64,000 nt of DNA from NCBI GenBank assembly GCA_023539445.1, contig JAKCEW010000004.1, positions 1 to 64,000 of the forward strand. Direction: 5' to 3'. The notes under the pieces were generated by a model. That model did no database searches. It was not told the origin of the DNA and saw nothing but the letters and a program-made list of their open reading frames with translations. This DNA is from Candidatus Terraquivivens yellowstonensis (lineage in GTDB: Archaea; Thermoproteota; Nitrososphaeria_A; Caldarchaeales; Wolframiiraptoraceae). Of this stretch, positions 1-64,000 are shown piece by piece. The translations under genes and the position numbers were made by a program. Position 1 is the stretch's first letter. Each line of letters starts with the position of its first letter.

Positions 1-243
1 GGCTCTGCGGATGCGAGCATAGATAACATCTTTGTAAACGGAAGACCGTGTGACGGGGGTTGCGGCGACGTTCCTAGTCCTGAGTCACCTGAAATTATAA
101 GAGTTGGAGACCGTACAACAATAACTGTAGCTAACCCGCCTAATGACGTTACCGGTGGTCAATGGAAACCAGGCGTGACCTACGAGATCGCTATCCATAC
201 TGCTAGCGGCAAGACCTATCCAGTATCTGTCCTAATACCATGA
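1..243 (+). CDS. C-terminal fragment of a secreted or pilin-like protein (partial)
   Basis: The reading frame is open from base 1 to a TGA at 241-243, giving 80 residues; the 5' part lies outside the window. The tail ends in alternating beta-strand-like segments (GQWKPGVTYEIAIHTASG, then a short strand and a final proline). That resembles the C-terminus of archaeal type IV pilins and archaellin-like surface proteins. Two cysteines flank a glycine-rich turn (PCDGGCG), suggesting a disulfide or metal loop. A run of seven Ts at 269-275 follows as a likely terminator. The pilin assignment is inference from the tail only, because the diagnostic N-terminal helix is not visible. Confidence 0.55.
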   Translation, partial: GSADASIDNIFVNGRPCDGGCGDVPSPESPEIIRVGDRTTITVANPPNDVTGGQWKPGVTYEIAIHTASGKTYPVSVLIP

Positions 244-263
244 ACGTAAGCTCTTAAGCTCCT

Positions 264-280
264 TAAAGTTTTTTTATAAA
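264..280 (+). terminator. T-rich terminator after the pilin-like gene
   Basis: Seven consecutive Ts (269-275) follow the stop codon at 241-243 by about 25 nt. Oligo-T on the non-template strand is the usual archaeal termination signal. Confidence 0.45.
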
Positions 281-342
281 ACATCAATTTTGATGATTTT
301 AAGCCCCGTTATATTGTCCGAACGTACAAAAATCTGGGGCTA

Positions 343-426
343 TGCCGGGGCTGGGATTCGAACCCAGGATGGCCTACGCCAGTGGGTCTTAAGCCCACCC
401 CCTTGACCAGGCTCGGGTACCCCGGC
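343..426 (-). tRNA. tRNA-Leu (anticodon TAA)
   Basis: On the minus strand an 84-nt cloverleaf starts with GCCGGGG (426-420) and closes with CCCCGGC (350-344), with discriminator A at 343. The anticodon stem-loop has loop CTTAAGA, so the anticodon is TAA, and the long variable arm is typical of a class II leucine tRNA. The T-arm contains GGGATTCGAACCC. No intron interrupts the anticodon loop. An AT-rich box at 452-461 lies about 30 nt upstream. It differs from the tRNA-Leu at 59822-59905 only in the wobble base, as far as I can see. Confidence 0.95.
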
Positions 427-505
427 ATCCACGGAATTCTTTGCAGAGCCCAAATTTATCCATACTCGTTAGATATTTATCCATCTATCGCACAACCTAC
501 AGATC

Positions 506-1597
506 ATGAGGATAGAGAGCGTCAGGGCCTTTATCCTGAAAAAACCGCTCGAAAAGCCCCTCATAACGTCTAAGGCTGAGCTGAAGGAGAGGGCTACCGC
601 CATAGTCCAGGTCAGGACAGATGACGGGATTGAAGGTTTAGGCGAGGGTGTCGGCGTGCCGAACGTGATAAAGGAGATAGTCGAGAAGAACCTCGCACCC
701 ATGCTGATCGGGGAGGACCCCTTTGACATAGAAAGGCTATGGAGAAAGATGTTTCAGAGATTGTACTGGGAGCCAAAGGGAGCATGGGTCTGCGCCATAA
801 GCGCTGTCGAGATGGCTCTTTGGGACATAGCCGGCAAAGCCATGGACGTCCCCGTTTACAAACTAATCGGGGGACTCTACAGGGACAAGCTGGAAGCATA
901 CGCAAGCGACATATTCTGGGACGAAACCGATGAGATGGCCAAAAAGGCAGCCTCCTTCGTCGAGCAAGGTTTCAGGTACGTGAAGTGCCACATAGGCAAA
1001 GGGTTCGGGCAGGATGATGTGAGGGTTAGGGCCATGAGAAGGGCGATTGGAAAAGATGCCGAGCTCATGGTCGATATAAACTGCGGTTATGACAGGCCTA
1101 CTGCCATAAAATTTGCGGAAATATTCGAGGAAAACGAAGTTTTCTGGTATGAGGAACCTTTACCACCATTCGACCTAGAGGGCTACAAGCTACTGAGGGA
1201 CTACACCGACCTGCCGATAGCTACTGGCGAAAACGAGTTCACGAAGTATGGTTTTAGGGACATGTTCCTTAAGGGCGTGGTGGATTATGCCATGCCGGAC
1301 TTGGCGAGGGTAGGCGGCATACTCGAGGGAAAAAAGGTCTGCGCGCTTGCAGAGTCCTTCAACGTCATATGCTCGCCTCATGTATTCTCAACGGGCATAC
1401 TGCTGGCGGCAACCCTGCACCTGATGGCCAGCACGCCTGGAACCGAGTTATTCGAGCTCGACACCACGGGCACCGGCGTAATAGATGAGTTTCTGGTCGA
1501 GCCCTTAGAAGTCCGGGATGGTTACGTATACGTGCCAAAGGGACCTGGCCTAGGCGTCCAGCTCAGTGAAAAGGCGAAAAGGTACTTAGTGCAATGA
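506..1597 (+). CDS. Mandelate racemase/muconate lactonizing enzyme family protein (enolase superfamily)
   Basis: This 363-residue protein has the enolase-superfamily layout: an N-terminal capping domain (1-130) and a C-terminal TIM barrel. Metal ligands appear in order as the Asp of VDINCG, the Glu of WYEEP and the Glu of ATGENE. A candidate base is the Lys/His pair in YVKCHIG at the end of the second strand, with a second His in SPHVF near residue 290. The pattern fits sugar-acid dehydratases or racemases such as those of archaeal non-phosphorylative sugar pathways; the substrate cannot be read from sequence. ATG 506 lies about 27 nt after a TATA-like box (474-481), so the mRNA is probably leaderless. 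It converges with the gene ending at 1616. Confidence 0.85.
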   Translation: MRIESVRAFILKKPLEKPLITSKAELKERATAIVQVRTDDGIEGLGEGVGVPNVIKEIVEKNLAPMLIGEDPFDIERLWRKMFQRLYWEPKGAWVCAISAVEMALWDIAGKAMDVPVYKLIGGLYRDKLEAYASDIFWDETDEMAKKAASFVEQGFRYVKCHIGKGFGQDDVRVRAMRRAIGKDAELMVDINCGYDRPTAIKFAEIFEENEVFWYEEPLPPFDLEGYKLLRDYTDLPIATGENEFTKYGFRDMFLKGVVDYAMPDLARVGGILEGKKVCALAESFNVICSPHVFSTGILLAATLHLMASTPGTELFELDTTGTGVIDEFLVEPLEVRDGYVYVPKGPGLGVQLSEKAKRYLVQ

Positions 1598-1615
1598 TGC
1601 GAGAGCCCGGGGCGC

Positions 1616-3582
1616 TTAACATTTCGTCAATACGTTTTCTTGCCTTCTAACATCTTCAAACATTTTTTTACGGTTAAGCCGCTTCTCAGCCGATACGATT
1701 ATCATACGAAGTAGTTCGGGGTATGGAATACCTGCTAGGCTCGCCATCTTATTGAGGTGGCCGTCCCACACCCAACCCGGGTTTGGATTGATTTCGAGCA
1801 GCTTGGGCACACCATCGCTACCCAACCTCCAATCGAATCTTGCATAATCCCTACATCCAAACCTTTCAAAGAGCAACAGGCACCACCTCTCCAGCATATT
1901 TCTCGTACTCTCCGGCAAATCTATCCTCTTCGATGTAACACTATCGTACGGCGTACCCTTAAGCCATTTAGCTTCATAGCAGCATATTCTCGGAAACTCA
2001 GCCGGCACCTGAGAATAATCCTCCTTAATTATCGGAAGCATTAGGTAATCATCTGGCGGATTCCCTACGATTCCTACCGAGATGTCATCACCTTCCACGT
2101 ACTCTTCCAAAAGTATAGGCCCCTTGTAACCCAACGACTTCCTCAACCATGATAACACATTCATCAGTCCATCCACGTCTTTCACCACGTTTTTGTGGGT
2201 TATGCCGTAACTGTTATCGCCGAAGTTTGGCTTGACTATTACCGGGAATTCTAGGTGCAAGTTGTAGATCTCTGATGGGTCGTTTATCAGCGTTGATTTT
2301 GGTGTCGGAATGCCTAGGTCCTTCGTCACGCTTTTAACGAAAGATTTGTCGTAACAGTATGCAAGACATCTTGGGTCCGCGCCCGTGTATGGTATCCCCA
2401 ACATGTCCAACAAAGCTGGAACGTGGAGTTCCTTGAATGGGTCGTTCATGTACCCCTCGTCGCAAAGGTTTAGGACGAGGTAAATGGAGTCGCGCATCTT
2501 CATCAACTCTTCGATCATCCTTTCGTGGTCGTTGATGTAAACAAACCTGTAACCATTGATGCATGACAGCGCTTTCTTAAGCTCGTCTATAGCGAAAAGG
2601 TCGTCCTCGTCAAACACACCATTTGGTTTTACTCTGTCAGGCTTTCTAGGGTCTCCTAGGAGGACAACTATTGTCTTTAATTCCTCGAGCGGTACGCAAT
2701 AACCTATGGGCTCCGTGCCCTTCCTCGCAGATACTATTAGCCTATTGCCCATCATCCCCATATCTTGGCCCCTGCTGGATATTGTGGACAACGTCTCGTG
2801 CAACCTGACATCCACAAAGCCAGCTCTCAGCAACAGAGCTTTTATCTCCTCAAACGAGTAGAGACGCACACCGTAGAACTGGTCCACGATGACACCGTTA
2901 TCTACGTGTACCACGATCTCTCTCGCAAGCAATCTACTACCGTCTTTCGATAAAGACCTCTCTCTACACACGAAATGCTTGTTATCTATCCATTCCCAAG
3001 ATCTCGGCTCGTAGTTTTTTCTAATATAGTCACCGTTCGTCAGATCTATGAGGATTTTTCCCTGTTGCTTGAGGACTCTGTGAACCTCCTTTAGGACCAA
3101 CAGGTCATCTTTCACATCGTCAAAGTATCCAAAACTGTTTCCCATAATCACTACAGCATCAAAGTAGTCGTTCGGATAAGGAAGGTGCCTAGCATCACCC
3201 TCCGTGAATTTTACGTCAAGTCCCTCCTCGCTCGCAGTTTTCCTAGCCAACGAGATCAGATGCTTCGATATGTCCAGACCCTCGACGTTTTTGAAGGATC
3301 TTCTTGCGAGCTCTAATGCATGCGCCCATGCCCGCAACAAAGGTCGAGTATCCTGTGATGCGGTTTCAATTCCAAGGCTTGAATTATTATGTCAACCTCT
3401 TCCTTGGTTATCTCAGGGTCGTTAACAACATCACCATCCGTCATCAAGTAGATGGAATCGAAGATGTGTTTCCACCAATCGCGTTGGACGTATTTCTCAA
3501 GATCTTTTATAGGACCTAATGAGCTTGAGTATCTTGTTGGTCGATGTAGCAGGTTGCTTAAAGAGTTCAGCAATTTACCCAT
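1616..3582 (-). CDS. Methyltransferase / D-Ala-D-Ala ligase-like ATP-grasp fusion with an apparent -1 frameshift
   Basis: Two overlapping minus-strand frames make one protein. Frame one (3582 to about 3313) encodes an N-terminal segment ending in the SAM-binding motif ILDLCCGHGR. Frame two (from about 3325 to 1616) resumes exactly where a class I methyltransferase should, with HALELARR and then EGLDIS. Restoring one C at about 3323-3326 gives roughly 650 residues. Residues 1-245 are the methyltransferase. Residues 250-650 resemble D-alanine-D-alanine ligase: FPVIVKPNFGDNS (ATP-grasp), ILLEEYVEG, and the metal-binding LLEINPNPG. Archaea lack peptidoglycan, so the ligase domain probably joins other amino or carboxyl groups. 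The break could be an assembly error, a true mutation or recoding. A minus-strand TATA box lies at 3633-3640. Confidence 0.75.
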
Positions 3583-3590
3583 TTGAGGTC

Positions 3591-3606
3591 GGGGTCCGAA
3601 GACCCT
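3591..3606 (-). promoter_or_regulatory. cUUCGg hairpin in the 5' leader of the methyltransferase/ATP-grasp gene
   Basis: Read on the minus strand, GGGTC-TTCG-GACCC forms a 5-bp stem capped by the exceptionally stable UUCG tetraloop. It sits 9 nt before the start codon at 3582 and downstream of the TATA box, so it would be transcribed. Its position could limit ribosome access. The function is inferred. Confidence 0.45.
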
Positions 3607-3706
3607 CGAGATGCGGACGAGGGGGGACCTAGCTTATAAGCGTTTATTAGAATCTACCTGCATAACGAATTAGCCCCGTAATACCGAATATAAATAGCCG
3701 GCAGGC

Positions 3707-4390
3707 TTATGGCACAACCAGCGTTCCGACGTTTTCGCCCATTATGGCTTTCTTAACGTCTTCCAACTTCCTGCCGTTCAGGTACACGCACGGTATCCTA
3801 GACCTTTGTAGGATTGCTATGGCCAGATTGTCGATGAGCGGATATTTGCCTGCGGTCTGCGGAAGCCCTGCTACCATCTTAGACAACTCGGACAAAGAGA
3901 TCCGCGGTAACGGTTTTGCGCAAGGGTCAACTTTCGGGTCCGATGTGTAGATGCCATCAACATCCGTTGTGACTATAAGCCTTTCAGCCCTTATAACCGA
4001 TGCGGCCAAGGCAGCGACCGCCACCGTTGACTGACCTGGCTGGAGGCCACCCATCACCACAATCTTTCCGTCGGTAGCCAGCTCCCTCAGCTCTTCTGTT
4101 GAAGTAGGTATGCGTTGCTGTGCGATGTCACCAAGGCATGCCGCCATCAACCTTGCATTAGCCCTCGTTACCAGTATTGCCACCTCATCGCACATCACCT
4201 CGTCCGCACCAAGCGACCTTGCTGCATCGACATACCTTCTCGCAATCTCACCGCCCCCGACCACCACTACCCACTTACCCTTACCAACATACAATTCTCT
4301 CAGGAGCCTCGCGTAATCTGCTATCAGTTGGTGGTTTATCCCCTCACCGCCCGATACTAAGTGCCCACTAAGCTTGAGGACCAAATCCAA
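3707..4390 (-). CDS. pyrH: UMP kinase, archaeal type
   Basis: This is a 227-residue amino-acid-kinase-fold protein that phosphorylates UMP to UDP in pyrimidine nucleotide synthesis. Visible motifs are the N-terminal LKLSGHLVS phosphate loop, the VVVVGGGEIARRYV glycine-rich segment, and the ATP-site TTDVDGIYTSDPKVDP. The segment GGLQPGQST is characteristic of archaeal UMP kinases. Length matches the family (about 225). Start ATG 4390 is followed directly by a first beta strand, as expected. The gene is divergent from the HtrA gene and lies downstream of nothing that suggests an operon. Confidence 0.93.
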   Translation of the reverse strand: MDLVLKLSGHLVSGGEGINHQLIADYARLLRELYVGKGKWVVVVGGGEIARRYVDAARSLGADEVMCDEVAILVTRANARLMAACLGDIAQQRIPTSTEELRELATDGKIVVMGGLQPGQSTVAVAALAASVIRAERLIVTTDVDGIYTSDPKVDPCAKPLPRISLSELSKMVAGLPQTAGKYPLIDNLAIAILQRSRIPCVYLNGRKLEDVKKAIMGENVGTLVVP

Positions 4391-4498
4391 GCCTTATACG
4401 CCCACACAATGCTGAGGCGAGTGGCTATTAAACGCTTTAGGGATTTTTGTAAAATTCTGAAAAAAGCTTAAAAATGGATTAAGGACAAGTTGGTTGTT

Positions 4499-5671
4499 AT
4501 GACCAGCCTGAAAAAGGCCCTCACAGTCACGCTGATAATCATCGCTTCCTTGCTAGTGGCATGGTTCGCCATCAACACAGCCTCGACTTTGACGAGCCTC
4601 AATGCCAAAATTTCAGAACTCTCCGATAACGTTTCGAAGCTCTACAATAGGCTCGAAAGCTTAGAGGAAAGCATTACATACACTACAGTCACAAAGACCG
4701 TTATTGCTACTAGCCCTGTCACAGAGATCTATGAGCAGGTTAAAGATTCTGTCGTTTTAATACGAGCGAGATCCTACTACGGAACTTCCCTCGGTTCGGG
4801 CTTTGTTTACGACAAGCTGGGCCACATAATCACAAATAACCATGTGATCGAGGGTAGCTACAGTATTACGGTAACTTTTCTCGACGGCACATCCTTAGCC
4901 GCCTCAGTCGTAGGAACGGACCCCTACAGCGACATAGCAGTTCTAAAAGTGAGGCCAGATGTTGTTACGCTAAAACCGCTTAAGCTTGGTAACTCCTCGG
5001 AGCTTATGATAGGTGAGCAGATCGTCGTGGTCGGAAGCCCATTCGGTTTGGCAGGGAGCGTGACCACAGGGATTGTAAGCCAGAAGGGTAGGCTCTTGGA
5101 GACCACATACGGGTATTCCATACCAGGAGTCATACAGTTCGATGCTGCAGTGAACCCAGGAAACTCGGGAGGGCCACTGCTTAACATGAAAGGAGAGGTT
5201 GTCGGCATAACCACGGCAATAGAGTCGCCCATTAGCGGCTTCGTTGGGGTTGGCTATGCAATACCGTCAACAATAATCGCAAGGGTCGTGCCAGCCTTAA
5301 TAGAGAAAGGAAGTTACGTCCATAGCTGGATTGGTATAACGGGCACAAATATGAACGAAGAAATTGCTGGAGCTATGAAGGTGAACGTAACTAAGGGTGT
5401 TTTGATAACAGACGTTGCGCCAGGAAGCCCGGCCGATAGGGCAGGCCTAAGGGGTGGAGACAGGGTCGTAAGGATAGGAGGTCAGACGATAAAAATAGGC
5501 GGCGACATCATCATAGCAATAAACGGCATACCGATCAAGACGATAGAAGAAATATTGACGTATCTTGAAGAGAAAACAAGCCCGGGAGATGTTGTTGTTT
5601 TTTCCGTCTTGAGAGGTACGGAAATTCTGCAGATAAGGGTGGTTCTGGGCGAGAGGCCTCCACCAAGCTAA
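4499..5671 (+). CDS. HtrA/DegP-family membrane-anchored serine protease with PDZ domain
   Basis: This 390-residue protease acts outside the membrane in protein quality control. An N-terminal membrane anchor (about residues 5-30) is followed by a short coiled coil (35-65), then a trypsin-like domain with His115 (TNNHVIEG), Asp145 (YSDIAVLKV) and Ser223 (NPGNSGGPLLN). A C-terminal PDZ domain (about 270-385) has PGSPADRAGLRGGDRV. ATG 4499 is preferred over the in-frame TTG 4490, because a TATA-like box at 4467-4476 places transcription start at about 4499, giving a leaderless mRNA. It stands alone, divergent from pyrH. Confidence 0.93.
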   Translation: MTSLKKALTVTLIIIASLLVAWFAINTASTLTSLNAKISELSDNVSKLYNRLESLEESITYTTVTKTVIATSPVTEIYEQVKDSVVLIRARSYYGTSLGSGFVYDKLGHIITNNHVIEGSYSITVTFLDGTSLAASVVGTDPYSDIAVLKVRPDVVTLKPLKLGNSSELMIGEQIVVVGSPFGLAGSVTTGIVSQKGRLLETTYGYSIPGVIQFDAAVNPGNSGGPLLNMKGEVVGITTAIESPISGFVGVGYAIPSTIIARVVPALIEKGSYVHSWIGITGTNMNEEIAGAMKVNVTKGVLITDVAPGSPADRAGLRGGDRVVRIGGQTIKIGGDIIIAINGIPIKTIEEILTYLEEKTSPGDVVVFSVLRGTEILQIRVVLGERPPPS

Positions 5672-5720
5672 CCTCAATAAGATATTTTAATAAGATGGCA
5701 GATCGAATAAGCAGGTAGGC

Positions 5721-5819
5721 ATGCCTCAATCGAAAAAGAGAGCCATGGTCTGTCAGGGGTGCAAGGCGCACAAGAACATACGCCTAGCAGAAAATCTGGC
5801 GCGTGACCCCAGTTTTTAA
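5721..5819 (+). CDS. Possible 32-residue basic small protein with one CxxC
   Basis: ATG 5721 opens a 32-codon frame ending at TAA 5817-5819. The peptide begins MPQSKKRAM and contains CQGC. An AT-rich TATA-like box at 5680-5692 would place transcription start a few bases before the ATG, and the frame ends 25 nt before the aRF1 gene. Only one CxxC is present, so a zinc site would need a second subunit or partner. It is too short to assign; chance ORF is a real alternative. Confidence 0.35.
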   Translation: MPQSKKRAMVCQGCKAHKNIRLAENLARDPSF

Positions 5820-5844
5820 TAACCGCGTAAAGGTGTGAGGCATT

Positions 5845-7101
5845 ATGGTTCAGAAAAGGGGCTCTATAGAGCTCTATAAGTTCAGAAAGTTGCTGAATGA
5901 GCTGGCAAGCAAAGAAGGGAAAGGTACGGAGCTTGTTTCGATTTACGTGCCACCAGACAGACCGATATCGGATGTTATCAACTACCTTAGGCAGGAGTAT
6001 GCTACGGCTTCCAACATCAAGTCTAAGACCACAAGGAAAAATGTTCAGGACGCGATTGAGAGAGCTATACAGAGGCTAAAGCTATTCAGCGACGCAAAGC
6101 CCAACGGTATAGCGGTGTTCAGCGGCGCTATACCCCAGAACGGCCCCGGAACGGAAAAAGTGGAGGTCTATCACGTAATCCCTCCAGAGCCCATTAACAC
6201 CTTCTTGTACAGTTGCGATAGCAAATTCAGGCTTGAGCCGCTTTTCGAGCAGCTAAAAGAGAAAGACGTTTACGGAATAATAGTCATAGATAACGAGGAG
6301 GCTGCCGTCGCCGTTGTCAAAGGCAAGAGGCTAGAAGTTTCAAAGACATTCACCTCAGGTGTTCCAGGAAAGCATAGGGCAGGCGGTCAGTCCGCAAGGA
6401 GGTTCGAGAGGCTAAGGGAGCAGAACCTCAATGAGTATTACAAACGTGTTGCCGAGCATGCAAATGAGATATTCTTATCGTATCCTGAGATACGGGGCAT
6501 AATCGTCGCAGGGCCCGGTCCAACTAAAGAGGCGTTTTTAAAAGCTGGCTACCTCCACTACACCTTCAAGGATAAGATATACGTCGTTGATACATCGTAT
6601 TCAGGAGAGAGTGGTGTAAGGGAGGCAATTACCAAAGCTTCAGAGCAATTAAAGGAGTCGAGGCTTGTGGAGGAAAAGCAGCTAATACAACGTCTAATGA
6701 GCGAGGTAGTATCCCAGAACGGCAAGGCGATTTACGGCGAGCAGGCTGTGAGGAATGCTTTGAGGGGCGGAATGCTTGAGTTGCTGCTAATTTCCGAGGA
6801 CCTAGACAGGGTTGAGGTAAAGATTGAGTGTAGCAACTGCGGGTACACAAAAACAGAGACCCTAAACAGCGATGAAGTCCAGACAGTGTTGCCCAACATA
6901 CTCTCGCAAAAGTGTCCTTCGTGTTCTAATCAGACGCTTCAAGTAAAGAAGGTCACCCCCCTAATAGACGTCTTAATCGAAGAAGCTGAAGAAAGCGGGA
7001 CAGATGTGGAGTTGATATCCGGAGGGCATGAGGAGGGCGAGATGTTTAAGAAAGCATTCGGCGGGCTGGCTGGCTTCCTGAAAGGCAGGATGGGCTCGTA
7101 G
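5845..7101 (+). CDS. prf1: Peptide chain release factor aRF1
   Basis: This is the 418-residue archaeal class I release factor that reads all three stop codons and triggers peptidyl-tRNA hydrolysis. The N-terminal decoding domain carries the TASNIKSKTTRKNV (NIKS) motif near residue 50-65. The central domain has the catalytic GGQ in RAGGQSARRFERLRE (about 180). The C-terminal domain contains a zinc-ribbon-like CSNCGY...CPSCSN pair near residues 330-360. Length and domain order are standard. The start ATG 5845 is preceded by GGTGTGAGG, a weak ribosome-binding sequence. Confidence 0.97.
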   Translation: MVQKRGSIELYKFRKLLNELASKEGKGTELVSIYVPPDRPISDVINYLRQEYATASNIKSKTTRKNVQDAIERAIQRLKLFSDAKPNGIAVFSGAIPQNGPGTEKVEVYHVIPPEPINTFLYSCDSKFRLEPLFEQLKEKDVYGIIVIDNEEAAVAVVKGKRLEVSKTFTSGVPGKHRAGGQSARRFERLREQNLNEYYKRVAEHANEIFLSYPEIRGIIVAGPGPTKEAFLKAGYLHYTFKDKIYVVDTSYSGESGVREAITKASEQLKESRLVEEKQLIQRLMSEVVSQNGKAIYGEQAVRNALRGGMLELLLISEDLDRVEVKIECSNCGYTKTETLNSDEVQTVLPNILSQKCPSCSNQTLQVKKVTPLIDVLIEEAEESGTDVELISGGHEEGEMFKKAFGGLAGFLKGRMGS

Positions 7102-7114
7102 AACAAAACGAATG

Positions 7115-7360
7115 TTATTTCTTTTCTCCCATATACTTCAGCTTACAAACCTCGCACATGCTGTTGATTGCGCGTTTTATGTGTCCCGGTTTAGTCTTAC
7201 ACCCACATTTAATGTAGATTATCCCATCTTCTTTGCATGAAACATCCCCACATTCACAGACGGTAAAAACTATGCCGCTGTAACCATTCACCAAAGAATC
7301 GAGGTCTAAGTCCTTGGAATAAGCACCTCTGAAGACATAATAATATATACCTCTGTACAA
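7115..7360 (-). CDS. Small cysteine-rich, probably zinc-binding protein
   Basis: This 81-residue protein carries seven cysteines in its second half: VCECGDVSC, KCGC and MCEVC, spaced like a compact metal-binding module. The N-terminus is tyrosine-rich (YRGIYYYVFRG). A longer frame reaches 7567, but it would run into the LysE gene. I chose TTG 7360 because GGTGGTGG lies just upstream at about 7366-7373 and a minus-strand TATA-like box at 7412-7420 fits a start there. I do not recognise the family. It converges with aRF1 (gap 13 nt). Confidence 0.6.
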   Translation of the reverse strand: MYRGIYYYVFRGAYSKDLDLDSLVNGYSGIVFTVCECGDVSCKEDGIIYIKCGCKTKPGHIKRAINSMCEVCKLKYMGEKK

Positions 7361-7481
7361 GATCCCACCACCAAAAAAAGCCTGTCGCGTACGCTTTTTT
7401 AATCTTTGCGTAATATAGGCAGGCACCGATGTTCTGTATAGAATAAGGGTTATAATATGCATCTTATTATGCTTAGCCAAC

Positions 7482-8114
7482 ATGGCATGGGAATCGCTCA
7501 TACCCACCGTGATGCTTCTATCAATCTCCGGCGCACTCGCACCCGGCCCGCTATTCTTCGCGACCATTACCTATGGGATCAAAGGTGGAGCAAAGTCCGG
7601 CTTCATGGTCGCTTTAGGACATACGGTCTTTGAATTTCCACTCATTATCGCCATGGCGCTGGGCATACTCTCGGTGATAAACGTAGCGCAGGCCAAACCC
7701 TTCATAGGAATCATAGGTTCTGCTGCGATAATAGTATTTGGAGCCTTACAGCTAAGGAGTGCACTTAACCATGGCGCAACCCTCACCGAAAACACGAACC
7801 TCAAGATCCCTACTAATGCTTTTTTGGTTGGCCTACTCTTTACGGGGTTGAATCCTTTCTTTATAATTTGGTGGCTTACAATAGGCATGAAGCTTGTATT
7901 GGACTCGTTATTGCTCGCATCCTTGGTAGGCGTTGGCATTATGTACGTGTCGCACGTCTGGATAGATTACGCTTGGCTCATGTTCATTTCGCACATTGCA
8001 AACAAAGCATCGAATTTCATTAAGGAAAGGTGGATGAAGGTGCTTATGGTATCCCTGAGCCTCATATTGATAATCTTTGGGGTATTTATGTTAGTAAACG
8101 TTTTATTGGGTTGA
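7482..8114 (+). CDS. LysE/RhtB-family amino-acid exporter
   Basis: This 210-residue integral membrane protein has about six hydrophobic segments. It carries the family hallmark near the N-terminus, APGPLFFATITYGIKGG, followed by GHTVFEFP. These transporters export amino acids or related metabolites; the substrate cannot be predicted. ATG 7482 lies 27 nt downstream of the TATA box GTTATAATA (7450-7458), so the transcript is probably leaderless. It is divergent from the small cysteine-rich gene. Confidence 0.88.
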   Translation: MAWESLIPTVMLLSISGALAPGPLFFATITYGIKGGAKSGFMVALGHTVFEFPLIIAMALGILSVINVAQAKPFIGIIGSAAIIVFGALQLRSALNHGATLTENTNLKIPTNAFLVGLLFTGLNPFFIIWWLTIGMKLVLDSLLLASLVGVGIMYVSHVWIDYAWLMFISHIANKASNFIKERWMKVLMVSLSLILIIFGVFMLVNVLLG

Positions 8115-8164
8115 ATATGGGCTAAGCATAAATCCATCCATGTTTGCCTAATACTTTGAAGGTC

Positions 8165-8473
8165 ATGCTACATCCAGATATTATAGTGATATTCATCGCA
8201 TTTATAGTAACGACCTCCACATTTGTCCTCGTATATGTTATGCGTGTTCGTAAGGTTGAGCAGAAGGTTGAGGAGAGACCCGCACCCAGTTCCAACACCG
8301 TTAAAAATACGTTTCCTGAAGTTAAGTTAAAGAATGCTGAAGAACTGCGTGCTGCTATACTCGAGTTTAAGGGTAGAAAGAGCTCGGAGATTGAGGAGCT
8401 TTTTGAAAGACTTAACACTGCGAAAGAATCTATCAAGAAGCTTATGGAGGAGTTGGATGATGCAAACCGTTAG
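8165..8473 (+). CDS. Small membrane-anchored coiled-coil protein
   Basis: This 102-residue protein has one N-terminal membrane helix (about residues 5-27, IIVIFIAFIVTTSTFVLVYV). A charged linker follows, then a Lys/Glu-rich helical C-terminus (60-102) with heptad-like spacing. ATG 8165 is preferred over the upstream TTG 8144, because the TATA-like GCATAAATC at 8126-8134 fits transcription start near 8155-8160. The end overlaps rpiA by 17 nt, so the two are co-transcribed. Function is unknown. Confidence 0.65.
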   Translation: MLHPDIIVIFIAFIVTTSTFVLVYVMRVRKVEQKVEERPAPSSNTVKNTFPEVKLKNAEELRAAILEFKGRKSSEIEELFERLNTAKESIKKLMEELDDANR

Positions 8474-9167
8474 CGATGATAAGAGATTAAGGGCCAGGAT
8501 GGCGGCCATCACCGACGTTCTATCCAGAGAGATATCCAACGACATTGTCATCGGCATTGGAAGCGGGACAACAGTCGAGATGCTGCTTAGGGAGATGGGA
8601 AAGTTTGTGAAGGAAAGAAATTTGAAAGTAATTGTCATCCCATCATCCTACCAATCACATATGATAGCCGTTGCTGAAGGATTAAGGACGGCGTCGCTTT
8701 ATGAGTACAGTCATTTGGATCTAACGATCGACAGCTTTGATGAGTCGGATGAAGAAAACAACGTAATCAAGGGCGGTGGCGCAGCATTGGCCAGAGAGAA
8801 GATAATTGCCCATGCTGCCGAACGCGTGGTTTACGTCGCGGATTATGCGAAGATGAAAAAAGTCCTCAGCATGCCCGTACCGCTTGAGATACTCCCCTTC
8901 GCTCTACCGCACGTTAAGAACGCAGTTAAGAAGCTTGGTGGCGAGCTTAAACCCAGACACGGTACTGGAAAGTGCGGGCCAGTATTCTCCGATAACGGGA
9001 ACATGATAGCCGATGCGGATTTTGGTGAGCTTAAAGATCCGCCGAAGCTCGAGGTCGAACTTAAACAGATAGCGGGAGTCGTTGAGAACGGAATATTTGC
9101 AAAAGTCTGTCATGTGACTTACGTAGGGCAACAGGACGGTACGGTAAAGAGGATAGAATGGAAGTAG
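8457..9167 (+). CDS. rpiA: Ribose-5-phosphate isomerase A
   Basis: This 236-residue enzyme interconverts ribose 5-phosphate and ribulose 5-phosphate. The N-terminal GIGSGTTVE phosphate loop is clear, as is KGGGAALAREKI; the C-terminal GKCGPVFSDNGNMIADADF matches the family. The usual catalytic DGAD is IDSFDESDE here, keeping both aspartates but changing the residues between them. ATG 8457 (or 8460) follows GGAGG at 8446-8450. The reading frame extends upstream, but that part overlaps the previous gene and lacks homology. Confidence 0.9.
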   Translation: MMQTVSDDKRLRARMAAITDVLSREISNDIVIGIGSGTTVEMLLREMGKFVKERNLKVIVIPSSYQSHMIAVAEGLRTASLYEYSHLDLTIDSFDESDEENNVIKGGGAALAREKIIAHAAERVVYVADYAKMKKVLSMPVPLEILPFALPHVKNAVKKLGGELKPRHGTGKCGPVFSDNGNMIADADFGELKDPPKLEVELKQIAGVVENGIFAKVCHVTYVGQQDGTVKRIEWK

Positions 9168-9232
9168 GCATAAAAAATTTATCTCGGTTAAGAAATCGCT
9201 TATTAGGTGGCGAGTAAGCCAAATTATAGGTT

Positions 9233-9306
9233 GCCGCCGTAACTTAGCCTGGCCAGAGTGGGGGGCTCATAATCCCTTGGCGTGGGTTCAAATCCCACCG
9301 GCGGCA
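9233..9306 (+). tRNA. tRNA with CAT anticodon (elongator Met, or possibly Ile2)
   Basis: A 74-nt cloverleaf begins GCCGCCG and closes CGGCGGC (9299-9305) with discriminator A. The anticodon loop is CTCATAA and the T-arm is GTGGGTTCAAATCCCAC. The first pair is G-C rather than the A-U of archaeal initiators, so this is an elongator-type tRNA-Met. A CAT tRNA read as Ile after C34 modification cannot be excluded. No intron. The transcript start is preceded by AAAATTTATCTCGG at 9173-9186. Confidence 0.93.
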
Positions 9307-9326
9307 CTTAATTGTAAAGCAGACAT

Positions 9327-9530
9327 TCACGGTATTTTTACGTCTTTGAACTTTTCACTGGCTTGCTGTCCAGCCACGCCCCAATTTTCCATCGGATCTT
9401 CATGGATTATGATCTCAACGGCATCTGTCGGAATACCCAATGTGGTGAAAACCTTAGTTATACCCTCTATCACCTTTTTCTTGGCCTCGTTTGAAAACCC
9501 TTTCCATACATACACGTGTACTATCGGCAC
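9327..9530 (-). CDS. 4-oxalocrotonate tautomerase-family protein
   Basis: With GTG 9530 as start, the 67-residue product begins M-P-I-V, exposing the catalytic N-terminal proline after Met removal, as required in this superfamily. The rest (GFSNEAKKKVIEGITKVF and IIIHEDPMENWG) matches the small tautomerase fold, which assembles as hexamers. A minus-strand TATA box at 9554-9561 lies 27 nt upstream of GTG 9530, so the mRNA is probably leaderless; a longer frame to 9569 would lose Pro1. Substrate unknown. It converges with the tRNA gene. Confidence 0.88.
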   Translation of the reverse strand: MPIVHVYVWKGFSNEAKKKVIEGITKVFTTLGIPTDAVEIIIHEDPMENWGVAGQQASEKFKDVKIP

Positions 9531-9586
9531 GATCCCTATGAAAATCACCGCGCTTATAAAACTTTGCACAAATTATTAAAACACAA

Positions 9587-9676
9587 GCGGCGCAGCCTCG
9601 TATTAGTTCAGCATGGTGGAAAAAATTTTTCCCCGCGAGCTGAATTGAGTGGAGAGAGGTATGGTACCATCCGCCG
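9587..9676 (+). other. Structured non-coding stretch between the tautomerase and phosphoesterase genes
   Basis: The 9531-9772 gap holds no convincing gene. Inside it, CGGCG (9588-9592) can pair with CGCCG (9672-9676) and enclose two hairpins. These are AGTTCAGC/GCTGAATT (9605-9612 with 9639-9646), which contains an internal GGAAAAA/TTTTTCC, and the perfect palindrome ATGGTACCAT (9661-9670). A TATA-like AATTATTAAAAC sits at 9571-9582. It may be a small RNA or a pair of operators. Confidence 0.3.
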
Positions 9677-9781
9677 ATTCGACCAAAGTATTTGACAAAA
9701 GTTTCTAACATCCGTTAATGTTTAAGCATGAGCGAACAATATATTAGGGATTAAAGATTAAAACCCTGGGTTGTGAGATAC

Positions 9782-10549
9782 ATGCTGCGTAAAAATTACA
9801 GAATAGCGCACATATCCGACACGCATATTACCAAGTATGGCCAGTTTGATGAAAACGTATTTAACATGGGACTTGAAGCGCTTGACATGCTCAGCCCAAA
9901 ACCCGATATTTTGGTGCATACAGGAGACCTTACCGATAACGGCATCCTTCCAGATTATGAGTTGGCGGCGGACAGCCTTAAGTCTGTGAAGTACAAATAC
10001 ATCATAGCGCCGGGTAATCACGACGAAAAGAATTATGGCCATTCCCTTTTCAAGGAGATGTTTGGGTCTCTGGATTTCGAGGTGGACGAGGATTGGGCAA
10101 AGTTCGTGGTTCTAAACTCGCCAGAGCCAGACAGGGACGAGGGAAGGTTGGGGAGGCGCAGACAAATTTATTTGGAAGAGGTGTTAAGGTCAACACCGAA
10201 TGAGAAACTAAAGGTCGTAGTTTTTCATCACCATCTAGTACCAGTTCCGTACTCTGGGAGAGAAGTGAACGTTTTGGAGGATGCTGGCGACGTTCTCGAC
10301 CTCATTCTCCAGAACCACGTCAACTTGGTTTTGATGGGACATAGACATGTGAGGCATGTTATAAAAATAGACGAGACGGTTCTCGTCAACGCAGGAACGT
10401 TTTCATGTATAAGGACGAGGGGGCATTTTCTCCATTCGTTTAATGTGATAGACATTTTGAGTGATGGTACTATAAAGATCTCAGAAGTTGATATAAAGAC
10501 TAAGGAAGAGAAGTTGTTAAAGAGTTTTCAAAGCAGGCGCTTCGAGTGA
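9782..10549 (+). CDS. Calcineurin-like metallophosphoesterase
   Basis: This protein of about 255 residues has the full set of dimetal phosphoesterase motifs: HISDTH, HTGDLTDNG, APGNHD, FHHH and MGHRHVRHV. The family hydrolyses phosphodiesters such as cyclic nucleotides; the substrate is unknown. ATG 9782 is preferred because an AT-rich box at 9751-9765 places transcription start almost on it; GTG 9773 in the same frame is an alternative. The gene stands alone upstream of the ribonucleotide reductase. Confidence 0.88.
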   Translation: MLRKNYRIAHISDTHITKYGQFDENVFNMGLEALDMLSPKPDILVHTGDLTDNGILPDYELAADSLKSVKYKYIIAPGNHDEKNYGHSLFKEMFGSLDFEVDEDWAKFVVLNSPEPDRDEGRLGRRRQIYLEEVLRSTPNEKLKVVVFHHHLVPVPYSGREVNVLEDAGDVLDLILQNHVNLVLMGHRHVRHVIKIDETVLVNAGTFSCIRTRGHFLHSFNVIDILSDGTIKISEVDIKTKEEKLLKSFQSRRFE

Positions 10550-10595
10550 GAGCCTCTGATATAGAACTTCATATTTCGCTAGGTAAGACGGTTAT

Positions 10596-10656
10596 CACTT
10601 TGTGGAAGGAAAGTTTTTATTTGATTCCAACAAATAATTCAAGGTCTAACAAAGTG
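10596..10656 (+). promoter_or_regulatory. Nested inverted repeat over the nrdJ promoter (candidate operator)
   Basis: Outer arms CACTTTGT (10596-10603) and ACAAAGTG (10649-10656) are perfect inverted repeats. Inner arms TTATTTG (10617-10623) and CAAATAA (10631-10637) are another perfect pair with almost the same centre (10626-10627). The inner pair overlaps the TATA-like TTTTTATTT, so a dimeric repressor bound here would block TBP. Confidence 0.5.
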
Positions 10657-10675
10657 TAGTTGGAGGTCAAAAAAA

Positions 10676-13327
10676 GTGTACAACAAAATCCGCATCGAGA
10701 AGGTAATCAAGAGAGACGGCAGGGTTGTTGACTTTGATGCCAATAGAATATCAGAGGCAATCAGGAAGGCCATGGTATCGACAAACCAGTACGATCCCAA
10801 AACCCATTCGGAAGTTTTGAACTACGTATTAAAACTGCTGAGCGAAAAGTTCTCCGATGGACGTATACCGCATGTTGAAGAGATACAAGACATAGTCGAG
10901 CTTTCTCTCGTTAAGTTTGACTTATACGAGGTGGCGAAGGCTTACATCCTTTACAGAAAAGAGAGGGAAAGGATAAGAGAAGAGAAGAAAAAGATACTTG
11001 AAAAAGACTACGTGGATGAGGTCGATAAGGCATTTTCGCTGAATGCCCTCAGGCTGATGGCATCCAGGTATTTGCTAAGGGATGAGAACGGAAAGCTGAT
11101 CGAAGGGCCAAAACAGATGTTCCAAAGGGTTGCTGCTCTTGTCACGATACCAGATATACTGTATGATGAGTTAGTTTTCTCAAAAACAGGAGGTCAAAAG
11201 GTTCACGAAAAAGAGGACTTTAATCCGTCCGAATGGGTTGGTAAACTGGTATTGGAAATTGAGGGGAATGGACAGAAGGTCGTTTGGAATGAGTGGCATC
11301 TTGAACGTATGAAGTATCTTTATGATGAGCTTAACTCGCAAGGAAAAATGAAAGTTAGTTGGAGCGAGTTTCTCAAACTTTTCCGGAACGGTGCGTTCAA
11401 GCATGTTCTTAAAAACTTTGAAAGTTACTACAACCTGATGGTTAGTAAAAAATTCATGCCAAACAGCCCAACTTTATTCAATGCCGGTACAAGATTGGGC
11501 CAACTTTCTGCATGCTTCGTCCTCGACATAGATGACAATATAGAATCGATAATGGATGCAGCTAAGGACGCCGCCCTGATATTCAAATCTGGCGGTGGAG
11601 TTGGTATAAACTACTCCAAACTAAGACCTGAAGGCGACATTGTTTCTTCAACGTCTGGTGTCGCATCGGGTCCGGTATCTTTCATGAAAATAATTGACAC
11701 GGTCACGGAGGTCGTTAAACAAGGAGGCAAGAGAAGGGGTGCCAACATGGGAATACTCGAGATATGGCATCCCGACATAGAGAAGTTCATAAACTCGAAG
11801 CTGAATGAAGGATATCTGGAGAACTTTAACATATCGGTATTGATAACGCCAGACTTCTGGGAAAGCTACGAATCCAAGAAAGCGTATCCGCTGATGAATC
11901 CAAGAACAAAAACTGTTTGGAAGACCATAGACCCCGTCAGACTCTTCAGGTCGATAGCCGAAGCAGCATGGAAGACAGCAGACCCTGGCGTAATTTTCTT
12001 GGACAACTTGAATCGGAGAAATCCGTTAAAGAAGACGTTTGGCTATATCAGGGCCACGAATCCATGCGGCGAGCAGCCATTATACCCATACGAGTCCTGC
12101 AACCTTGGCTCAATAAACCTGTACGCTTTCGTGCGCCATACTGCCAATGGGCCCGTGTTCGATTGGGAGGAACTTTCTAAGACAGTAAGGCTTGCAATTA
12201 GGTTTTTGGACAATGTGATAGATGTCAACAAGTATCCCTTGCGACGTATAGAGGAAATGACCAAGAGGACGCGGCGGGTCGGTCTGGGCATAATGGGATT
12301 GGCGGATACACTTTACGCGCTGAGAATCCCGTACAATAGTGAAGAAGGATTCGCCATGATGAGTAAAATCATGGAATTCATAGCGTTCCATGCTATGTTA
12401 GCATCTGCTGAGCTTGCAAAAGAAAGGGGCGCGTTCCCAGAGTTTCAAAACTCGAGCTATGTAGACGGCGAATTACCCATAGAAGGGTATTACCACAGAG
12501 AATGGTGGACGTTAAACTGGGAAGAGGTGGTGAGCGCGATAAAGAATCATGGTATAAGGAACTCGCATGTCACCACAGTCGCACCAACCGGTAGCATATC
12601 GATGCTCGTAGACACATCTTCAGGTCTTGAACCTCAGTTTGCTCTCGTATTTGAAAAGAGAGTTACTGTTGGTACGTTCTATTATTGCGATGTTGAGTTT
12701 GAAAGGCAATTGAAGGATGCAGGATTGTACAGCGACGCATTACTGAAAAAAGTTGCTGAAAATGGCGGCTCGGTTCAAGGGTTGGATGAGATTCCAGAGG
12801 ACATGAGAAGAGTATTTCTCGTTGCATATGACATACCTTGGTGGGATCATGTTAGAGCACAGTTTGAGATCAGTAAGTGGGTTGATGCATCCGTAAGCAA
12901 GACCATCAACATGCCAAGCTGGGTTACGTCAGACGATGTTATGATGGCGTACCTTTTCGCATACAAGCTCGGGTTGAAGGGAATAACGGTGTATAGGGAC
13001 TCTTCAAAAACGGCACAGGTCTTGGTCACACCGACGCAAAGGATGGAGAGGTATATTGTTCTGACACCCAACAACACTTTGAAGATGATGGAAGAGCTTG
13101 GGTTTAGAGTGAATCATATTCTGGCGAAACACGTTAATGTAAACGCCACGCTTGAAAAGATAAAAGTAAAGCCTAAACCAGCACACATCATCACCACTCC
13201 AGAAAAGACAACGAGCATAAAAGAGAAAATTGAAAAGTGTCCGGTTTGTGGTAGCATTAACATCCTGTACCAAGAGACCTGTGTGAAGTGTATAGATTGT
13301 GGATGGAGCAGCTGTCCAATAGCATAA
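10676..13327 (+). CDS. nrdJ: Adenosylcobalamin-dependent (class II) ribonucleoside-diphosphate reductase
   Basis: This 883-residue enzyme makes deoxyribonucleotides using B12. Residues 5-95 form an ATP-cone (VIKRDGRVVDFDANRI). The catalytic barrel shows SPTLFNAGTRLGQLSACFV, the active-site NPCGEQPLYPYESCNLGSINL region, and PTGSISML. GITVYRDSS follows near residue 775. The C-terminus has a zinc or redox motif, CPVCGSINI with CVKCIDCGWSSC. No small subunit gene is nearby, consistent with class II. GTG 10676 follows a good ribosome-binding sequence, GGAGGTC (10662-10668). The upstream nested inverted repeat suggests repression. Confidence 0.95.
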   Translation: MYNKIRIEKVIKRDGRVVDFDANRISEAIRKAMVSTNQYDPKTHSEVLNYVLKLLSEKFSDGRIPHVEEIQDIVELSLVKFDLYEVAKAYILYRKERERIREEKKKILEKDYVDEVDKAFSLNALRLMASRYLLRDENGKLIEGPKQMFQRVAALVTIPDILYDELVFSKTGGQKVHEKEDFNPSEWVGKLVLEIEGNGQKVVWNEWHLERMKYLYDELNSQGKMKVSWSEFLKLFRNGAFKHVLKNFESYYNLMVSKKFMPNSPTLFNAGTRLGQLSACFVLDIDDNIESIMDAAKDAALIFKSGGGVGINYSKLRPEGDIVSSTSGVASGPVSFMKIIDTVTEVVKQGGKRRGANMGILEIWHPDIEKFINSKLNEGYLENFNISVLITPDFWESYESKKAYPLMNPRTKTVWKTIDPVRLFRSIAEAAWKTADPGVIFLDNLNRRNPLKKTFGYIRATNPCGEQPLYPYESCNLGSINLYAFVRHTANGPVFDWEELSKTVRLAIRFLDNVIDVNKYPLRRIEEMTKRTRRVGLGIMGLADTLYALRIPYNSEEGFAMMSKIMEFIAFHAMLASAELAKERGAFPEFQNSSYVDGELPIEGYYHREWWTLNWEEVVSAIKNHGIRNSHVTTVAPTGSISMLVDTSSGLEPQFALVFEKRVTVGTFYYCDVEFERQLKDAGLYSDALLKKVAENGGSVQGLDEIPEDMRRVFLVAYDIPWWDHVRAQFEISKWVDASVSKTINMPSWVTSDDVMMAYLFAYKLGLKGITVYRDSSKTAQVLVTPTQRMERYIVLTPNNTLKMMEELGFRVNHILAKHVNVNATLEKIKVKPKPAHIITTPEKTTSIKEKIEKCPVCGSINILYQETCVKCIDCGWSSCPIA

Positions 13328-13379
13328 GTTAATTTTAATATCAAGGATTTTATGTGAAACTTTGTCAGGAGGGGCTGAC

Positions 13380-14846
13380 GTGGATTTTATCCTATCACCC
13401 TTATACGCTCTCATAATTCTTACGGCCATATCGCCCATATTAGCATACGTTTCGAGAAGGTTTCGCATAGAGCGTGTGATGGATATTTATTCCGTTGCAG
13501 GTCTTGCAGTCGTAACTTACTTTGCGATTACCCAAATGCTTGATGCCACTTTTCAAGGTAGCACGCTGACGTTTACCAGCACGCCTAGAGAAACGGCATC
13601 TGTAATCTTCATAGACAAGTTGTCCGCTTATGTGACCTTTATCTTCGTACTCGTAGGCCTAGCATCCGCAATTTTCTCGATTGGATACATAAAAGAGCGA
13701 AAAGCGGAATACTATCCGCTACTCCTTACGATGATAACCGGAATGGTAGGTGTGGCATCTTCTGGTGACTTCGTAACCTTCTTCATCTTCTGGGAGGTAA
13801 TGAGTATATCTGCTTATGTCCTCGTTGCATTTAGATACAAAAGTTGGGAGGCCATAGAGGCTTCGTTAAAGTATCTCATAATAAGCTCCGCGGGTACAGC
13901 CGCCATACTCTTCGCGCTATCGCTCATGTACGGTATAGCAGGTACGCTCAACATGAATGCCCTCTCAAGAGTCTTTGGTCTCCAAGACATGGCTGGCGAG
14001 TTATGGAGCTATGTCATTTTAGCACTTATTTTAGGAGGACTCGGTGTTAACGCCGCGATGGTACCGTTCCACAGCTGGTTACCTGATGCCCACCCAGCCG
14101 CACCCAGCCCCATCAGCGCCATGCTATCAGGCGTTGTAATAAAAACAGGGATATATGCGATGTTCAGAGTTTTGACCGTTATATTCCCTTCGAGTATTTA
14201 CAATTGGGGAATGATCTTAGCATTATATGCCGCTGTAACAATGACCGTCGGTAACCTTATGGCCATGCTCCAAGAAGATATAAAGCGATTACTTGCCTTC
14301 AGCAGCATAGCCCATATAGGCTACATAGTCTTCGGGATATCCTTGGCTACAGTTAACGGCTTGGCAGGAAGTCTCCTACATGTCCTGAACCATGCGACCA
14401 TGAAGGGGCTGCTCTTCCTATCCGCCGGAGCCTTTATACACGCAGTCGGTACAAGAAACTTAGATGAGCTTTCGGGCATAGGTCGCAAGATGCCAATTAG
14501 CGGCATAACGTTTGCAATAGGTGCCTTCTCGCTGGCTGGGATACCTGGACTGAGTGCTTTCGTAAGTGAGTTCCAGATTATAACGGCTAGCGTAGAAGCA
14601 GGGATGCTGCCCTTCACGGTCATAATGATACTCAACGTTCTCATCGGTGTTGCATACTATCTAAGGCTGGTTCAGATAATATTCCTGAAACCACTAACAC
14701 CAGTCTCCGAGAAGGCTCATGAGGTTGGTCCGCCGATGCTGGTACCGGTCATAGCCCTCGCCTGCCTTGGCATATTCATAGGAGCATATCCATCACCATT
14801 CTTAGAAATGACAAAAGCAATTGCTGGCTCTTTGCTCGCCCACTAA
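13380..14846 (+). CDS. Proton-translocating antiporter-like membrane subunit (NuoN/MrpD/HyfB family)
   Basis: This roughly 488-residue protein has about 14 membrane helices. The central region carries the family signature: FWEVMSISAYVLV, then MVPFHSWLPDAHPAAPSP, VIKTGIYA, and LAFSSIAHIGYI, with buried Lys/His/Glu typical of proton channels. GTG 13380 follows AGGAGGGG (13367-13374) and is preferred to the upstream TTG 13362. No other complex I or Mrp subunits flank it, so it is either an orphan subunit or part of a dispersed complex. Which complex cannot be decided here. Confidence 0.85.
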   Translation: MDFILSPLYALIILTAISPILAYVSRRFRIERVMDIYSVAGLAVVTYFAITQMLDATFQGSTLTFTSTPRETASVIFIDKLSAYVTFIFVLVGLASAIFSIGYIKERKAEYYPLLLTMITGMVGVASSGDFVTFFIFWEVMSISAYVLVAFRYKSWEAIEASLKYLIISSAGTAAILFALSLMYGIAGTLNMNALSRVFGLQDMAGELWSYVILALILGGLGVNAAMVPFHSWLPDAHPAAPSPISAMLSGVVIKTGIYAMFRVLTVIFPSSIYNWGMILALYAAVTMTVGNLMAMLQEDIKRLLAFSSIAHIGYIVFGISLATVNGLAGSLLHVLNHATMKGLLFLSAGAFIHAVGTRNLDELSGIGRKMPISGITFAIGAFSLAGIPGLSAFVSEFQIITASVEAGMLPFTVIMILNVLIGVAYYLRLVQIIFLKPLTPVSEKAHEVGPPMLVPVIALACLGIFIGAYPSPFLEMTKAIAGSLLAH

Positions 14847-14898
14847 AAGCAGTTTTCTGCTACAGCATTTATAAGTAGCAACCGCATACTATTTTCTG

Positions 14899-15540
14899 AT
14901 GGTTTTTAAAAACAGAGAGGAAGCAGGTAAGCTATTGGCGAAGGCGCTTAAGGATTACAAAGGGTACGATGTTGTTGTCTTAGCAATCCCTAGGGGAGGT
15001 GTTGTCGTCGGCTACTACGTTGCAGAGGAGCTGGGTTGTCCGCTTGACGTCATAATACCAAGAAAGTTGGGCGCACCGCTCCAGCCGGAGCTGGCCATCG
15101 GGGCCGTGGCAGAAGATGGCACGACTGTGTTGAATGAGGACTTGATAGAATCTATGGGCATACCGCAACAGTATATAGAGAGGAAGATTAAGGAAGAGGT
15201 TGCTGAGATAAAGAGGCGTGTATCGCTCTATAGGTCAGGTAGGGATGCCATACCAGTAAAAGATAAGATTGTTATACTTGTTGACGATGGTCTTGCGACT
15301 GGCGCAACCATGAGAGCAGCAATAAGTTACATCAAGAAGCTCGGACCTAAGGCGATCGTGGTCGCAGTACCCGTAGCACCGCCAGAGGTTGTCAGAAGTT
15401 TGAGGCGAGAGGTTGACAAGGTTGTGTGCCTATCAACCCCAGAGCCCTTCTTTGCAATAGGTCAGTTTTATGAAGAATTTGAACAGGTTGAGGATGAGGA
15501 GGTCATAAGGCTCCTTTCGGTTAGGAGGGGGCCTGCATGA
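14899..15540 (+). CDS. Phosphoribosyltransferase-family protein
   Basis: This 213-residue type I phosphoribosyltransferase fold carries the PRPP-binding motif VILVDDGLATGATM near residue 130 and an N-terminal AIPRGGVVVGYYVA strand-loop. The family includes nucleotide salvage enzymes and uncharacterised proteins; the base is not predictable. A TATA box ATTTATAAG (14867-14875) lies about 27 nt before ATG 14899, implying a leaderless mRNA. The stop overlaps the start of the next gene (ATGA). Confidence 0.88.
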   Translation: MVFKNREEAGKLLAKALKDYKGYDVVVLAIPRGGVVVGYYVAEELGCPLDVIIPRKLGAPLQPELAIGAVAEDGTTVLNEDLIESMGIPQQYIERKIKEEVAEIKRRVSLYRSGRDAIPVKDKIVILVDDGLATGATMRAAISYIKKLGPKAIVVAVPVAPPEVVRSLRREVDKVVCLSTPEPFFAIGQFYEEFEQVEDEEVIRLLSVRRGPA

Positions 15541-15773
15541 TAAGAAATGGCGAACTAACGTCACCCCTCGTATTTCTCGGCATACTCCTCATAATAGTTG
15601 GAGTAATATTGATCGCGCTTCCAATCCTACTGAGGTTCATACCGAAGTTGGAAGAGGTTCACCCATTTATCTTCTGGTGGTTCAAAGTTGATGGTGTAAC
15701 AGTAGGAACTTCTCCGGCACTCATACTGGCGGCGGTTTTAATTTATCTCATAATTCTACTGATTAAGCGCTGA
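15537..15773 (+). CDS. DUF131-like small membrane protein
   Basis: This 78-residue protein has two hydrophobic helices (about residues 10-33 and 57-76) separated by a short polar loop. It resembles the archaeal two-helix DUF131 family. The start ATG 15537 overlaps the preceding stop codon, so it is translated from the same mRNA as the phosphoribosyltransferase. Function unknown. It converges with thiDN with a 2-nt gap. Confidence 0.65.
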   Translation: MIRNGELTSPLVFLGILLIIVGVILIALPILLRFIPKLEEVHPFIFWWFKVDGVTVGTSPALILAAVLIYLIILLIKR

Positions 15774-15775
15774 GG

Positions 15776-17128
15776 CTACTTTATCATTTCAGCCAGCTTG
15801 ATCACGAGCGTCGCAACCTCTACTGCGTCCTTTCCAAACACCACAGCCATCGGCTCCTTTCCCCAATCGCCCTCATGGTACACGATATTCGGGACTTCGC
15901 CACAGAACTTCACGGCCTGGCTTATGCCCCACCTAACACTCATCTCTTCAGATTTCTTGACGTCTTCAGGCACCAGCCTCATATCGTAGCGTGATACGCT
16001 AAGGGCCAGGTCTTTTGTCGCGTTCAGCACATCTTTACCCAGCCTTATGTTCATAGCCGCCCTTACATTTGGGTCGTACTCCATAACTGCTAGCAAGACA
16101 TTCGCTACGTGCTGAGATGCACCAAACTCCGGACAGCCAGAGGCTTTAACGCCCCACGGTTGTCTCACTATCCTTCCAGGTATCGCAACGACTTCATACC
16201 TGCTTTCTGCGTATGGGATAGCCATGACTATGTTAGACTGCGTCTCTGGTATGAGATTCGCGACCGCTGGATTGGATTCTAACATTCTAACGGCTTTTTT
16301 AAGGCATTCTAAAGCTTCAAACTTCATGGCGGCCTCATACACATATGCAGACGGGTTTACTGGTCCGTGTCCTTTACCGATGCTTATTCCGTTTTTGATA
16401 GCATTTAGGACGAATTGCTTTGCTACTAAGATTGCATTGAGGATGTCCGAGCCTTTTGCAAGCTCAGCCGCTATGGCGGATGCAAAGACGCACCCTGTGC
16501 CGTGCGTGTTTTTCGTATCTATCCTCGGAGACTCTAGTGTTCTGAATTCACCGTCATAATATAGCGTATCGACAGAACTTTCAGCACCTATATGTCCACC
16601 CTTCACGACTACTGCCTTCGGTCCCATCTCGGCTATTACCTTCGCCGCCTTTTTCGCATCTTCCAAAGTCTTCACGGCAAAACCCGCCAGCTTTGAGGCT
16701 TCTAACGCGTTTGGTGTTAAAACTGTAGAGATCGGGAGCATCTTCTCGATGAGGGCTTTTACAGCATCCTGCCTTAACAGCTCCGCACCACTCTTCGCAA
16801 CCATCACAGGATCTACGACTATGGGTTTAGAAAGCCTGGAAAGCTCTTCGGCGACCACATCTATTATCTGTGAAGTATGCAACATGCCTGTTTTGACCGC
16901 GTCAACCCCTATGTCCTCGACTACAACCCTTATCTGACTTCTGATGACTTCTACATTCACGTCTTGCACACTATATACTCCGACAGTATTCTGGGCCGTA
17001 ATCGCTGTTATTGCACACATACCGTGGACGCCCAAGGCTGCAAAAGTCTTGAGGTCTGCCTGTATTCCAGCACCCCCTCCTGAGTCCGAGCCCGCGACCG
17101 TTAGGGCACGTGCCCTGAACGCTTTCAT
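15776..17128 (-). CDS. thiDN: Bifunctional HMP(-P) kinase / thiamine-phosphate synthase (ThiD-ThiN)
   Basis: This 450-residue fusion works in thiamine synthesis. Residues 1-265 are ThiD, with [15 protein letters not shown] at the substrate site, [11 protein letters not shown] and the anion-hole [13 protein letters not shown]. Residues 275-450 match ThiN, the archaeal replacement for ThiE, with [18 protein letters not shown] and GRIVRQPWG. The fused layout is common in archaea. ATG 17128 is preceded by an AT-rich TATA region (17158-17173 on the plus strand). I see no TPP riboswitch motifs. Confidence 0.93.
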
Positions 17129-17246
17129 GATACCTCATCAGATGCGATACGACCAAGCTTATATATATGTATATGAACTGCAGAGGTTGCGAGGTTCATT
17201 CTAAAAGTTTTCATGAAAATTGCGCTATGTCGCAAGGCGATGATGT

Positions 17247-17609
17247 TTACTTCCAGACCCATAAATCGCTTGTAAAATAATTAATGAGCGTACCAATTCC
17301 TATGGCTATTATATTGGATATTAGGTAGTGTATGTTCAGGAATTCCGTTATGAGGAATAGCGTTATCATTGTCGCTATAAACCCAAGTATTCTTGACGCA
17401 TGAAATTTAATGAGCCTAAGCGAGCGCGACGAGTGTGTGCTCCTTTTCCTGAAGGTCCATATTTCGTTGAGGGCGAAGTTGTTAAGAAGCGCGACTTCAA
17501 AGCTGAATGCAGCCGCCAGCATATAATAGATTCCGAGGAAGTATGTCAGAAGGAAGAGCACCGCTTGGTTTACGAAGATTCCGATAATGCCGACTACGCT
17601 AAACTCCAA
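17247..17609 (-). CDS. GtrA-family membrane protein
   Basis: This protein of about 120 residues has four hydrophobic helices and the GtrA signature FALNEIWTFR in the middle; the end matches INYFTSDLWVWK. GtrA proteins help move lipid-linked sugars across the membrane. TTG 17609 is the only usable start. However, the in-frame codons upstream, back to a TGA near 17690, read like the linker of a glycosyltransferase-GtrA fusion (LILKLFRSIFTVRF). The gene may therefore be a truncated remnant. It lies downstream of endonuclease IV on the same strand. Confidence 0.75.
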   Translation of the reverse strand: MEFSVVGIIGIFVNQAVLFLLTYFLGIYYMLAAAFSFEVALLNNFALNEIWTFRKRSTHSSRSLRLIKFHASRILGFIATMITLFLITEFLNIHYLISNIIAIGIGTLINYFTSDLWVWK

Positions 17610-17681
17610 GAATCTTACTGTGAATATGCTTCTAAAAAGCTTTAGGATTAGCGCCCTTATGCTGAATTTTTCCGTAACAGC

Positions 17682-18542
17682 TCACCCGTAGAGTTCCTTA
17701 CACTTCAGTATATTTGTCCTAAAGTTTCCCCTCTTGTCTTCGGGCGTTTCTAGAATGAATGGAAGATTCCTTAGAGCTTTGTGGTGGAATATCGCCCTGA
17801 AACCTTCCTCACCTATCATGCCCATACCTATATGCTCATGCCTGTCTAGATGGCTACCGAGTTCGCCCTTTGAATCGTTTATATGAATGACCTTAAGATG
17901 CTTTAGGCCTATCACGTTATCGAACTGCTCCACAGTTTTCTCCACAGCCTCCTCGTTCCTTAAGTCGTATCCGGCCGCAAATGCATGACATGTGTCGAAG
18001 CACACCGCGACCCGCTTTTCATCCCCTATCAAATCTAGAATCTCCCTTAGTTCCTCGAATCTTGAACCAACGCTATTTTTCTGTCCTGCCATGTTCTCCA
18101 AGAGTATCACGACATCGTTCTGTACTTTTTCTAATGCTGTCCTGCACGCATCTGCCACCCTTTGTATACCGATGTTAATACCCTTGCCCATATGGCTTCC
18201 AAGATGGACTGCAAGGAATTTTATACCCAACTCGCCACATCTTTCCAGCTCAGCTATCAAGACTTTGAGAGATTTCGTAAAGAGTTGCTTCGAAGGCGAA
18301 GCTATGTTGGGTAGGTAAGGCATATGACCGACCGGCACGAAGAATCCTTTAGCCGTAACCTTTTCCCTGAATAGCTTGACCTCTTCTGGGTTTAGCTTTT
18401 TGAACTCCCATCCTCTTGGGTTTCTTGTGAATATTTGAAACGTTCCGATACAACCTATTTCTACAGCCCTGTCAACAGCCTTATCAATTGAGCCCGCTAT
18501 TGAGACGTGCGCACCAAGGACAGGGCCTGTTGTCATGTTCAT
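17682..18542 (-). CDS. nfo: Endonuclease IV (AP endonuclease)
   Basis: This 286-residue zinc TIM-barrel enzyme cuts DNA 5' of abasic sites in base excision repair. Metal-binding motifs are visible in order: GAHVSIAG, the His in FLAVHLGSHMGKG, ILLENMAG (Glu), CFDTCHAFAAG, HINDSKGELGSHLDRHEHIG (several ligands) and ILETPEDKRG. Length is standard. ATG 18542 gives MNMTTGPVLGAHVS; a second ATG two codons later is equally possible. Confidence 0.96.
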   Translation of the reverse strand: MNMTTGPVLGAHVSIAGSIDKAVDRAVEIGCIGTFQIFTRNPRGWEFKKLNPEEVKLFREKVTAKGFFVPVGHMPYLPNIASPSKQLFTKSLKVLIAELERCGELGIKFLAVHLGSHMGKGINIGIQRVADACRTALEKVQNDVVILLENMAGQKNSVGSRFEELREILDLIGDEKRVAVCFDTCHAFAAGYDLRNEEAVEKTVEQFDNVIGLKHLKVIHINDSKGELGSHLDRHEHIGMGMIGEEGFRAIFHHKALRNLPFILETPEDKRGNFRTNILKCKELYG

Positions 18543-18605
18543 ACGGTCTAGTAACCCATAGAAAAGTGTTTGCCATAAAGCTCCATCAAATGGTTTGATA
18601 GAGCG

Positions 18606-18821
18606 TTACAATTTGCATGCTTTCTTCATCTTTAGAGAAAGTAGCATCGCCCTAGCATCCTCTTGATTCTCGGACCTGTATAGCACGTACTTGGAACTTA
18701 CGTAATTTTTCTTACCACAACCATAACATGTAAAAGAAAGCTTAGCGAAAGTAATTTGTAAGTGGCCGCAGTTTGGGCATGATACGATCTTATACTCTCT
18801 GCGCAACGCTTCGACCTCCAC
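18606..18821 (-). CDS. Small zinc-ribbon protein
   Basis: This 71-residue protein has a classic zinc ribbon, CPNCGH...CYGCGKKN (residues 15-38), followed by a basic helical tail. DUF1922-like proteins have this layout. GTG 18821 is the start, with AGGTGG just before it; a TATA-like AT-rich stretch lies at 18838-18855. Probable role in nucleic acid or ribosome binding; specific function unknown. Confidence 0.7.
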   Translation of the reverse strand: MEVEALRREYKIVSCPNCGHLQITFAKLSFTCYGCGKKNYVSSKYVLYRSENQEDARAMLLSLKMKKACKL

Positions 18822-18899
18822 CTATTTGCAAAAACGATTTAACTTTATATTAAACTTAGCTCGCTAGCGCTACTGTACCATAACGAAAGGTGTTTTGTT

Positions 18900-20909
18900 T
18901 TGCTCCAACCATTCAGAGAGAGCTTCGCATTACTTCCGCAATATATGGAACCCGTTTTTTATTTAGCATTGATTCCGTTCATAATAATATTCATCGTAGG
19001 TATGTACAAACACTACAAGCTTTACGGACGCTATGTGCTAAAAGAGGTTACTAAGTATGGCGGACAAAGGTTGAGAGCCTTTCTTAAGTATGGCTTGCTT
19101 CAGGCTAGAGTACTTTCCGAGTACTTTAGAGGCGGTTTGCATGCAACACTCTTTATCGGAGCAGTTGTACTCTTTGTAGGCACATGCATAGTTTTTGTTG
19201 ATCATACCGTTGAAAAGTTTGGAGCAAAATTGTTAGTTGGAGAAATTTATCCATTTATTGAGTCGTTCTTAGACTTCTTTGGACTGCTGTTCGTATTGAG
19301 TGTAGCAATACTCCTCATCTCAAGAATTCTCAGATATCCTTCTAGGATCGGCGTCCGTGTTCAATACACGTTAGTGTTGACAGGATTGTTGTACGTGGGC
19401 GTCTCTGGATTTTTGACAGAAGGTCTTAGACTTTTTCTCAAAGATGTGCCATGGTCCGGCTACTCTTTTGTAGGCGCTACAATCGCGAATGTATTCTCTT
19501 ACTTTGGCGTTCATCCAGAGTTTGCATATAGCTTGTATGTCGCGCTCTGGTGGAGTCATGGACTCGTAGCTCTCGCATTGATAGCTTTTCTGCCCTACTC
19601 CAACCTTATGCACATCTTAACATCATCCCTAAACATTTACCTTTCAATCCCGGCGGAACCTATTGGAAAGTTGACGACGCCCTTTAACATTAAAGCATTG
19701 GACGAGACTGAAGAGTTCGAGTTACGTATAGGGTTCAGGAGAACGGGAGAGATTGGTTGGAGAGATGCGCTCAGCGTTTATGCATGCACGGATTGCGGTA
19801 GATGCGAGAAATCATGCCCAGCTTACGAGGCGGGCTCAGCGTTATCGCCAAGAAAGCTTGTCCAGTCGTTAAAGTCCTCACTCGACAAGGAGTTCGAAGA
19901 TTACGATATATTAGCTGATGGGACGGTAAAGGAGGAGGCAGTATGGGCATGCACCACGTGTTACGCATGTTTCTTGAAATGTCCCGTTCTCATAAATCCC
20001 ACAAAATATGTAATCGAGATTAGGAGGGCAATAGTCTTCGAGGGAAGGATGGACGAAAGGGTCTACCCGTTAGTTTCTAACATAGCCAGGATGTCTAACC
20101 CGTTTGGCATGCCTGAGTATGAGAAGGAGAGGTTAGTCGAAGAACTCAGGGACATGGGCGTAAAAATCCTACCGGATGACGGTGATGTCGAATACCTATA
20201 CTGGCTCGGTTGCGCCGCCTTTTACGACCCAAGGGTTGGAAAAGTAGCTAAGACCGTCATTAGACTTTTGAAGGAGGCAGGATTAAGTATTGGGATATTC
20301 GGCGACGAAAAGTGTACCGGCGACCCAGCTAGAAGAATCGGTGAGGAGGGCAGATTCCAAGAACAGGCTTACGCTAATGTCGAGAAGATTATGGGTCTTA
20401 AAATAAAGAAGATAGTGACGCATTGTCCGCACTGTTACAACACCCTAAAGAATGAATACAGGGAGTTCGGGTTAGAGGTCGATGTCATCCATCACACTCA
20501 GCTACTTAGTGCACTGCTAAAGGATGGGAGACTTCGTATAAAGAAGAGGCTCAATATACCTGCTGTTTTGCATGATTCATGTTATCTCGGTCGTGTAAAT
20601 GGGATATACGTTGAGCCAAGGCACGTATTGTCTACTGTATTGTCAAGCAAGCTTTTAGAGTTTCCGCGTTCAAAGGAAAATAGCTTCTGCTGTGGCGCAG
20701 GTGGTTGCAACTATTGGTACCATATACCAAGGGTCAAGAGGGAGGCACTGATAAGACTTGAGGAGGCCATTTCGGTAGGCGCAAGGATGCTTGTGGTCGA
20801 GTGCCCATATTGTCTGGCAATGTTCGAGGATGCCGCGAGGGTCATGAATCTGGAAAACTTTATCATAAGAGACGTGGCTGAAGTCTTAGCAGAATCCATC
20901 TTTGAGTAG
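18900..20909 (+). CDS. Membrane Fe-S oxidoreductase (HdrD/GlpC-like with heme-b-type membrane domain), partner of ETF
   Basis: This 669-residue protein has an N-terminal membrane domain (about residues 15-240, five to six helices, NarI/HdrE-like). Two 4Fe-4S motifs follow (CTDCGRCEKSCP, CTTCYACFLKCP), then two CCG domains (DEKCTGDPARR with HCPHCYNT; HDSCYLGR with FCCGAGGCN). This architecture is that of ETF:(mena)quinone oxidoreductases that pass electrons from electron-transfer flavoprotein to the quinone pool. The downstream etfBA genes support that role. TTG 18900 follows GAAAGGTG; the TATA-like TTTATATTAA is at 18844-18853. Confidence 0.9.
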   Translation: MLQPFRESFALLPQYMEPVFYLALIPFIIIFIVGMYKHYKLYGRYVLKEVTKYGGQRLRAFLKYGLLQARVLSEYFRGGLHATLFIGAVVLFVGTCIVFVDHTVEKFGAKLLVGEIYPFIESFLDFFGLLFVLSVAILLISRILRYPSRIGVRVQYTLVLTGLLYVGVSGFLTEGLRLFLKDVPWSGYSFVGATIANVFSYFGVHPEFAYSLYVALWWSHGLVALALIAFLPYSNLMHILTSSLNIYLSIPAEPIGKLTTPFNIKALDETEEFELRIGFRRTGEIGWRDALSVYACTDCGRCEKSCPAYEAGSALSPRKLVQSLKSSLDKEFEDYDILADGTVKEEAVWACTTCYACFLKCPVLINPTKYVIEIRRAIVFEGRMDERVYPLVSNIARMSNPFGMPEYEKERLVEELRDMGVKILPDDGDVEYLYWLGCAAFYDPRVGKVAKTVIRLLKEAGLSIGIFGDEKCTGDPARRIGEEGRFQEQAYANVEKIMGLKIKKIVTHCPHCYNTLKNEYREFGLEVDVIHHTQLLSALLKDGRLRIKKRLNIPAVLHDSCYLGRVNGIYVEPRHVLSTVLSSKLLEFPRSKENSFCCGAGGCNYWYHIPRVKREALIRLEEAISVGARMLVVECPYCLAMFEDAARVMNLENFIIRDVAEVLAESIFE

Positions 20910-20955
20910 CAAAAATTAGAAATACCAGCCTCATTGATGAACTTTGTGACAACAT

Positions 20956-21729
20956 ATGGTAAACGTTCTTGTATGCGTGAAGCAAGTCGTGGACGTAAAC
21001 CAACTCAGAATATCGGATGGAGATGTTCGGGAAGCCATACAACGTGCGCCAAAAAAGATCAGCGAATTTGACTTGAACGCATTGGAAGAGGCCATAAGGC
21101 TAAAAGAAAAGCATGGAGGCAAGGTCACGGTTCTCAGCGCCGGCTCAGACATTAAAACGATGCTAATAAGAGAGGCGCTCGCGATGGGTGCCGATGAAGC
21201 ATACGTCGTATCTGACCCTGCTATGGAGGACGCCGATGGTCTAGTTACAGCCATGGTCTTGGCAGAAATGGCAAGAAGGATAAAAGGGTGGGATATCATC
21301 CTGTGTGGAGAGGCATCGTCCGACGAGGCAGGATACCAAACCGGTCCCAGGCTGGCTAAGGAGCTCGGCATACCATTCCTTGCACATGTGACGAAGTTAG
21401 AATTAAAATCGGGCAAGTTGTTGGCAGAGAGAGCCTTAGAAGATGTCGTAGAAACATATGAGGTACCGTTACCAGCCCTCTTCACGGTAGGTTTGGAGAT
21501 AAACACACCAAGGATCCCGAGTTTACTTATGATAAAGGCATCGTCTAAGAAGCCCATAACGTCTTGGAGTTTGAAGGATCTGGGAATAACGGTTAAACCA
21601 GCTTTAAGAACTGTGGAGACGAAGGTCGTGAAGAGCGAAAGAAAGAACATTGTGATAGAAGGTAGTCCTGAAGAGGTAGCTGAAAAGCTCGTCATGAATC
21701 TGCTGAAGGAGGGGGTTATAAAGGGATGA
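20956..21729 (+). CDS. etfB: Electron transfer flavoprotein beta subunit
   Basis: This is a 257-residue ETF small subunit that binds AMP and, in bifurcating types, a second FAD. It starts MVNVLVCVKQVVD, as usual, and has the conserved ALEEAIRLKE and CGEASSDEAGYQTGPRLA regions. It lies 46 nt after the membrane Fe-S oxidoreductase and overlaps etfA by 4 nt, giving a three-gene operon. Electron donors are probably acyl-CoA dehydrogenases elsewhere in the genome. Confidence 0.94.
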   Translation: MVNVLVCVKQVVDVNQLRISDGDVREAIQRAPKKISEFDLNALEEAIRLKEKHGGKVTVLSAGSDIKTMLIREALAMGADEAYVVSDPAMEDADGLVTAMVLAEMARRIKGWDIILCGEASSDEAGYQTGPRLAKELGIPFLAHVTKLELKSGKLLAERALEDVVETYEVPLPALFTVGLEINTPRIPSLLMIKASSKKPITSWSLKDLGITVKPALRTVETKVVKSERKNIVIEGSPEEVAEKLVMNLLKEGVIKG

Positions 21730-22688
21730 CGGGAGAAGGGATCCTCGTTTTCTCTGAAGATGACGACCTTGCATTTGAGCTTCTTACATTAGCTAGACAA
21801 TTGTCAAGTCAGACGGGTTATTGGACAGGAGCTATAATCTTAGGTGATAATGGCAGCAGGGTTGCTGAATTTACAGAGTATGGTGCTGACAAGATTTTTG
21901 TGGTCTCGGAAGTAGATCCTCGAAAAGACGGGCCGGATGTGACTGCTGAAGCCGTATCGCAAGTTGTTTCTAACGCATCACCAAAGGTAGTATTAATTGC
22001 AGCGACGAAGATGGGAAGGGAGGTTGCTGCTTATGTGGCACAAAGCTTACGCACAGGATGTGCATCCGAGTGTCTAGACATATCTCTCAAGGATTCGCAG
22101 GTCGAGGTCAAGAGGCTTGTACTGGGCGGTGGGTTTCTGGCAAGACAAATCTTTGAAAGTTATCCCGCCGTAGTCACGATACCACCCCACAGATTTCAGG
22201 CAAGCCCGTCAAAGGGCGAGGGGAGCGTAAAGAGCGTAAAGGTTACAGTAGAGAGGAAAATGTCTAAACTCGAATCTCGAACGGTCGAGAAAAGCGGTGT
22301 TAAGCTTGAAGATGCTGAGATCGTGGTTGCTGTAGGGAGGGGCCTAAAGAGAAAGGACGACTTGAAGCTAGTGGAGGAGTTCGCGAAGGTGCTAGGGGCT
22401 GAGCTTGGATGCACGAGACCGGTATCTGGAGACCTGAAGTGGCTTCCTGAGGATAGGCATATAGGTCTATCTGGAAAGCGTGTGAAGCCTAAGCTCTACG
22501 TTGCGGTCGGTGTGTCGGGCCAAATACAACATGTCGTGGGTATGAGGGATTCAAAAATCGTTGTATGCATAAATACTGACCCGAACGCTCCGATGCATAG
22601 AGAGGCAGACTACAGCATAGTAGGCGATTTGTACAAATTTTTGCCAGCACTCATCAATGCCATCAAGAGAATAAAGGGAAAAGTCTGA
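21726..22688 (+). CDS. etfA: Electron transfer flavoprotein alpha subunit
   Basis: This 320-residue subunit carries the FAD-binding C-terminal domain: VAVGRGLKRKDDLKLVEEFA, then GCTRPVSGDLKWLPEDRHIGLSG and the family-typical VGVSGQIQHVVGMRDS followed by CINTDPNAP. The start ATG overlaps the etfB stop (ATGA), so they are translationally coupled. It forms a dimer with EtfB and is probably re-oxidised by the product of the gene at 18900-20909. Confidence 0.95.
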   Translation: MTGEGILVFSEDDDLAFELLTLARQLSSQTGYWTGAIILGDNGSRVAEFTEYGADKIFVVSEVDPRKDGPDVTAEAVSQVVSNASPKVVLIAATKMGREVAAYVAQSLRTGCASECLDISLKDSQVEVKRLVLGGGFLARQIFESYPAVVTIPPHRFQASPSKGEGSVKSVKVTVERKMSKLESRTVEKSGVKLEDAEIVVAVGRGLKRKDDLKLVEEFAKVLGAELGCTRPVSGDLKWLPEDRHIGLSGKRVKPKLYVAVGVSGQIQHVVGMRDSKIVVCINTDPNAPMHREADYSIVGDLYKFLPALINAIKRIKGKV

Positions 22689-22695
22689 AAAACCT

Positions 22696-24885
<2,190 letters not shown>

Positions 24886-24933
24886 TTAGCTAGAATAAAA
24901 ATTTATTTAATAAATTTTAAACTCTTTATTGGT

Positions 24934-26391
24934 TTAACCCTTAATTACCCCTATAGGAACTAATCTGGCCACTTTTGTCGCTATCCCTACCGCATGGCTT
25001 ACTTCAACTACTTCATCAACGTTCTTATAAGCTTCGTCAGCCTCTTCTATTAGAGTCTCCGTGCTGTCGCTCTTAACGATTATGCCCTTACTCTCCATCT
25101 CCTTTATAACCGTTAGACCCGTATAACGCCTCTTTGCTCCTGCCCTGCTCATCTCCCTACCAGCACCGTGAGCTGTGCTACCGAAGCTCAGCTCCATAGC
25201 TTTCGGATTTCCTAGCAAAAGCCAACTTGCCGTACCCATCGAGCCAGGGATTATCACGGGCTGTCCTATGCTCCTGTAATCACTAGGTACAAGCGGATGT
25301 CCAGCAGGGAAACTCCTTGTCGCCCCTTTTCTGTGAACGTAAACATCCTTTGTTTCACCATTTACCTTGTGCTTCTCGAGTTTCACGATATTGTGGGCTA
25401 CGTCGTACACGAGTTTCATTCCAAGTGATTCTGCCGACTGTTTGAAAACTTCCTCGAAACTCTGTCTAACCCAATGGCTAATCGCTTGCCTGTTTGCGAA
25501 TGCAAAGTTAACAGCACAGGCGAAAGCCTTAAGGTACTGCTCAGCCTCGGGCGTGTTGGCCGGTGCACAGGCAAGCTCCCTGTCTGGTAGCCTGATCCCA
25601 TACTTATGGGCTGCCCTTTCCATAACCTTCAAGTAATCGCTACATATTTGGTGGCCGTAACCCCTACTGCCTGTATGAACTAAGACCGTTATTTGATTCT
25701 CGTGAGTTATCCCCATTATCTTTGCCGCTTCATGGTCAAATATTTTGTCTACCCTCTGTATTTCGAGGAAATGGTTGCCACTACCGAGAGTGCCTATCTG
25801 AGGTTCGCCTCTACTCTTAGCAGTAGGTGAGACTTTAGAGGGATCTGCTCCTTCTAAAGTTCCCTCTTCTTCTATATGCTTTATGTCCTCAGCCCACCCA
25901 AGCCCATACTTTTCTATTACATAGCGCGCACCCTCTATCGCTATCCTATCGAGGTCTGAGGAGCTTACCCTGAAGTCCTTTCGTCTACTCCCAAGACCCG
26001 CAGGAACGTTCCTGAAAATCGTATCTACCAACAACCTCAGCTTAGGCATGACGTCTTTTACAGTAAGGTTTGTTACCATGAGCCTAACACCACAGTTGAT
26101 GTCATAACCTACGCCTCCTGGAGATATAACGCCCTCAGTTGCATCCATGGCGGCCACACCTCCTATAGGAAATCCGTAACCTTCATGTGCGTCGGGAAGT
26201 ACTATGCTAGCTTTGTATATGCCCGGAAGCATAGCGACGTTCGCACCTTGTTCGAGCGTTCTGTCCTGTGTCATCTTTTGAAGAAGTTTCTGAGATGCGA
26301 ATATCATGACCGGTACCCTCATACCCTGTTTGAAGTCCTTATCTATGATCCATACGTTTTCGTCTAACTTCTTTAACGGTATATTGTTCAT
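24934..26391 (-). CDS. rtcB: RNA-splicing ligase RtcB
   Basis: This 485-residue Mn/GTP-dependent ligase joins tRNA exon halves after intron removal. Motifs include GVGYDINCGVR (Cys and Asp metal ligands), GSGNHFLEIQ, VHTGSRGYGHQI and, near the C-terminus, GTASWLLLG with the guanylylated-His region STAHGAGREMSR. ATG 26391 (MNNIPLKKLDE) is chosen over 26412, because a TATA box TATATTTAAA (26416-26425) sits about 28 nt upstream. No intein is visible; the frame runs through without insertions. Confidence 0.95.
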   Translation of the reverse strand: MNNIPLKKLDENVWIIDKDFKQGMRVPVMIFASQKLLQKMTQDRTLEQGANVAMLPGIYKASIVLPDAHEGYGFPIGGVAAMDATEGVISPGGVGYDINCGVRLMVTNLTVKDVMPKLRLLVDTIFRNVPAGLGSRRKDFRVSSSDLDRIAIEGARYVIEKYGLGWAEDIKHIEEEGTLEGADPSKVSPTAKSRGEPQIGTLGSGNHFLEIQRVDKIFDHEAAKIMGITHENQITVLVHTGSRGYGHQICSDYLKVMERAAHKYGIRLPDRELACAPANTPEAEQYLKAFACAVNFAFANRQAISHWVRQSFEEVFKQSAESLGMKLVYDVAHNIVKLEKHKVNGETKDVYVHRKGATRSFPAGHPLVPSDYRSIGQPVIIPGSMGTASWLLLGNPKAMELSFGSTAHGAGREMSRAGAKRRYTGLTVIKEMESKGIIVKSDSTETLIEEADEAYKNVDEVVEVSHAVGIATKVARLVPIGVIKG

Positions 26392-26419
26392 ACCGAGTAT
26401 TAATTTAACCATCGTATAT

Positions 26420-27442
26420 TTAAACTATTTTCGAAGACGAGTGTTCCGACAATATACGCCACAACTCATCCGTAACTGCTGACTTTATGTTCTCGACAGC
26501 GCCCCCAGACCTTATCAGTTTCTTCCCTTCCTTTTTACGTACCACTTCACCTATGATTGCGGCCTTTATGCCTGACCTTTTAAGCGTTGTAATAAGTTTT
26601 TCATAATTGCCTCTGATGGATGCTATCAGCGTACCTGAGCTTATCAGCTTCAAAGGGTCGCAACCGAGAGTCTCGCAAATTATCTTAGTCTCCCTCGCAA
26701 TCGGTATGGCATCCTCATAGACGACAAAACCCGTCCCAGATGCCTCGGCCATTTCGTAAAGTCCACCCAACAGACCGCCTTCTGTCGGGTCGTGCATCGC
26801 CGTAGCAAAACCGGTTGATGATATTATCATGGCCTCGTCCACGACGCTTATCTTCTTGTAAAATGCAGAAGCTCTCTTGATTAAACGTTTATCTACCTTT
26901 GAGCTGAGTATATCTGATAAATCTGTCGCAAGTATAGCCGTTCCTTCTATAGCTACGGTCTTCGTCATGAGTATCTTATCACCGGGTTTCGCACCTCCAG
27001 TCCTATAGTACCTATTCCCCTCAAGCATACCTATCATCGTACCAATTACGATCGGTTCTGATACGTAAAGTGCAACCTCCGAGTGGCCCGTAATTACAGA
27101 GACGTGAAGCTCTGAGGCTGCCTTGTGAATCTGCTTAACTATAGATTTGAAGAGGTTCTCATTGTCTTCAGGTAGTAGGATACAAGACGAAAACCAAGCG
27201 GGTTTTGCACCACACACCGCTACGTCGTTAGCATTTATATGAACCGACAACCATCCGAGCAACTCCTTTGAGCCGGTAACGGGGTCACATGCTACAACTA
27301 GATACCTCTTGGGCGTATTGAGGACAGCTGCATCTTCACCATATGCTGGCCATAGGAGGACATCCTTTCTCTTCGCTCCTAACCATTTGAAGACAGTTTT
27401 TTCTAGCACTTCTTTTGGTAGCTTACCGTAGGTTATTTTCAT
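26420..27442 (-). CDS. PurM/HypE-like (AIR synthase-related) protein
   Basis: This 340-residue protein has the AIR synthase-related fold: an N-terminal ATP-binding half (AYGEDAAVL; SVHINANDVAVCGAKP) and a C-terminal half (MHDPTEGGLLGGLYEMAEASG). These motifs are shared by HypE, ThiL, SelD and PurM. I cannot tell the substrate; closest in style is the archaeal HypE-like group of unknown role. It lies 28 nt upstream of rtcB and 36 nt downstream of the MobA-like gene on the same strand. Confidence 0.82.
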   Translation of the reverse strand: MKITYGKLPKEVLEKTVFKWLGAKRKDVLLWPAYGEDAAVLNTPKRYLVVACDPVTGSKELLGWLSVHINANDVAVCGAKPAWFSSCILLPEDNENLFKSIVKQIHKAASELHVSVITGHSEVALYVSEPIVIGTMIGMLEGNRYYRTGGAKPGDKILMTKTVAIEGTAILATDLSDILSSKVDKRLIKRASAFYKKISVVDEAMIISSTGFATAMHDPTEGGLLGGLYEMAEASGTGFVVYEDAIPIARETKIICETLGCDPLKLISSGTLIASIRGNYEKLITTLKRSGIKAAIIGEVVRKKEGKKLIRSGGAVENIKSAVTDELWRILSEHSSSKIV

Positions 27443-27478
27443 ACCACAATACCACCATACACATTAAACACATAAACT

Positions 27479-28156
27479 CTATAGCCTGTTGCGAAGTATG
27501 TTCTCCACTTTTGGTATATCTGCCGCAGAAGATACTCTGTATAGAATACCAAGCTTGTTGTCAAAAAACCGAAGGGCGTTAGTAGATATGTAAAGCACAT
27601 TCTTAAGCTTCTTAATAAGCTCGGGCATATGCATCTCAGGATACTTTTTAAATGCTTCAATTAGAGGGGCGGTTTGATAGGATGCTAAACTGAAGTCAAC
27701 GTTATTGTCCAGCATCCTAGGCAATACCGCCGTGAACTTTTTGGAGGCCTCCAGCAGAAAGTAAGTAAATTCTAACGTGATGCACGGCATATCACAAGGA
27801 AGGATGAGCACATTAGAGTTTGGAACCTTTTCTAAAACCTCTCTTATCTTTTCATATTCGTTAGAATACTGACTTTTCTCCATTCTTATGAGTGAGGCAA
27901 AGTACTTTTCGCATATAGGTTCGTAGGCCGTGGCTTGTGTTTCGTTCTCAACATACACGAACAAATCCGTTACTTCGTCGGGCACACTATCGAGGACGTA
28001 CTCGATCATGGGCCTCCCGGCTATCTTCACCAAACCTTTCTTATCGCCCATATAACCCCTTCCGTTTATAAGGACAGCACAAGCATAACTTCCTGTCCTA
28101 CATTTAGACATGGACGTCAACTGTTCCTCCTTTTCTGAGGACTTATTTCTATTCAT
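27479..28156 (-). CDS. MobA-like nucleotidyltransferase
   Basis: This roughly 225-residue protein resembles MobA/CobY-type NTP:phosphosugar or cofactor guanylyltransferases. The usual nucleotide loop LAGG-x-S-x-RMG-x-DK is degenerate, VLINGRGYMGDKKGL, and is followed by KIAGRPMIEYVLD. A metal Asp appears in VLILPCDMPCIT. MobA would attach GMP to molybdopterin; CobY would activate adenosylcobinamide phosphate. Neither is certain. The N-terminal 20 residues are low complexity, so the true start may be the Met at about residue 16. It is divergent from the lysC-aro operon. Confidence 0.7.
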   Translation of the reverse strand: MNRNKSSEKEEQLTSMSKCRTGSYACAVLINGRGYMGDKKGLVKIAGRPMIEYVLDSVPDEVTDLFVYVENETQATAYEPICEKYFASLIRMEKSQYSNEYEKIREVLEKVPNSNVLILPCDMPCITLEFTYFLLEASKKFTAVLPRMLDNNVDFSLASYQTAPLIEAFKKYPEMHMPELIKKLKNVLYISTNALRFFDNKLGILYRVSSAADIPKVENILRNRL

Positions 28157-28278
28157 AGCTTGGCTTGAGAGTCAACCACATCTAGTTACATCCCTAATAT
28201 AAATACTTAGAAGCACCAGCTTGACGCATAGCTGTCATAATAAAAACCTTGACGTGTACTTGTTATGTGTTCGAAACG

Positions 28279-28287
28279 TTTAAATAA
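28279..28287 (+). promoter_or_regulatory. TATA box of the lysC-asd-aro operon
   Basis: TTTAAATAA with an upstream purine-rich BRE-like CGAAAC (28272-28277) places transcription start near 28310, about 135 nt before lysC. The leader RNA therefore begins ACAGAGAGG, at the 5' strand of a stable helix. Confidence 0.75.
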
Positions 28288-28326
28288 CAAACATCGGATG
28301 CAACTTACTACAGAGAGGCGGCGAAC

Positions 28327-28398
28327 GTGAGGGATTGCCTTTTCCTCACGACCGGCTATAGCTATTATCGCTATAGCGAGACAGGCGCCTCTCTCTGA
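28327..28398 (+). CDS. Possible Tyr-rich leader peptide of the aromatic operon
   Basis: GTG 28327 opens a 23-codon frame ending at TGA 28396-28398. The peptide contains TTGYSYYRYSETG: four Tyr in seven residues, plus one Phe upstream. GAGG (28315-28318) lies 8 nt before the GTG and belongs to the 5' strand of the closing helix. The Tyr codons (28357-28374) fall inside the CTATAGC/GCTATAG hairpin, so a ribosome waiting for Tyr-tRNA would melt it. The hairpin's own palindrome favours TAT triplets, so part of the Tyr enrichment could be coincidence. It has the form of a bacterial-style amino-acid leader peptide upstream of aromatic biosynthesis genes. Confidence 0.5.
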   Translation: MRDCLFLTTGYSYYRYSETGASL

Positions 28399-28410
28399 AG
28401 CCATCTCTCC

Positions 28411-28423
28411 TTTTGATGTTTTT
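28411..28423 (+). terminator. T-rich tract in the leader, candidate attenuator terminator
   Basis: TTTT-GATG-TTTTT lies between the leader peptide stop and the lysC ribosome-binding site. Archaeal RNA polymerase and FttA (aCPSF1, encoded at 61545-63446) terminate at such U-rich sites when translation is uncoupled. Confidence 0.4.
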
Positions 28424-28449
28424 ACCAGCTTTGGAGGGGGGTTGTGTCT

Positions 28450-29667
28450 ATGAAAGATATAATGGTTGTAAAGCTCGGTGGCTCTGTCCTTCAAGACTCT
28501 AAGGCTCTCGAAAAGGCGGCATCTTGGGTAAAGGACTTGCTGAAAGGGCATGGACTGGTTGTAGTAGTCTCTGCGCTAAAGGGAATGACTGATGAGCTAT
28601 TGAAGACGGCTAAGGAGGTGAACCCGGACATCCGACCTGACATGCTTGATGAGATTCTGGCGATGGGTGAAAGGACGAGTGCTAGGCTTTTCACGGCTGC
28701 GTTGAACAGGTTCGGCGTCGATGCTGTCTTGGTAGACCCATCCACTGAGTACTGGCCCATAATAACGGACGAGGAACATCTCGATGCGAATCCTATCTAC
28801 AGTGAGACGGAAAAACGATGTAAAGAGAAACTCTTACCACTAATCGAGGCTGGCAAAGTTCCTGTCGTATGTGGATATATTGGTGTTAGTACTTCAGGTA
28901 AGATAACTACGTTGGGTAGGGGTGGTAGTGACACGACCGCCATATTGCTCGGTAGTTGTCTAAATGCTACGGAAGTTGTCTTAATTAAGGATGTTGAGGG
29001 AATATATTCAGGAGATCCGGATAAAGTCAGCAAAGCCGAGATAATCGAGACGCTTAACGTGGACGAGGTTAGATTGCTGACCGAGGGCGGTGCGAAGGTC
29101 ATTCACTCGAAGGCACTAAGATACCTGTCAGAGGGGCTCAAGTTAAGAGTATCTAGCATGGAAGGTCTAGGAAGGTCAGGAACCGTCATAATCGGCACTC
29201 TCCCAAAGCTTGAGGTCAGCAGACATCCGGCTAAAGTGACCATGATAACAATACTTTCGAAAAATTCGGACGGGGCATCAATGGTTAAACTTGTTGTTGA
29301 GTTCGTTCAGAAGAATAATGGAGAGATCCTAAACATAACTACTGGTGAAAAATCCATCATCGTGTACGCAGACTTGGACACGAAGTTGATGGATGAATTG
29401 CATAAAGAAGTTGTTGAGTCGGGCATTGGCAAGGCCATAAGCTTTTTCGAGGGGTTATCCGCTATAAGTATAAGCGGCAGGATGCTTGAAACAAGTCCAG
29501 GCGTGATACATAAAGTCGTTGCGCCGCTCGCGATGTATGGTATAAACATATATGGTCTGGTGACTATAAGTTCATCCATCAGGATATTCGTTTCTGCAAA
29601 AGATGCAGAAAGGGCTGCCTCTCTTATAAAAGAAAATCTGGAGGTGGAATTGAATGAGACAAATTAA
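28450..29667 (+). CDS. lysC: Aspartate kinase
   Basis: This enzyme of about 405 residues makes aspartyl phosphate, the first step to aspartate semialdehyde. The kinase domain (1-265) starts VVKLGGSVLQD and has GRGGSDTTAILLG and VEGIYSGDPDKV. Two ACT domains (about 275-400) suggest feedback inhibition. ATG 28450 is about 8 nt after the GGAGGGGGG ribosome-binding site (28433-28441); GTG 28444 is also in frame but too close. It is first in an eight-gene operon in which its product feeds aromatic synthesis as well as Lys/Thr/Met. Confidence 0.95.
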   Translation: MKDIMVVKLGGSVLQDSKALEKAASWVKDLLKGHGLVVVVSALKGMTDELLKTAKEVNPDIRPDMLDEILAMGERTSARLFTAALNRFGVDAVLVDPSTEYWPIITDEEHLDANPIYSETEKRCKEKLLPLIEAGKVPVVCGYIGVSTSGKITTLGRGGSDTTAILLGSCLNATEVVLIKDVEGIYSGDPDKVSKAEIIETLNVDEVRLLTEGGAKVIHSKALRYLSEGLKLRVSSMEGLGRSGTVIIGTLPKLEVSRHPAKVTMITILSKNSDGASMVKLVVEFVQKNNGEILNITTGEKSIIVYADLDTKLMDELHKEVVESGIGKAISFFEGLSAISISGRMLETSPGVIHKVVAPLAMYGINIYGLVTISSSIRIFVSAKDAERAASLIKENLEVELNETN

Positions 29668-30709
29668 AGTTGCTGTGCTTGGAGCGACTGGAATGGTCGG
29701 TCAGCAATACGTAGGCATGCTCTCGAGACATCCATGGTTCAAGCTATCGTGTGTCACAGGGAAGGAGTCTGTCGGTAAGAAGTATGGAGAGGCTGTTAGG
29801 GGAAACCCCATCAACATTCCCTCTAGCGTAGTCGACATGGAGGTTTTACCGAATGAGCCAAAGTATGTTGACGCAGACCTCGTTTTCTCTCCGCTACCGA
29901 CCGAAGCCGCTCGTGAGTCGGAGCCGCTCTTTGCGCAAGAAGGTTTCCCCGTCGTGAGTGATGCCTCCGCTCATAGAATGGAGAAAGATGTCCCCCTCAT
30001 CGTGCCTGAGATAAATCCAGAACATATCGAGTTGATAGACATCCAGAAAAAGAATAGGAAGTGGGATGGATATATTGTAACAACGCCCAACTGCACAACC
30101 GTAGGTCTGGTCATGCCCCTTAAGCCCCTTCATGACGCTTATGTCCTTAAGAAAGTCATAGTGACTACGATGCAGGCGGTCTCGGGTGCAGGCTTCCCAG
30201 GCGTACCTTCACTATCCATACTCGGGAACGTCATACCGTATATATCTGGTGAGGAGGGAAAAGTGGAAAAAGAGACGCAGAAGATATTGGGAAAGTTCAA
30301 AGATGGAGCTATCGACCCAGCTCGCATAACCATCGAGGCAAGTTGCACCAGAGTTCCGACGATTGATGGACATCTAGAATCCGTCTACGTTGAAACGGAG
30401 AAGGCAGTAAGTGTAGACGATGCAAAAAGGATGCTAGCGGAGTTCAAAGGCATACCGCAGGAGTTGGGGCTCCCTACAGCTCCTGAGAAGCCGATAATCG
30501 TCATGGAGGAAGAGGACAGGCCGCAACCAAGGCTTGACATATATGCTGGAAGCGTTCCGGGCATGAGTGCGGTCGTTGGAAGGGTGAGGCCCGCAAAAGA
30601 CGAAAGGGCTTTAAAATTCTTTGTTCTCAGTCATAACACGATAAGGGGTGCTGCCGGAATAGCGATACTTACGGCTGAGTTATTGCACGCATCTGGGAGG
30701 ATAGAGTGA
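29654..30709 (+). CDS. asd: Aspartate-semialdehyde dehydrogenase
   Basis: This 351-residue NADP-dependent enzyme reduces aspartyl phosphate to aspartate semialdehyde. The N-terminal GATGMVGQQYV Rossmann motif and the catalytic Cys in TTPNCTTVGL (about residue 152) are clear. The start overlaps lysC by 14 nt, showing tight coupling. In this organism the product is also the amino-ketose precursor substrate for AroA', encoded next. Confidence 0.96.
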   Translation: MRQIKVAVLGATGMVGQQYVGMLSRHPWFKLSCVTGKESVGKKYGEAVRGNPINIPSSVVDMEVLPNEPKYVDADLVFSPLPTEAARESEPLFAQEGFPVVSDASAHRMEKDVPLIVPEINPEHIELIDIQKKNRKWDGYIVTTPNCTTVGLVMPLKPLHDAYVLKKVIVTTMQAVSGAGFPGVPSLSILGNVIPYISGEEGKVEKETQKILGKFKDGAIDPARITIEASCTRVPTIDGHLESVYVETEKAVSVDDAKRMLAEFKGIPQELGLPTAPEKPIIVMEEEDRPQPRLDIYAGSVPGMSAVVGRVRPAKDERALKFFVLSHNTIRGAAGIAILTAELLHASGRIE

Positions 30710-31506
30710 TGGTTTTCGGAAAGCAAGTTAGGTTGAACAGAATAACGGAAAAAGGAAAGATGTTATGCATACCGATGGATCACGGCGTTACTATAGGCCC
30801 AGTCAAAGGCTTAGACAAAATATTCGATACGATAGAAAAGGTAAGTCTCGGGGGAGCCACAGCTATTTTAGCACATAAAGGCATACTTAGAATGATGCCC
30901 AAACCCCTGAACGTAGGCACAATAATGCACGTATCTGCAAGCACGTCATTGGGGCTCTCGCCTAACTTCAAGGTAAGGGTTTCAAGCGTGGAAGAGGCGT
31001 TGAGGCTTGGAGCGGATGCCGTTTCCGTTCATGTTAACATTGGATGTAGCGATGAGCCGAAGATGTTGAAAAAACTTGGAATTCTTGCTGATGAGTGTGA
31101 TGAGTGGCAGGTACCATTCATAGCAATGATGTACCCGAGGGGTGAGAATATAAAAAATCCAAGCGATCCAGACATCGCCGCACATGTTGCAAGGATAGGC
31201 GCCGAGCTTGGAGCCGACATCATAAAGACGCCATACACAGGCAGTCCGGATACGTTTAGGAAAGTCGTGGATGGATGCCCCGTTCCTGTAGTTATAGCTG
31301 GCGGGCCGAAGGCAGAAAGCGACTTGGAAGTTTTGAAGATGGTAAAGGAAGCTATGGAGGCTGGCGCTATTGGTGCGGCGATAGGTAGGAACGTGTTTCA
31401 GCATGATAACCCATTCGCGATAACGAAGGCGCTCAGAGCAATAATAGTTGAAGAATATACAGTTAACGAAGCACTGGAGGTGCTCAAAGACGCCCTTGCT
31501 AAGTAA
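30709..31506 (+). CDS. aroA': 2-amino-3,7-dideoxy-D-threo-hept-6-ulosonate synthase (AroA')
   Basis: This 265-residue class I aldolase-like enzyme joins aspartate semialdehyde with a deoxyketohexose phosphate, replacing DAHP synthase. It has the DhnA-family features: CIPMDHGVTIGP at the N-terminus, the Schiff-base lysine region GADIIKTPYTG, and the phosphate-binding VVIAGGPKAES and GAIGAAIGRNVFQ. ATG 30709 overlaps the asd stop (TGATG); GTG 30706 is also possible. Being next to lysC-asd fits its need for aspartate semialdehyde. Confidence 0.93.
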   Translation: MVFGKQVRLNRITEKGKMLCIPMDHGVTIGPVKGLDKIFDTIEKVSLGGATAILAHKGILRMMPKPLNVGTIMHVSASTSLGLSPNFKVRVSSVEEALRLGADAVSVHVNIGCSDEPKMLKKLGILADECDEWQVPFIAMMYPRGENIKNPSDPDIAAHVARIGAELGADIIKTPYTGSPDTFRKVVDGCPVPVVIAGGPKAESDLEVLKMVKEAMEAGAIGAAIGRNVFQHDNPFAITKALRAIIVEEYTVNEALEVLKDALAK

Positions 31507-32548
31507 AAAAGAAGTTTGCTTAGATCTAAGGGACTGGGATGACGAAATCTTTAAGGAGGCACTGTCAAAAGGAATTACTGCATACTATTGCGACCCCGAT
31601 AACGTTCCTCAAGAATTCAGACAAAAAGTGACGACGTACTCAGATACACCAACTGGGGACGTTCTTGTTGTACCGCTCGGTAAAGAGGCGCCGCAAGCTA
31701 AGAGGTTTGCAGTATATGCCGTCGTTCTAAATTATGGCGACGTAGAAAAACTGATATCCGCAGCAAAACTTGGTGCTGAGGTTTTGATAGTAGATACTAA
31801 GGATTGGAAGATAATACCATTGGAAAACATAGTTGCATATTTGCAGAAAACGTCAGCGAAGCTCATGGCAAAAGTCAATAGCCCTGAAGAGGTTGAAACT
31901 ATGTATGGAATCCTAGAAAAGGGCGTCGATGCCGTCTTATTCAAGCCAAGGAGCAAAGCAGATATTGGTAGGATCTTTGATGCTATCAATTACATCGCGA
32001 ATGTTCAGCTTTCTCCGGTAAAAGTTGTAGAGGTTAAGGACGTGGGAATGGGAGATAGAGCATGTGTTGATACCGTATCTATTTTATCAATGGGCGAGGG
32101 GATGCTTGTTGGAAGTAAAGCAAGCTTTCTGTTCCTTGTACACAACGAGTCCATAGGCTCATCATTCACAGAACCGAGACCCTTCAGGGTGAATGCTGGT
32201 GCGATACATAGCTATGTCCTGACACCATCAGGCGGAACTAAATATTTGTCGGAGATAAAGGCAGGCGATAGAGTCTTAGTAATTAACACGCAGGGTTCAG
32301 CAAGACCTACCACAGTCGGCAGGGTAAAGATAGAAAGGAGGCCTTTGAGACTCATCAGGGCTGAGGTTGACGGTGAAGAGGGTTCCGTCATCTTGCAAAA
32401 TGCTGAGACCATAAGGCTCGTAGGGATTGATGGTAAACCTATCTCGGTAACAGAGATCAAGCCAGGCGATAAAGTATTGGCATACATAAGCAAGGAGAAG
32501 GCCAGACATTTCGGGATTGCCGTTGACGAATTCGTAATAGAGAGATAA
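31496..32548 (+). CDS. aroB': 3-dehydroquinate synthase II (AroB')
   Basis: This 350-residue archaeal enzyme oxidatively deaminates and cyclises the AroA' product to 3-dehydroquinate with NAD. Family features include CLDLRDWDD at the start, AKLGAEVLIVDTKDWKIIPLENIVA, and a C-terminal region with GDRACVDTVSILSMGEGMLVG, FRVNAGAIHSYV and the beta-rich tail. TTG 31496 is chosen; the longer frame (from 31448) would overlap AroA' with non-homologous sequence. The 11-nt overlap with AroA' implies coupling. Confidence 0.92.
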   Translation: MLSKKEVCLDLRDWDDEIFKEALSKGITAYYCDPDNVPQEFRQKVTTYSDTPTGDVLVVPLGKEAPQAKRFAVYAVVLNYGDVEKLISAAKLGAEVLIVDTKDWKIIPLENIVAYLQKTSAKLMAKVNSPEEVETMYGILEKGVDAVLFKPRSKADIGRIFDAINYIANVQLSPVKVVEVKDVGMGDRACVDTVSILSMGEGMLVGSKASFLFLVHNESIGSSFTEPRPFRVNAGAIHSYVLTPSGGTKYLSEIKAGDRVLVINTQGSARPTTVGRVKIERRPLRLIRAEVDGEEGSVILQNAETIRLVGIDGKPISVTEIKPGDKVLAYISKEKARHFGIAVDEFVIER

Positions 32549-32580
32549 CAGTCAATCAAACATAGAATACCGGTGAATCG

Positions 32581-33288
32581 ATGTTTATGACGACAGAACG
32601 GTTCAAAATGTGCGTATCAACGTTTGGAAGAGACGTACAATCTTTGAAAGATTCTGTGCTTAAAGCGATAAGTATCGGTGCGGATGTTGTAGAGGCCAGA
32701 CTCGATTATTTGGAAGATTTGGATGCCAACGTTTTAAGCTCGGTGCTGAGGCCTTACATGGATAAACTCATTTTAACTCTCAGACCTCATTATGAGAGCG
32801 GGTTATTTGAGGGTGATGAAGAAGAGAGAGCCAGGATTCTCAAACGGTTGAGCCGAGAGGCCCCAGCATACGTTGACATAGAGCTCCGTTCTCCCATGTT
32901 TCAAGATTTATTAAAAGAACTGATGAAGGCAGGCGTCACCGCAATAGTTTCATGGCACGACTTTGAAAAGACACCGGAAACCGATGAACTCCGAAGAATA
33001 GTCAGCTTAGCCATGAGTTGTGGAGGCATCGCTAAAGTTGTAACCATGGCGAAATCTTTCAGCGACAACCTAAGGATTCTCTCGCTATACCGTACGGATG
33101 ATAAACATAGGCTCATTGCTTTTTGCATGGGAGCGGAGGGCATCTTGTCGAGGTTTCTCTCAGTAATGCTTGGAGCGCCCTTCATGTATGTCTCATTGCC
33201 TGGGGCACCTACGGCACCCGGTCAACCCAGCATTACTGAGGCGAGGGAGCTTATACGCATACTTTCGTCAAACTACTATGGGAGGTGA
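32581..33288 (+). CDS. aroD: 3-dehydroquinate dehydratase, type I
   Basis: This 235-residue TIM-barrel enzyme forms 3-dehydroshikimate through a lysine Schiff base. VEARLDYLED, the catalytic His in VSWHDFEKTP and the lysine in GGIAKVVTMAKS are visible, as is SLPGAPTAPGQPS near the end. The product ends with a TGA (33286-33288), after which the aroE frame continues in the same phase without an in-frame start codon. A GGTGA-type ribosome-binding sequence precedes the start. Confidence 0.94.
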   Translation: MFMTTERFKMCVSTFGRDVQSLKDSVLKAISIGADVVEARLDYLEDLDANVLSSVLRPYMDKLILTLRPHYESGLFEGDEEERARILKRLSREAPAYVDIELRSPMFQDLLKELMKAGVTAIVSWHDFEKTPETDELRRIVSLAMSCGGIAKVVTMAKSFSDNLRILSLYRTDDKHRLIAFCMGAEGILSRFLSVMLGAPFMYVSLPGAPTAPGQPSITEARELIRILSSNYYGR

Positions 33289-34167
33289 GCGAACGTATCA
33301 GCGCAAACATGCTTTAGCAACAAAAGGCTTGTAGGTCTCGTCGGACATCCTGTGAAACACTCGATATCTCCGGACATTCACAATGCCGCATTCAATCACC
33401 TAAACCTCAACTATACCTATATCGCATTTGATGTAAAGGAAAATGAGTTCAGAGCTGCGGTCAGGGGCCTTAAGGCTCTAGGAGCCGCAGGCTTTAATGT
33501 GACGATACCATATAAGCAGAAGGTCGTGAGGTTTTTGGATAAACTTGCGGATGATGCAAAAACCATAAAGGCCGTGAACACCGTCGTAATTGATAAAGAT
33601 AGAATGTTTGGATACAACACGGATGTTCTAGGTGTAATAAAAGCTCTCATGCCCTACAAAGATATGTTGAGCGGTTGTGAGGCTTTGATACTTGGTGCGG
33701 GAGGGGGTGCTTCGGCTGCTGCTCTAGCGCTGGCTAGGCTCGGTTGCAATCATGTAACGTTTGTCAGCCGAACACCTTCAAAGGCCCGCAGGCTTGCGAG
33801 CTTCTTAAGACGCAGACTTAAAATTTCTGTAAAGGGTTTTGGTCTTTCAACAAGTAACTTATCCGCTATTGCTAAAGATTACAACGTCATAATTAATGCA
33901 ACGCCCGTTGGTATGTGGCCGAATAGCAGTCACTCATTACTCAAGAAGGAACAAATACGAAGCGGGTCTGTCGTAATGGACATGGTGTACAACCCTCCCG
34001 AGACTATGCTTCTTAAAGAGGCAAAGCTTGCGGGTGCCATATGTGTCTCTGGGCTGGACATGTTGATCTTTCAAGCCGCGGAGTCCTTTAAGTTGTGGAC
34101 TTCTTTAGAGCCACCAATAGAGGTTATGAAGAGCGCCGCCATAGAAGCGATAGGTCGTTTTGTATGA
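33285..34167 (+). CDS. aroE: Shikimate dehydrogenase, with an apparent frameshift near its start
   Basis: The NADP-dependent enzyme reduces dehydroshikimate. Motifs are GLVGHPVKHSISP (substrate loop), FNVTIPYKQKV with the catalytic Lys, NTDVLGV, GAGGGASAAALAL and ATPVGMWPN. The conserved first strand KRLVGLVGHP lies in a frame with no ATG, GTG or TTG before it. The only sensible start is GTG 33285, overlapping the aroD stop (GTGA). It gives MSERISAN, typical of archaeal AroE, but hits a stop at 33315. One extra base (or two missing) near 33308-33312 would join the two frames. Assembly error, mutation or recoding are all possible. GTG 33352 is in frame but removes the first strand. Confidence 0.82.
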
Positions 34168-35042
34168 AGGCTACCGCTAGAGCACATGGTGCTATAACGA
34201 TCGTTAACGCCATATCAACCGGTAAAGGAGCGGCCATGGGCATTGACCTTTACACCGAAGCCACAGTAGAAATAGGCGGCAGGGACGTGGAAGTTATTAT
34301 AAAAGAAAATCCAGATGAAGACACAACGCTAGCAAAGGCGGCGGTGAAGAGGGTATTGAAGTTAGTGCAAATGGACTGCGGGGCGCATGTTGAAATCAGC
34401 TCGAACATACCAATTGGTAAGGGTTTGAAGAGTTCCAGCGCAGCCGCTAATGCTATAGTTCTGGCTACGGCAAGGGCTATGAACTTGAACTTGAGCGATG
34501 CTGAGATATTAAACATAGCTGTTGATGCTGCGATCGAGGCTGGTGTTACCATAACGGGTGCTTATGACGATGCTTGCGCTAGTTATTATGGCGGGATTGT
34601 TGTCACAGATAACCTGAGGAGGCAGATCGTGAAAAGGGATGAGGCCCCAGAAGACCTTTTTGTTGTTTTGCTTGTCCCAGAATTTAAGAGCTATACTAAG
34701 TTTTTCGACAAGAATTTGCTTAAACCTATCGCATCTTTCGTTGAGGTCGCGTATAGGATGTCCCTAAATGGGGAATATTGGAGGGCCCTAACACTCAACG
34801 GCATACTTCATGCGGCAGCGTTAAACTATGGAGCGAAGAAAGCTTTAGATGCCATAAGGGCGGGAGCCTTAGCCGCTGGCCTATCCGGCACCGGACCTGC
34901 TATCGCTGCTGTGTGTAACAAAGATGTGATGAACGATGTTGCCAGTGCATTGAGTGAAAAAGGATGCGATATTATAATAGCTAAGCCAAACAATAAGAAG
35001 GCATATTCATGGGTTGGTGGTTCCGTTGCAGGTTTCGGTTAA
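34164..35042 (+). CDS. aroK: Shikimate kinase, archaeal GHMP type
   Basis: This 292-residue GHMP-family kinase, unrelated to bacterial AroK, phosphorylates shikimate. It starts MKATARAHGAITIVNAI and has the ATP loop PIGKGLKSSSAAANAI (about residue 85-100) and the C-terminal AAGLSGTGPAIAAV motif. ATG 34164 overlaps the aroE stop (ATGA); the frame extends 69 nt further upstream inside aroE, but that part lacks homology. The gene is translationally coupled within the aromatic operon. Confidence 0.93.
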   Translation: MKATARAHGAITIVNAISTGKGAAMGIDLYTEATVEIGGRDVEVIIKENPDEDTTLAKAAVKRVLKLVQMDCGAHVEISSNIPIGKGLKSSSAAANAIVLATARAMNLNLSDAEILNIAVDAAIEAGVTITGAYDDACASYYGGIVVTDNLRRQIVKRDEAPEDLFVVLLVPEFKSYTKFFDKNLLKPIASFVEVAYRMSLNGEYWRALTLNGILHAAALNYGAKKALDAIRAGALAAGLSGTGPAIAAVCNKDVMNDVASALSEKGCDIIIAKPNNKKAYSWVGGSVAGFG

Positions 35043-36318
35043 ACCTTCGGTAATATCAGGCAAGGTGCGAGCTCCACCTAGTAAAAGCTACAGCCATAGG
35101 GCGATAATAGCCGCCTCTATGACAGATGGCAAGTGTGTTGTAGAAAATGTTTCAAGATCCGATGATGTTCTTGCTACGATTAATGCATGTAAAAAATTCG
35201 GTGCCTCCATCGAGGAGGAAGGCGACAAACTCATCATCCAAGGTTTCTCAACACCTAATGCACCGGATGATGTTATAAATGTTCAGAATTCGGGAACAAC
35301 GTTAAGGATAATGACCGGTGTAAGCTGCTTGGTTCAGGCCGGCTACGTAGTCCTCACAGGCGATGAGAGCATAAGGAGGAGACCGATGCAACCACTTCTC
35401 GATGCCCTCAATATGCTTGGAGGGGAGTGTTGGTCTGCAAGGCTTAACGGCTGCGCACCCATAATAGTTAAAGGCGGGGGATTAAAGGGCGGCAACGCTT
35501 GGATGACCGGTAAAATATCCTCACAGTTCGTCTCCTCCATACTTTTCTCATCACCAAAGGCCTCAAGCGATACGTCGCTCATGATACAAGGAGAGCTTGT
35601 CTCGAGACCTTACGTTGATGCAACCATAAACGTACTTGAGAGGTTCGGTGTTCATATAGAAAGAGAAGGGTATAGGATCTTTCGCATTCCTTCGCAACAA
35701 AATTTTAAGCCCACGTGTTTCATAGTTCCTGGAGATTTCGGACTCGCTTCCTTCATGATGGCTGCGGCGCTCATGACGGACGGTTCAATTACGGTTGAAG
35801 GGCTCAGTCAAGATTTGCCGCAAGCCGATGCCGCCATAGTTGATATACTTACTGAAATGGGAGCTAATGTTAAGCTGGATTACGTTTCTGGAAACGTGAG
35901 CGTTAGCGGAGGCGGAAAGCTTAGGGGCGGTAGCTTTAATCTATCCGATTCGCCAGACCTCTTACCTGTCGTAGCAGTCTTAGCAACTAAATGTGAGGGG
36001 ACAGTAGAGATAACAGGCGTGGAGCATGCGAGAGTTAAGGAAAGCGATAGGGTCAGCGCACTTGCTCATGCCCTTTCTAAGATAGGGATGAACGTAAGAG
36101 AAGCAGCAGATGGTTTGAGCATAACGCGGGGCAAGCTTGTTAAGCACGCTATACTCGACCCCAAAGGAGACCACAGGCTTTTCATGGCGTATTGTCTTTT
36201 AGGACTTATCTTAGAAGGAGGATGTACAGTACTAGGAGCAGAGTCCGCGAGCGTATCCTACCCGAATTTTCTTAGGGACCTTGCTAGTCTAGGTGCAAAG
36301 TTTGAGCTATTAGAATGA
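35017..36318 (+). CDS. aroA: 3-phosphoshikimate 1-carboxyvinyltransferase (EPSP synthase)
   Basis: This protein of about 433 residues adds enolpyruvate to shikimate 3-phosphate. Motifs are APPSKSYSHRAII (PEP/S3P site), NSGTTLRIMTG, GDESIRRRPMQPLLDAL, SSQFVSSILF and the C-terminal RVKESDR and DPKGDHRLFMAY. The start is in the last 26 nt of aroK; GTG 35017, TTG 35014 and TTG 35026 are possible. It is the last gene of the operon; no chorismate synthase follows within the window. Confidence 0.95.
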   Translation: MVPLQVSVKPSVISGKVRAPPSKSYSHRAIIAASMTDGKCVVENVSRSDDVLATINACKKFGASIEEEGDKLIIQGFSTPNAPDDVINVQNSGTTLRIMTGVSCLVQAGYVVLTGDESIRRRPMQPLLDALNMLGGECWSARLNGCAPIIVKGGGLKGGNAWMTGKISSQFVSSILFSSPKASSDTSLMIQGELVSRPYVDATINVLERFGVHIEREGYRIFRIPSQQNFKPTCFIVPGDFGLASFMMAAALMTDGSITVEGLSQDLPQADAAIVDILTEMGANVKLDYVSGNVSVSGGGKLRGGSFNLSDSPDLLPVVAVLATKCEGTVEITGVEHARVKESDRVSALAHALSKIGMNVREAADGLSITRGKLVKHAILDPKGDHRLFMAYCLLGLILEGGCTVLGAESASVSYPNFLRDLASLGAKFELLE

Positions 36319-36411
36319 TTGAATATAACGTAACTTGTGCCGCTACGCTAATGATCACGGTATTCCGGATCAATTTTGCAATCTTCATCGGAAAGTTCTC
36401 GATACGCTACT

Positions 36412-37548
36412 CTAACCTATGACCAGCTTTTCGGGAACTAGTTTCCCTTCCTTGAATCTGGTAGGCAAGAACGGCCTCATGAGTTCGTCAACCTCTCCGT
36501 ATAGTATGTTTTTAGCTAGCAACTTGCCGATTAGAGGCCCCATCATGAAGCCATGGCCGCTGTCACCATAAGCCACGTAAAGCCCTTCCGGCCAATCCGG
36601 GTCTCTTCCCATTATGTGGCTTGAGTCTGCGGACATAGAGTAATATCCACTCCAGCACCTCATGATTTTAGCTCCTCTTAGGACAGGGAACCTCTTGTAC
36701 ACTGCCTTTGCCCATTTTACCAAAAAGTCGAGCGTGTTCTCTAGAGGTAGTAGCCCACTCTTTACTGGAACCTCTATGCTTCCAAGTATCTCACCTTTAA
36801 GCGCCTGACCGACATATGCTGAAGTCCCGAAGTCTATGACTAAAGGTTCAATAAAATACCTGTAGGATTCTGTTAAGGCCATCTCCTTTCTTTCGGGTTC
36901 CGTCGGTAACTCGATACCTAAGCCTCTTAGGAGCTCATCAGTCCAGGCACCTGCAGTCAATAAAACGACATCGGCCTCCACTTTGCCGTTGGGAAGCATG
37001 ACACCCACGACCTTGTTGTTCTCTACGAGTACCCTTTCAACAGGAGATCTCTCGAACAACTTAGCACCAAGCTTAGCGGCTGCTTTGTAGTAACCGAATG
37101 CTACGTAATTGTGGAAGCAGCTTCCGTTCTGTGGCCCAAAGAAGCCCTCGAGGACGTCGTCCGTGTATATATACGGATACTTTTCTTTAATTTCTGATGG
37201 TGAAAGAAACTCTCCAGGTATTCCGAGACGCTCCCACATTTTGTTCTTTTCACGAAACGCTTTAACTTGCTCCTCAGTAAACAGTAACCAAAGATAGCCA
37301 CCTGTTGTTATTATCATGTTCCAGCCAGTAATCGATGATAACTTGACCATAATTTTCTTCGACTCTATGGCAAACTTGGAATTTTCCTCGGTCCAGAAGT
37401 GGACCCTGAACCTACTTGCCGATCTTACTGTTGAGCCGTACGACAGGTACTCCTTCTCTAAGATCACTATGTCCTTTACTCCAAGCTTTGCCAAGTTGTA
37501 TGCTGAAGAAAGGCCCATGATTCCTGAGCCCACTATTACAACCCTCAC
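36412..37548 (-). CDS. FAD-dependent amine/imino-acid dehydrogenase, beta-type subunit (DAO family)
   Basis: This 378-residue D-amino-acid-oxidase-fold flavoprotein has the N-terminal dinucleotide motif VVIVGSGIMGLSSAYNLAKLG and the C-terminal YVAYGDSGHGFMMGP segment binding the flavin. It resembles the beta subunit of sarcosine oxidase and of dye-linked L-proline dehydrogenases. The start overlaps the end of the alpha-like gene (37545), so the two are coupled subunits. Substrate is probably an N-methylated or cyclic amino acid; which one is not decidable. Confidence 0.85.
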   Translation of the reverse strand: MRVVIVGSGIMGLSSAYNLAKLGVKDIVILEKEYLSYGSTVRSASRFRVHFWTEENSKFAIESKKIMVKLSSITGWNMIITTGGYLWLLFTEEQVKAFREKNKMWERLGIPGEFLSPSEIKEKYPYIYTDDVLEGFFGPQNGSCFHNYVAFGYYKAAAKLGAKLFERSPVERVLVENNKVVGVMLPNGKVEADVVLLTAGAWTDELLRGLGIELPTEPERKEMALTESYRYFIEPLVIDFGTSAYVGQALKGEILGSIEVPVKSGLLPLENTLDFLVKWAKAVYKRFPVLRGAKIMRCWSGYYSMSADSSHIMGRDPDWPEGLYVAYGDSGHGFMMGPLIGKLLAKNILYGEVDELMRPFLPTRFKEGKLVPEKLVIG

Positions 37549-39341
37549 GTTTTATTCACCTCCATATTAGCCAACACGTTGATTGGTATTGATATTGCAG
37601 GCGGCCTTTGTCTAGCTATGCCTACCACATTGGGGCTTAAACTTGCAATATGTGCTATATACAACGCTGAATTGACGAGGCATAATCTGCCCTGACATCT
37701 GGCCGTGCCGATTCCAGTAGCACGTTTCACCTTCTCAAGACATGCAAAGCCATAGACGGATACAACGCGATGTAGATCCCATAACCTAATATCTTCGCAG
37801 AAGCAAATAAACGCATCCCTTCTTGGTCCTGAGCAGAACAGCGTCGGTGGTTCGGCTATCTTCTCATCTGGTATAACACCTGTTTCAAAAGACTTGAATA
37901 CCTTCTCTTTGAGATTGCTTATGCCAAACTTTTGGAGCAGCGATCCATATTCTTTCGCGAGTACCTCACGTTCAGCTTCAGCACCTTTTTTATTTAATAT
38001 GACGGCAGCAGATAGTCCTGCGATCCTTCCCTCGATCGCATGAAGTATTCCATAAGGCGAACCGGAGGCGCCCCCTGCTACAAAGAGGCCGTTTTTCGAC
38101 GTTCTCATAAAAGGATCGTGTATCGGTACGAAGCCAAGCCCTTTGATGTAGGCTATTTTGGCACCAGCTTGGGCAGAAATCCTTATGTCGGGGTTTGTGG
38201 AAGTTGCACAAACTACACAATCAACGTTTAACCTAAGCTCTTCTCCTTCGCGCTTTACCTCAAGAGCTTCGACTCTATCCTTTCCTATTGCGACAATTTC
38301 CTTCACACCATCTATGATGGCATCCTTACCAGCACCACCTTTTGACTTATCCAGTATTATCGTGTTGACGGCATACTTCTTTAGATGCTCTGCCAGTCTT
38401 AAGCCACGCTCCGTGGCTCCCAATATGGCCACATTCTTTCCTGCGACGACACCGTGCATGTTTAACATCTTGAGAGCGGATGAGACGTCTATTATTCCCG
38501 GAAGGTCATTGTTAGCGAATATGCACGGTAAATCTACGGCGCCCGTGGCAACAACATAAGCCTTAGCCGATATTAGGTAAGACGTTCCACCACCAGGTGG
38601 ATAAGGTGAGAATGCGAGTGCAGCATCCTCGAAGAAGCCAACGAACGTGGTTCTTGTAAGGACCTTCACGCCAAGCTCGAGCGCTTTTTTCCTCAGGTTT
38701 CTTGCAAATATGCAACCAGGCTCCGATATGCCAGGCGGTTCTAACTCGTCGCACAACATTTCTCCGCCAAGCTCGACACCATCATCTATTTGAAGAACCT
38801 CAAGACCGTGCCTTCTAGCTTCTATGGCCGCTGAAAGGCCCGCCACGCCTCCACCAATTACCACCAAATCGGCCTTCTCTACGATTGTTGGAACAGCGCG
38901 TGGTGTTTCGTACTCGACCAGTTCAGGATTGTTGATACTATTTGCGATGAATTTTAAAGCAATAGGCCAGAGTAACCTATTCTTCACGATGGGCTTATGG
39001 AGCAGGCTTGTGTCTATCATAGACTCGAAAAAACGTACTGAGAGGGGTCTTTTTTGTTGAGTGTAAACGTTAAGACCTTCTGTTAGATAAATTTCAGACG
39101 GATTCATGGCAGGCATGCCGTTTACATTGACCGTTACCGTTCTAGCTTGTGGATGTAGACTGAAGAATCCACGGGGTCTGTAGAGCTTTTTACTCCTGTC
39201 AAAAGATTTTATACCATTAGCATACAATGCAACACTTATTGACTCTGATGTAAAGCCTTTTATGCTTATGCCGTTAACTTTAATGGTAACGACCGCACCA
39301 CTGCTACCTATTGTCGGCTCCTTAACACGTAAAGCACTCAT
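37545..39341 (-). CDS. FAD/NAD-binding amine dehydrogenase, alpha-type subunit (SoxA/HcnB-like)
   Basis: This 598-residue protein has an N-terminal ferredoxin-like domain (about 15-90), an FAD motif VVIGGGVAGLSAAIEARRHG (about 160), a second dinucleotide motif VAILGATERGLRLAE (about 305) and a C-terminal BFD-like Fe-S domain with CFCEDI...ARCQGRLC (about 520-560). In homologues the N-terminal domain binds a 2Fe-2S cluster with CxxxxCxxC; here the segment is GFFSLHPQARTVTVNVNG and has no cysteines, so that cluster is lost. It forms a two-subunit dehydrogenase with the gene at 36412-37548. Confidence 0.84.
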   Translation of the reverse strand: MSALRVKEPTIGSSGAVVTIKVNGISIKGFTSESISVALYANGIKSFDRSKKLYRPRGFFSLHPQARTVTVNVNGMPAMNPSEIYLTEGLNVYTQQKRPLSVRFFESMIDTSLLHKPIVKNRLLWPIALKFIANSINNPELVEYETPRAVPTIVEKADLVVIGGGVAGLSAAIEARRHGLEVLQIDDGVELGGEMLCDELEPPGISEPGCIFARNLRKKALELGVKVLTRTTFVGFFEDAALAFSPYPPGGGTSYLISAKAYVVATGAVDLPCIFANNDLPGIIDVSSALKMLNMHGVVAGKNVAILGATERGLRLAEHLKKYAVNTIILDKSKGGAGKDAIIDGVKEIVAIGKDRVEALEVKREGEELRLNVDCVVCATSTNPDIRISAQAGAKIAYIKGLGFVPIHDPFMRTSKNGLFVAGGASGSPYGILHAIEGRIAGLSAAVILNKKGAEAEREVLAKEYGSLLQKFGISNLKEKVFKSFETGVIPDEKIAEPPTLFCSGPRRDAFICFCEDIRLWDLHRVVSVYGFACLEKVKRATGIGTARCQGRLCLVNSALYIAHIASLSPNVVGIARQRPPAISIPINVLANMEVNKT

Positions 39342-39438
39342 GCTTTTAGGCTTGGTGGCTCGATTTAAAAAGCTTTTTTAAGTAACGTTATCTACGCATT
39401 AAACTAATAAATCGTGATCAAGACCTCGGTGAAATTGG

Positions 39439-40329
39439 ATGAAGGGTTCTTGGTCAACTCTGGTTAGTTACTGGCAAGTTACAAAGCCGCGCACATGGTT
39501 CCTTCTAACATTCACCGGATTTTGTAGTGCCATAGTTGGTTTCGGAGTTTCTGGAAAAAGCATAGATTGGTACATCGTCATGCTAGCAACTTTAGCTGTT
39601 ACCTTAGGTTCAGCAGGAGCTAACGCGATCACGTGCTACATAGATAGGGATATTGACGCAGTAATGGATAGAACCAAAATGAGACCATTACCAGCTGGCA
39701 AGATAAGACCGGCCGAAAAAGCACTTTACTTTGGCCTCGCTCTTTCAACAATAGCTGTTGGGATCTCGTTAATGCTTAACCTCATATGCTTTGGCTTAAT
39801 GCTTTTCGGGCTAATAGATAACATCTTGATTTACAGCAAGTGGTTAAAACGTCGAAACCCCATTAACATAATAGCTGGTGGCTTCTCAGGCGGTGCACCA
39901 GCTATGATAGGATACTCAGCGGCTACAACCGAAAACCTCGCTCTTGGTTTAGTAATCGCCGCACTCGTCGTTCTGTGGATACCCACACATATTTGGAGCC
40001 TCGCACTCAGGTATAAGGAGGATTACGCAAAGGTCAAGGTCCCCATGTTACCCGTAGTCGTGCCCGAAAAAGTAGCCATAAGGTGCATAGTATCTACCAG
40101 CATCTTGATGGTAATGTTCAGCCTCGTGCCGGTTCTTATGGGTGTTTTTCGAGCGTTATATATGATGGTGGTACTCATTTTTGGTGTAGCGATTTTGCTC
40201 ATTAACTTCTTGCTCGCCATAAGGCCGAATGCCAAGAGAGCATGGTTGGTGTTTAAGCTGTCAAGTCCTTACTTAGCTGTCCTATTCATGAGTATGGTCC
40301 TTGATGTTTTCTTTCCAATTCATCTATAG
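39439..40329 (+). CDS. ctaB: Protoheme IX farnesyltransferase (heme O synthase)
   Basis: This 296-residue UbiA-family membrane enzyme attaches a farnesyl group to heme B, needed for heme-copper oxidases and so suggesting aerobic respiration. The prenyl-diphosphate motif is NAITCYIDRDIDAVMDRT followed by RPLPAG (about residues 65-90); a second motif, WIPTHIWSLALRYKEDY, lies near 183. About nine membrane helices. ATG 39439 starts the frame. Its last 10 nt overlap the convergent disulfide oxidoreductase gene. Confidence 0.94.
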   Translation: MKGSWSTLVSYWQVTKPRTWFLLTFTGFCSAIVGFGVSGKSIDWYIVMLATLAVTLGSAGANAITCYIDRDIDAVMDRTKMRPLPAGKIRPAEKALYFGLALSTIAVGISLMLNLICFGLMLFGLIDNILIYSKWLKRRNPINIIAGGFSGGAPAMIGYSAATTENLALGLVIAALVVLWIPTHIWSLALRYKEDYAKVKVPMLPVVVPEKVAIRCIVSTSILMVMFSLVPVLMGVFRALYMMVVLIFGVAILLINFLLAIRPNAKRAWLVFKLSSPYLAVLFMSMVLDVFFPIHL

Positions 40330-40988
40330 CTCATTGTCCTATCTGGTTTAATCGCCGAAAGAATGTATTCAACGAAATGCGATTCTGGTAAGGCACCTTC
40401 AAAGGAAAAAGTGTCATTTATGATGGTCTTAGGAACTGCCATAACGTCGTATTTATTCGCGAGCTGTGGGAACTCTATAGCCTCTATCATATCGGCCCTG
40501 ATGAACTCGTTCTCAATTGCCAGCTGATGCGCAACTCTTACAGCCCTAGGACAGTATGGACAAGTGGGCGTTACGAATACCTGAATATGTACAGGTTCCC
40601 TTATACTTTTAATTTTTTCTTTTATCGTAGGCTGAAGTCTTGTCGTCCCTCTCGATGCATCTATTATAGTATCAATCAGGGCCGGGAATTCGTAACCCAT
40701 CGGCAGACCAAAGAACCTTATGCCATATTCGCGAATACCGAATACTGCTGTTGCCGGTATCTTGTCTATCCCCCACTTTTGTGCTTTATCGTAATCCTTT
40801 TCAAAATCAAATACCTCGAGCTTTATCTTATCCGAAAGCGATGCTATGTCTTCCATAAGTTCTCTATTTGTTGCACAATATTCACACTCAAAATCTTGAG
40901 TGAAGACAACAAGCCTAACATCTTTTTCCAAATCTCTACTGAGCTTTTCTGAAATGAGCTTTTTCTCCCTTTCTTTCAGGACGGGCAT
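40320..40988 (-). CDS. Protein disulfide oxidoreductase (two-thioredoxin-fold PDO)
   Basis: This 222-residue protein consists of two thioredoxin/glutaredoxin folds. The first has CEYC (about residue 35) and the second CPYC in TPTCPYCPRAV (about 145). Cis-proline loops appear as KIPATAV and AVPKTI. PDOs make or reshuffle disulfides in the cytoplasm of thermophilic archaea, where intracellular disulfides are common. This supports a thermophilic lifestyle. It converges with ctaB and overlaps it by 10 nt. Confidence 0.92.
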   Translation of the reverse strand: MPVLKEREKKLISEKLSRDLEKDVRLVVFTQDFECEYCATNRELMEDIASLSDKIKLEVFDFEKDYDKAQKWGIDKIPATAVFGIREYGIRFFGLPMGYEFPALIDTIIDASRGTTRLQPTIKEKIKSIREPVHIQVFVTPTCPYCPRAVRVAHQLAIENEFIRADMIEAIEFPQLANKYDVMAVPKTIINDTFSFEGALPESHFVEYILSAIKPDRTMSYR

Positions 40989-41021
40989 CGAAATGAATAT
41001 TTATGGACCAAACTTATAAAT

Positions 41022-41444
41022 CTAGCGCCCCTCATCTATGGCTTCATTAGCAAGCTCATCGGCTAGCTTGTTCGATTCTCTAGGTATATGAAAATACTCA
41101 ATATCAAGCAACCTCTCCAACTCTTTCACCTTGGAGTATAACTTGCTAAGCCTTGCCTCCTTAACGGAGAATTCACCCTTAAGTTGTTTTATTATCAGCT
41201 CGCTGTCGGAGAAGACTTTAACCCTCTTTGCATTAATCCCTATTGCTAGCTTTAACCCTTCCAAGAGCGCTAAGTATTCTGCCTCATTATTTGTTTTATT
41301 TCCGATAAACTTCTTAAGACAAATAGTCTTGGAGTCAAACTTAAGAACTACACCTATGCCTGCGGGTCCGGGATTGCCCCTAGATGCGCCATCAACATAT
41401 ATCTCGGCTTCAGTAGGCTCTTGAGTGCCTTGGTTTGTTTGCAA
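41022..41444 (-). CDS. rnhA: Ribonuclease HI
   Basis: This 140-residue RNase HI-type enzyme cleaves RNA in RNA-DNA hybrids. The four acidic catalytic positions are visible: Asp in YVDGASRGNPGPAG, Glu in NNEAEYLALLEGL, Asp in VFSDSELIIKQL and an Asp near the C-terminus in NKLADELANEA. Archaeal members of this type also act on RNA at DNA-RNA junctions. It lies downstream of ppsA on the same strand with a 7-nt gap, and could be co-transcribed. Confidence 0.92.
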   Translation of the reverse strand: MQTNQGTQEPTEAEIYVDGASRGNPGPAGIGVVLKFDSKTICLKKFIGNKTNNEAEYLALLEGLKLAIGINAKRVKVFSDSELIIKQLKGEFSVKEARLSKLYSKVKELERLLDIEYFHIPRESNKLADELANEAIDEGR

Positions 41445-41451
41445 ACAACAT

Positions 41452-43839
41452 TTACCCTAGAGTTCGGTTTTTGGACTTTGTCAGCTCGTTAAGCTTTTCC
41501 AAGATTATCTTCTGCTCTATACTGGCGACAAGTTGCTTCGTTTTGATTACCACGTCTGGATTTACACTTATCGAATCGATGCCGCATCTAACTAGGAATT
41601 CTGTGAACTCCGGATAAACGCTAGGTGCCTGTCCGCATATTGAAACCGTGACGTTATTTTCGTGTGCAACCTTTATCAGATGTTCTATAGCTCTTAGGAC
41701 TGCCGGGTCCCTCTCATCAAAGTATCTGGCGTCTATACTAGGAAGTATCGCAGAGTCTCTATCGGTTGCCAATATAAACTGAGTAAGGTCGTTGGAACCT
41801 ATGCTAAAACCATCACACAACTTGCTAAACTCGTCTGCCATGAGTATTGTACTCGGGACCTCTGCCATAAGCCATACCTTGAAGTCCCTACCTCTCTCGA
41901 GTCCCTCCTCTTTCATTATCTCCAAGACCCTATTTACCTCCCACACAGTTCTCGCCATAGGTATCATGACCCAAACGTTCTTCAGACCCCACTCATCCCT
42001 AACTTTCTTAATGGCTTTACATTCAAGTCTAAACGCCTTTTCGTATCCTTTGCTTATGTACCTCGCCGCTCCCCTCCATCCCATCATCGGATTTGCCTCT
42101 TCAACTTCGTACTTCTCTCCGCCCTTCAATTCTCTGTACTCATTCGTCTTAAAGTCCGAAAACCTGACCACAACTGGCCTAGGTTGTATTGCCCTAGCAA
42201 CTTTCGCGATACCCTCCGCTAACTTCTCCACAAACTTTTCAGGCTGTCCTATTTCGATGAGGTAATTTGGATGCTCACCTATGTATGAGGCCAGTATGAA
42301 TTCTATGCGCATTAAACCTATTCCGTCAAAGGGCAAATCTGCATACTCATCTATCTTTTCTGGAACGCCAAGGTTCATCATTATCTTTGTGGCCGTGACC
42401 GGTACACTAACCAAGGATACCGGGGCACCAGAGGGAGCGGCTGTAGGAGTTGGCGGTTTAGCCAACAGTTCCTCTACAGCACCTTCATATACTACGCCTG
42501 ATTTAGCATCAACAGTATAAATCTGCCCATCCACCATGGTCTCGGTAGCATCACCAGTACCTACTATACAAGGTATGCCTAACTCTCTTGAAACTATGGC
42601 TGCATGACACGTCATTCCACCTTCTGAGGTTACTATTGCCGACGCTATCCTCATTGCGGGTACCCAGTCAGGCGACGTCATCCGTGTAACCAGTATGTCA
42701 CCCTTTCTCATCCGCCCTATCTCCTTAACGTCTAGGATCACCCTAGCTGTTCCGATAGCAATGCCAGGGCTTGCTGGCAAGCCTTTTGTGACAACTTTCT
42801 TAGCAACCGCTACAGTTTCCGATGATGTAGGGGATTCTGCAACAGCTTTCTGGGACCACACAGTCTCAGGTCTGGATTGGACTATGAACACATTGTATGG
42901 GAACGGGACGTCCATATCTATGCTCCATTCTATGTCCTGTGGTGTGCCGTAATGTTCTTCGATGCGGATGGCAAGCTCTGCAAGCCTGTATATCTCCTCA
43001 TCAGTTAAGCACGGTACGTTCTGCTTTGAAAGCGGAACCTCACGCTTCTCCGTACCGCCTCTTGGACTGTAAACAACCTCGATAGTTTTCCTCGCAACCT
43101 TCTTTTCAATTATCTTTAGCGTCTTTTTGTCAACTACGTATACATCGGGCGTGGCCTCCCCGCTCACTACAGATTCACCAAGCCCCCAATTAGCTTCAAT
43201 CAATATCCTTGATCTGTCGCCCGTGACTGGGTGCAACGTAAACATTACACCAGAAGCTTTTGCATTAACCATCTTCTGAACGACTACGCATAGGTACACA
43301 CTCATGTGATCGAATCCTTTCTCATGCCTATAAAAGGTCGCCCTAGACGTGAATAAGCTTGCCCAACATTTCTTAACGCTTTCCAATAACTGCGCTTCGC
43401 CCCTAACGTTTAGGTAAGTCTCCTGCTGTCCAGCAAAGCTGGCCAACGATAAATCCTCAGCGGTCGCACTTGACCTCACAGCCACTGGGGGGTCAACCAT
43501 ACCTAATTTCTCGGCCAATCTCCTGTATGCTGCTACTATTTCCACCTCCAATTCTTTGGGGATTTCTTGTTTTAATATGAGCTCCCTTATTTCCTTGGTT
43601 TTTTCTTCTATCGACTCGGGGTTTGAAAAATCTATTTCACTCACTATCTCGCGTATTTGCTCGGTAATACCAGCTTTCTCCATAAAATACTTGTATGCGT
43701 ATGCTGTTACTGTAAAGCCAGGGGGTACAGGTATTCCCAGTCTTAACATTTCACCTAAGTTTGCTCCCTTACCTCCAACAAGGGGCACATCCTCCTTAGT
43801 TATCGACTCCAATTCGAGTATGAACGCTCTCTCTTTCAT
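41452..43839 (-). CDS. ppsA: Phosphoenolpyruvate synthase
   Basis: This 795-residue enzyme makes PEP from pyruvate and ATP for gluconeogenesis. Domains in order: N-terminal ATP-binding domain (GGKGANLGEMLRLGIPVPPG; AVRSSATAEDLSLASFAGQQETYLNV), the phosphohistidine domain (GGMTCHAAIVSRELGIPCIVG, about residue 410) and the C-terminal PEP/pyruvate barrel (MGWRGAARY; IGSNDLTQFIL; catalytic Cys in SICGQAPS). Length is normal. It lies upstream of rnhA and downstream of the L10e gene with its own intergenic AT-rich promoter. Confidence 0.97.
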   Translation of the reverse strand: MKERAFILELESITKEDVPLVGGKGANLGEMLRLGIPVPPGFTVTAYAYKYFMEKAGITEQIREIVSEIDFSNPESIEEKTKEIRELILKQEIPKELEVEIVAAYRRLAEKLGMVDPPVAVRSSATAEDLSLASFAGQQETYLNVRGEAQLLESVKKCWASLFTSRATFYRHEKGFDHMSVYLCVVVQKMVNAKASGVMFTLHPVTGDRSRILIEANWGLGESVVSGEATPDVYVVDKKTLKIIEKKVARKTIEVVYSPRGGTEKREVPLSKQNVPCLTDEEIYRLAELAIRIEEHYGTPQDIEWSIDMDVPFPYNVFIVQSRPETVWSQKAVAESPTSSETVAVAKKVVTKGLPASPGIAIGTARVILDVKEIGRMRKGDILVTRMTSPDWVPAMRIASAIVTSEGGMTCHAAIVSRELGIPCIVGTGDATETMVDGQIYTVDAKSGVVYEGAVEELLAKPPTPTAAPSGAPVSLVSVPVTATKIMMNLGVPEKIDEYADLPFDGIGLMRIEFILASYIGEHPNYLIEIGQPEKFVEKLAEGIAKVARAIQPRPVVVRFSDFKTNEYRELKGGEKYEVEEANPMMGWRGAARYISKGYEKAFRLECKAIKKVRDEWGLKNVWVMIPMARTVWEVNRVLEIMKEEGLERGRDFKVWLMAEVPSTILMADEFSKLCDGFSIGSNDLTQFILATDRDSAILPSIDARYFDERDPAVLRAIEHLIKVAHENNVTVSICGQAPSVYPEFTEFLVRCGIDSISVNPDVVIKTKQLVASIEQKIILEKLNELTKSKNRTLG

Positions 43840-43890
43840 TCTTCTTTTTCCCCATAACTATAGTAGAAAAATACAACCCCTAGATAACTT

Positions 43891-44415
43891 TTAAGCGTTT
43901 AGTTGAGAAGCTGTTTTTAGTTTTCCCAACTCGTTAATAACTATCCTATAGCTTTTAGGAAGCTTTTTTGAGGCAAGCTCTAGGGCCTCCTTGGCCGCAT
44001 TAACGCCATTTTCGTATACGAGTACTCTGAAGACGGGTTTTCCGGGTTCCAGCCTTGCAGCCCTTCCTATCGGTTTCCCAAAAGCTCTCCTCATGCCCTC
44101 TTGTAATCTATCTGCATGCGCTCCGAAGATCATCTTGTTTTCTCTTAAAACGATGTGTGGATGGGCCTTAAGTTCTAGGAAATAATTCTCACCTAATTTG
44201 GCGCTAAGGGTCTTTCCTATAGCCACCCTAGCAGACTCTAGGGCCACATCCCTAACCTGAAGTTCTTCGAGCGCTACAAGTTCGAGTTCGTGTGTATAGT
44301 CTTCTCTATAAGTCCCCATCGTGTACTTGCTTATTTTTGGCTCGGGCGCACCGTGAATATATTCCTCCCTCGTGTAGGGCATACCTTCCGTTCTACGGTA
44401 GTTTCTAGCTTTCAT
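43891..44415 (-). CDS. rpl10e: Ribosomal protein uL16 (L10e)
   Basis: This 174-residue large-subunit protein sits near the peptidyl-transferase centre and tRNA A site. It starts MKARNYRRTEGMPYTREEYI and has the typical RENKMIFGAHADRLQEGMRRAFGKPIG segment. The rest aligns with archaeal L10e throughout. It is a single gene between ppsA and the DUF655 cluster. Confidence 0.97.
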   Translation of the reverse strand: MKARNYRRTEGMPYTREEYIHGAPEPKISKYTMGTYREDYTHELELVALEELQVRDVALESARVAIGKTLSAKLGENYFLELKAHPHIVLRENKMIFGAHADRLQEGMRRAFGKPIGRAARLEPGKPVFRVLVYENGVNAAKEALELASKKLPKSYRIVINELGKLKTASQLNA

Positions 44416-44497
44416 TTATCTATCCCTTTGCCTATTATTGCGGGAATCAGTCGCTAATTAATCTTTACTAGAAAACGATTCGTTTTATAAATCTTAT

Positions 44498-45127
44498 TTA
44501 GTTTGACGTCATTCCTTTTCTGAAGAACCTTTCCGAAGTAAAGCTAGATGGTTCCCGAACCAGTAAGAAATAACCACCGCTCCGACTAGTCAACTCATCC
44601 ATTATTCTTTTTGTAATTGCCTTTACGGGATCCGGAATCCCGCCTCTCTCATGTAGATCCTTAAAGGATTCAAAAGGTTTTTTCTCCCTTTCTTCCAAAA
44701 TCTTTTGCATAGATTTCTTACCGATGCCGGGTATCAGCTCAAGCGCGTGAAGTCTTGGTGATACAGGCGTGCATGTATTAAAGAACTCTACGAATCTTTT
44801 CTCATTACTCTGAACTATCTTTTGGATGGCGTTCTCTAATTCTATTTTGGCATTCTCGGTAAGCTCATCATAGCTTATACGACCAAGTATCCTTAAGATG
44901 TTTCTCGGAACATCTTTACCTATGTAAAACCTTATGCCTACGCGTGGCCTATAGTTCTCGTTTATAGCCGCCTCTAGAAGGGTGAAGTATTCTTCGCCTA
45001 ACAATTGGACAAGTAACTCTCCCCTATGTATATTTACACGACGAGCTGAGCTCCTGAGAAGTGTCGCATCAATCACATCCAATACGTAAGCATAATCCTC
45101 GTATTTCTTCTGCTTTTGCAGATGCAA
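44498..45127 (-). CDS. DUF655 family protein (HhH domain)
   Basis: This 209-residue archaeal protein of unknown biochemical role has an N-terminal beta-rich domain (YAYVLDVIDAT; GELLVQLLGEEYFTLLEA) and a C-terminal helix-hairpin-helix motif, LELIPGIGKKSMQKILEERE, likely to bind nucleic acid. DUF655 genes sit beside rpoF and rpl21e in many archaea, as here, so a link to RNA polymerase or ribosomes is plausible. Confidence 0.9.
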   Translation of the reverse strand: MHLQKQKKYEDYAYVLDVIDATLLRSSARRVNIHRGELLVQLLGEEYFTLLEAAINENYRPRVGIRFYIGKDVPRNILRILGRISYDELTENAKIELENAIQKIVQSNEKRFVEFFNTCTPVSPRLHALELIPGIGKKSMQKILEEREKKPFESFKDLHERGGIPDPVKAITKRIMDELTSRSGGYFLLVREPSSFTSERFFRKGMTSN

Positions 45128-45157
45128 ATCCCCCTTTAACGTCTTAACCTTATAAAT

Positions 45158-45529
45158 TCAAATTTGTTGCTTACTTGCTTCTAAAGCTTGCTTAACAAGG
45201 CTCAGTATGCCGCTCATCTTTTCTTCAGAAAAGAGCAAAAACGATACGAGACGGCGGTAACCGCTCAAGATTGTTCTGAGCTCGTCAATGGTCTCGGGGC
45301 ATATGTCAGCAACTTGGACCGCCTCTTCTCTTTCGAGTCCATATTCGTTCATGAGCTTATTGATGAGTATCTCAGCCTGCTCGGGAGTTAATTTTGAATA
45401 CTTTCTTGCGTAGCTTAGTGTTTTCAGTTGAAGGGGGTTTAAGTATTGCTCCCTCTCCTCTAAGATTCTCTTGACTTCAGCGATCGGTATAGGTTTAGAA
45501 TTCAATATTTTCCTCGGCAACTCAGCCAC
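45158..45529 (-). CDS. rpoF: DNA-directed RNA polymerase subunit F (Rpb4)
   Basis: This 123-residue archaeal Rpb4 homologue forms the RNA polymerase stalk with RpoE. It has the family's helical layout, including ILEEREQYLNPLQLKTLSYARKYSKL and DICPETIDELRTIL. It overlaps the end of rpl21e by 8 nt (45522-45529), consistent with the conserved rpl21e-rpoF-DUF655 operon. Confidence 0.95.
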   Translation of the reverse strand: MAELPRKILNSKPIPIAEVKRILEEREQYLNPLQLKTLSYARKYSKLTPEQAEILINKLMNEYGLEREEAVQVADICPETIDELRTILSGYRRLVSFLLFSEEKMSGILSLVKQALEASKQQI

Positions 45530-45818
45530 CTTCCCAAGGCCTGATGTGGTCTGGTAAGATAGTTAACTTCTTCAACTTATCTCCTAACATAAGAGAGACC
45601 TCGTATGCATTGCCCTTTCTCGATATTATCGTGCCTACTTTACCGTAAAACCTTTTATGTGGCATCCCTTTCTGAACGGCCGGATCAACAACTATCAACA
45701 CTTTATCGCCAGGATTGTATTCCCTAAGGTATATGTCTGGCCTTGGACCGCTCCGCGAGCCATATTTCTTCCTAAGTAGCTGCCTAGTTCTAACCCTGTA
45801 ACCGTGCGAATTGGGCAT
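45522..45818 (-). CDS. rpl21e: Ribosomal protein L21e
   Basis: This 98-residue protein starts MPNSHGYRVRTRQLLRKKYG and contains YNPGDKVLIVVDPAVQKGMPHKRFYGKVG, both characteristic of L21e. It lies between the Pus10 gene (gap 8 nt) and rpoF (overlap 8 nt), the usual archaeal order. Confidence 0.97.
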   Translation of the reverse strand: MPNSHGYRVRTRQLLRKKYGSRSGPRPDIYLREYNPGDKVLIVVDPAVQKGMPHKRFYGKVGTIISRKGNAYEVSLMLGDKLKKLTILPDHIRPWEGG

Positions 45819-45826
45819 ACCAGCCT

Positions 45827-47155
45827 TTACCCCTCCACTTCTAGGACTGAAAGGGTAATATTTATCGGTGCGGTTCCTAGGGCGTCAGCTATATTAGGTA
45901 CAGTCCTCCCACAATCCCCGTTTATCAATTCTTTTATGTAAAGACCTCCCTGTGCCTTTATCTTGAACTCGACGACCCTATCTCCCTTCTTTTCAGCCTC
46001 TATGAAATAAAGATACTTTTTCCTGATCTTATCGTTTCTACGGAGAATCCTGCTCGGTGTTCTTTGATGTATCAATATGTTCCTGAATTTCTCACAAACC
46101 TCTCTTAGCTTATTCTCATCCACACTAGAGTCAAATTCAACAAGTGCAACATATGTTTTTGATGCGATTGCCGATTTCGCTTTCATATCCCTCACATCTT
46201 TTTTTGTTGCATAAGATAGAGACATTACCTCAACCTTGCCCTTTGCATGTTCGTTTATGATATCCTGTAACTGGTTAAGTTGAACGAACCTCTTTCTTGG
46301 TGATTTTAACTCAAGAATGAAAGGCCTTCCAGTCCCAAGGACCGTTACGTCCACATCTTCCCTTCCTGCTGCATGGAACTTGTAGTCGAGAGCTTCGAAG
46401 AGGCTTAAGGCTGGTTCCCCTATAAGCTCGCTAATAGAATCTGGGTATTCCCTCCCAGTATGGCCACAAGCATCGCACCCCCTGCCCCGACATTTTCTGC
46501 ATATCCATGGTGCTTGAGGTATGTTAGGTTGCAACTTTCTGTAATAACCCTTGACGAACAGAGGGTTTGATTTAATTGTGAACACTCCTGAAAAAATGTC
46601 TACGAGTACGGTGATATCTGGTGTAGCAAACTCAACGGGCTTTTTCATTGTTACTTCAATAATTTTTCCTATTTCCCTCGTTATGTCACTCTTAATCTCC
46701 TCACCGAAGGTCAATGCAAACTCAGCCTTTATTTGATCATCCTTTTCCTTTACATGAGCTGGGACGGATGCGCCTATTAGAAAGTTCGAAAACTCGTATC
46801 CTTTTAAATCTTCCATTATCTCTTCGGCTATCCGACGAAAGTTATCGTCATTTAATTTACCTTCGCATATATAACATGTTTTGGTTTCGTCAATCTGGTA
46901 ATTGAGCGCCTTAGCAAGCTTTCTAGCATGCCTGTTCATACCATTTTCAGCGATGACTTTTAAAACATCCGCTGCATCTTTATCATTCATAAGTAACCTA
47001 AAGTTCGCCTCCATCGCCAACGCAACTTTAAGAGCTTCACCCCTTACCTTGTTGCCAACACCAGACAATAGCCTTGCAAACTGCCTTCCTAGGCAGTAAT
47101 CACAAAGCGCATACTTTTGTAGCATCCTATAGGCTAAGTCGAGTATTCCTTCCAT
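45827..47155 (-). CDS. pus10: tRNA pseudouridine synthase Pus10
   Basis: This 442-residue enzyme makes pseudouridine at tRNA positions 54 and 55, replacing TruB in archaea. A zinc site near the N-terminus (CDYCLGRQF, CYICEGKL) is followed by a THUMP-like region and another zinc motif, CRKCRGRGCDACGHTGRE (about 215). The catalytic Asp lies in GREDVDVTVLGTGRPF (about 260). The C-terminal GGLYIKELINGDCGRT is typical. It lies between srp54 and rpl21e as in other archaea. Confidence 0.95.
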   Translation of the reverse strand: MEGILDLAYRMLQKYALCDYCLGRQFARLLSGVGNKVRGEALKVALAMEANFRLLMNDKDAADVLKVIAENGMNRHARKLAKALNYQIDETKTCYICEGKLNDDNFRRIAEEIMEDLKGYEFSNFLIGASVPAHVKEKDDQIKAEFALTFGEEIKSDITREIGKIIEVTMKKPVEFATPDITVLVDIFSGVFTIKSNPLFVKGYYRKLQPNIPQAPWICRKCRGRGCDACGHTGREYPDSISELIGEPALSLFEALDYKFHAAGREDVDVTVLGTGRPFILELKSPRKRFVQLNQLQDIINEHAKGKVEVMSLSYATKKDVRDMKAKSAIASKTYVALVEFDSSVDENKLREVCEKFRNILIHQRTPSRILRRNDKIRKKYLYFIEAEKKGDRVVEFKIKAQGGLYIKELINGDCGRTVPNIADALGTAPINITLSVLEVEG

Positions 47156-47178
47156 TTCTACTCACCAGCTTTGCGAAT

Positions 47179-48528
47179 TCATCCTTCCAGTTCTGCACCG
47201 AATATATGTTTTGGTAACTTCCAAGGCGACCTTTTCATGGATTTCATCATTCTCTTTGATAAATTGTATTGTTGAAGAAGGTGCTTAACGTCTCTCTCTG
47301 TCACGCCCGATCCTCTAGCTATACGTCTTATCCTTGATGAATCTATGATGTGAGGGTTCTCTCTTTCCTCGGGTGTCATAGAGAGCAGAATTGCCGACCA
47401 TTTTTCGATTTGGTCCTCAACCTTTTCGAGCTCCTCCTCTGGCAAGTTGGGAATTCCGGGTAAAGGTAACTTTGATATTATTTTCTTCAAAGGACCCAAC
47501 TTTTTCATTTCTTTAAATTGTTTTACAAAATCTTCTAAGGTAAACGTACCGCTTGTAAAGCTCTTGAGTTTCTCCTTGCTAAGCTCTAGCTCGGCGATCT
47601 TTATTCTTTCTATAAGACCCTCTATATCGCCTATTCCTAAGAGCCTACCAATAAAGCCCTGTGGGTTAAATACCTCTATATCTTCAAGCTTCTCACCAGT
47701 ACCGATAAATTTTATCCGCGCTCCAGTAGCTACCACGGCCGATAGTGCACCGCCACCTTTCGCAGAGGTATCCATCTTAGTTATTATTATGGAGCCTATT
47801 GGTGTTGCTTTGTGAAATGCCTCGGCGTGTGCACCAGCCTGCTGACCTATCGTTCCGTCCAAGACCAACATTATCTCATTAGGCTTAATACTCTCTTCCA
47901 ACGCTTTCATCTCTTGCATTAGCGATTGTTGGTCTTTGTGTCTTCCAGCAGTGTCTACCAATATAACATTGCACCTTTGTTGCTTAGATAGATATTCAAC
48001 ACCCTTTGTTGCTATAGTAACTGCATCACGTTCTTCGGGCAAACCATATACAGGAATATCCTTTCCATCAAGAAGTTGCCTTAATTGCTCATACGCTCCA
48101 GTCCTAAACGTGTCAGCACAGACTACACCAACGGAGTAGCCTAATTTCTTGAGATAGTTTGCCAGCTTCGCGACCGTAGTTGTCTTCCCGTGTCCCTGTA
48201 TACCGACGACCATTATTATGTATTGTTTAGATTTATCTATGGTAATCTTATGGGGCCTCTCGCCTAGCAGTGAGACAAGTTCTTCATACACTATTTTTAT
48301 AATCTGGTCTTTCTTGGAAATACCGGGCGGGACTTTTTCTGTTAATGCCCTCTCTCTTATCTTTTCAGACAGTTTCATTACAAGCTCGACATTTACATCC
48401 GAGACCAAGAGGGCTCTTTGTATGCCCCTTATGAGTTCCTCGACTACATTTTTGTCTACTCCTGGAGACGATATAAACTTGCTTATGGCCTGTTTTAGGA
48501 GCTCTCCAAGCGAAGCTATCGGGTTCAA
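47179..48528 (-). CDS. srp54: Signal recognition particle 54 kDa protein
   Basis: This 449-residue GTPase binds signal peptides and SRP RNA. The N domain (1-90) is followed by the G domain, with G1 GIQGHGKTTTVAKLA (about 108), DTAGRHKDQQ, ITKMDTSAKGGGAL and the M domain (about 300-449) with IRRIARGSGVTERDVKHLL, which binds SRP RNA helix 8. The gene is divergent from the nucleotidyltransferase genes; an AT-rich promoter lies at 48558-48582. Confidence 0.97.
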   Translation of the reverse strand: MNPIASLGELLKQAISKFISSPGVDKNVVEELIRGIQRALLVSDVNVELVMKLSEKIRERALTEKVPPGISKKDQIIKIVYEELVSLLGERPHKITIDKSKQYIIMVVGIQGHGKTTTVAKLANYLKKLGYSVGVVCADTFRTGAYEQLRQLLDGKDIPVYGLPEERDAVTIATKGVEYLSKQQRCNVILVDTAGRHKDQQSLMQEMKALEESIKPNEIMLVLDGTIGQQAGAHAEAFHKATPIGSIIITKMDTSAKGGGALSAVVATGARIKFIGTGEKLEDIEVFNPQGFIGRLLGIGDIEGLIERIKIAELELSKEKLKSFTSGTFTLEDFVKQFKEMKKLGPLKKIISKLPLPGIPNLPEEELEKVEDQIEKWSAILLSMTPEERENPHIIDSSRIRRIARGSGVTERDVKHLLQQYNLSKRMMKSMKRSPWKLPKHIFGAELEG

Positions 48529-48614
48529 GGCTGAAGTAAGGGTCTGGAGTCTAATAATAAAGGTTGCTCAATAAATATTTATCCTCAATGGATGCGTACT
48601 AGAATTGGCCGCGT

Positions 48615-49592
48615 TTGAACGCTAAAAGACCAATCCTACTAGAGGGCAGCTATGTCGAGGTGGGAGACTATGTGGTATACGCAGTGAAAGGCGTATCGCA
48701 TCCACCCAAGGGCGTCATAGCTGTGCCAAACTACATAAAATTTGGAGGCTCGGTTATTAAGCTGAAGAGTTTCAATTCATCAATGGATTTTATTAGAAGA
48801 CATTCCCGTGATTTTTTGATATACGACGAATACTTAGGTCAGGAGGTGCCCTGCATACCTTTGGAGGAGATTACGCGAATTTACGACCCAATCTATGGAA
48901 AAAGCCATCTGAAAATAGATGCTGTATCGAGCACCGCACTTAGGATGGTGGACCTAATCGTTGAAAATTCTAGAGTAGAAAGCGACTTTGTTGGTATAAC
49001 GGGTTCTGTACTTTTAGGTCTCCATAATGAATCCTCCGACATAGATATCGTAGTTTACGGCATAAATAATTGTCTGAAAGCTTACGAGGCCCTGAGGCTC
49101 ATGCGTGAAAGCAACATGACCGGATACCTTTCTGGAAATGCCTTAGAAAAAATTTTGGAATCAAGGTCTGACACATTCATGGAGCCCACCGTATGGGCGA
49201 GGCATGAAAGGAGAAAGTTCACAAACGGGGTATTCATGGGAAGGCCATATACGTTAAAGCTCGTTCCCTTTCCGGAAGAATTTTGGGATAAATATGGAGA
49301 GCGTCGTTTTAAAGAAATCGGTAGAACCGTCATACGCTTTCAAGTGAGTGATGCATCAAAGGGTATATTCACGCCTTGTTGTTATGAGGTTAGGGTAGTC
49401 AGCGTGATCGAAGGGCCAGATATTTCGACCAAGATATCTTCGATCGTCTCATACAGGAGTAGGTTTGCTGAGCAACTTCGTGACGGTGAGGTTGGTGTAG
49501 CTTCAGGAAGGCTTGAGATGTCGAGCGATGGAGAGTTAAGATTATTCGTCGGAAACAGCTCAAAGGATTTTTTAATGGTTGATTCGTCTTGA
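48615..49592 (+). CDS. Nucleotidyltransferase-fold protein, copy 1 of a tandem pair
   Basis: This 325-residue protein has an N-terminal domain of about 100 residues containing GVSHPPKGVIAVPNYIKF and YDEYLGQEVPCIPLEEI. A nucleotidyltransferase core follows, GITGSVLLGLHNESSDIDIVVYG, with the GS and paired-Asp pattern of DNA polymerase beta-type transferases. The C-terminal region includes RFQVSDASKGIFTPCCYEV. It resembles a predicted archaeal nucleotidyltransferase family of unknown substrate. TTG 48615 is the likely start. The stop overlaps the start of the second copy (TTGA). Confidence 0.75.
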   Translation: MNAKRPILLEGSYVEVGDYVVYAVKGVSHPPKGVIAVPNYIKFGGSVIKLKSFNSSMDFIRRHSRDFLIYDEYLGQEVPCIPLEEITRIYDPIYGKSHLKIDAVSSTALRMVDLIVENSRVESDFVGITGSVLLGLHNESSDIDIVVYGINNCLKAYEALRLMRESNMTGYLSGNALEKILESRSDTFMEPTVWARHERRKFTNGVFMGRPYTLKLVPFPEEFWDKYGERRFKEIGRTVIRFQVSDASKGIFTPCCYEVRVVSVIEGPDISTKISSIVSYRSRFAEQLRDGEVGVASGRLEMSSDGELRLFVGNSSKDFLMVDSS

Positions 49593-50632
49593 GAAAGTTC
49601 AGGGACAAAGATTATGTTGAAACGTGTGAAGGATGGTTCTTTTGTGTAGTGGGCGAAAGTCACCCCCACGATAGACTCGTAGCATATTTGAAATACTTGC
49701 CTGGTGATGGGGCGTGGTCTAGACAAGGAAAGAGTTTCAAAAGAACGATATGCGCTTATTCAATGCAAGAATTGGTTAACACGATAGATTTTCTCAAGAA
49801 GAATAAACCCGAATATGTTTTTTATGATGAAACGGTAGGTGCTGAGATGTCTTGTGTTCCATTAACCAGAATTTCAAAATACTACAGGTGCGACGAGAGA
49901 CTACGTGAGATAGTAGAAAGTGATAGGTTGGATGAACTCGAGAGTAAAACTAAGGAATTAGTGGAGTCAATAAGCGAGGTTTCTGGTGTAGACATTAAAA
50001 ACATGGGCATCACTGGTTCCATACTTTTAAAAATACATCACCCAAAGTCGGACATAGATCTTGTCGTGTACGGGAAAAACAATTTTTGGAAAGCTTTACA
50101 AAGTTTACACTCAATTAACGATGTTAAACCTCTTGATGAGTTAAGGTTAAATGAGTGGGTTAGTAAGGCAAGCGCGAAGTATCCACTTTCGACGAATACG
50201 TTATCAAAGCTGGCAAAGTTGTTGAGGAATAAATACATTTACAAAGGGACGCCTTTCTCGATTCACGGTATCAGATTGGATGAAGAAGTGATAAGAAGCT
50301 ATGGTGAGGTTAAATATCGTAGTTTAGGTCTCGCCAAAATAAGAGCAGTAATTTCCGATGCATCAGAATCCTGTTTCACACCAGCTATTTACAGAGTATC
50401 TAACGTTGAGACTGAACAGAAACATGCTAAGGACGTGGAGGCGTTAGCAAGTTTTGACGGAACATTCACTGCGATGTTTGATGAAGGTACGCGTATAGAG
50501 GCTTTTGGAAAAGTCGAGCTCGTTATAGACCTTAGAGGTGGACGTTCATTTAAGTGGTTACTAATCGGTACCTTTGAGGGGATGGGTAGAGAGTATGTTA
50601 TTCCGACCGAAGGATTGTCTCTATCTCGCTAA
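49589..50632 (+). CDS. Nucleotidyltransferase-fold protein, copy 2 of a tandem pair
   Basis: This 347-residue protein is a paralogue of the preceding one. Shared blocks are GESHPHDRLVAYLKYLPG, YDETVGAEMSCVPLTRIS, the core GITGSILLKIHHPKSDIDLV, and the C-terminal VISDASESCFTPAIYRVS. The acidic catalytic residues are kept, so both copies look active. TTG 49589 overlaps the preceding stop by 4 nt, so they are translated together and may form a heterodimer. Its last 35 nt overlap the convergent kinase-fusion gene. Substrate unknown. Confidence 0.75.
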   Translation: MRKFRDKDYVETCEGWFFCVVGESHPHDRLVAYLKYLPGDGAWSRQGKSFKRTICAYSMQELVNTIDFLKKNKPEYVFYDETVGAEMSCVPLTRISKYYRCDERLREIVESDRLDELESKTKELVESISEVSGVDIKNMGITGSILLKIHHPKSDIDLVVYGKNNFWKALQSLHSINDVKPLDELRLNEWVSKASAKYPLSTNTLSKLAKLLRNKYIYKGTPFSIHGIRLDEEVIRSYGEVKYRSLGLAKIRAVISDASESCFTPAIYRVSNVETEQKHAKDVEALASFDGTFTAMFDEGTRIEAFGKVELVIDLRGGRSFKWLLIGTFEGMGREYVIPTEGLSLSR

Positions 50633-52256
50633 GAACCCTTCTCTGTATCCATACTGGCGTCCAAGGTATTAGGAGTGATGCGTACTTGCCTTTAACAACA
50701 TTTTCTAGAACACTCTTGTCCCCGATGGATAAGTATCCGGATAAAATAGCGCGTGCATACTCCACCGATTTATTTGCATCGAGATAATGCCCTATGTAAA
50801 GCACAACTTCTGTCAGGTCCCATGCCTTGTCACCGTTAAACGAAGCCTGTTCTAAGTCCGTTATGTAGACCTTATCCCCAGATATTATGAAGTTTTCAGG
50901 TTTGCAGTCTCCCAACGTTATATCGTATTGGTGAATTTTTGCCAATTCTCTCCCGGCCATAAATGCCGCCTTCTCTTGCATATTTTGTTCGTTTTTTGAC
51001 ATCCATATCTGCATGAGGTCTTGTCCCTCAATGAATTTCTGGAACAATAACTTTTTCTTCCAATTTATGTGGTATATGTCGGCTGTGTTAAAGCCAAGTT
51101 CCGCGAGTTTGTTAACGAAGTAAACTTCATTGGAAAGTCTGACCTCGGCCACGACTGAAAAGTTCTTCACACCAACAGTCCAAATCCTAGCCGCCACCCA
51201 CTTTAGGTCCGTCCAGTTCAAGTATTTCTTCACGAAGATCTTCTCTTCTGTATCCTTTGTGTGGATCGTGACTATGTAAGTCGAGTTAAGCATACGGCCT
51301 ATCTTCCTTATGGATATCTGGCTTCTATCGGCGTCATAAACTCGTTCAACAAAATCCAAGATGTCGAAACGTTCTTTTAATTGTTGTTTCCCTATGGCGG
51401 TTTTAATGAAGACGTATTCCTCTGGGTCAGGAAGGTCGTTTTCAGTCTTGTAAAAGAGTGACCGTTTGATCTTTGAGTATAGCTCCTCAGCTATGATGCG
51501 CGGATTAAAGCGTCCTGCATAACCGTGCACAAGATACATCTTAAACATTCTTTCGAAGTCGTAAAGTTTCTTAGCGAACGTACTTGTCTGGTTTAGGGTT
51601 GAAAGTACGAACTTGTTGGATAAGCGATAATACTCGCCATCCTTGACCAATAAACCCTCAGATTCCAGCTCCGTGAGAGCGGCGTAAAATCCTTTCATGC
51701 AAATTTCTGTGTTGACCTTCTTATGGGGACCGGAAAATATCTTCGAATAACTGTAGCGCGCCGGCGGATATATCAGGGCCCTTCTTCTCAACTTCTCGAA
51801 AAGAAAGTACTCGGGCTGTATCAAAAGTTCACTCGCCGCCATCCTATGCTCTAGTATCAGATTATCGCATAGCTCCAGCACAACGTTCTTCTTGTAGGTC
51901 TTGTCGAATTCTTCCAAGAGCGCAGCACCTACAATAGGATAAAATGGTGTTAGGAGCCTTCCTGCCACGAATTCTCCTAAGGAGCCGTTTGTCACGTCAC
52001 TCCTCATAGCATTTTCATCAACAGCTAAAACGGATACTGTAGGCTCAAAATTTCTTAGATAATAGTACTTTATATCTTCCTTGAAATCTTTCACGACGCA
52101 TAACACATCTAAATCGCTACCCTTTGAAGAATAGCCAGAAAGTTGCGAGCCATAGATGCAGAGACACGATATGTCATCCTCCTTGAAGATGCTTCTTGAG
52201 GCTTCTAGCGCTGTTTGCGTGAATAGCTTTAGCCTATCCTCTGGAATCGCATACAT
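50598..52256 (-). CDS. Nucleotidyltransferase-kinase fusion protein
   Basis: This roughly 552-residue protein combines two domains. The N-terminus has a minimal nucleotidyltransferase motif, IYGSQLSGYSSKGSDLDVLCV (GS plus DxD). After a middle winged-helix-like region, residues 370-530 look like a RIO/Bud32/LPS-type kinase: a Lys in IFVKKYLNW, the catalytic loop LGDCKPENFII and the DFG-equivalent DLEQAS. ATG 52256 fits a minus-strand TATA at 52284-52290; ATG 52310 is also in frame. It converges on the tandem nucleotidyltransferases and overlaps the second by 35 nt. Function unknown. Confidence 0.7.
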   Translation of the reverse strand: MYAIPEDRLKLFTQTALEASRSIFKEDDISCLCIYGSQLSGYSSKGSDLDVLCVVKDFKEDIKYYYLRNFEPTVSVLAVDENAMRSDVTNGSLGEFVAGRLLTPFYPIVGAALLEEFDKTYKKNVVLELCDNLILEHRMAASELLIQPEYFLFEKLRRRALIYPPARYSYSKIFSGPHKKVNTEICMKGFYAALTELESEGLLVKDGEYYRLSNKFVLSTLNQTSTFAKKLYDFERMFKMYLVHGYAGRFNPRIIAEELYSKIKRSLFYKTENDLPDPEEYVFIKTAIGKQQLKERFDILDFVERVYDADRSQISIRKIGRMLNSTYIVTIHTKDTEEKIFVKKYLNWTDLKWVAARIWTVGVKNFSVVAEVRLSNEVYFVNKLAELGFNTADIYHINWKKKLLFQKFIEGQDLMQIWMSKNEQNMQEKAAFMAGRELAKIHQYDITLGDCKPENFIISGDKVYITDLEQASFNGDKAWDLTEVVLYIGHYLDANKSVEYARAILSGYLSIGDKSVLENVVKGKYASLLIPWTPVWIQRRVLSEIETILRSE

Positions 52257-52322
52257 TCCCCTTATAAATCGGTTACGCTCAAGGTTTAAACTTTTATTCT
52301 CGTTCAACATAATGGGATCAGC

Positions 52323-53666
52323 ATGTTGACCAGCTCAGAGATCCGAGAACTTCCGAGAAAGCTTGTTAGAAAAATTCTAAGGCTGGGCGCATCCGATGTA
52401 GCTGTAAGCTTAAACATATCAAATTCAACGATGATAAGGTTTTCGAATAACGATGTTACTATATCGAACTCTTTCGAGAATGTTGTACTAGAAATATATT
52501 TGGCGTTCAAAGAAAGAAGGGTTACGGGTACCATAACTGACTTCTCACAAGCTTCGATTGAACAAACGGTTGAGCGATTGATATCCACTGCTAAGACCGT
52601 TCAGCCCTCTGATGTTTATGCCCCACTTCCAAAAGGCCCGTTCAAGTATGATAAACGTCTCCTGAAAATTGGCAAAGTTGCTATGGAACCGGATGTGCTC
52701 GTAGATCATGTGAGTGCTGCCGTAAACTCTGCTCTTTCTGCTGGTGCTAAAAGGGTTGCTGGTTCACTTAGGTCTATGAGGGGAAAGAGTATACTTTGCA
52801 CAAGCGGCAACGTGGAGGCCTCATCCACAAAAGATACTGTTGCACTTTCTGTGAGAGCGTTCGCGGCAGACAATGCCACGGGACAATTTGCGACTGTTGC
52901 GGCCGATAGTTCAGAATTTAGGCCAGAAGAGGTTGGTTCAATTGCTGGCGAGATAGCAAGGATGGCTCTGAACCCTATAGAGGGTGAGCCGGGAAGGTAC
53001 GACGCAGTTTTGGGTCCTATGACGTTTGCTCATATTGTTGATGAGTTCGGCTCGGCAACCTCGGCCTTTAACGTTGACATCGGCGTGTCCTTTTTGGTTG
53101 ATATGCTAGGAAAACAGGTAGCTTCGCAAAAATTCACGTTGATTGATGATCCTACGTTGTACAACACTTACGGTGCCGAGCCCTTTGATGATGAAGGACT
53201 ACCAACAAGGAGGAACGTGATCGTAGAAAACGGTATCCTGAAAACCTATCTTCATAATAGCACGACGGCGAAGAGGCACGGTACGACAAGCACAGCGAAT
53301 GCCGGGATAATAGTTCCTACACCGTTTAACTTGGTTGTTGGGGCGGGTGACAAGAGTTTCGAAAAGTTGATTTCTGATGTTGATAAGGGCATATATGTAA
53401 CGAACGACTGGTACTTAAGATATTCAAACTACAGAGAGGGAGATTTTTCTACTGTACCGAGGGACGGTCTCTTCATGATAAAGAACGGCAGTATAGAAGC
53501 ACCCCTTAAAGGTCTCAGACTCGTCGGCAACATGCTAAAACTCCTGAATTCTATAGTCGCTCTAAGTACAGAAAGGTACTGGATAGAGTGGTGGGAGGTA
53601 GAAACACCGGTCTATGCTCCTTGGGCGTTCGTTACAGACGTTGAATTCACAAAAAGCACTCTTTGA
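52323..53666 (+). CDS. TldE/PmbA-like metalloprotease-family protein
   Basis: This 447-residue protein matches the TldD/PmbA family that processes or degrades small peptides. Visible family blocks are YLAFKERRVTGTITDF, GRYDAVLGPMTFAHIVDEFG, EPFDDEGLPTRRNVIVENG, and YVTNDWYLRYSNYREGDFS. The HExxxH zinc motif of TldD is absent, so this is the TldE type that needs a TldD partner; none is in the window. A TATA-like box at 52291-52298 fits a leaderless start at ATG 52323. Confidence 0.85.
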   Translation: MLTSSEIRELPRKLVRKILRLGASDVAVSLNISNSTMIRFSNNDVTISNSFENVVLEIYLAFKERRVTGTITDFSQASIEQTVERLISTAKTVQPSDVYAPLPKGPFKYDKRLLKIGKVAMEPDVLVDHVSAAVNSALSAGAKRVAGSLRSMRGKSILCTSGNVEASSTKDTVALSVRAFAADNATGQFATVAADSSEFRPEEVGSIAGEIARMALNPIEGEPGRYDAVLGPMTFAHIVDEFGSATSAFNVDIGVSFLVDMLGKQVASQKFTLIDDPTLYNTYGAEPFDDEGLPTRRNVIVENGILKTYLHNSTTAKRHGTTSTANAGIIVPTPFNLVVGAGDKSFEKLISDVDKGIYVTNDWYLRYSNYREGDFSTVPRDGLFMIKNGSIEAPLKGLRLVGNMLKLLNSIVALSTERYWIEWWEVETPVYAPWAFVTDVEFTKSTL

Positions 53667-53675
53667 ATGTTCTAA

Positions 53676-54158
53676 CTATAATTTGTATCCTATCTTCCTT
53701 AGAAATTCCTTCCTCTTCTTTATGTCCTCTTCCCCTTCTATTCCTTTTGATTTGTAACCATCGATTACACCAAGCACGCCCCTGCCCTGCTCCGATTCGA
53801 CCACAACTATCTGAAGCGGGTTTGCTGTAGCTGCTAGAATTGTGCAGACCTCGGGCACTTCTTTCAACCTATTTAGCACGTTTATGGGATACATGTCTTT
53901 TATGAAAACCAAAAACGTATGACCACAACCAATCTTGAGCAAGGTTTCGGCAGCAAGCTTCCTTAGTTCTTCGTCTGTACCTTCATGTCTGATGAGACAT
54001 GGGCCGCTGGCCTCGGCAAACGCCAGACCAAACTTCGCCCCTGGTACGGAATTCATTATAGCCTCATAAATATCCTCCACACTCTTTATGAAGTGCGTTA
54101 TACCAAATATAACGTTACAACCTTCAGGTATCTTTACGTCCACTATCTCCATCTTCAA
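53676..54158 (-). CDS. Adenosine-specific kinase
   Basis: This 160-residue protein belongs to the archaeal PF04008 family described as adenosine-specific kinases. Diagnostic blocks are [40 protein letters not shown] and [25 protein letters not shown]. The full length matches the family. It converges with the TldE-like gene (9-nt gap) and is divergent from the DUF763 gene. Confidence 0.92.
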
Positions 54159-54257
54159 CTTACGTCACCAAAATAACCAAAAATTCACAGTTTGATAAAA
54201 ACATTCATTTTCAGTCACGACTAAATTTATTATTGCCCAAGTTTTTAACTGATATAG

Positions 54258-55406
54258 ATGGTACCTGTCAAGACGGGTGTCGCTGAGCTACCGCTGCATT
54301 CTGGCCATGCGCCGAGCTGGCTTATAGAGAGGATGAGAAAGCTTGCAGATGCTATAGTCACTGTTATCGTCGAGAGCTACGATACAGGAGAATTTCTCAG
54401 AAGAATTTCTGATCCATTCTGGTTCCAGTCATTTGGCTGTGTCCTTGGTTTTGACTGGCACTCAAGCGGCCTGACGACTGTTGTAACCGGAGTTCTCAGA
54501 GAGTGTTTAAACTTCGATAAACATGGCGTCATGGTAGCCGGTGGAAAAGGCTCAAAAAGCAAAAGAACACCTGAGGAGTTGAAGTCGGCGCTCGTTTCGC
54601 ATGGATTTGATGAAGGAAAGGTAGAGTATTTGCTACGTGCGAGTAGATTATCCGCAAAAGTTGACAATGCGCTCGTCCAAGATGGCTATAATCTTTACCA
54701 TCATGCTATATTCGTGGATGAAAAAGGAAAGTGGGCTGTAGTCCAACAGGGTATGAATGTGTCGGATGGATATGCAAGAAGGTATCACTGGCTTGGCGAA
54801 TCTGTGAAGAGCTTCGTTGTCGAACCACACTCTTCCATACTTAGCGACGGCGTTTCATCCATTGTTCTTAACATGACATCAAGAAAGTGTGAGGATGCTA
54901 GGAAAGTTTCCGTTGACCTTGTATGCGAATCGCCACCGAAACTGATACGTATGTTTAATGCTCTAAATAAACAGGAAAGTTTGACCAAATGGTTGGGTGA
55001 AGAAACTGGCACTAGGATTGTGGAAAAAGTCCCAGCGTACCTTCATATGCCTAAGAGGGTGAATTGGGATTTGTTGAAAAAGGTGTACGAGTCCAAACCA
55101 AGAAATTACGAAGAACTTATTGAAATAAGAGGTGTTGGACCATCAACTGTCAGGGCACTGGCTCTCATCGCTTCGCTCATATTCGGCGCAGAAGTCGACT
55201 GGAGAGATCCTGTGAAGTATAGCTTCGCAGTAGGCGGAAAGGATGGTGTGCCATATCCCGTATCAAGAAGGACTATGGACGAGGTGACGAAGTTCTTAAG
55301 AGAAATGATCGAGGCTGCTGAGCTGGAGAAAGAGGCTAAGTTTGAGGCCCTTAAAAGGCTAGCGCGTGCTGAGCAAATAACGGTGCTAGAATTCGCGCGT
55401 GATTAG
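54258..55406 (+). CDS. DUF763 family protein
   Basis: This 382-residue protein starts VPVKTGVAELPLHSGHAPSWL, the hallmark of DUF763, and has WFQSFGCVLGFDWHSSGL and a likely HhH-like IRGVGPSTVRALALIASLIFGA near residue 290. Function is not established; the HhH motif suggests nucleic acid binding. ATG 54258 lies about 27 nt after a TATA-like box (54226-54235), giving a leaderless mRNA. The last 21 nt overlap the convergent prenyl synthase gene. Confidence 0.87.
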   Translation: MVPVKTGVAELPLHSGHAPSWLIERMRKLADAIVTVIVESYDTGEFLRRISDPFWFQSFGCVLGFDWHSSGLTTVVTGVLRECLNFDKHGVMVAGGKGSKSKRTPEELKSALVSHGFDEGKVEYLLRASRLSAKVDNALVQDGYNLYHHAIFVDEKGKWAVVQQGMNVSDGYARRYHWLGESVKSFVVEPHSSILSDGVSSIVLNMTSRKCEDARKVSVDLVCESPPKLIRMFNALNKQESLTKWLGEETGTRIVEKVPAYLHMPKRVNWDLLKKVYESKPRNYEELIEIRGVGPSTVRALALIASLIFGAEVDWRDPVKYSFAVGGKDGVPYPVSRRTMDEVTKFLREMIEAAELEKEAKFEALKRLARAEQITVLEFARD

Positions 55407-56459
55407 AAAATCTGTTAGTGCCTTGAGCTTTCTCTTTGCAAGCGTCTCTGGTAAAAGTTCATCCAATGCCTTCCAAGATTCGCTAACTAGCTCCTTGGCA
55501 ACCTTGCTTGCATATTCTACCGCACCGCTCTTCCTTATCAGAGCAATTGCCTCTTTTATTAGCCCGGGCTCATTCGTATGTAACGAAAGGATTTCCTTAA
55601 GCCTTTTCGCCTCATTCTTCGGCAAATGCTTCAACGCGTAAATCACCATCAACGTCCTCTTGCCTTCCTTTATATCGCCTCCTATCTCCTTGCCGTACTT
55701 CGCCATATCGCCTACGATGTTTAGTATGTCATCCTGTATCTGGAAAGCTATGCTAAGGGATTCTGCAAAGTTTTTCAGACCCTCTAAAAGCCTGCGATCT
55801 GCACCGGCCATTATTCCGGCTATACCGACCGCCATACGCGACAATGAACCAGTTTTGAAGGCACACATTTGCATGTAGTGTTCTTCAGTGATTTCTTCGA
55901 CAAGTCCTTTATGCCAAGCTATATCCATTGCCTGACCCAGACTCAACCTAAGCATTTCCTCGACATAGCACTGCATGATCGCCAGCGTCTTCTCGGGAGG
56001 TATTTTTTTATCGTTCAGTAAGCTTAGGAGTGGAAGGTAGTACATCAAGTTCCCAACGTTGACGGCTATGTCAACACCATAGATTTTATGAATGCATTCC
56101 TTGCCACGTCTAAAATCTCCGTTATCTTCTACATCATCAATTATTAGCGTGCCGTTGTGGATGATTTCAGGTATTATAGCTATGTCCACTATGTCCTCGA
56201 CTTTTCCACCTAGCGCCTCGTACGTCAGCAAAAGCAAGGCTGGTCTCCATCTCTTTCCACCCCTATCTATCAAATCCCAAAACGGCTCAGATATTGCCTT
56301 GGTCAAAGATTCAGGTTCGTATGAAAACCTCGGCACCCCGAACAGCCTAACGGCTTCCTCTTCTGTAAACTTTCTCGGCATGTAACGCTCTATTGCCTTC
56401 TCGACAAGCTTAGAATATTCTTTCAACATATTCAATACTTGCTGTTCTATTTCCGTCAT
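55386..56459 (-). CDS. Geranylgeranyl/polyprenyl diphosphate synthase
   Basis: This 357-residue isoprenyl synthase makes C20 or longer chains for archaeal lipids. The first Asp-rich motif is IIDDVEDNGDFRRG (about residue 110), preceded by GKRWRPALLLL; the second is FQIQDDILNIVGD (about 240), followed by GGDIKEGKRTLMVI. Product chain length is set by residues before the first motif and cannot be fixed here. It overlaps the end of the DUF763 gene. Confidence 0.92.
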   Translation of the reverse strand: MTEIEQQVLNMLKEYSKLVEKAIERYMPRKFTEEEAVRLFGVPRFSYEPESLTKAISEPFWDLIDRGGKRWRPALLLLTYEALGGKVEDIVDIAIIPEIIHNGTLIIDDVEDNGDFRRGKECIHKIYGVDIAVNVGNLMYYLPLLSLLNDKKIPPEKTLAIMQCYVEEMLRLSLGQAMDIAWHKGLVEEITEEHYMQMCAFKTGSLSRMAVGIAGIMAGADRRLLEGLKNFAESLSIAFQIQDDILNIVGDMAKYGKEIGGDIKEGKRTLMVIYALKHLPKNEAKRLKEILSLHTNEPGLIKEAIALIRKSGAVEYASKVAKELVSESWKALDELLPETLAKRKLKALTDFLITREF

Positions 56460-56522
56460 GTTTTCGAATACGCTTTTCTATATCAATAGTATAAAAAGCT
56501 TAGGATCACCTAGTTAGCGTAA

Positions 56523-57290
56523 CTAGATTTTGAAACCTACCTTCCTGAGAAATTTTGATAATTTTTCGCAATTCTTTTCCGTGTCTTTCGTCCGCTCGAC
56601 TTTCATCGTCAAATAATCTTTGTACTTCATAAGAATACCCTTATATTTAATTAAATGGTCTTCTTGATCGTACATTTCCGAGGATTCTTCGACATAGTTG
56701 GCAATCTCATAGGGATTTGGCTCCCGGTACTTGTTTTTATGAAAAACTATGTGTAACGGCCACCTAGGCCTCTTTGGTGGTATCTCATCCTTTTCGCCTA
56801 TGCAAAGGAGAACTATGGGAATCACCCCCTTCGGGAGTTCTAACAAGGCTGCTACACGCTCTGCCTCGGAGAGCACGCAACGAAGTAGAGCGGTACCGAA
56901 GCCTAAAACCTCAGCAGCGATTATCATGTTTTGTGTTGCAAGCCCTGTCTCGAATATACTATGTATTATTTCGATAGGATATTCGTCAGAGGTCAAGATA
57001 TGGTTGGGTGTGAGGTAACTAAACATCTTACTGACCCTATTAAGGTCACTACATATCACTATTATCGCAGAAGCATTTGATATGTACTTTGCCTCACAAA
57101 TATCCTCAAGCGCTTTCCTTTTTTCCTTATCACTAACAAGTATGAATGAGTAAGCTTGGTAGTATGAGGGCGCCCTTTGACCCGCCTCCACTATCATATT
57201 GAGTATTTCTTCCGGGATGTCAGCAGGCCTGAACTTTCTGATGGTTCTTCTGTTATATATGATATTTAGCAAACTCCTAGCCACGCTCAT
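56523..57290 (-). CDS. Nitroreductase-family flavoprotein
   Basis: This 255-residue FMN-dependent protein has the nitroreductase hallmark near the N-terminus, NRRTIRKFRPADIPEEIL, followed by GQRAPSYYQAYSFILVSD, and the C-terminal VLGFGTALLRCV and PIVLLCIGEKDEIPPKRPR. The family reduces nitro groups or flavins and quinones with NAD(P)H; substrate unknown. The C-terminal 60 residues are an extension beyond the usual domain. Confidence 0.88.
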   Translation of the reverse strand: MSVARSLLNIIYNRRTIRKFRPADIPEEILNMIVEAGQRAPSYYQAYSFILVSDKEKRKALEDICEAKYISNASAIIVICSDLNRVSKMFSYLTPNHILTSDEYPIEIIHSIFETGLATQNMIIAAEVLGFGTALLRCVLSEAERVAALLELPKGVIPIVLLCIGEKDEIPPKRPRWPLHIVFHKNKYREPNPYEIANYVEESSEMYDQEDHLIKYKGILMKYKDYLTMKVERTKDTEKNCEKLSKFLRKVGFKI

Positions 57291-57486
57291 ACTTTGTTCT
57301 CGCTAAATTCTTAGCTTTTAGAATAAAAATTTTGTTATCATGGTATGCCTCCATGCTTTTGTTATGCAACTATGCTTATAGTACTCCCACAGCAATGGCC
57401 AGAGATTAGCCAATCCATTCATTATTCGTGGCGGTTTTTTGATGTCTATCAAAAGTTTATTTTTATCTAACGTCTTGACGGTTTTG

Positions 57487-58134
57487 ATGAATAAGTTCGA
57501 AGAAGACTTAAAGAAAATAATTGCACTTATAGGCGATAGGTACGGCAAAGAAGTTGCGAGCAAGCTTGATGGTATGTATAAGAAACTATGCAAACTCTAC
57601 GAGGCCAACATAGTTAAGATAAATCATTCTGTGATGGAGGTCGTATGTGCTGCCGACTTGGTACTCAAGGGTTATGACGTTGACGTTGAGCATAAACTCA
57701 ATGATATACTCACGTGTGATGTGTACGGATTAAAAGGTGACGGCAACATCATAATCGAGATAGAGACCGGATTCGTGCCTCCTGAACATGCACTCGATCC
57801 CAATACCTATCTCTTAGCTAGAATCGTCAGTAAGATAGCAAGGTACAGTAGTTTCGCGAAAAAGTTCGGCATTGGAACACCGCCACACAACATCGTCCAG
57901 ATTCCGTATATATTCCTAAAACCACCAAGAGACAGAACTGAAGAAGAGGTGCTTCGTATTAAGAGAATTTGCGACATATACTACACGAAGCCGCCCATTA
58001 CTATCGAAGAAATACTCAACGCAAGGCTTTGCATGATTTACGTGATAAATGTTGATGAAGCAACTATTAGCGAGCTATCGCCACAAGAATACTACGAAAA
58101 TGTCAAGCAATTGGTGAAGGTCATGAATGCATAA
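57487..58134 (+). CDS. Uncharacterised archaeal protein with PD-(D/E)XK-like residues
   Basis: This 215-residue protein contains KGYDVDVEHKLNDILTCDVYG, followed by GDGNIIIEIETG. The spacing of Asp, then Glu-x-Glu matches the PD-(D/E)XK nuclease core, so an endonuclease or nuclease-derived binding role is possible. ATG 57487 is chosen because the TATA box GTTTATTTTTATC (57452-57464) lies 27 nt before it; the longer frame from 57439 would include the promoter. It converges on the structured RNA at 58180-58387. Confidence 0.65.
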   Translation: MNKFEEDLKKIIALIGDRYGKEVASKLDGMYKKLCKLYEANIVKINHSVMEVVCAADLVLKGYDVDVEHKLNDILTCDVYGLKGDGNIIIEIETGFVPPEHALDPNTYLLARIVSKIARYSSFAKKFGIGTPPHNIVQIPYIFLKPPRDRTEEEVLRIKRICDIYYTKPPITIEEILNARLCMIYVINVDEATISELSPQEYYENVKQLVKVMNA

Positions 58135-58179
58135 TTCTTTGTACCTGATACCGTTCAGGCATTTTTATTTCGTAAAATT

Positions 58180-58387
58180 GCGTCGTCTTTCGGAGACGGC
58201 GGGCCTCCCTGCTAGGGCACCCTCCGCGGGTTTAACCCCTAGTGCCCTACGGGCACCTCCCACCCATACCCAGTTTGAGGGAACTGCCGAGGCAGCCCCC
58301 GGAGCACTGGGCATGGGTCGACGCTACAACGCCTGAGGCTTCCCCCAGACGTTGCTTAACGTCGGCCTCTCCTTTTCCGGACGACGC
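58180..58387 (-). ncRNA. Unidentified GC-rich structured RNA (about 208 nt)
   Basis: The ends pair perfectly (GCGTCGTC 58180-58187 with GACGACGC 58380-58387). Inside are GAGGC/GCCTC (58335-58339 with 58365-58369) enclosing GACGTT/AACGTC (58348-58353 with 58358-58363); a 12-bp helix with one mismatch (58262-58274 with 58306-58318) capped by CTGC/GCAG; TAGGGCAC/GTGCCCTA (58213-58220 with 58242-58249); and a terminal CGTCT/AGACG hairpin. The stretch is far more GC-rich than its AT-rich flanks. On the minus strand a TATA box (58412-58419) lies 28 nt before the 5' end. RNase P core motifs and the SRP helix 8 GGAA loop are not seen. Confidence 0.6.
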
Positions 58388-58411
58388 AGAATAAAGTGAT
58401 AACGTACCCTG

Positions 58412-58419
58412 ATTTATAC
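58412..58419 (-). promoter_or_regulatory. TATA box of the structured RNA
   Basis: Minus-strand GTATAAAT with a purine-rich BRE-like GAAAT just upstream. Its centre is 28 nt from the 5' end of the closing helix at 58387, the standard archaeal spacing, so it fixes the strand of the RNA. Confidence 0.6.
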
Positions 58420-58593
58420 ATTTCACTCTAAAATAGTAAAAACATTACTTCATGATTGTAACGACAGAAAAATTTTGGAAATTTGTACAAAGATAACCGT
58501 CAAGAAAATCCTAAAGTTTGACATATCTTTTGCTTTTTGAAAAATACACTGGTGGCAATTCTGAATTGCCAATTTATATTAGAAATTGTAGGT

Positions 58594-59676
58594 TTATGCA
58601 GCTACTTTTATCATTTCAACCTTTATTTTTTCGTAGAGACGTTTTCTAAGCCAGAGCGCTACGTTTACCAGCGAAATCATCACAGGAACCTCTATTAAGG
58701 GACCGATCACCGTAGCAAAAGCCTCCTTGGATGCCAAGCCAAAAACGGACACAGCTACAGCTATCGCGAGTTCAAAGTTGTTGCTTGCTGCCGTAAAAGC
58801 CAGAGAGGTCACCCTACTGTAGTCAAGGCCTGATTTATAGCCGATGAAGAAGGATATAAGGAACATTATAACAAAATAAGAAAGCAGAGGCATCGCTATC
58901 CTCGCAACGTCCATCGGAAGGGTAACTATGTACTCGCCTTTCAAGGAAAACATCACGACTATCGTGAACAAAAGGGCAAAAAGCGACGTTGGCCCGAGTT
59001 TCGGCATAAGGACCCTATCGTACCATTCCCTACCCTTCTTTTTAAGGAAATAGAAGCGCGTTAGCATCCCGCCAAAGAACGGTATGCCAAGGTATATGAG
59101 GACTGATGTAGCGACCTCTACGAAGGATATTTCAACTACCGTGCCGGTTCCAGCAATCCAAGAGCTTACGAGGGTAATATAGAAGTAGGCGTAAACAGAG
59201 TACAACGCTATCTGAAAGACCGAGTTCAGGGCAACGAGGATTGCGGCCCACTCCCTATCACCATCGGCAAGGTCGTTCCAGACAATAACCATCGCTATAC
59301 ACCTTGCCAAACCCACTAGGATTATGCCATTTCTGAACTCAGGAAAGTCCGCAAGGAATATCCATGCAAGGATGAACATAAGAAACGGACCTACCAAATA
59401 GTTGAGTATAAGCGACTCTGTAAGCATGATCTTCGACCCTCTAGCCGTGATTATCTTCCTAAGTTCCTCGTACCTTACTTTGGCAAGGGGCGGATACATC
59501 ATCCAAATAAGGCCCAGCGCTATAGGAATAGAGGTCGTTCCTATGCTCAGCTGGCCCAGCACGTCGGCAATTCCTGGAAAGACATAACCTAAGCCTACGC
59601 CGATTACCATTGCTAAGAAAATCCAAAGTGTTAAAAATTTGCTTAAAATTGGTAGTCCAGCTTTTTGTTCGGCCAT
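58594..59676 (-). CDS. acr3: Arsenite efflux transporter ACR3
   Basis: This 360-residue membrane protein with about ten helices exports arsenite. ACR3 hallmarks are [16 protein letters not shown], then [21 protein letters not shown] containing the essential Cys, and [20 protein letters not shown]. No arsR or arsC is adjacent, so regulation is not visible. The promoter is probably the AT-rich stretch near 59723-59732 on the minus strand. Confidence 0.93.
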
Positions 59677-59821
59677 ACCAGATGCACCGTCTGGATTTTA
59701 TCGCGTTTTTATCCGAGGGGAAAATATAAACCTAATAATGTCGCATGGATGCCGCACTTCTTTCTATGCTCATCGTTGCCATAAATTAAAAGAGGAGAGT
59801 GCAATGAACCCGTTTGTGGAG

Positions 59822-59905
59822 TGCCGGGGCTGGGATTCGAACCCAGGATGGCCTACGCCAGTGGGTCTTGAGCCCACCCCCTTGACCAGGCTCGGGTACC
59901 CCGGC
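59822..59905 (-). tRNA. tRNA-Leu (anticodon CAA)
   Basis: This 84-nt class II tRNA has acceptor arms GCCGGGG (59905-59899) and CCCCGGC (59829-59823), discriminator A at 59822 and anticodon loop CTCAAGA (anticodon CAA). The body is the same as the tRNA-Leu(TAA) at 343-426 except for the wobble base, indicating recent duplication or gene conversion. No intron. Confidence 0.95.
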
Positions 59906-59955
59906 GACGTATAACAATAAATCAAAGAGGAATTATAAAATTTAGCTTGCGAACA

Positions 59956-60720
59956 CTATGTCTGCCGCGTATAAAGCTCGATAATCTTTACTCTCTCTAT
60001 GCCTTGAATATTCTCTTGAATTTCTTTAGCGATGAGTCTCTTGACTATCTGTAGATTTGGTAGAAGGTATGCCTCTTCTGGTATGGTAATAGTTACCTCC
60101 GGTGGTGCGAGCTCAATAGCGAATTTTTGAATGTCCACATCCGGTAGCCTGTTATGTATTATCTGCTGAACCTTTTCCTTGTCGTCTGTTATGAGTTTCC
60201 TTACGATAACATTACATACGAGTGTCTTGCCCGCAAGATATGGGTTGAAATCCACCTGAACCCTTCCAGAACCTATAGAACGTATTATACCCTCTTTTCC
60301 ATCTATATTAATCCTAGCGCCTACGACTAGCGGTGTTTCAATATCCTTAAACTTCCTGATCGGATAGACCTTAACTTTTGTTGGATCCCTTTGGCCAAAG
60401 GCCTTTTCTGGTGAAATCTCAAACGTCTTGGATTCACCGACAGACATCGTAAGTAGTTCATCCTCGATTGCCTTGAGTAGCATGCCCTTACCGAGTATCG
60501 CTAACCGGGGTTCGTAAAGCCTCGAGGCATCGTAGATGCCCGCCTCCCTCGCATCCTCCTCAGAGGTCGTATCAACAAGCTCACCGGTCTCCTTAATTTT
60601 TATCGTGTAATCTACCAAAAGGAAGCTACCTAAGGGTAGAGCAGATTTGGGGACTTCTGATGCCTGCTTCTCGTCGGCGCCCTCTTTTTCCTTGGGAGTT
60701 TCCAAACCTTCTGAGGACAT
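59956..60720 (-). CDS. FKBP-type peptidyl-prolyl isomerase
   Basis: This 254-residue archaeal long-form FKBP has an N-terminal charged tail (1-28) and an FKBP/IF domain (about 30-180) with LVDYTIKIKETGELVDTT, the IF insertion and VQVDFNPYLAGKTLVCNV. A C-terminal domain of about 75 residues follows, found in archaeal proteins of this class. It acts as a folding helper and chaperone in the cytoplasm. The tail is rich in Glu/Lys. Confidence 0.93.
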   Translation of the reverse strand: MSSEGLETPKEKEGADEKQASEVPKSALPLGSFLLVDYTIKIKETGELVDTTSEEDAREAGIYDASRLYEPRLAILGKGMLLKAIEDELLTMSVGESKTFEISPEKAFGQRDPTKVKVYPIRKFKDIETPLVVGARINIDGKEGIIRSIGSGRVQVDFNPYLAGKTLVCNVIVRKLITDDKEKVQQIIHNRLPDVDIQKFAIELAPPEVTITIPEEAYLLPNLQIVKRLIAKEIQENIQGIERVKIIELYTRQT

Positions 60721-60845
60721 TTCTCAACCTTTTGCTTAATGGCTTTTATTAAAGTATTAGTGTGTAAACATTTTTATTTTGGCAGAATTATAAATTTTAT
60801 GGCTTTTGCATAAAGCCATGGATAAGTTGTTAAGACCGATAGTCG

Positions 60846-61523
60846 GTGTCAAAGACGATGTTTGGGTATGAGATGAATGGAAGTAGATTCCTAAAGACGG
60901 GGACCACAACGGTAGGTCTGGTCATAAAGGATGCTGTGGTGTTTGCCACGGACACTAGGGTTACGTCGGGTTATTTTATAGCCCATAAAAAAGGAAGAAA
61001 GCTCTTCCCGCTAGCGGATCATGTAGCTATAACGATCGCGGGCAGGGTTGCCGATGCGCAGAACATTATAGATACGCTCCGCGCCAACATCAATTACTAT
61101 CAAATACAATGGGCAAGGCGCATGGAAGTCGTATCCGTAGCCAGGCTCGCCTCGAACATCCTGTTCAGCAACAGGTACTTTCCGTTGATAGCACAGCTGA
61201 TAATAGGTGGTGTGGATAGTCAGGGACCTCATCTTTACAACTTAGACCCGACGGGTTCGATGACAGAAGAGCTTATGATCGCAACAGGCTCGGGCTCTCC
61301 TGTCGCGTACGGCATAATCGAGTCGAGCTATAGGCCGGACTTAGGGCTCGAGGAAGGAATTAGGTTGGCCTTTAAGAGCGTCGCATCAGCCATCAGGAGG
61401 GACATCGGTTCAGGAGACAGCATTGATGTAGCGTACATCACCGCTACCAAACCTTATACTGAGTTAACGCTAGAAGAGAAAGCACCACTTTATGAGGAAT
61501 TCCTGAAAATCAACGTTAAATAA
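60846..61523 (+). CDS. psmB: Proteasome beta subunit
   Basis: This 225-residue precursor is cut between Gly and Thr in FLKTGTTTVGLV, exposing the catalytic N-terminal Thr (propeptide about 18-19 residues). The mature part has Asp in ATDTRVTSGYF and Lys in the KLFPLADH segment, and ends with the usual GSGSPVAYGIIE and DSIDVAYI. GTG 60846 is the frame start; ATG 60858 could also serve, giving a shorter propeptide. It is followed by aCPSF1 with a 21-nt gap. Confidence 0.95.
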   Translation: MSKTMFGYEMNGSRFLKTGTTTVGLVIKDAVVFATDTRVTSGYFIAHKKGRKLFPLADHVAITIAGRVADAQNIIDTLRANINYYQIQWARRMEVVSVARLASNILFSNRYFPLIAQLIIGGVDSQGPHLYNLDPTGSMTEELMIATGSGSPVAYGIIESSYRPDLGLEEGIRLAFKSVASAIRRDIGSGDSIDVAYITATKPYTELTLEEKAPLYEEFLKINVK

Positions 61524-61544
61524 AATGGTTTAAGGTGCATCAGA

Positions 61545-63446
61545 TTGAGCGCAGCGGATAGACTCCGGGCAGAGATATTGAGGTACTTTTCTGTGGTTAG
61601 TCCTAGGGAGGCGGCTATTACAAGAATTGAGTATGAGGGGACAAGGCTCGCCATATATACTAGGAATCCCGAGCTGTTCGTGGAAAGAGACCAGATCGCA
61701 AAAGACCTTGTGAACATACTTAAGAAGCGTGTGGTCATAAGGTCCGATCCCACGATAAGACTGCCCCAAGAGGAGGCGGAGAAGGTTCTCAAATCAATCT
61801 TCGGCGATGATGCCACTGTGTTCTTCGATGAAACTCTGGGAGAGGCCATAGTTGAGGTTAAGAACTCTAACGTCAACAAAAACGGGGAAACTATTAAGAA
61901 CGCCTGTAAAGCGACAGGTTGGCACGTAAAGTTAGTTAGGAAAATGCTAATGCCTTCAAAGACCATTGAAAAGATTAACCAGTACATTTACAAAGATTCG
62001 GATAAAAGGCTCAGCATACTACGGACAATAGGTGAAAGGGTATTTGGGTCACAAACTTTTGAAACGAGTGACATAACGCTCACAATACTTGGCTCCGGAA
62101 GACAGGTTGGAAGATCAGCCATACTGCTCCAGACCAACGAGAGCAAGATACTGTTAGATTGTGGTGTTGCCGTTGGTTCCACGAATAAGCTCGATATATT
62201 GCCCAGATTTGATGCATATCCCTCAATCTTTGACGAGCTTGATGCAGTGATTGCAACGCATGCCCATCTCGATCACACCGGAGCCATACCTTATCTATTC
62301 AAGTATGGTTACAAAGGACCTGTATACTGTAGTGAGCCGACACTGCCCCTTATGACGATGGAACAGTTAGACTTTATTAACGTCGCAGAAAAAGAAGGGT
62401 TATTCCCATTATATAATGAGAACGACGTGAAAACGGCGGTCCAGCACACTATAACCCTTAAGTACGGCAGCGTTACAAGCATAACACCCGACGTAAGGAT
62501 AACGATGTATAACGCGGGCCACATTCTTGGCTCTTCGGTTGTTCATATACATATAGGCGAAGGATTGTACAACATCGTATACACCAGTGACTTCAAGTTT
62601 GAGAATACTAGGACGTTGGATGCATGCGCGCATAAATTCTTAAGAGCAGAGACGTTGATGATGGAGAGCACTTACGGTGCGACGCCGATACCTTTTACCA
62701 GGGAAGAAAGCGAGGCGTTGTTAGCCGAGTATATAAAGCAGACAATAGAGGCGGGCGGTAAGGTGTTAATACCCGTACCAGCTGTCGGTAGAGCTCAAGA
62801 GATAATGCTTGTCCTCAACGACCTTCTAAACTCAAAAAGCATACCAGAGGTACCGATTTACTTAGACGGTCTTGTTATAGAGGCGACCGCAATATACACA
62901 GCATTCCCTGAATATCTTTCAAAAGAGCTGCAAGACATGATGGAATCTCAAGGGAACGCGTTCATGTCAGACTACTTCACACCGGTAAAGAGCCATTCGC
63001 AAAGAGAAGAGGTACTAAATACTGAAGGCCCAGCTATCGTGATTTCCACATCGGGAATGTTAGAAGGCGGACCTGTGTTGAATTACTTAAAGGAATTTGC
63101 AAACGATGAAAAGAACATGCTAATATTCGTCAGCTATCAGGTAGAAGGGACTTTAGGCAGAAAGTTGCTTAAAGGCATAAGGGAAGTGTCATTTATAGAT
63201 GAGAAGGGCAAGGCAGAAGTTTTAAATGTTAAGCTACGCATAGAGAAGGTAGATGGGTTTTCGGGTCATTCCAGCAGACAACAGCTGCTGAACTATCTGA
63301 AGAAATTCACACCGAAGCCTAAAAACGTAATCTTATTACATGGTGAAGTTAAAGCTATCGAGAGTCTAGCAGAGTCTGCCTCAAAAATTATTACGGCAAA
63401 CATCTACACGCCAAAGAACCTCGAAACAATATCACTTTTTAGTTAA
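61545..63446 (+). CDS. aCPSF1 / FttA: KH-beta-CASP ribonuclease and transcription termination factor
   Basis: This 633-residue enzyme has two N-terminal KH domains (1-145), a metallo-beta-lactamase core (ATHAHLDHTGAIPYLFK, MYNAGHILGSSVV, VYTSDFKFE) and a beta-CASP domain (VLIPVPAVGRAQEIMLVLNDL, ISTSGMLEGGPVLNYL, GFSGHSSRQQLLNYL). In archaea it cuts RNA at U-rich sites and terminates transcription that is not coupled to translation. TTG 61545 follows AAGGTG. It is in a cluster with proteasome beta, Sm-like protein and L37e. Confidence 0.95.
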   Translation: MSAADRLRAEILRYFSVVSPREAAITRIEYEGTRLAIYTRNPELFVERDQIAKDLVNILKKRVVIRSDPTIRLPQEEAEKVLKSIFGDDATVFFDETLGEAIVEVKNSNVNKNGETIKNACKATGWHVKLVRKMLMPSKTIEKINQYIYKDSDKRLSILRTIGERVFGSQTFETSDITLTILGSGRQVGRSAILLQTNESKILLDCGVAVGSTNKLDILPRFDAYPSIFDELDAVIATHAHLDHTGAIPYLFKYGYKGPVYCSEPTLPLMTMEQLDFINVAEKEGLFPLYNENDVKTAVQHTITLKYGSVTSITPDVRITMYNAGHILGSSVVHIHIGEGLYNIVYTSDFKFENTRTLDACAHKFLRAETLMMESTYGATPIPFTREESEALLAEYIKQTIEAGGKVLIPVPAVGRAQEIMLVLNDLLNSKSIPEVPIYLDGLVIEATAIYTAFPEYLSKELQDMMESQGNAFMSDYFTPVKSHSQREEVLNTEGPAIVISTSGMLEGGPVLNYLKEFANDEKNMLIFVSYQVEGTLGRKLLKGIREVSFIDEKGKAEVLNVKLRIEKVDGFSGHSSRQQLLNYLKKFTPKPKNVILLHGEVKAIESLAESASKIITANIYTPKNLETISLFS

Positions 63447-63503
63447 ATAAACGATAGATTTAATTATTAAAAGAAACAATAGAGGCAAGAGGTTGCGTGA
63501 GGT

Positions 63504-63737
63504 ATGTCCGGCGATATATCGTTAAAGATCCTTTCCAAAAGCTTGGGCGAGAAAGTCCTCGTAAAGCTCAGGAACGGTAAGCTGATCAGGGGCCTTCTTC
63601 AGGGCTACGATCAGCATCTAAACCTAGTCCTAGAGAATGCCGAGGAGGTCATAGACCAGAACAATAGCAATCAGATCGGAACAATAGTCGTAAGAGGGGA
63701 TAATATAATAATGATAAGTACCAGCCCAAAAGAGTAG
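63504..63737 (+). CDS. Sm-like (LSm) archaeal protein
   Basis: This 77-residue RNA-binding protein forms heptameric rings. The Sm1 motif KVLVKLRNGKLIRGLLQGYDQHLNLVLENAEE and the Sm2 motif GTIVVRGDNIIMIS are clear. It binds U-rich RNA and lies immediately upstream of L37e, a very common archaeal pairing. Confidence 0.95.
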   Translation: MSGDISLKILSKSLGEKVLVKLRNGKLIRGLLQGYDQHLNLVLENAEEVIDQNNSNQIGTIVVRGDNIIMISTSPKE

Positions 63738-63784
63738 CATGATAAGCTTATTAGAAGGACTTTGAAGGACTTGTTGAGTATAGT

Positions 63785-63961
63785 ATGGTGAAGGGCACAC
63801 CTTCTTTCGGAAAGCGAAACAAGCCAGTACACATACGCTGCAGAAGGTGCGGACGTAGATCGTTCCATGTTTCCAAGAAGCGGTGCGCCGCCTGCGGCTT
63901 CGGTGCTTCAAAGAAGCTAAGGTCATATAGGTGGTTAAAGCCGCTAAAAATGAAAACCTGA
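63785..63961 (+). CDS. rpl37e: Ribosomal protein L37e
   Basis: This 58-residue protein starts [19 protein letters not shown] and contains the zinc motif [20 protein letters not shown] (two CxxC pairs), followed by [10 protein letters not shown]. It is the usual partner gene of the LSm protein. ATG 63785 starts the frame and TGA 63959-63961 ends it. Confidence 0.95.
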
Positions 63962-64000
63962 AGAAAAGCTTTAAACGTTGCGGACGAATACATCTAAAAC

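Follow-up and report, generated by a model that had tools for sequence, protein, structure and literature searches.

The lysC–asd–aro operon of Terraquivivens and its leader

The window, by which we mean the whole 64,000-nucleotide stretch of Candidatus Terraquivivens yellowstonensis DNA that was analysed, carries an operon that begins with lysC and asd, continues into genes of aromatic biosynthesis and is preceded by a leader of approximately 135 nt, lying between a TATA-like box and lysC. The features of this region are listed below, with P1 and P2 denoting two helices of the leader RNA.

28279–28287, + strand: TATA box-like element TTTAAATAA, from sequence
28312–28320, + strand: strand 1, AGAGAGGCG, 5' arm of P1, holding the leader ribosome-binding site (RBS), from sequence
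28327–28398, + strand: leader peptide ORF, GTG at 28327 to TGA ending at 28398, encoding the 23 aa peptide VRDCLFLTTGYSYYRYSETGASL, with four Tyr codons and one Phe codon
28327–28349, + strand: hairpin GTGAGG / CCTCAC at the ORF start, ribosome-free fold
28355–28377, + strand: hairpin GCTATAGC-TATTATC-GCTATAGC holding the Tyr codons (arms 28355–28362 and 28370–28377), ribosome-free fold
28386–28394, + strand: strand 2, CGCCTCTCT, 3' arm of P1, overlapping the ORF end, from sequence
28388–28401, + strand: 5' arm of P2, CCTCTCTCTGAAGC, including the leader stop codon, minimum free energy (MFE) fold
28411–28423, + strand: T-rich tract between leader and lysC, a possible termination signal, weak here, from sequence
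28428–28441, + strand: 3' arm of P2, GCTTTGGAGGGGGG, containing the lysC RBS, MFE fold
28444–29667, + strand: lysC, aspartate kinase, start GTG 28444 or ATG 28450
29654–30709, + strand: asd, aspartate-semialdehyde dehydrogenase (TIGR00978)
30706–31506, + strand: ADH synthase (2-amino-3,7-dideoxy-D-threo-hept-6-ulosonate synthase; TIGR01949)
31469–32548, + strand: 3-dehydroquinate synthase II (best match NF002627, E 3e-104, 349 bits)
32581–36318, + strand: aroD, aroE, archaeal shikimate kinase and aroA (EPSP synthase) (TIGR01093, TIGR00507, TIGR01920, TIGR01356)

The operon enzymes were confirmed by NCBIfam models, the 349-bit match of 3-dehydroquinate synthase II falling below the model cut-off of 392 bits. 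The LysC proteins on sister contigs of Candidatus Terraquivivens are 88–91% identical to that of the window, and the start of lysC is probably the GTG at 28444, the sister species having ATG at the same codon. Each of the six species in the genus has either CGTTTAAATAA or CGCTTAAATAA as its TATA-like element, and on the basis of this element transcription would be expected to start at around 28305–28310.

The Tyr codons of the leader ORF lie at 28357, 28363, 28366 and 28372 and the Phe codon at 28342, while its RBS, GAGG, occupies 28315–28318 within AGAGAGGCG. All six species have the ORF, with TAT replaced by TGG in two of them and by TAC in one, and the first 35 nt of the leader are highly conserved in the genus. 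Five aromatic codons in 12 are not beyond chance for the window alone (p = 0.075), and it is the comparative data, rather than the window by itself, that make the aromatic content of this leader significant.

The N-terminus of the window peptide, V-R-D-C-L-F (28327–28344), resembles that of the trpE leaders described below, with Phe replacing Trp, and is invariant in the genus but for one Cys-to-Arg change. Similar starts, VTGDCVF and LRGDCVY, are seen in other lysC–aro leaders (L073 and L068). A pattern search of 41 genomes for the shared N-terminal motif gave no excess over a reversed-pattern control.

Predicted structure of the leader RNA

P1 is an exact helix of 9 bp, formed by 28312–28320 with 28386–28394, and P2 is the MFE structure of 28300–28453 (-60.7 kcal/mol, z -4.25, with 0 of 200 shuffles as good). 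As one strand is common to both, P1 and P2 are mutually exclusive. The predicted ribosome-free fold of the leader combines P1, the Tyr-codon hairpin and a pairing of CTCTCC (28405–28410) with GGAGGG (28433–28438), which likewise masks the lysC RBS. Between the leader stop and lysC, folding gives a z of -2.9 in the window and -7.8 in genome G001.

Covariation within the genus was uninformative: P1 shows no variation at all, and thus no local covariation, the GTGAGG / CCTCAC hairpin shows wobble-compatible changes only, and an arm of the Tyr-codon hairpin is disrupted in two sister species, which retain the aromatic codons. In Rfam searches at gathering and permissive thresholds, no family came close to threshold within the leader.

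The preliminary description of the locus had listed a TATA box, a 23-residue frame, the helices, a T tract and pairing of the lysC RBS, all of which were confirmed to be present. It had also read the T tract as terminator-like; the tract exists, with a longest T run of 5 (T5 at 28419–28423), but it is not the strongest repressive candidate in the genus, that being sequestration of the lysC RBS, an inference from sequence which leaves the switch itself unsettled.

Aromatic leaders track the front of aromatic operons

The lysC loci were gathered from the phylum and oriented, and their downstream genes were assigned using the window enzymes as queries, providing a natural control in which lysC with aromatic genes downstream (56 loci) could be compared with lysC without them (28 loci). 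ORFs were picked by one rule in both groups and in dinucleotide-preserving shuffles, and counted as leaders if 12 codons held five or more F/Y/W. An aromatic leader ORF was found upstream of lysC in 45 of the 56 aromatic loci and 2 of the 28 others (Mann–Whitney p 1.4e-9), the exceptions being L058, which has a true leader before lysC–asd and its ADH synthase elsewhere in the genome, and L088, where the contig ends in lysC. Examples of the encoded peptides, each running to the stop codon, are MELTKNACIVFFFSFWSYYYFALA, MKAAHFYRFSGYTYYRI, VRVVRAVGLTCTGFSAFTTFSYYYRW, MFNTENLRPSFGKTFDTYSFSYFFYYSF, the peptide end QMRFFSFGYYFYYYFH, and MTMASEGSRKKVFGFFYGFYFYFYFGP. No clear leader is seen in around 11 aromatic loci (e.g. 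L068/L069, L093/L128, L094/L104 and L098), the leader of L067 lacks a standard start codon, and in the Asgard locus L037 (Sigynarchaeota) the order lysC–asd–ADH synthase–DHQS is kept and no aromatic leader was found. The genomes are phylogenetically related, so these p-values overstate the number of independent events.

Strong enrichment is limited to aromatic residues: over 43 aromatic loci the combined Z against dinucleotide shuffles was 13.6 for Tyr, 7.1 for Phe, 2.7 for Trp and 17.1 for the three together, compared with 3.7 for Thr, 2.6 for Ser and less than 2 for every other residue. In the last 13 codons aromatic frequency is 0.4–0.75 at most positions, compared with mostly below 0.2 upstream of these. 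Both Phe codons are used about equally (TTT 75, TTC 73), with Tyr encoded by TAT 111 times and TAC 47 times, and among close pairs of leaders 11 of the 23 altered aromatic codons remain aromatic, six of them via F/Y/W exchange. The conserved unit is codon content, not DNA.

The leader also tracks the operon front rather than lysC, standing ahead of asd or ADH synthase in loci that have no lysC. Where ADH synthase comes first, as in genus g2, the leader precedes ADH synthase (L281, VMNGGGRARLSGFGGLWSYWYFGFCYFALA; L282; L283), and where asd comes first, as in family f2, it precedes asd (VGCSNFKFTGFTTYAYFYAWKS in L276, MSRGRGVGRSNPTFLTWTTTYAYFFGPSI in L277 and VRAEGVGMGRVNLLGFAFTAYTYFYFWEG in L280). 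No aromatic leader was found in ammonia-oxidizing archaea upstream of ADH synthase, nor in genus g8 upstream of the asd–ADH synthase genes.

These comparisons bear on two points of the preliminary description. It would have been refuted by relatives that lost the frame or the Tyr codons and kept other sequence; the opposite was found, the C-terminal F/Y/W cluster being retained while DNA, peptide, hairpins and even the first operon gene change. It had further cautioned that the hairpin palindrome itself favours TAT codons, which is answered by leaders that do not have this palindrome, such as those with FFFSFWSYYYF, FSYYYRW and SFGYYFYYYFH; a chance palindrome generating the TAT codons is ruled out by these other clades.

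Hairpins at the leader stop codon

The region from leader stop to lysC is more strongly folded than in controls, with a mean z of -2.54 in 48 leaders compared with +0.24 in 27 controls (p 1e-9), and z below -2 in 33/48 and 1/27, respectively. Two classes of hairpin can be distinguished. In class A, which includes the window, L055/L056, L058, L067, L072 and L036, the hairpin pairs a 5' arm at the leader stop with the RBS of the next gene, which forms its 3' arm. In class B the hairpin spans or follows the stop, with the next RBS remaining free; it is followed by a U-run in L077/L078 (GCUUCGAAACC...GGUUUCGAAGC-UUUUU), L086, L096/L097 and L124, and lacks one in family f5 and genus g5. A terminator-like stem with U-run also occurs in L091/L092, while several leaders have no T run longer than 3.

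P1, which pairs the leader RBS region with the ORF end or the segment just after it, is found order-wide, with each genome having its own exact helix; those of other genera are 7–12 bp and differ in sequence. Examples are AGAGAGGCG/CGCCTCTCT, TCTGAGGCGG/CCGCCTCAGA, GGCCGGAGG/CCTCCGGCC, AGAGCAGGGGGA/TCCCCCTGCTCT and GAGCGGAGGGGG/CCCCCTCCGCTC. Exact P1 helices average 9.7 bp when both strands come from the same genome and 6.5 bp when they are drawn across genomes (p 8e-8).

A different pairing, between the leader start and the aromatic codons themselves, was observed in asd leaders (L277, L278 and L280) and in f5 lysC leaders (e.g. L079 and L083), exemplified by GTAGGTATGGGCCGTG/CACGGCCTATACCTAC in L280 and GGTTCGAAGCT/AGCTTCG in f5.

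A proposed model of ribosome-controlled attenuation

What the sequences establish is the ORF content, its restriction to aromatic operons, the hairpin and the alternative pairings, with the structures resting on prediction and cross-genus complementarity. The likely explanation is that the lysC–asd–aro leader is a ribosome-controlled attenuator, as the preliminary description had proposed; that reading is supported, while translation, stalling, the response to Tyr/Phe starvation and the direction and level of control are inferred and remain unproved. These archaea are uncultured, and no RNA or ribosome data exist for leader translation or regulation.

According to this model, a ribosome would initiate on the short promoter-proximal ORF and reach the Tyr/Phe/Trp codon cluster near its end. 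When charged aromatic tRNAs are plentiful, the ribosome would finish and leave, the stop-codon hairpin would form and the operon would be turned down; when they are scarce, the ribosome would wait on the aromatic codons and block or redirect the hairpin, allowing expression. In the genus and several of its order-mates P2 would cover the lysC or asd RBS, suggesting control of translation, and the 5' arm of P2 may alternatively pair with the leader's own RBS (P1), in the role of an anti-sequestor or a self-limiting helix. Hairpins with a U-run in other clades suggest that control is probably exerted there through transcription termination.

In most clades the aromatic codons end 0–3 codons before the stop, and a waiting ribosome would for this reason cover the 5' arm of the hairpin. 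Placing a ribosome on the last aromatic codon in the folding model abolishes most predicted downstream structure in many leaders, e.g. from -26 to -9 kcal/mol. In Terraquivivens the last Tyr lies seven codons before the stop, the front edge of the modelled ribosome stops just short of strand 2, and equilibrium folding with the ribosome parked on this codon does not free the lysC RBS. The simplest version of the model, in which a stalled ribosome masks the 5' arm and thereby frees the lysC RBS, fails here with respect to RBS opening. As simple masking is insufficient, kinetics, P1 or termination must act: P1 may assemble around the stalled ribosome while strand 3 is still to be transcribed (transcript to stop+16), or the T tract may bring about termination. 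The exact switch in the window is not settled, and the choice between P1 kinetics and T-tract termination is undecided.

Alternative explanations

The strongest rival keeps the leader peptide and makes transcription termination, either U-tract or FttA/aCPSF1 dependent, the main level of control, the window included. In its favour are the U-runs after strong hairpins in L077/L078, L086, L096/L097 and L124, the T5 at 28419–28423, and the preference of FttA for U-rich RNA together with its hypothesised exclusion by a coupled ribosome (PMC11616081). Against it, no stem lies immediately before the T tract in the genus, where the lysC RBS is itself part of the stable helix, and several leaders lack a T run of more than 3. 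We regard this rival as possible but clearly less likely than the main account.

An arrest peptide similar to TnaC, in which the nascent peptide senses the free aromatic amino acid instead of codon starvation, is unlikely. The VRDCLF of the window does resemble the MRDxVW of trpE leaders and is near-invariant in the genus, but this N-terminal motif is absent from most clades and the aromatic cluster varies among clades in length, order, spacing and sequence, unlike arrest peptides. The conserved sequence, with invariant residues at fixed spacing, expected of an arrest peptide of the TnaC or SecM type is not present in the aromatic clusters, though the VRDCLF part and the trpE leaders might still fit this expectation.

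Very little speaks for a metabolite-binding RNA, i.e. a riboswitch for Tyr/Phe or shikimate intermediates in which the ORF is incidental. Strong structure in the leader (z -4.25) and strong conservation of its first 35 nt within the genus count in its favour, but there is no Rfam match, the clades share no sequence or fold, only in-frame aromatic codons beside a hairpin, and both synonymous changes and F/Y/W exchanges are seen. The untranslated metabolite-sensing RNA named as an alternative in the preliminary description is likewise disfavoured, because the only cross-clade feature is codon content in one frame beside a hairpin.

That the ORF is a functional aromatic-rich small protein, or a pattern arising by chance, has only the p = 0.075 of the window alone to support it and can be all but excluded, given the absence of a conserved peptide sequence, the strict link to aromatic operons, the combined Z of 17, and the hairpin and first operon gene that follow the ORF.

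Comparison with known systems

Ribosome-mediated attenuation is textbook knowledge in bacteria (trpL, pheL, hisL, ilvL). The archaeal leaders share with these a short ORF rich in end-product codons, alternative hairpins and the use of ribosome position as sensor, but differ in having a mixed Tyr/Phe/Trp cluster at the C-terminus, immediately before the stop, in a stop-codon hairpin that in some clades covers the RBS of the next gene, in preceding an aspartate-semialdehyde-based aromatic pathway, and in their archaeal hosts, where the bacterial hairpin terminator is not the rule in termination. Comparative-genomic evidence of a comparable type exists in Actinobacteria, which are however bacterial, for leader peptides that precede amino acid operons, ilvBNC among them (PMC1262725, PMC11857589). 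The erm leaders are translation attenuators that act via RBS sequestration. They are alike in that ribosome position on the leader ORF decides the accessibility of the next RBS; the archaeal signal is probably aminoacyl-tRNA supply, whereas that of erm is a drug. Archaeal TrpY-type promoter regulators and promoter-proximal elongation control (PMC8448881) similarly govern biosynthetic operons or early elongation but, unlike the leader, work on the promoter or the polymerase.

According to a 2021 paper (PMC8448881), archaea had no known mechanism of transcription attenuation or antitermination, and the open-access full-text literature that we searched held no precedent for an archaeal leader-peptide attenuator, with the possibility of an unseen report remaining. 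The leaders would thus represent a known control principle in a domain where, within that literature, it has not previously been described. A bolder reading, towards which we lean without great confidence, is that leader-peptide attenuation is widespread in the phylum, encompassing the aromatic, ilvB and possibly trpE leaders, that some clades employ ribosome coupling to U-tract/FttA-dependent termination, and that this would constitute the first attenuation system known in Archaea. The leaders offer a defined set, spread over roughly 25 genera or more, on which the idea can be tested, and bring regulatory annotation to aromatic and branched-chain pathways in lineages with almost no known regulators. 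If confirmed, they would show that archaea couple transcription or translation to the ribosome for metabolic sensing, and would raise the question of an origin independent of bacteria.

Leaders upstream of other amino acid operons

No His leaders before hisG and no Phe leaders before pheA were found in the loci examined. In the AmoA-bearing (ammonia-oxidizing) archaea, ilvB is preceded by ORFs ending in Leu/Val/Ile runs (MVEIDSTSISSILLLVELVL, MKLGGSASISSILLLVDLML and MNKISKTGIVSILLLVDLKL, each followed by the stop), several of which have a small stop-codon hairpin and U-run (GCUGUAAAAUACAGC-AAUUUU), with a mean z of 2.0 over 30 loci. These are, by inference from sequence, likely to be branched-chain leader peptides and, as the ammonia-oxidizing archaea include cultured members, ribosome profiling and RNA end mapping are feasible now.

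Individual ilvB (acetolactate synthase) leaders ending in SSILLLVELVL or GILLLVDLVL before the stop were noted among L211, L216, L250–L255, L258–L263 and L272; L251 is an exception among the ammonia-oxidizing ilvB loci, most others carrying the Leu/Val/Ile ORF. Upstream of ilvB in L203 and L208, an ILV-rich ORF (ending INALLLLSETVVGAPSLFVNSVNVVILK) is followed by a GCGCCTTAAG...CTTAAGGCGC hairpin, and L203 also has a GATGGGGC/GCCCCATC helix, an architecture matching the aromatic leaders. The GTGAGGGAT start motif recurs before ilvB in L190, L192, L193 and L207 (VRDIRVRRNRY.., VRDRHLN..), and in L193 and L207 it is followed by CCTCA, a sequence that might close a hairpin like that of the window.

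Similarly, a short ORF recurs upstream of trpE, with Trp encoded near codon 6. Its pattern, start-R/G-D/G-x-V/L/I-W (ATGAGGGATNNNNTTTGG, ATGGGTGGACATCTTTGG and GGCATGTGCCTTTGG), is conserved throughout the phylum (L133, L135, L139, L140, L143, L147, L149, L154 and L157), and the T preceding TGG is retained even at a wobble position. In L130, L141 and L142, trpE is also preceded by GTACA-type inverted repeats (TGTACATTTTTGTAC) 5' of the TATA box, which we take to resemble TrpY operators.
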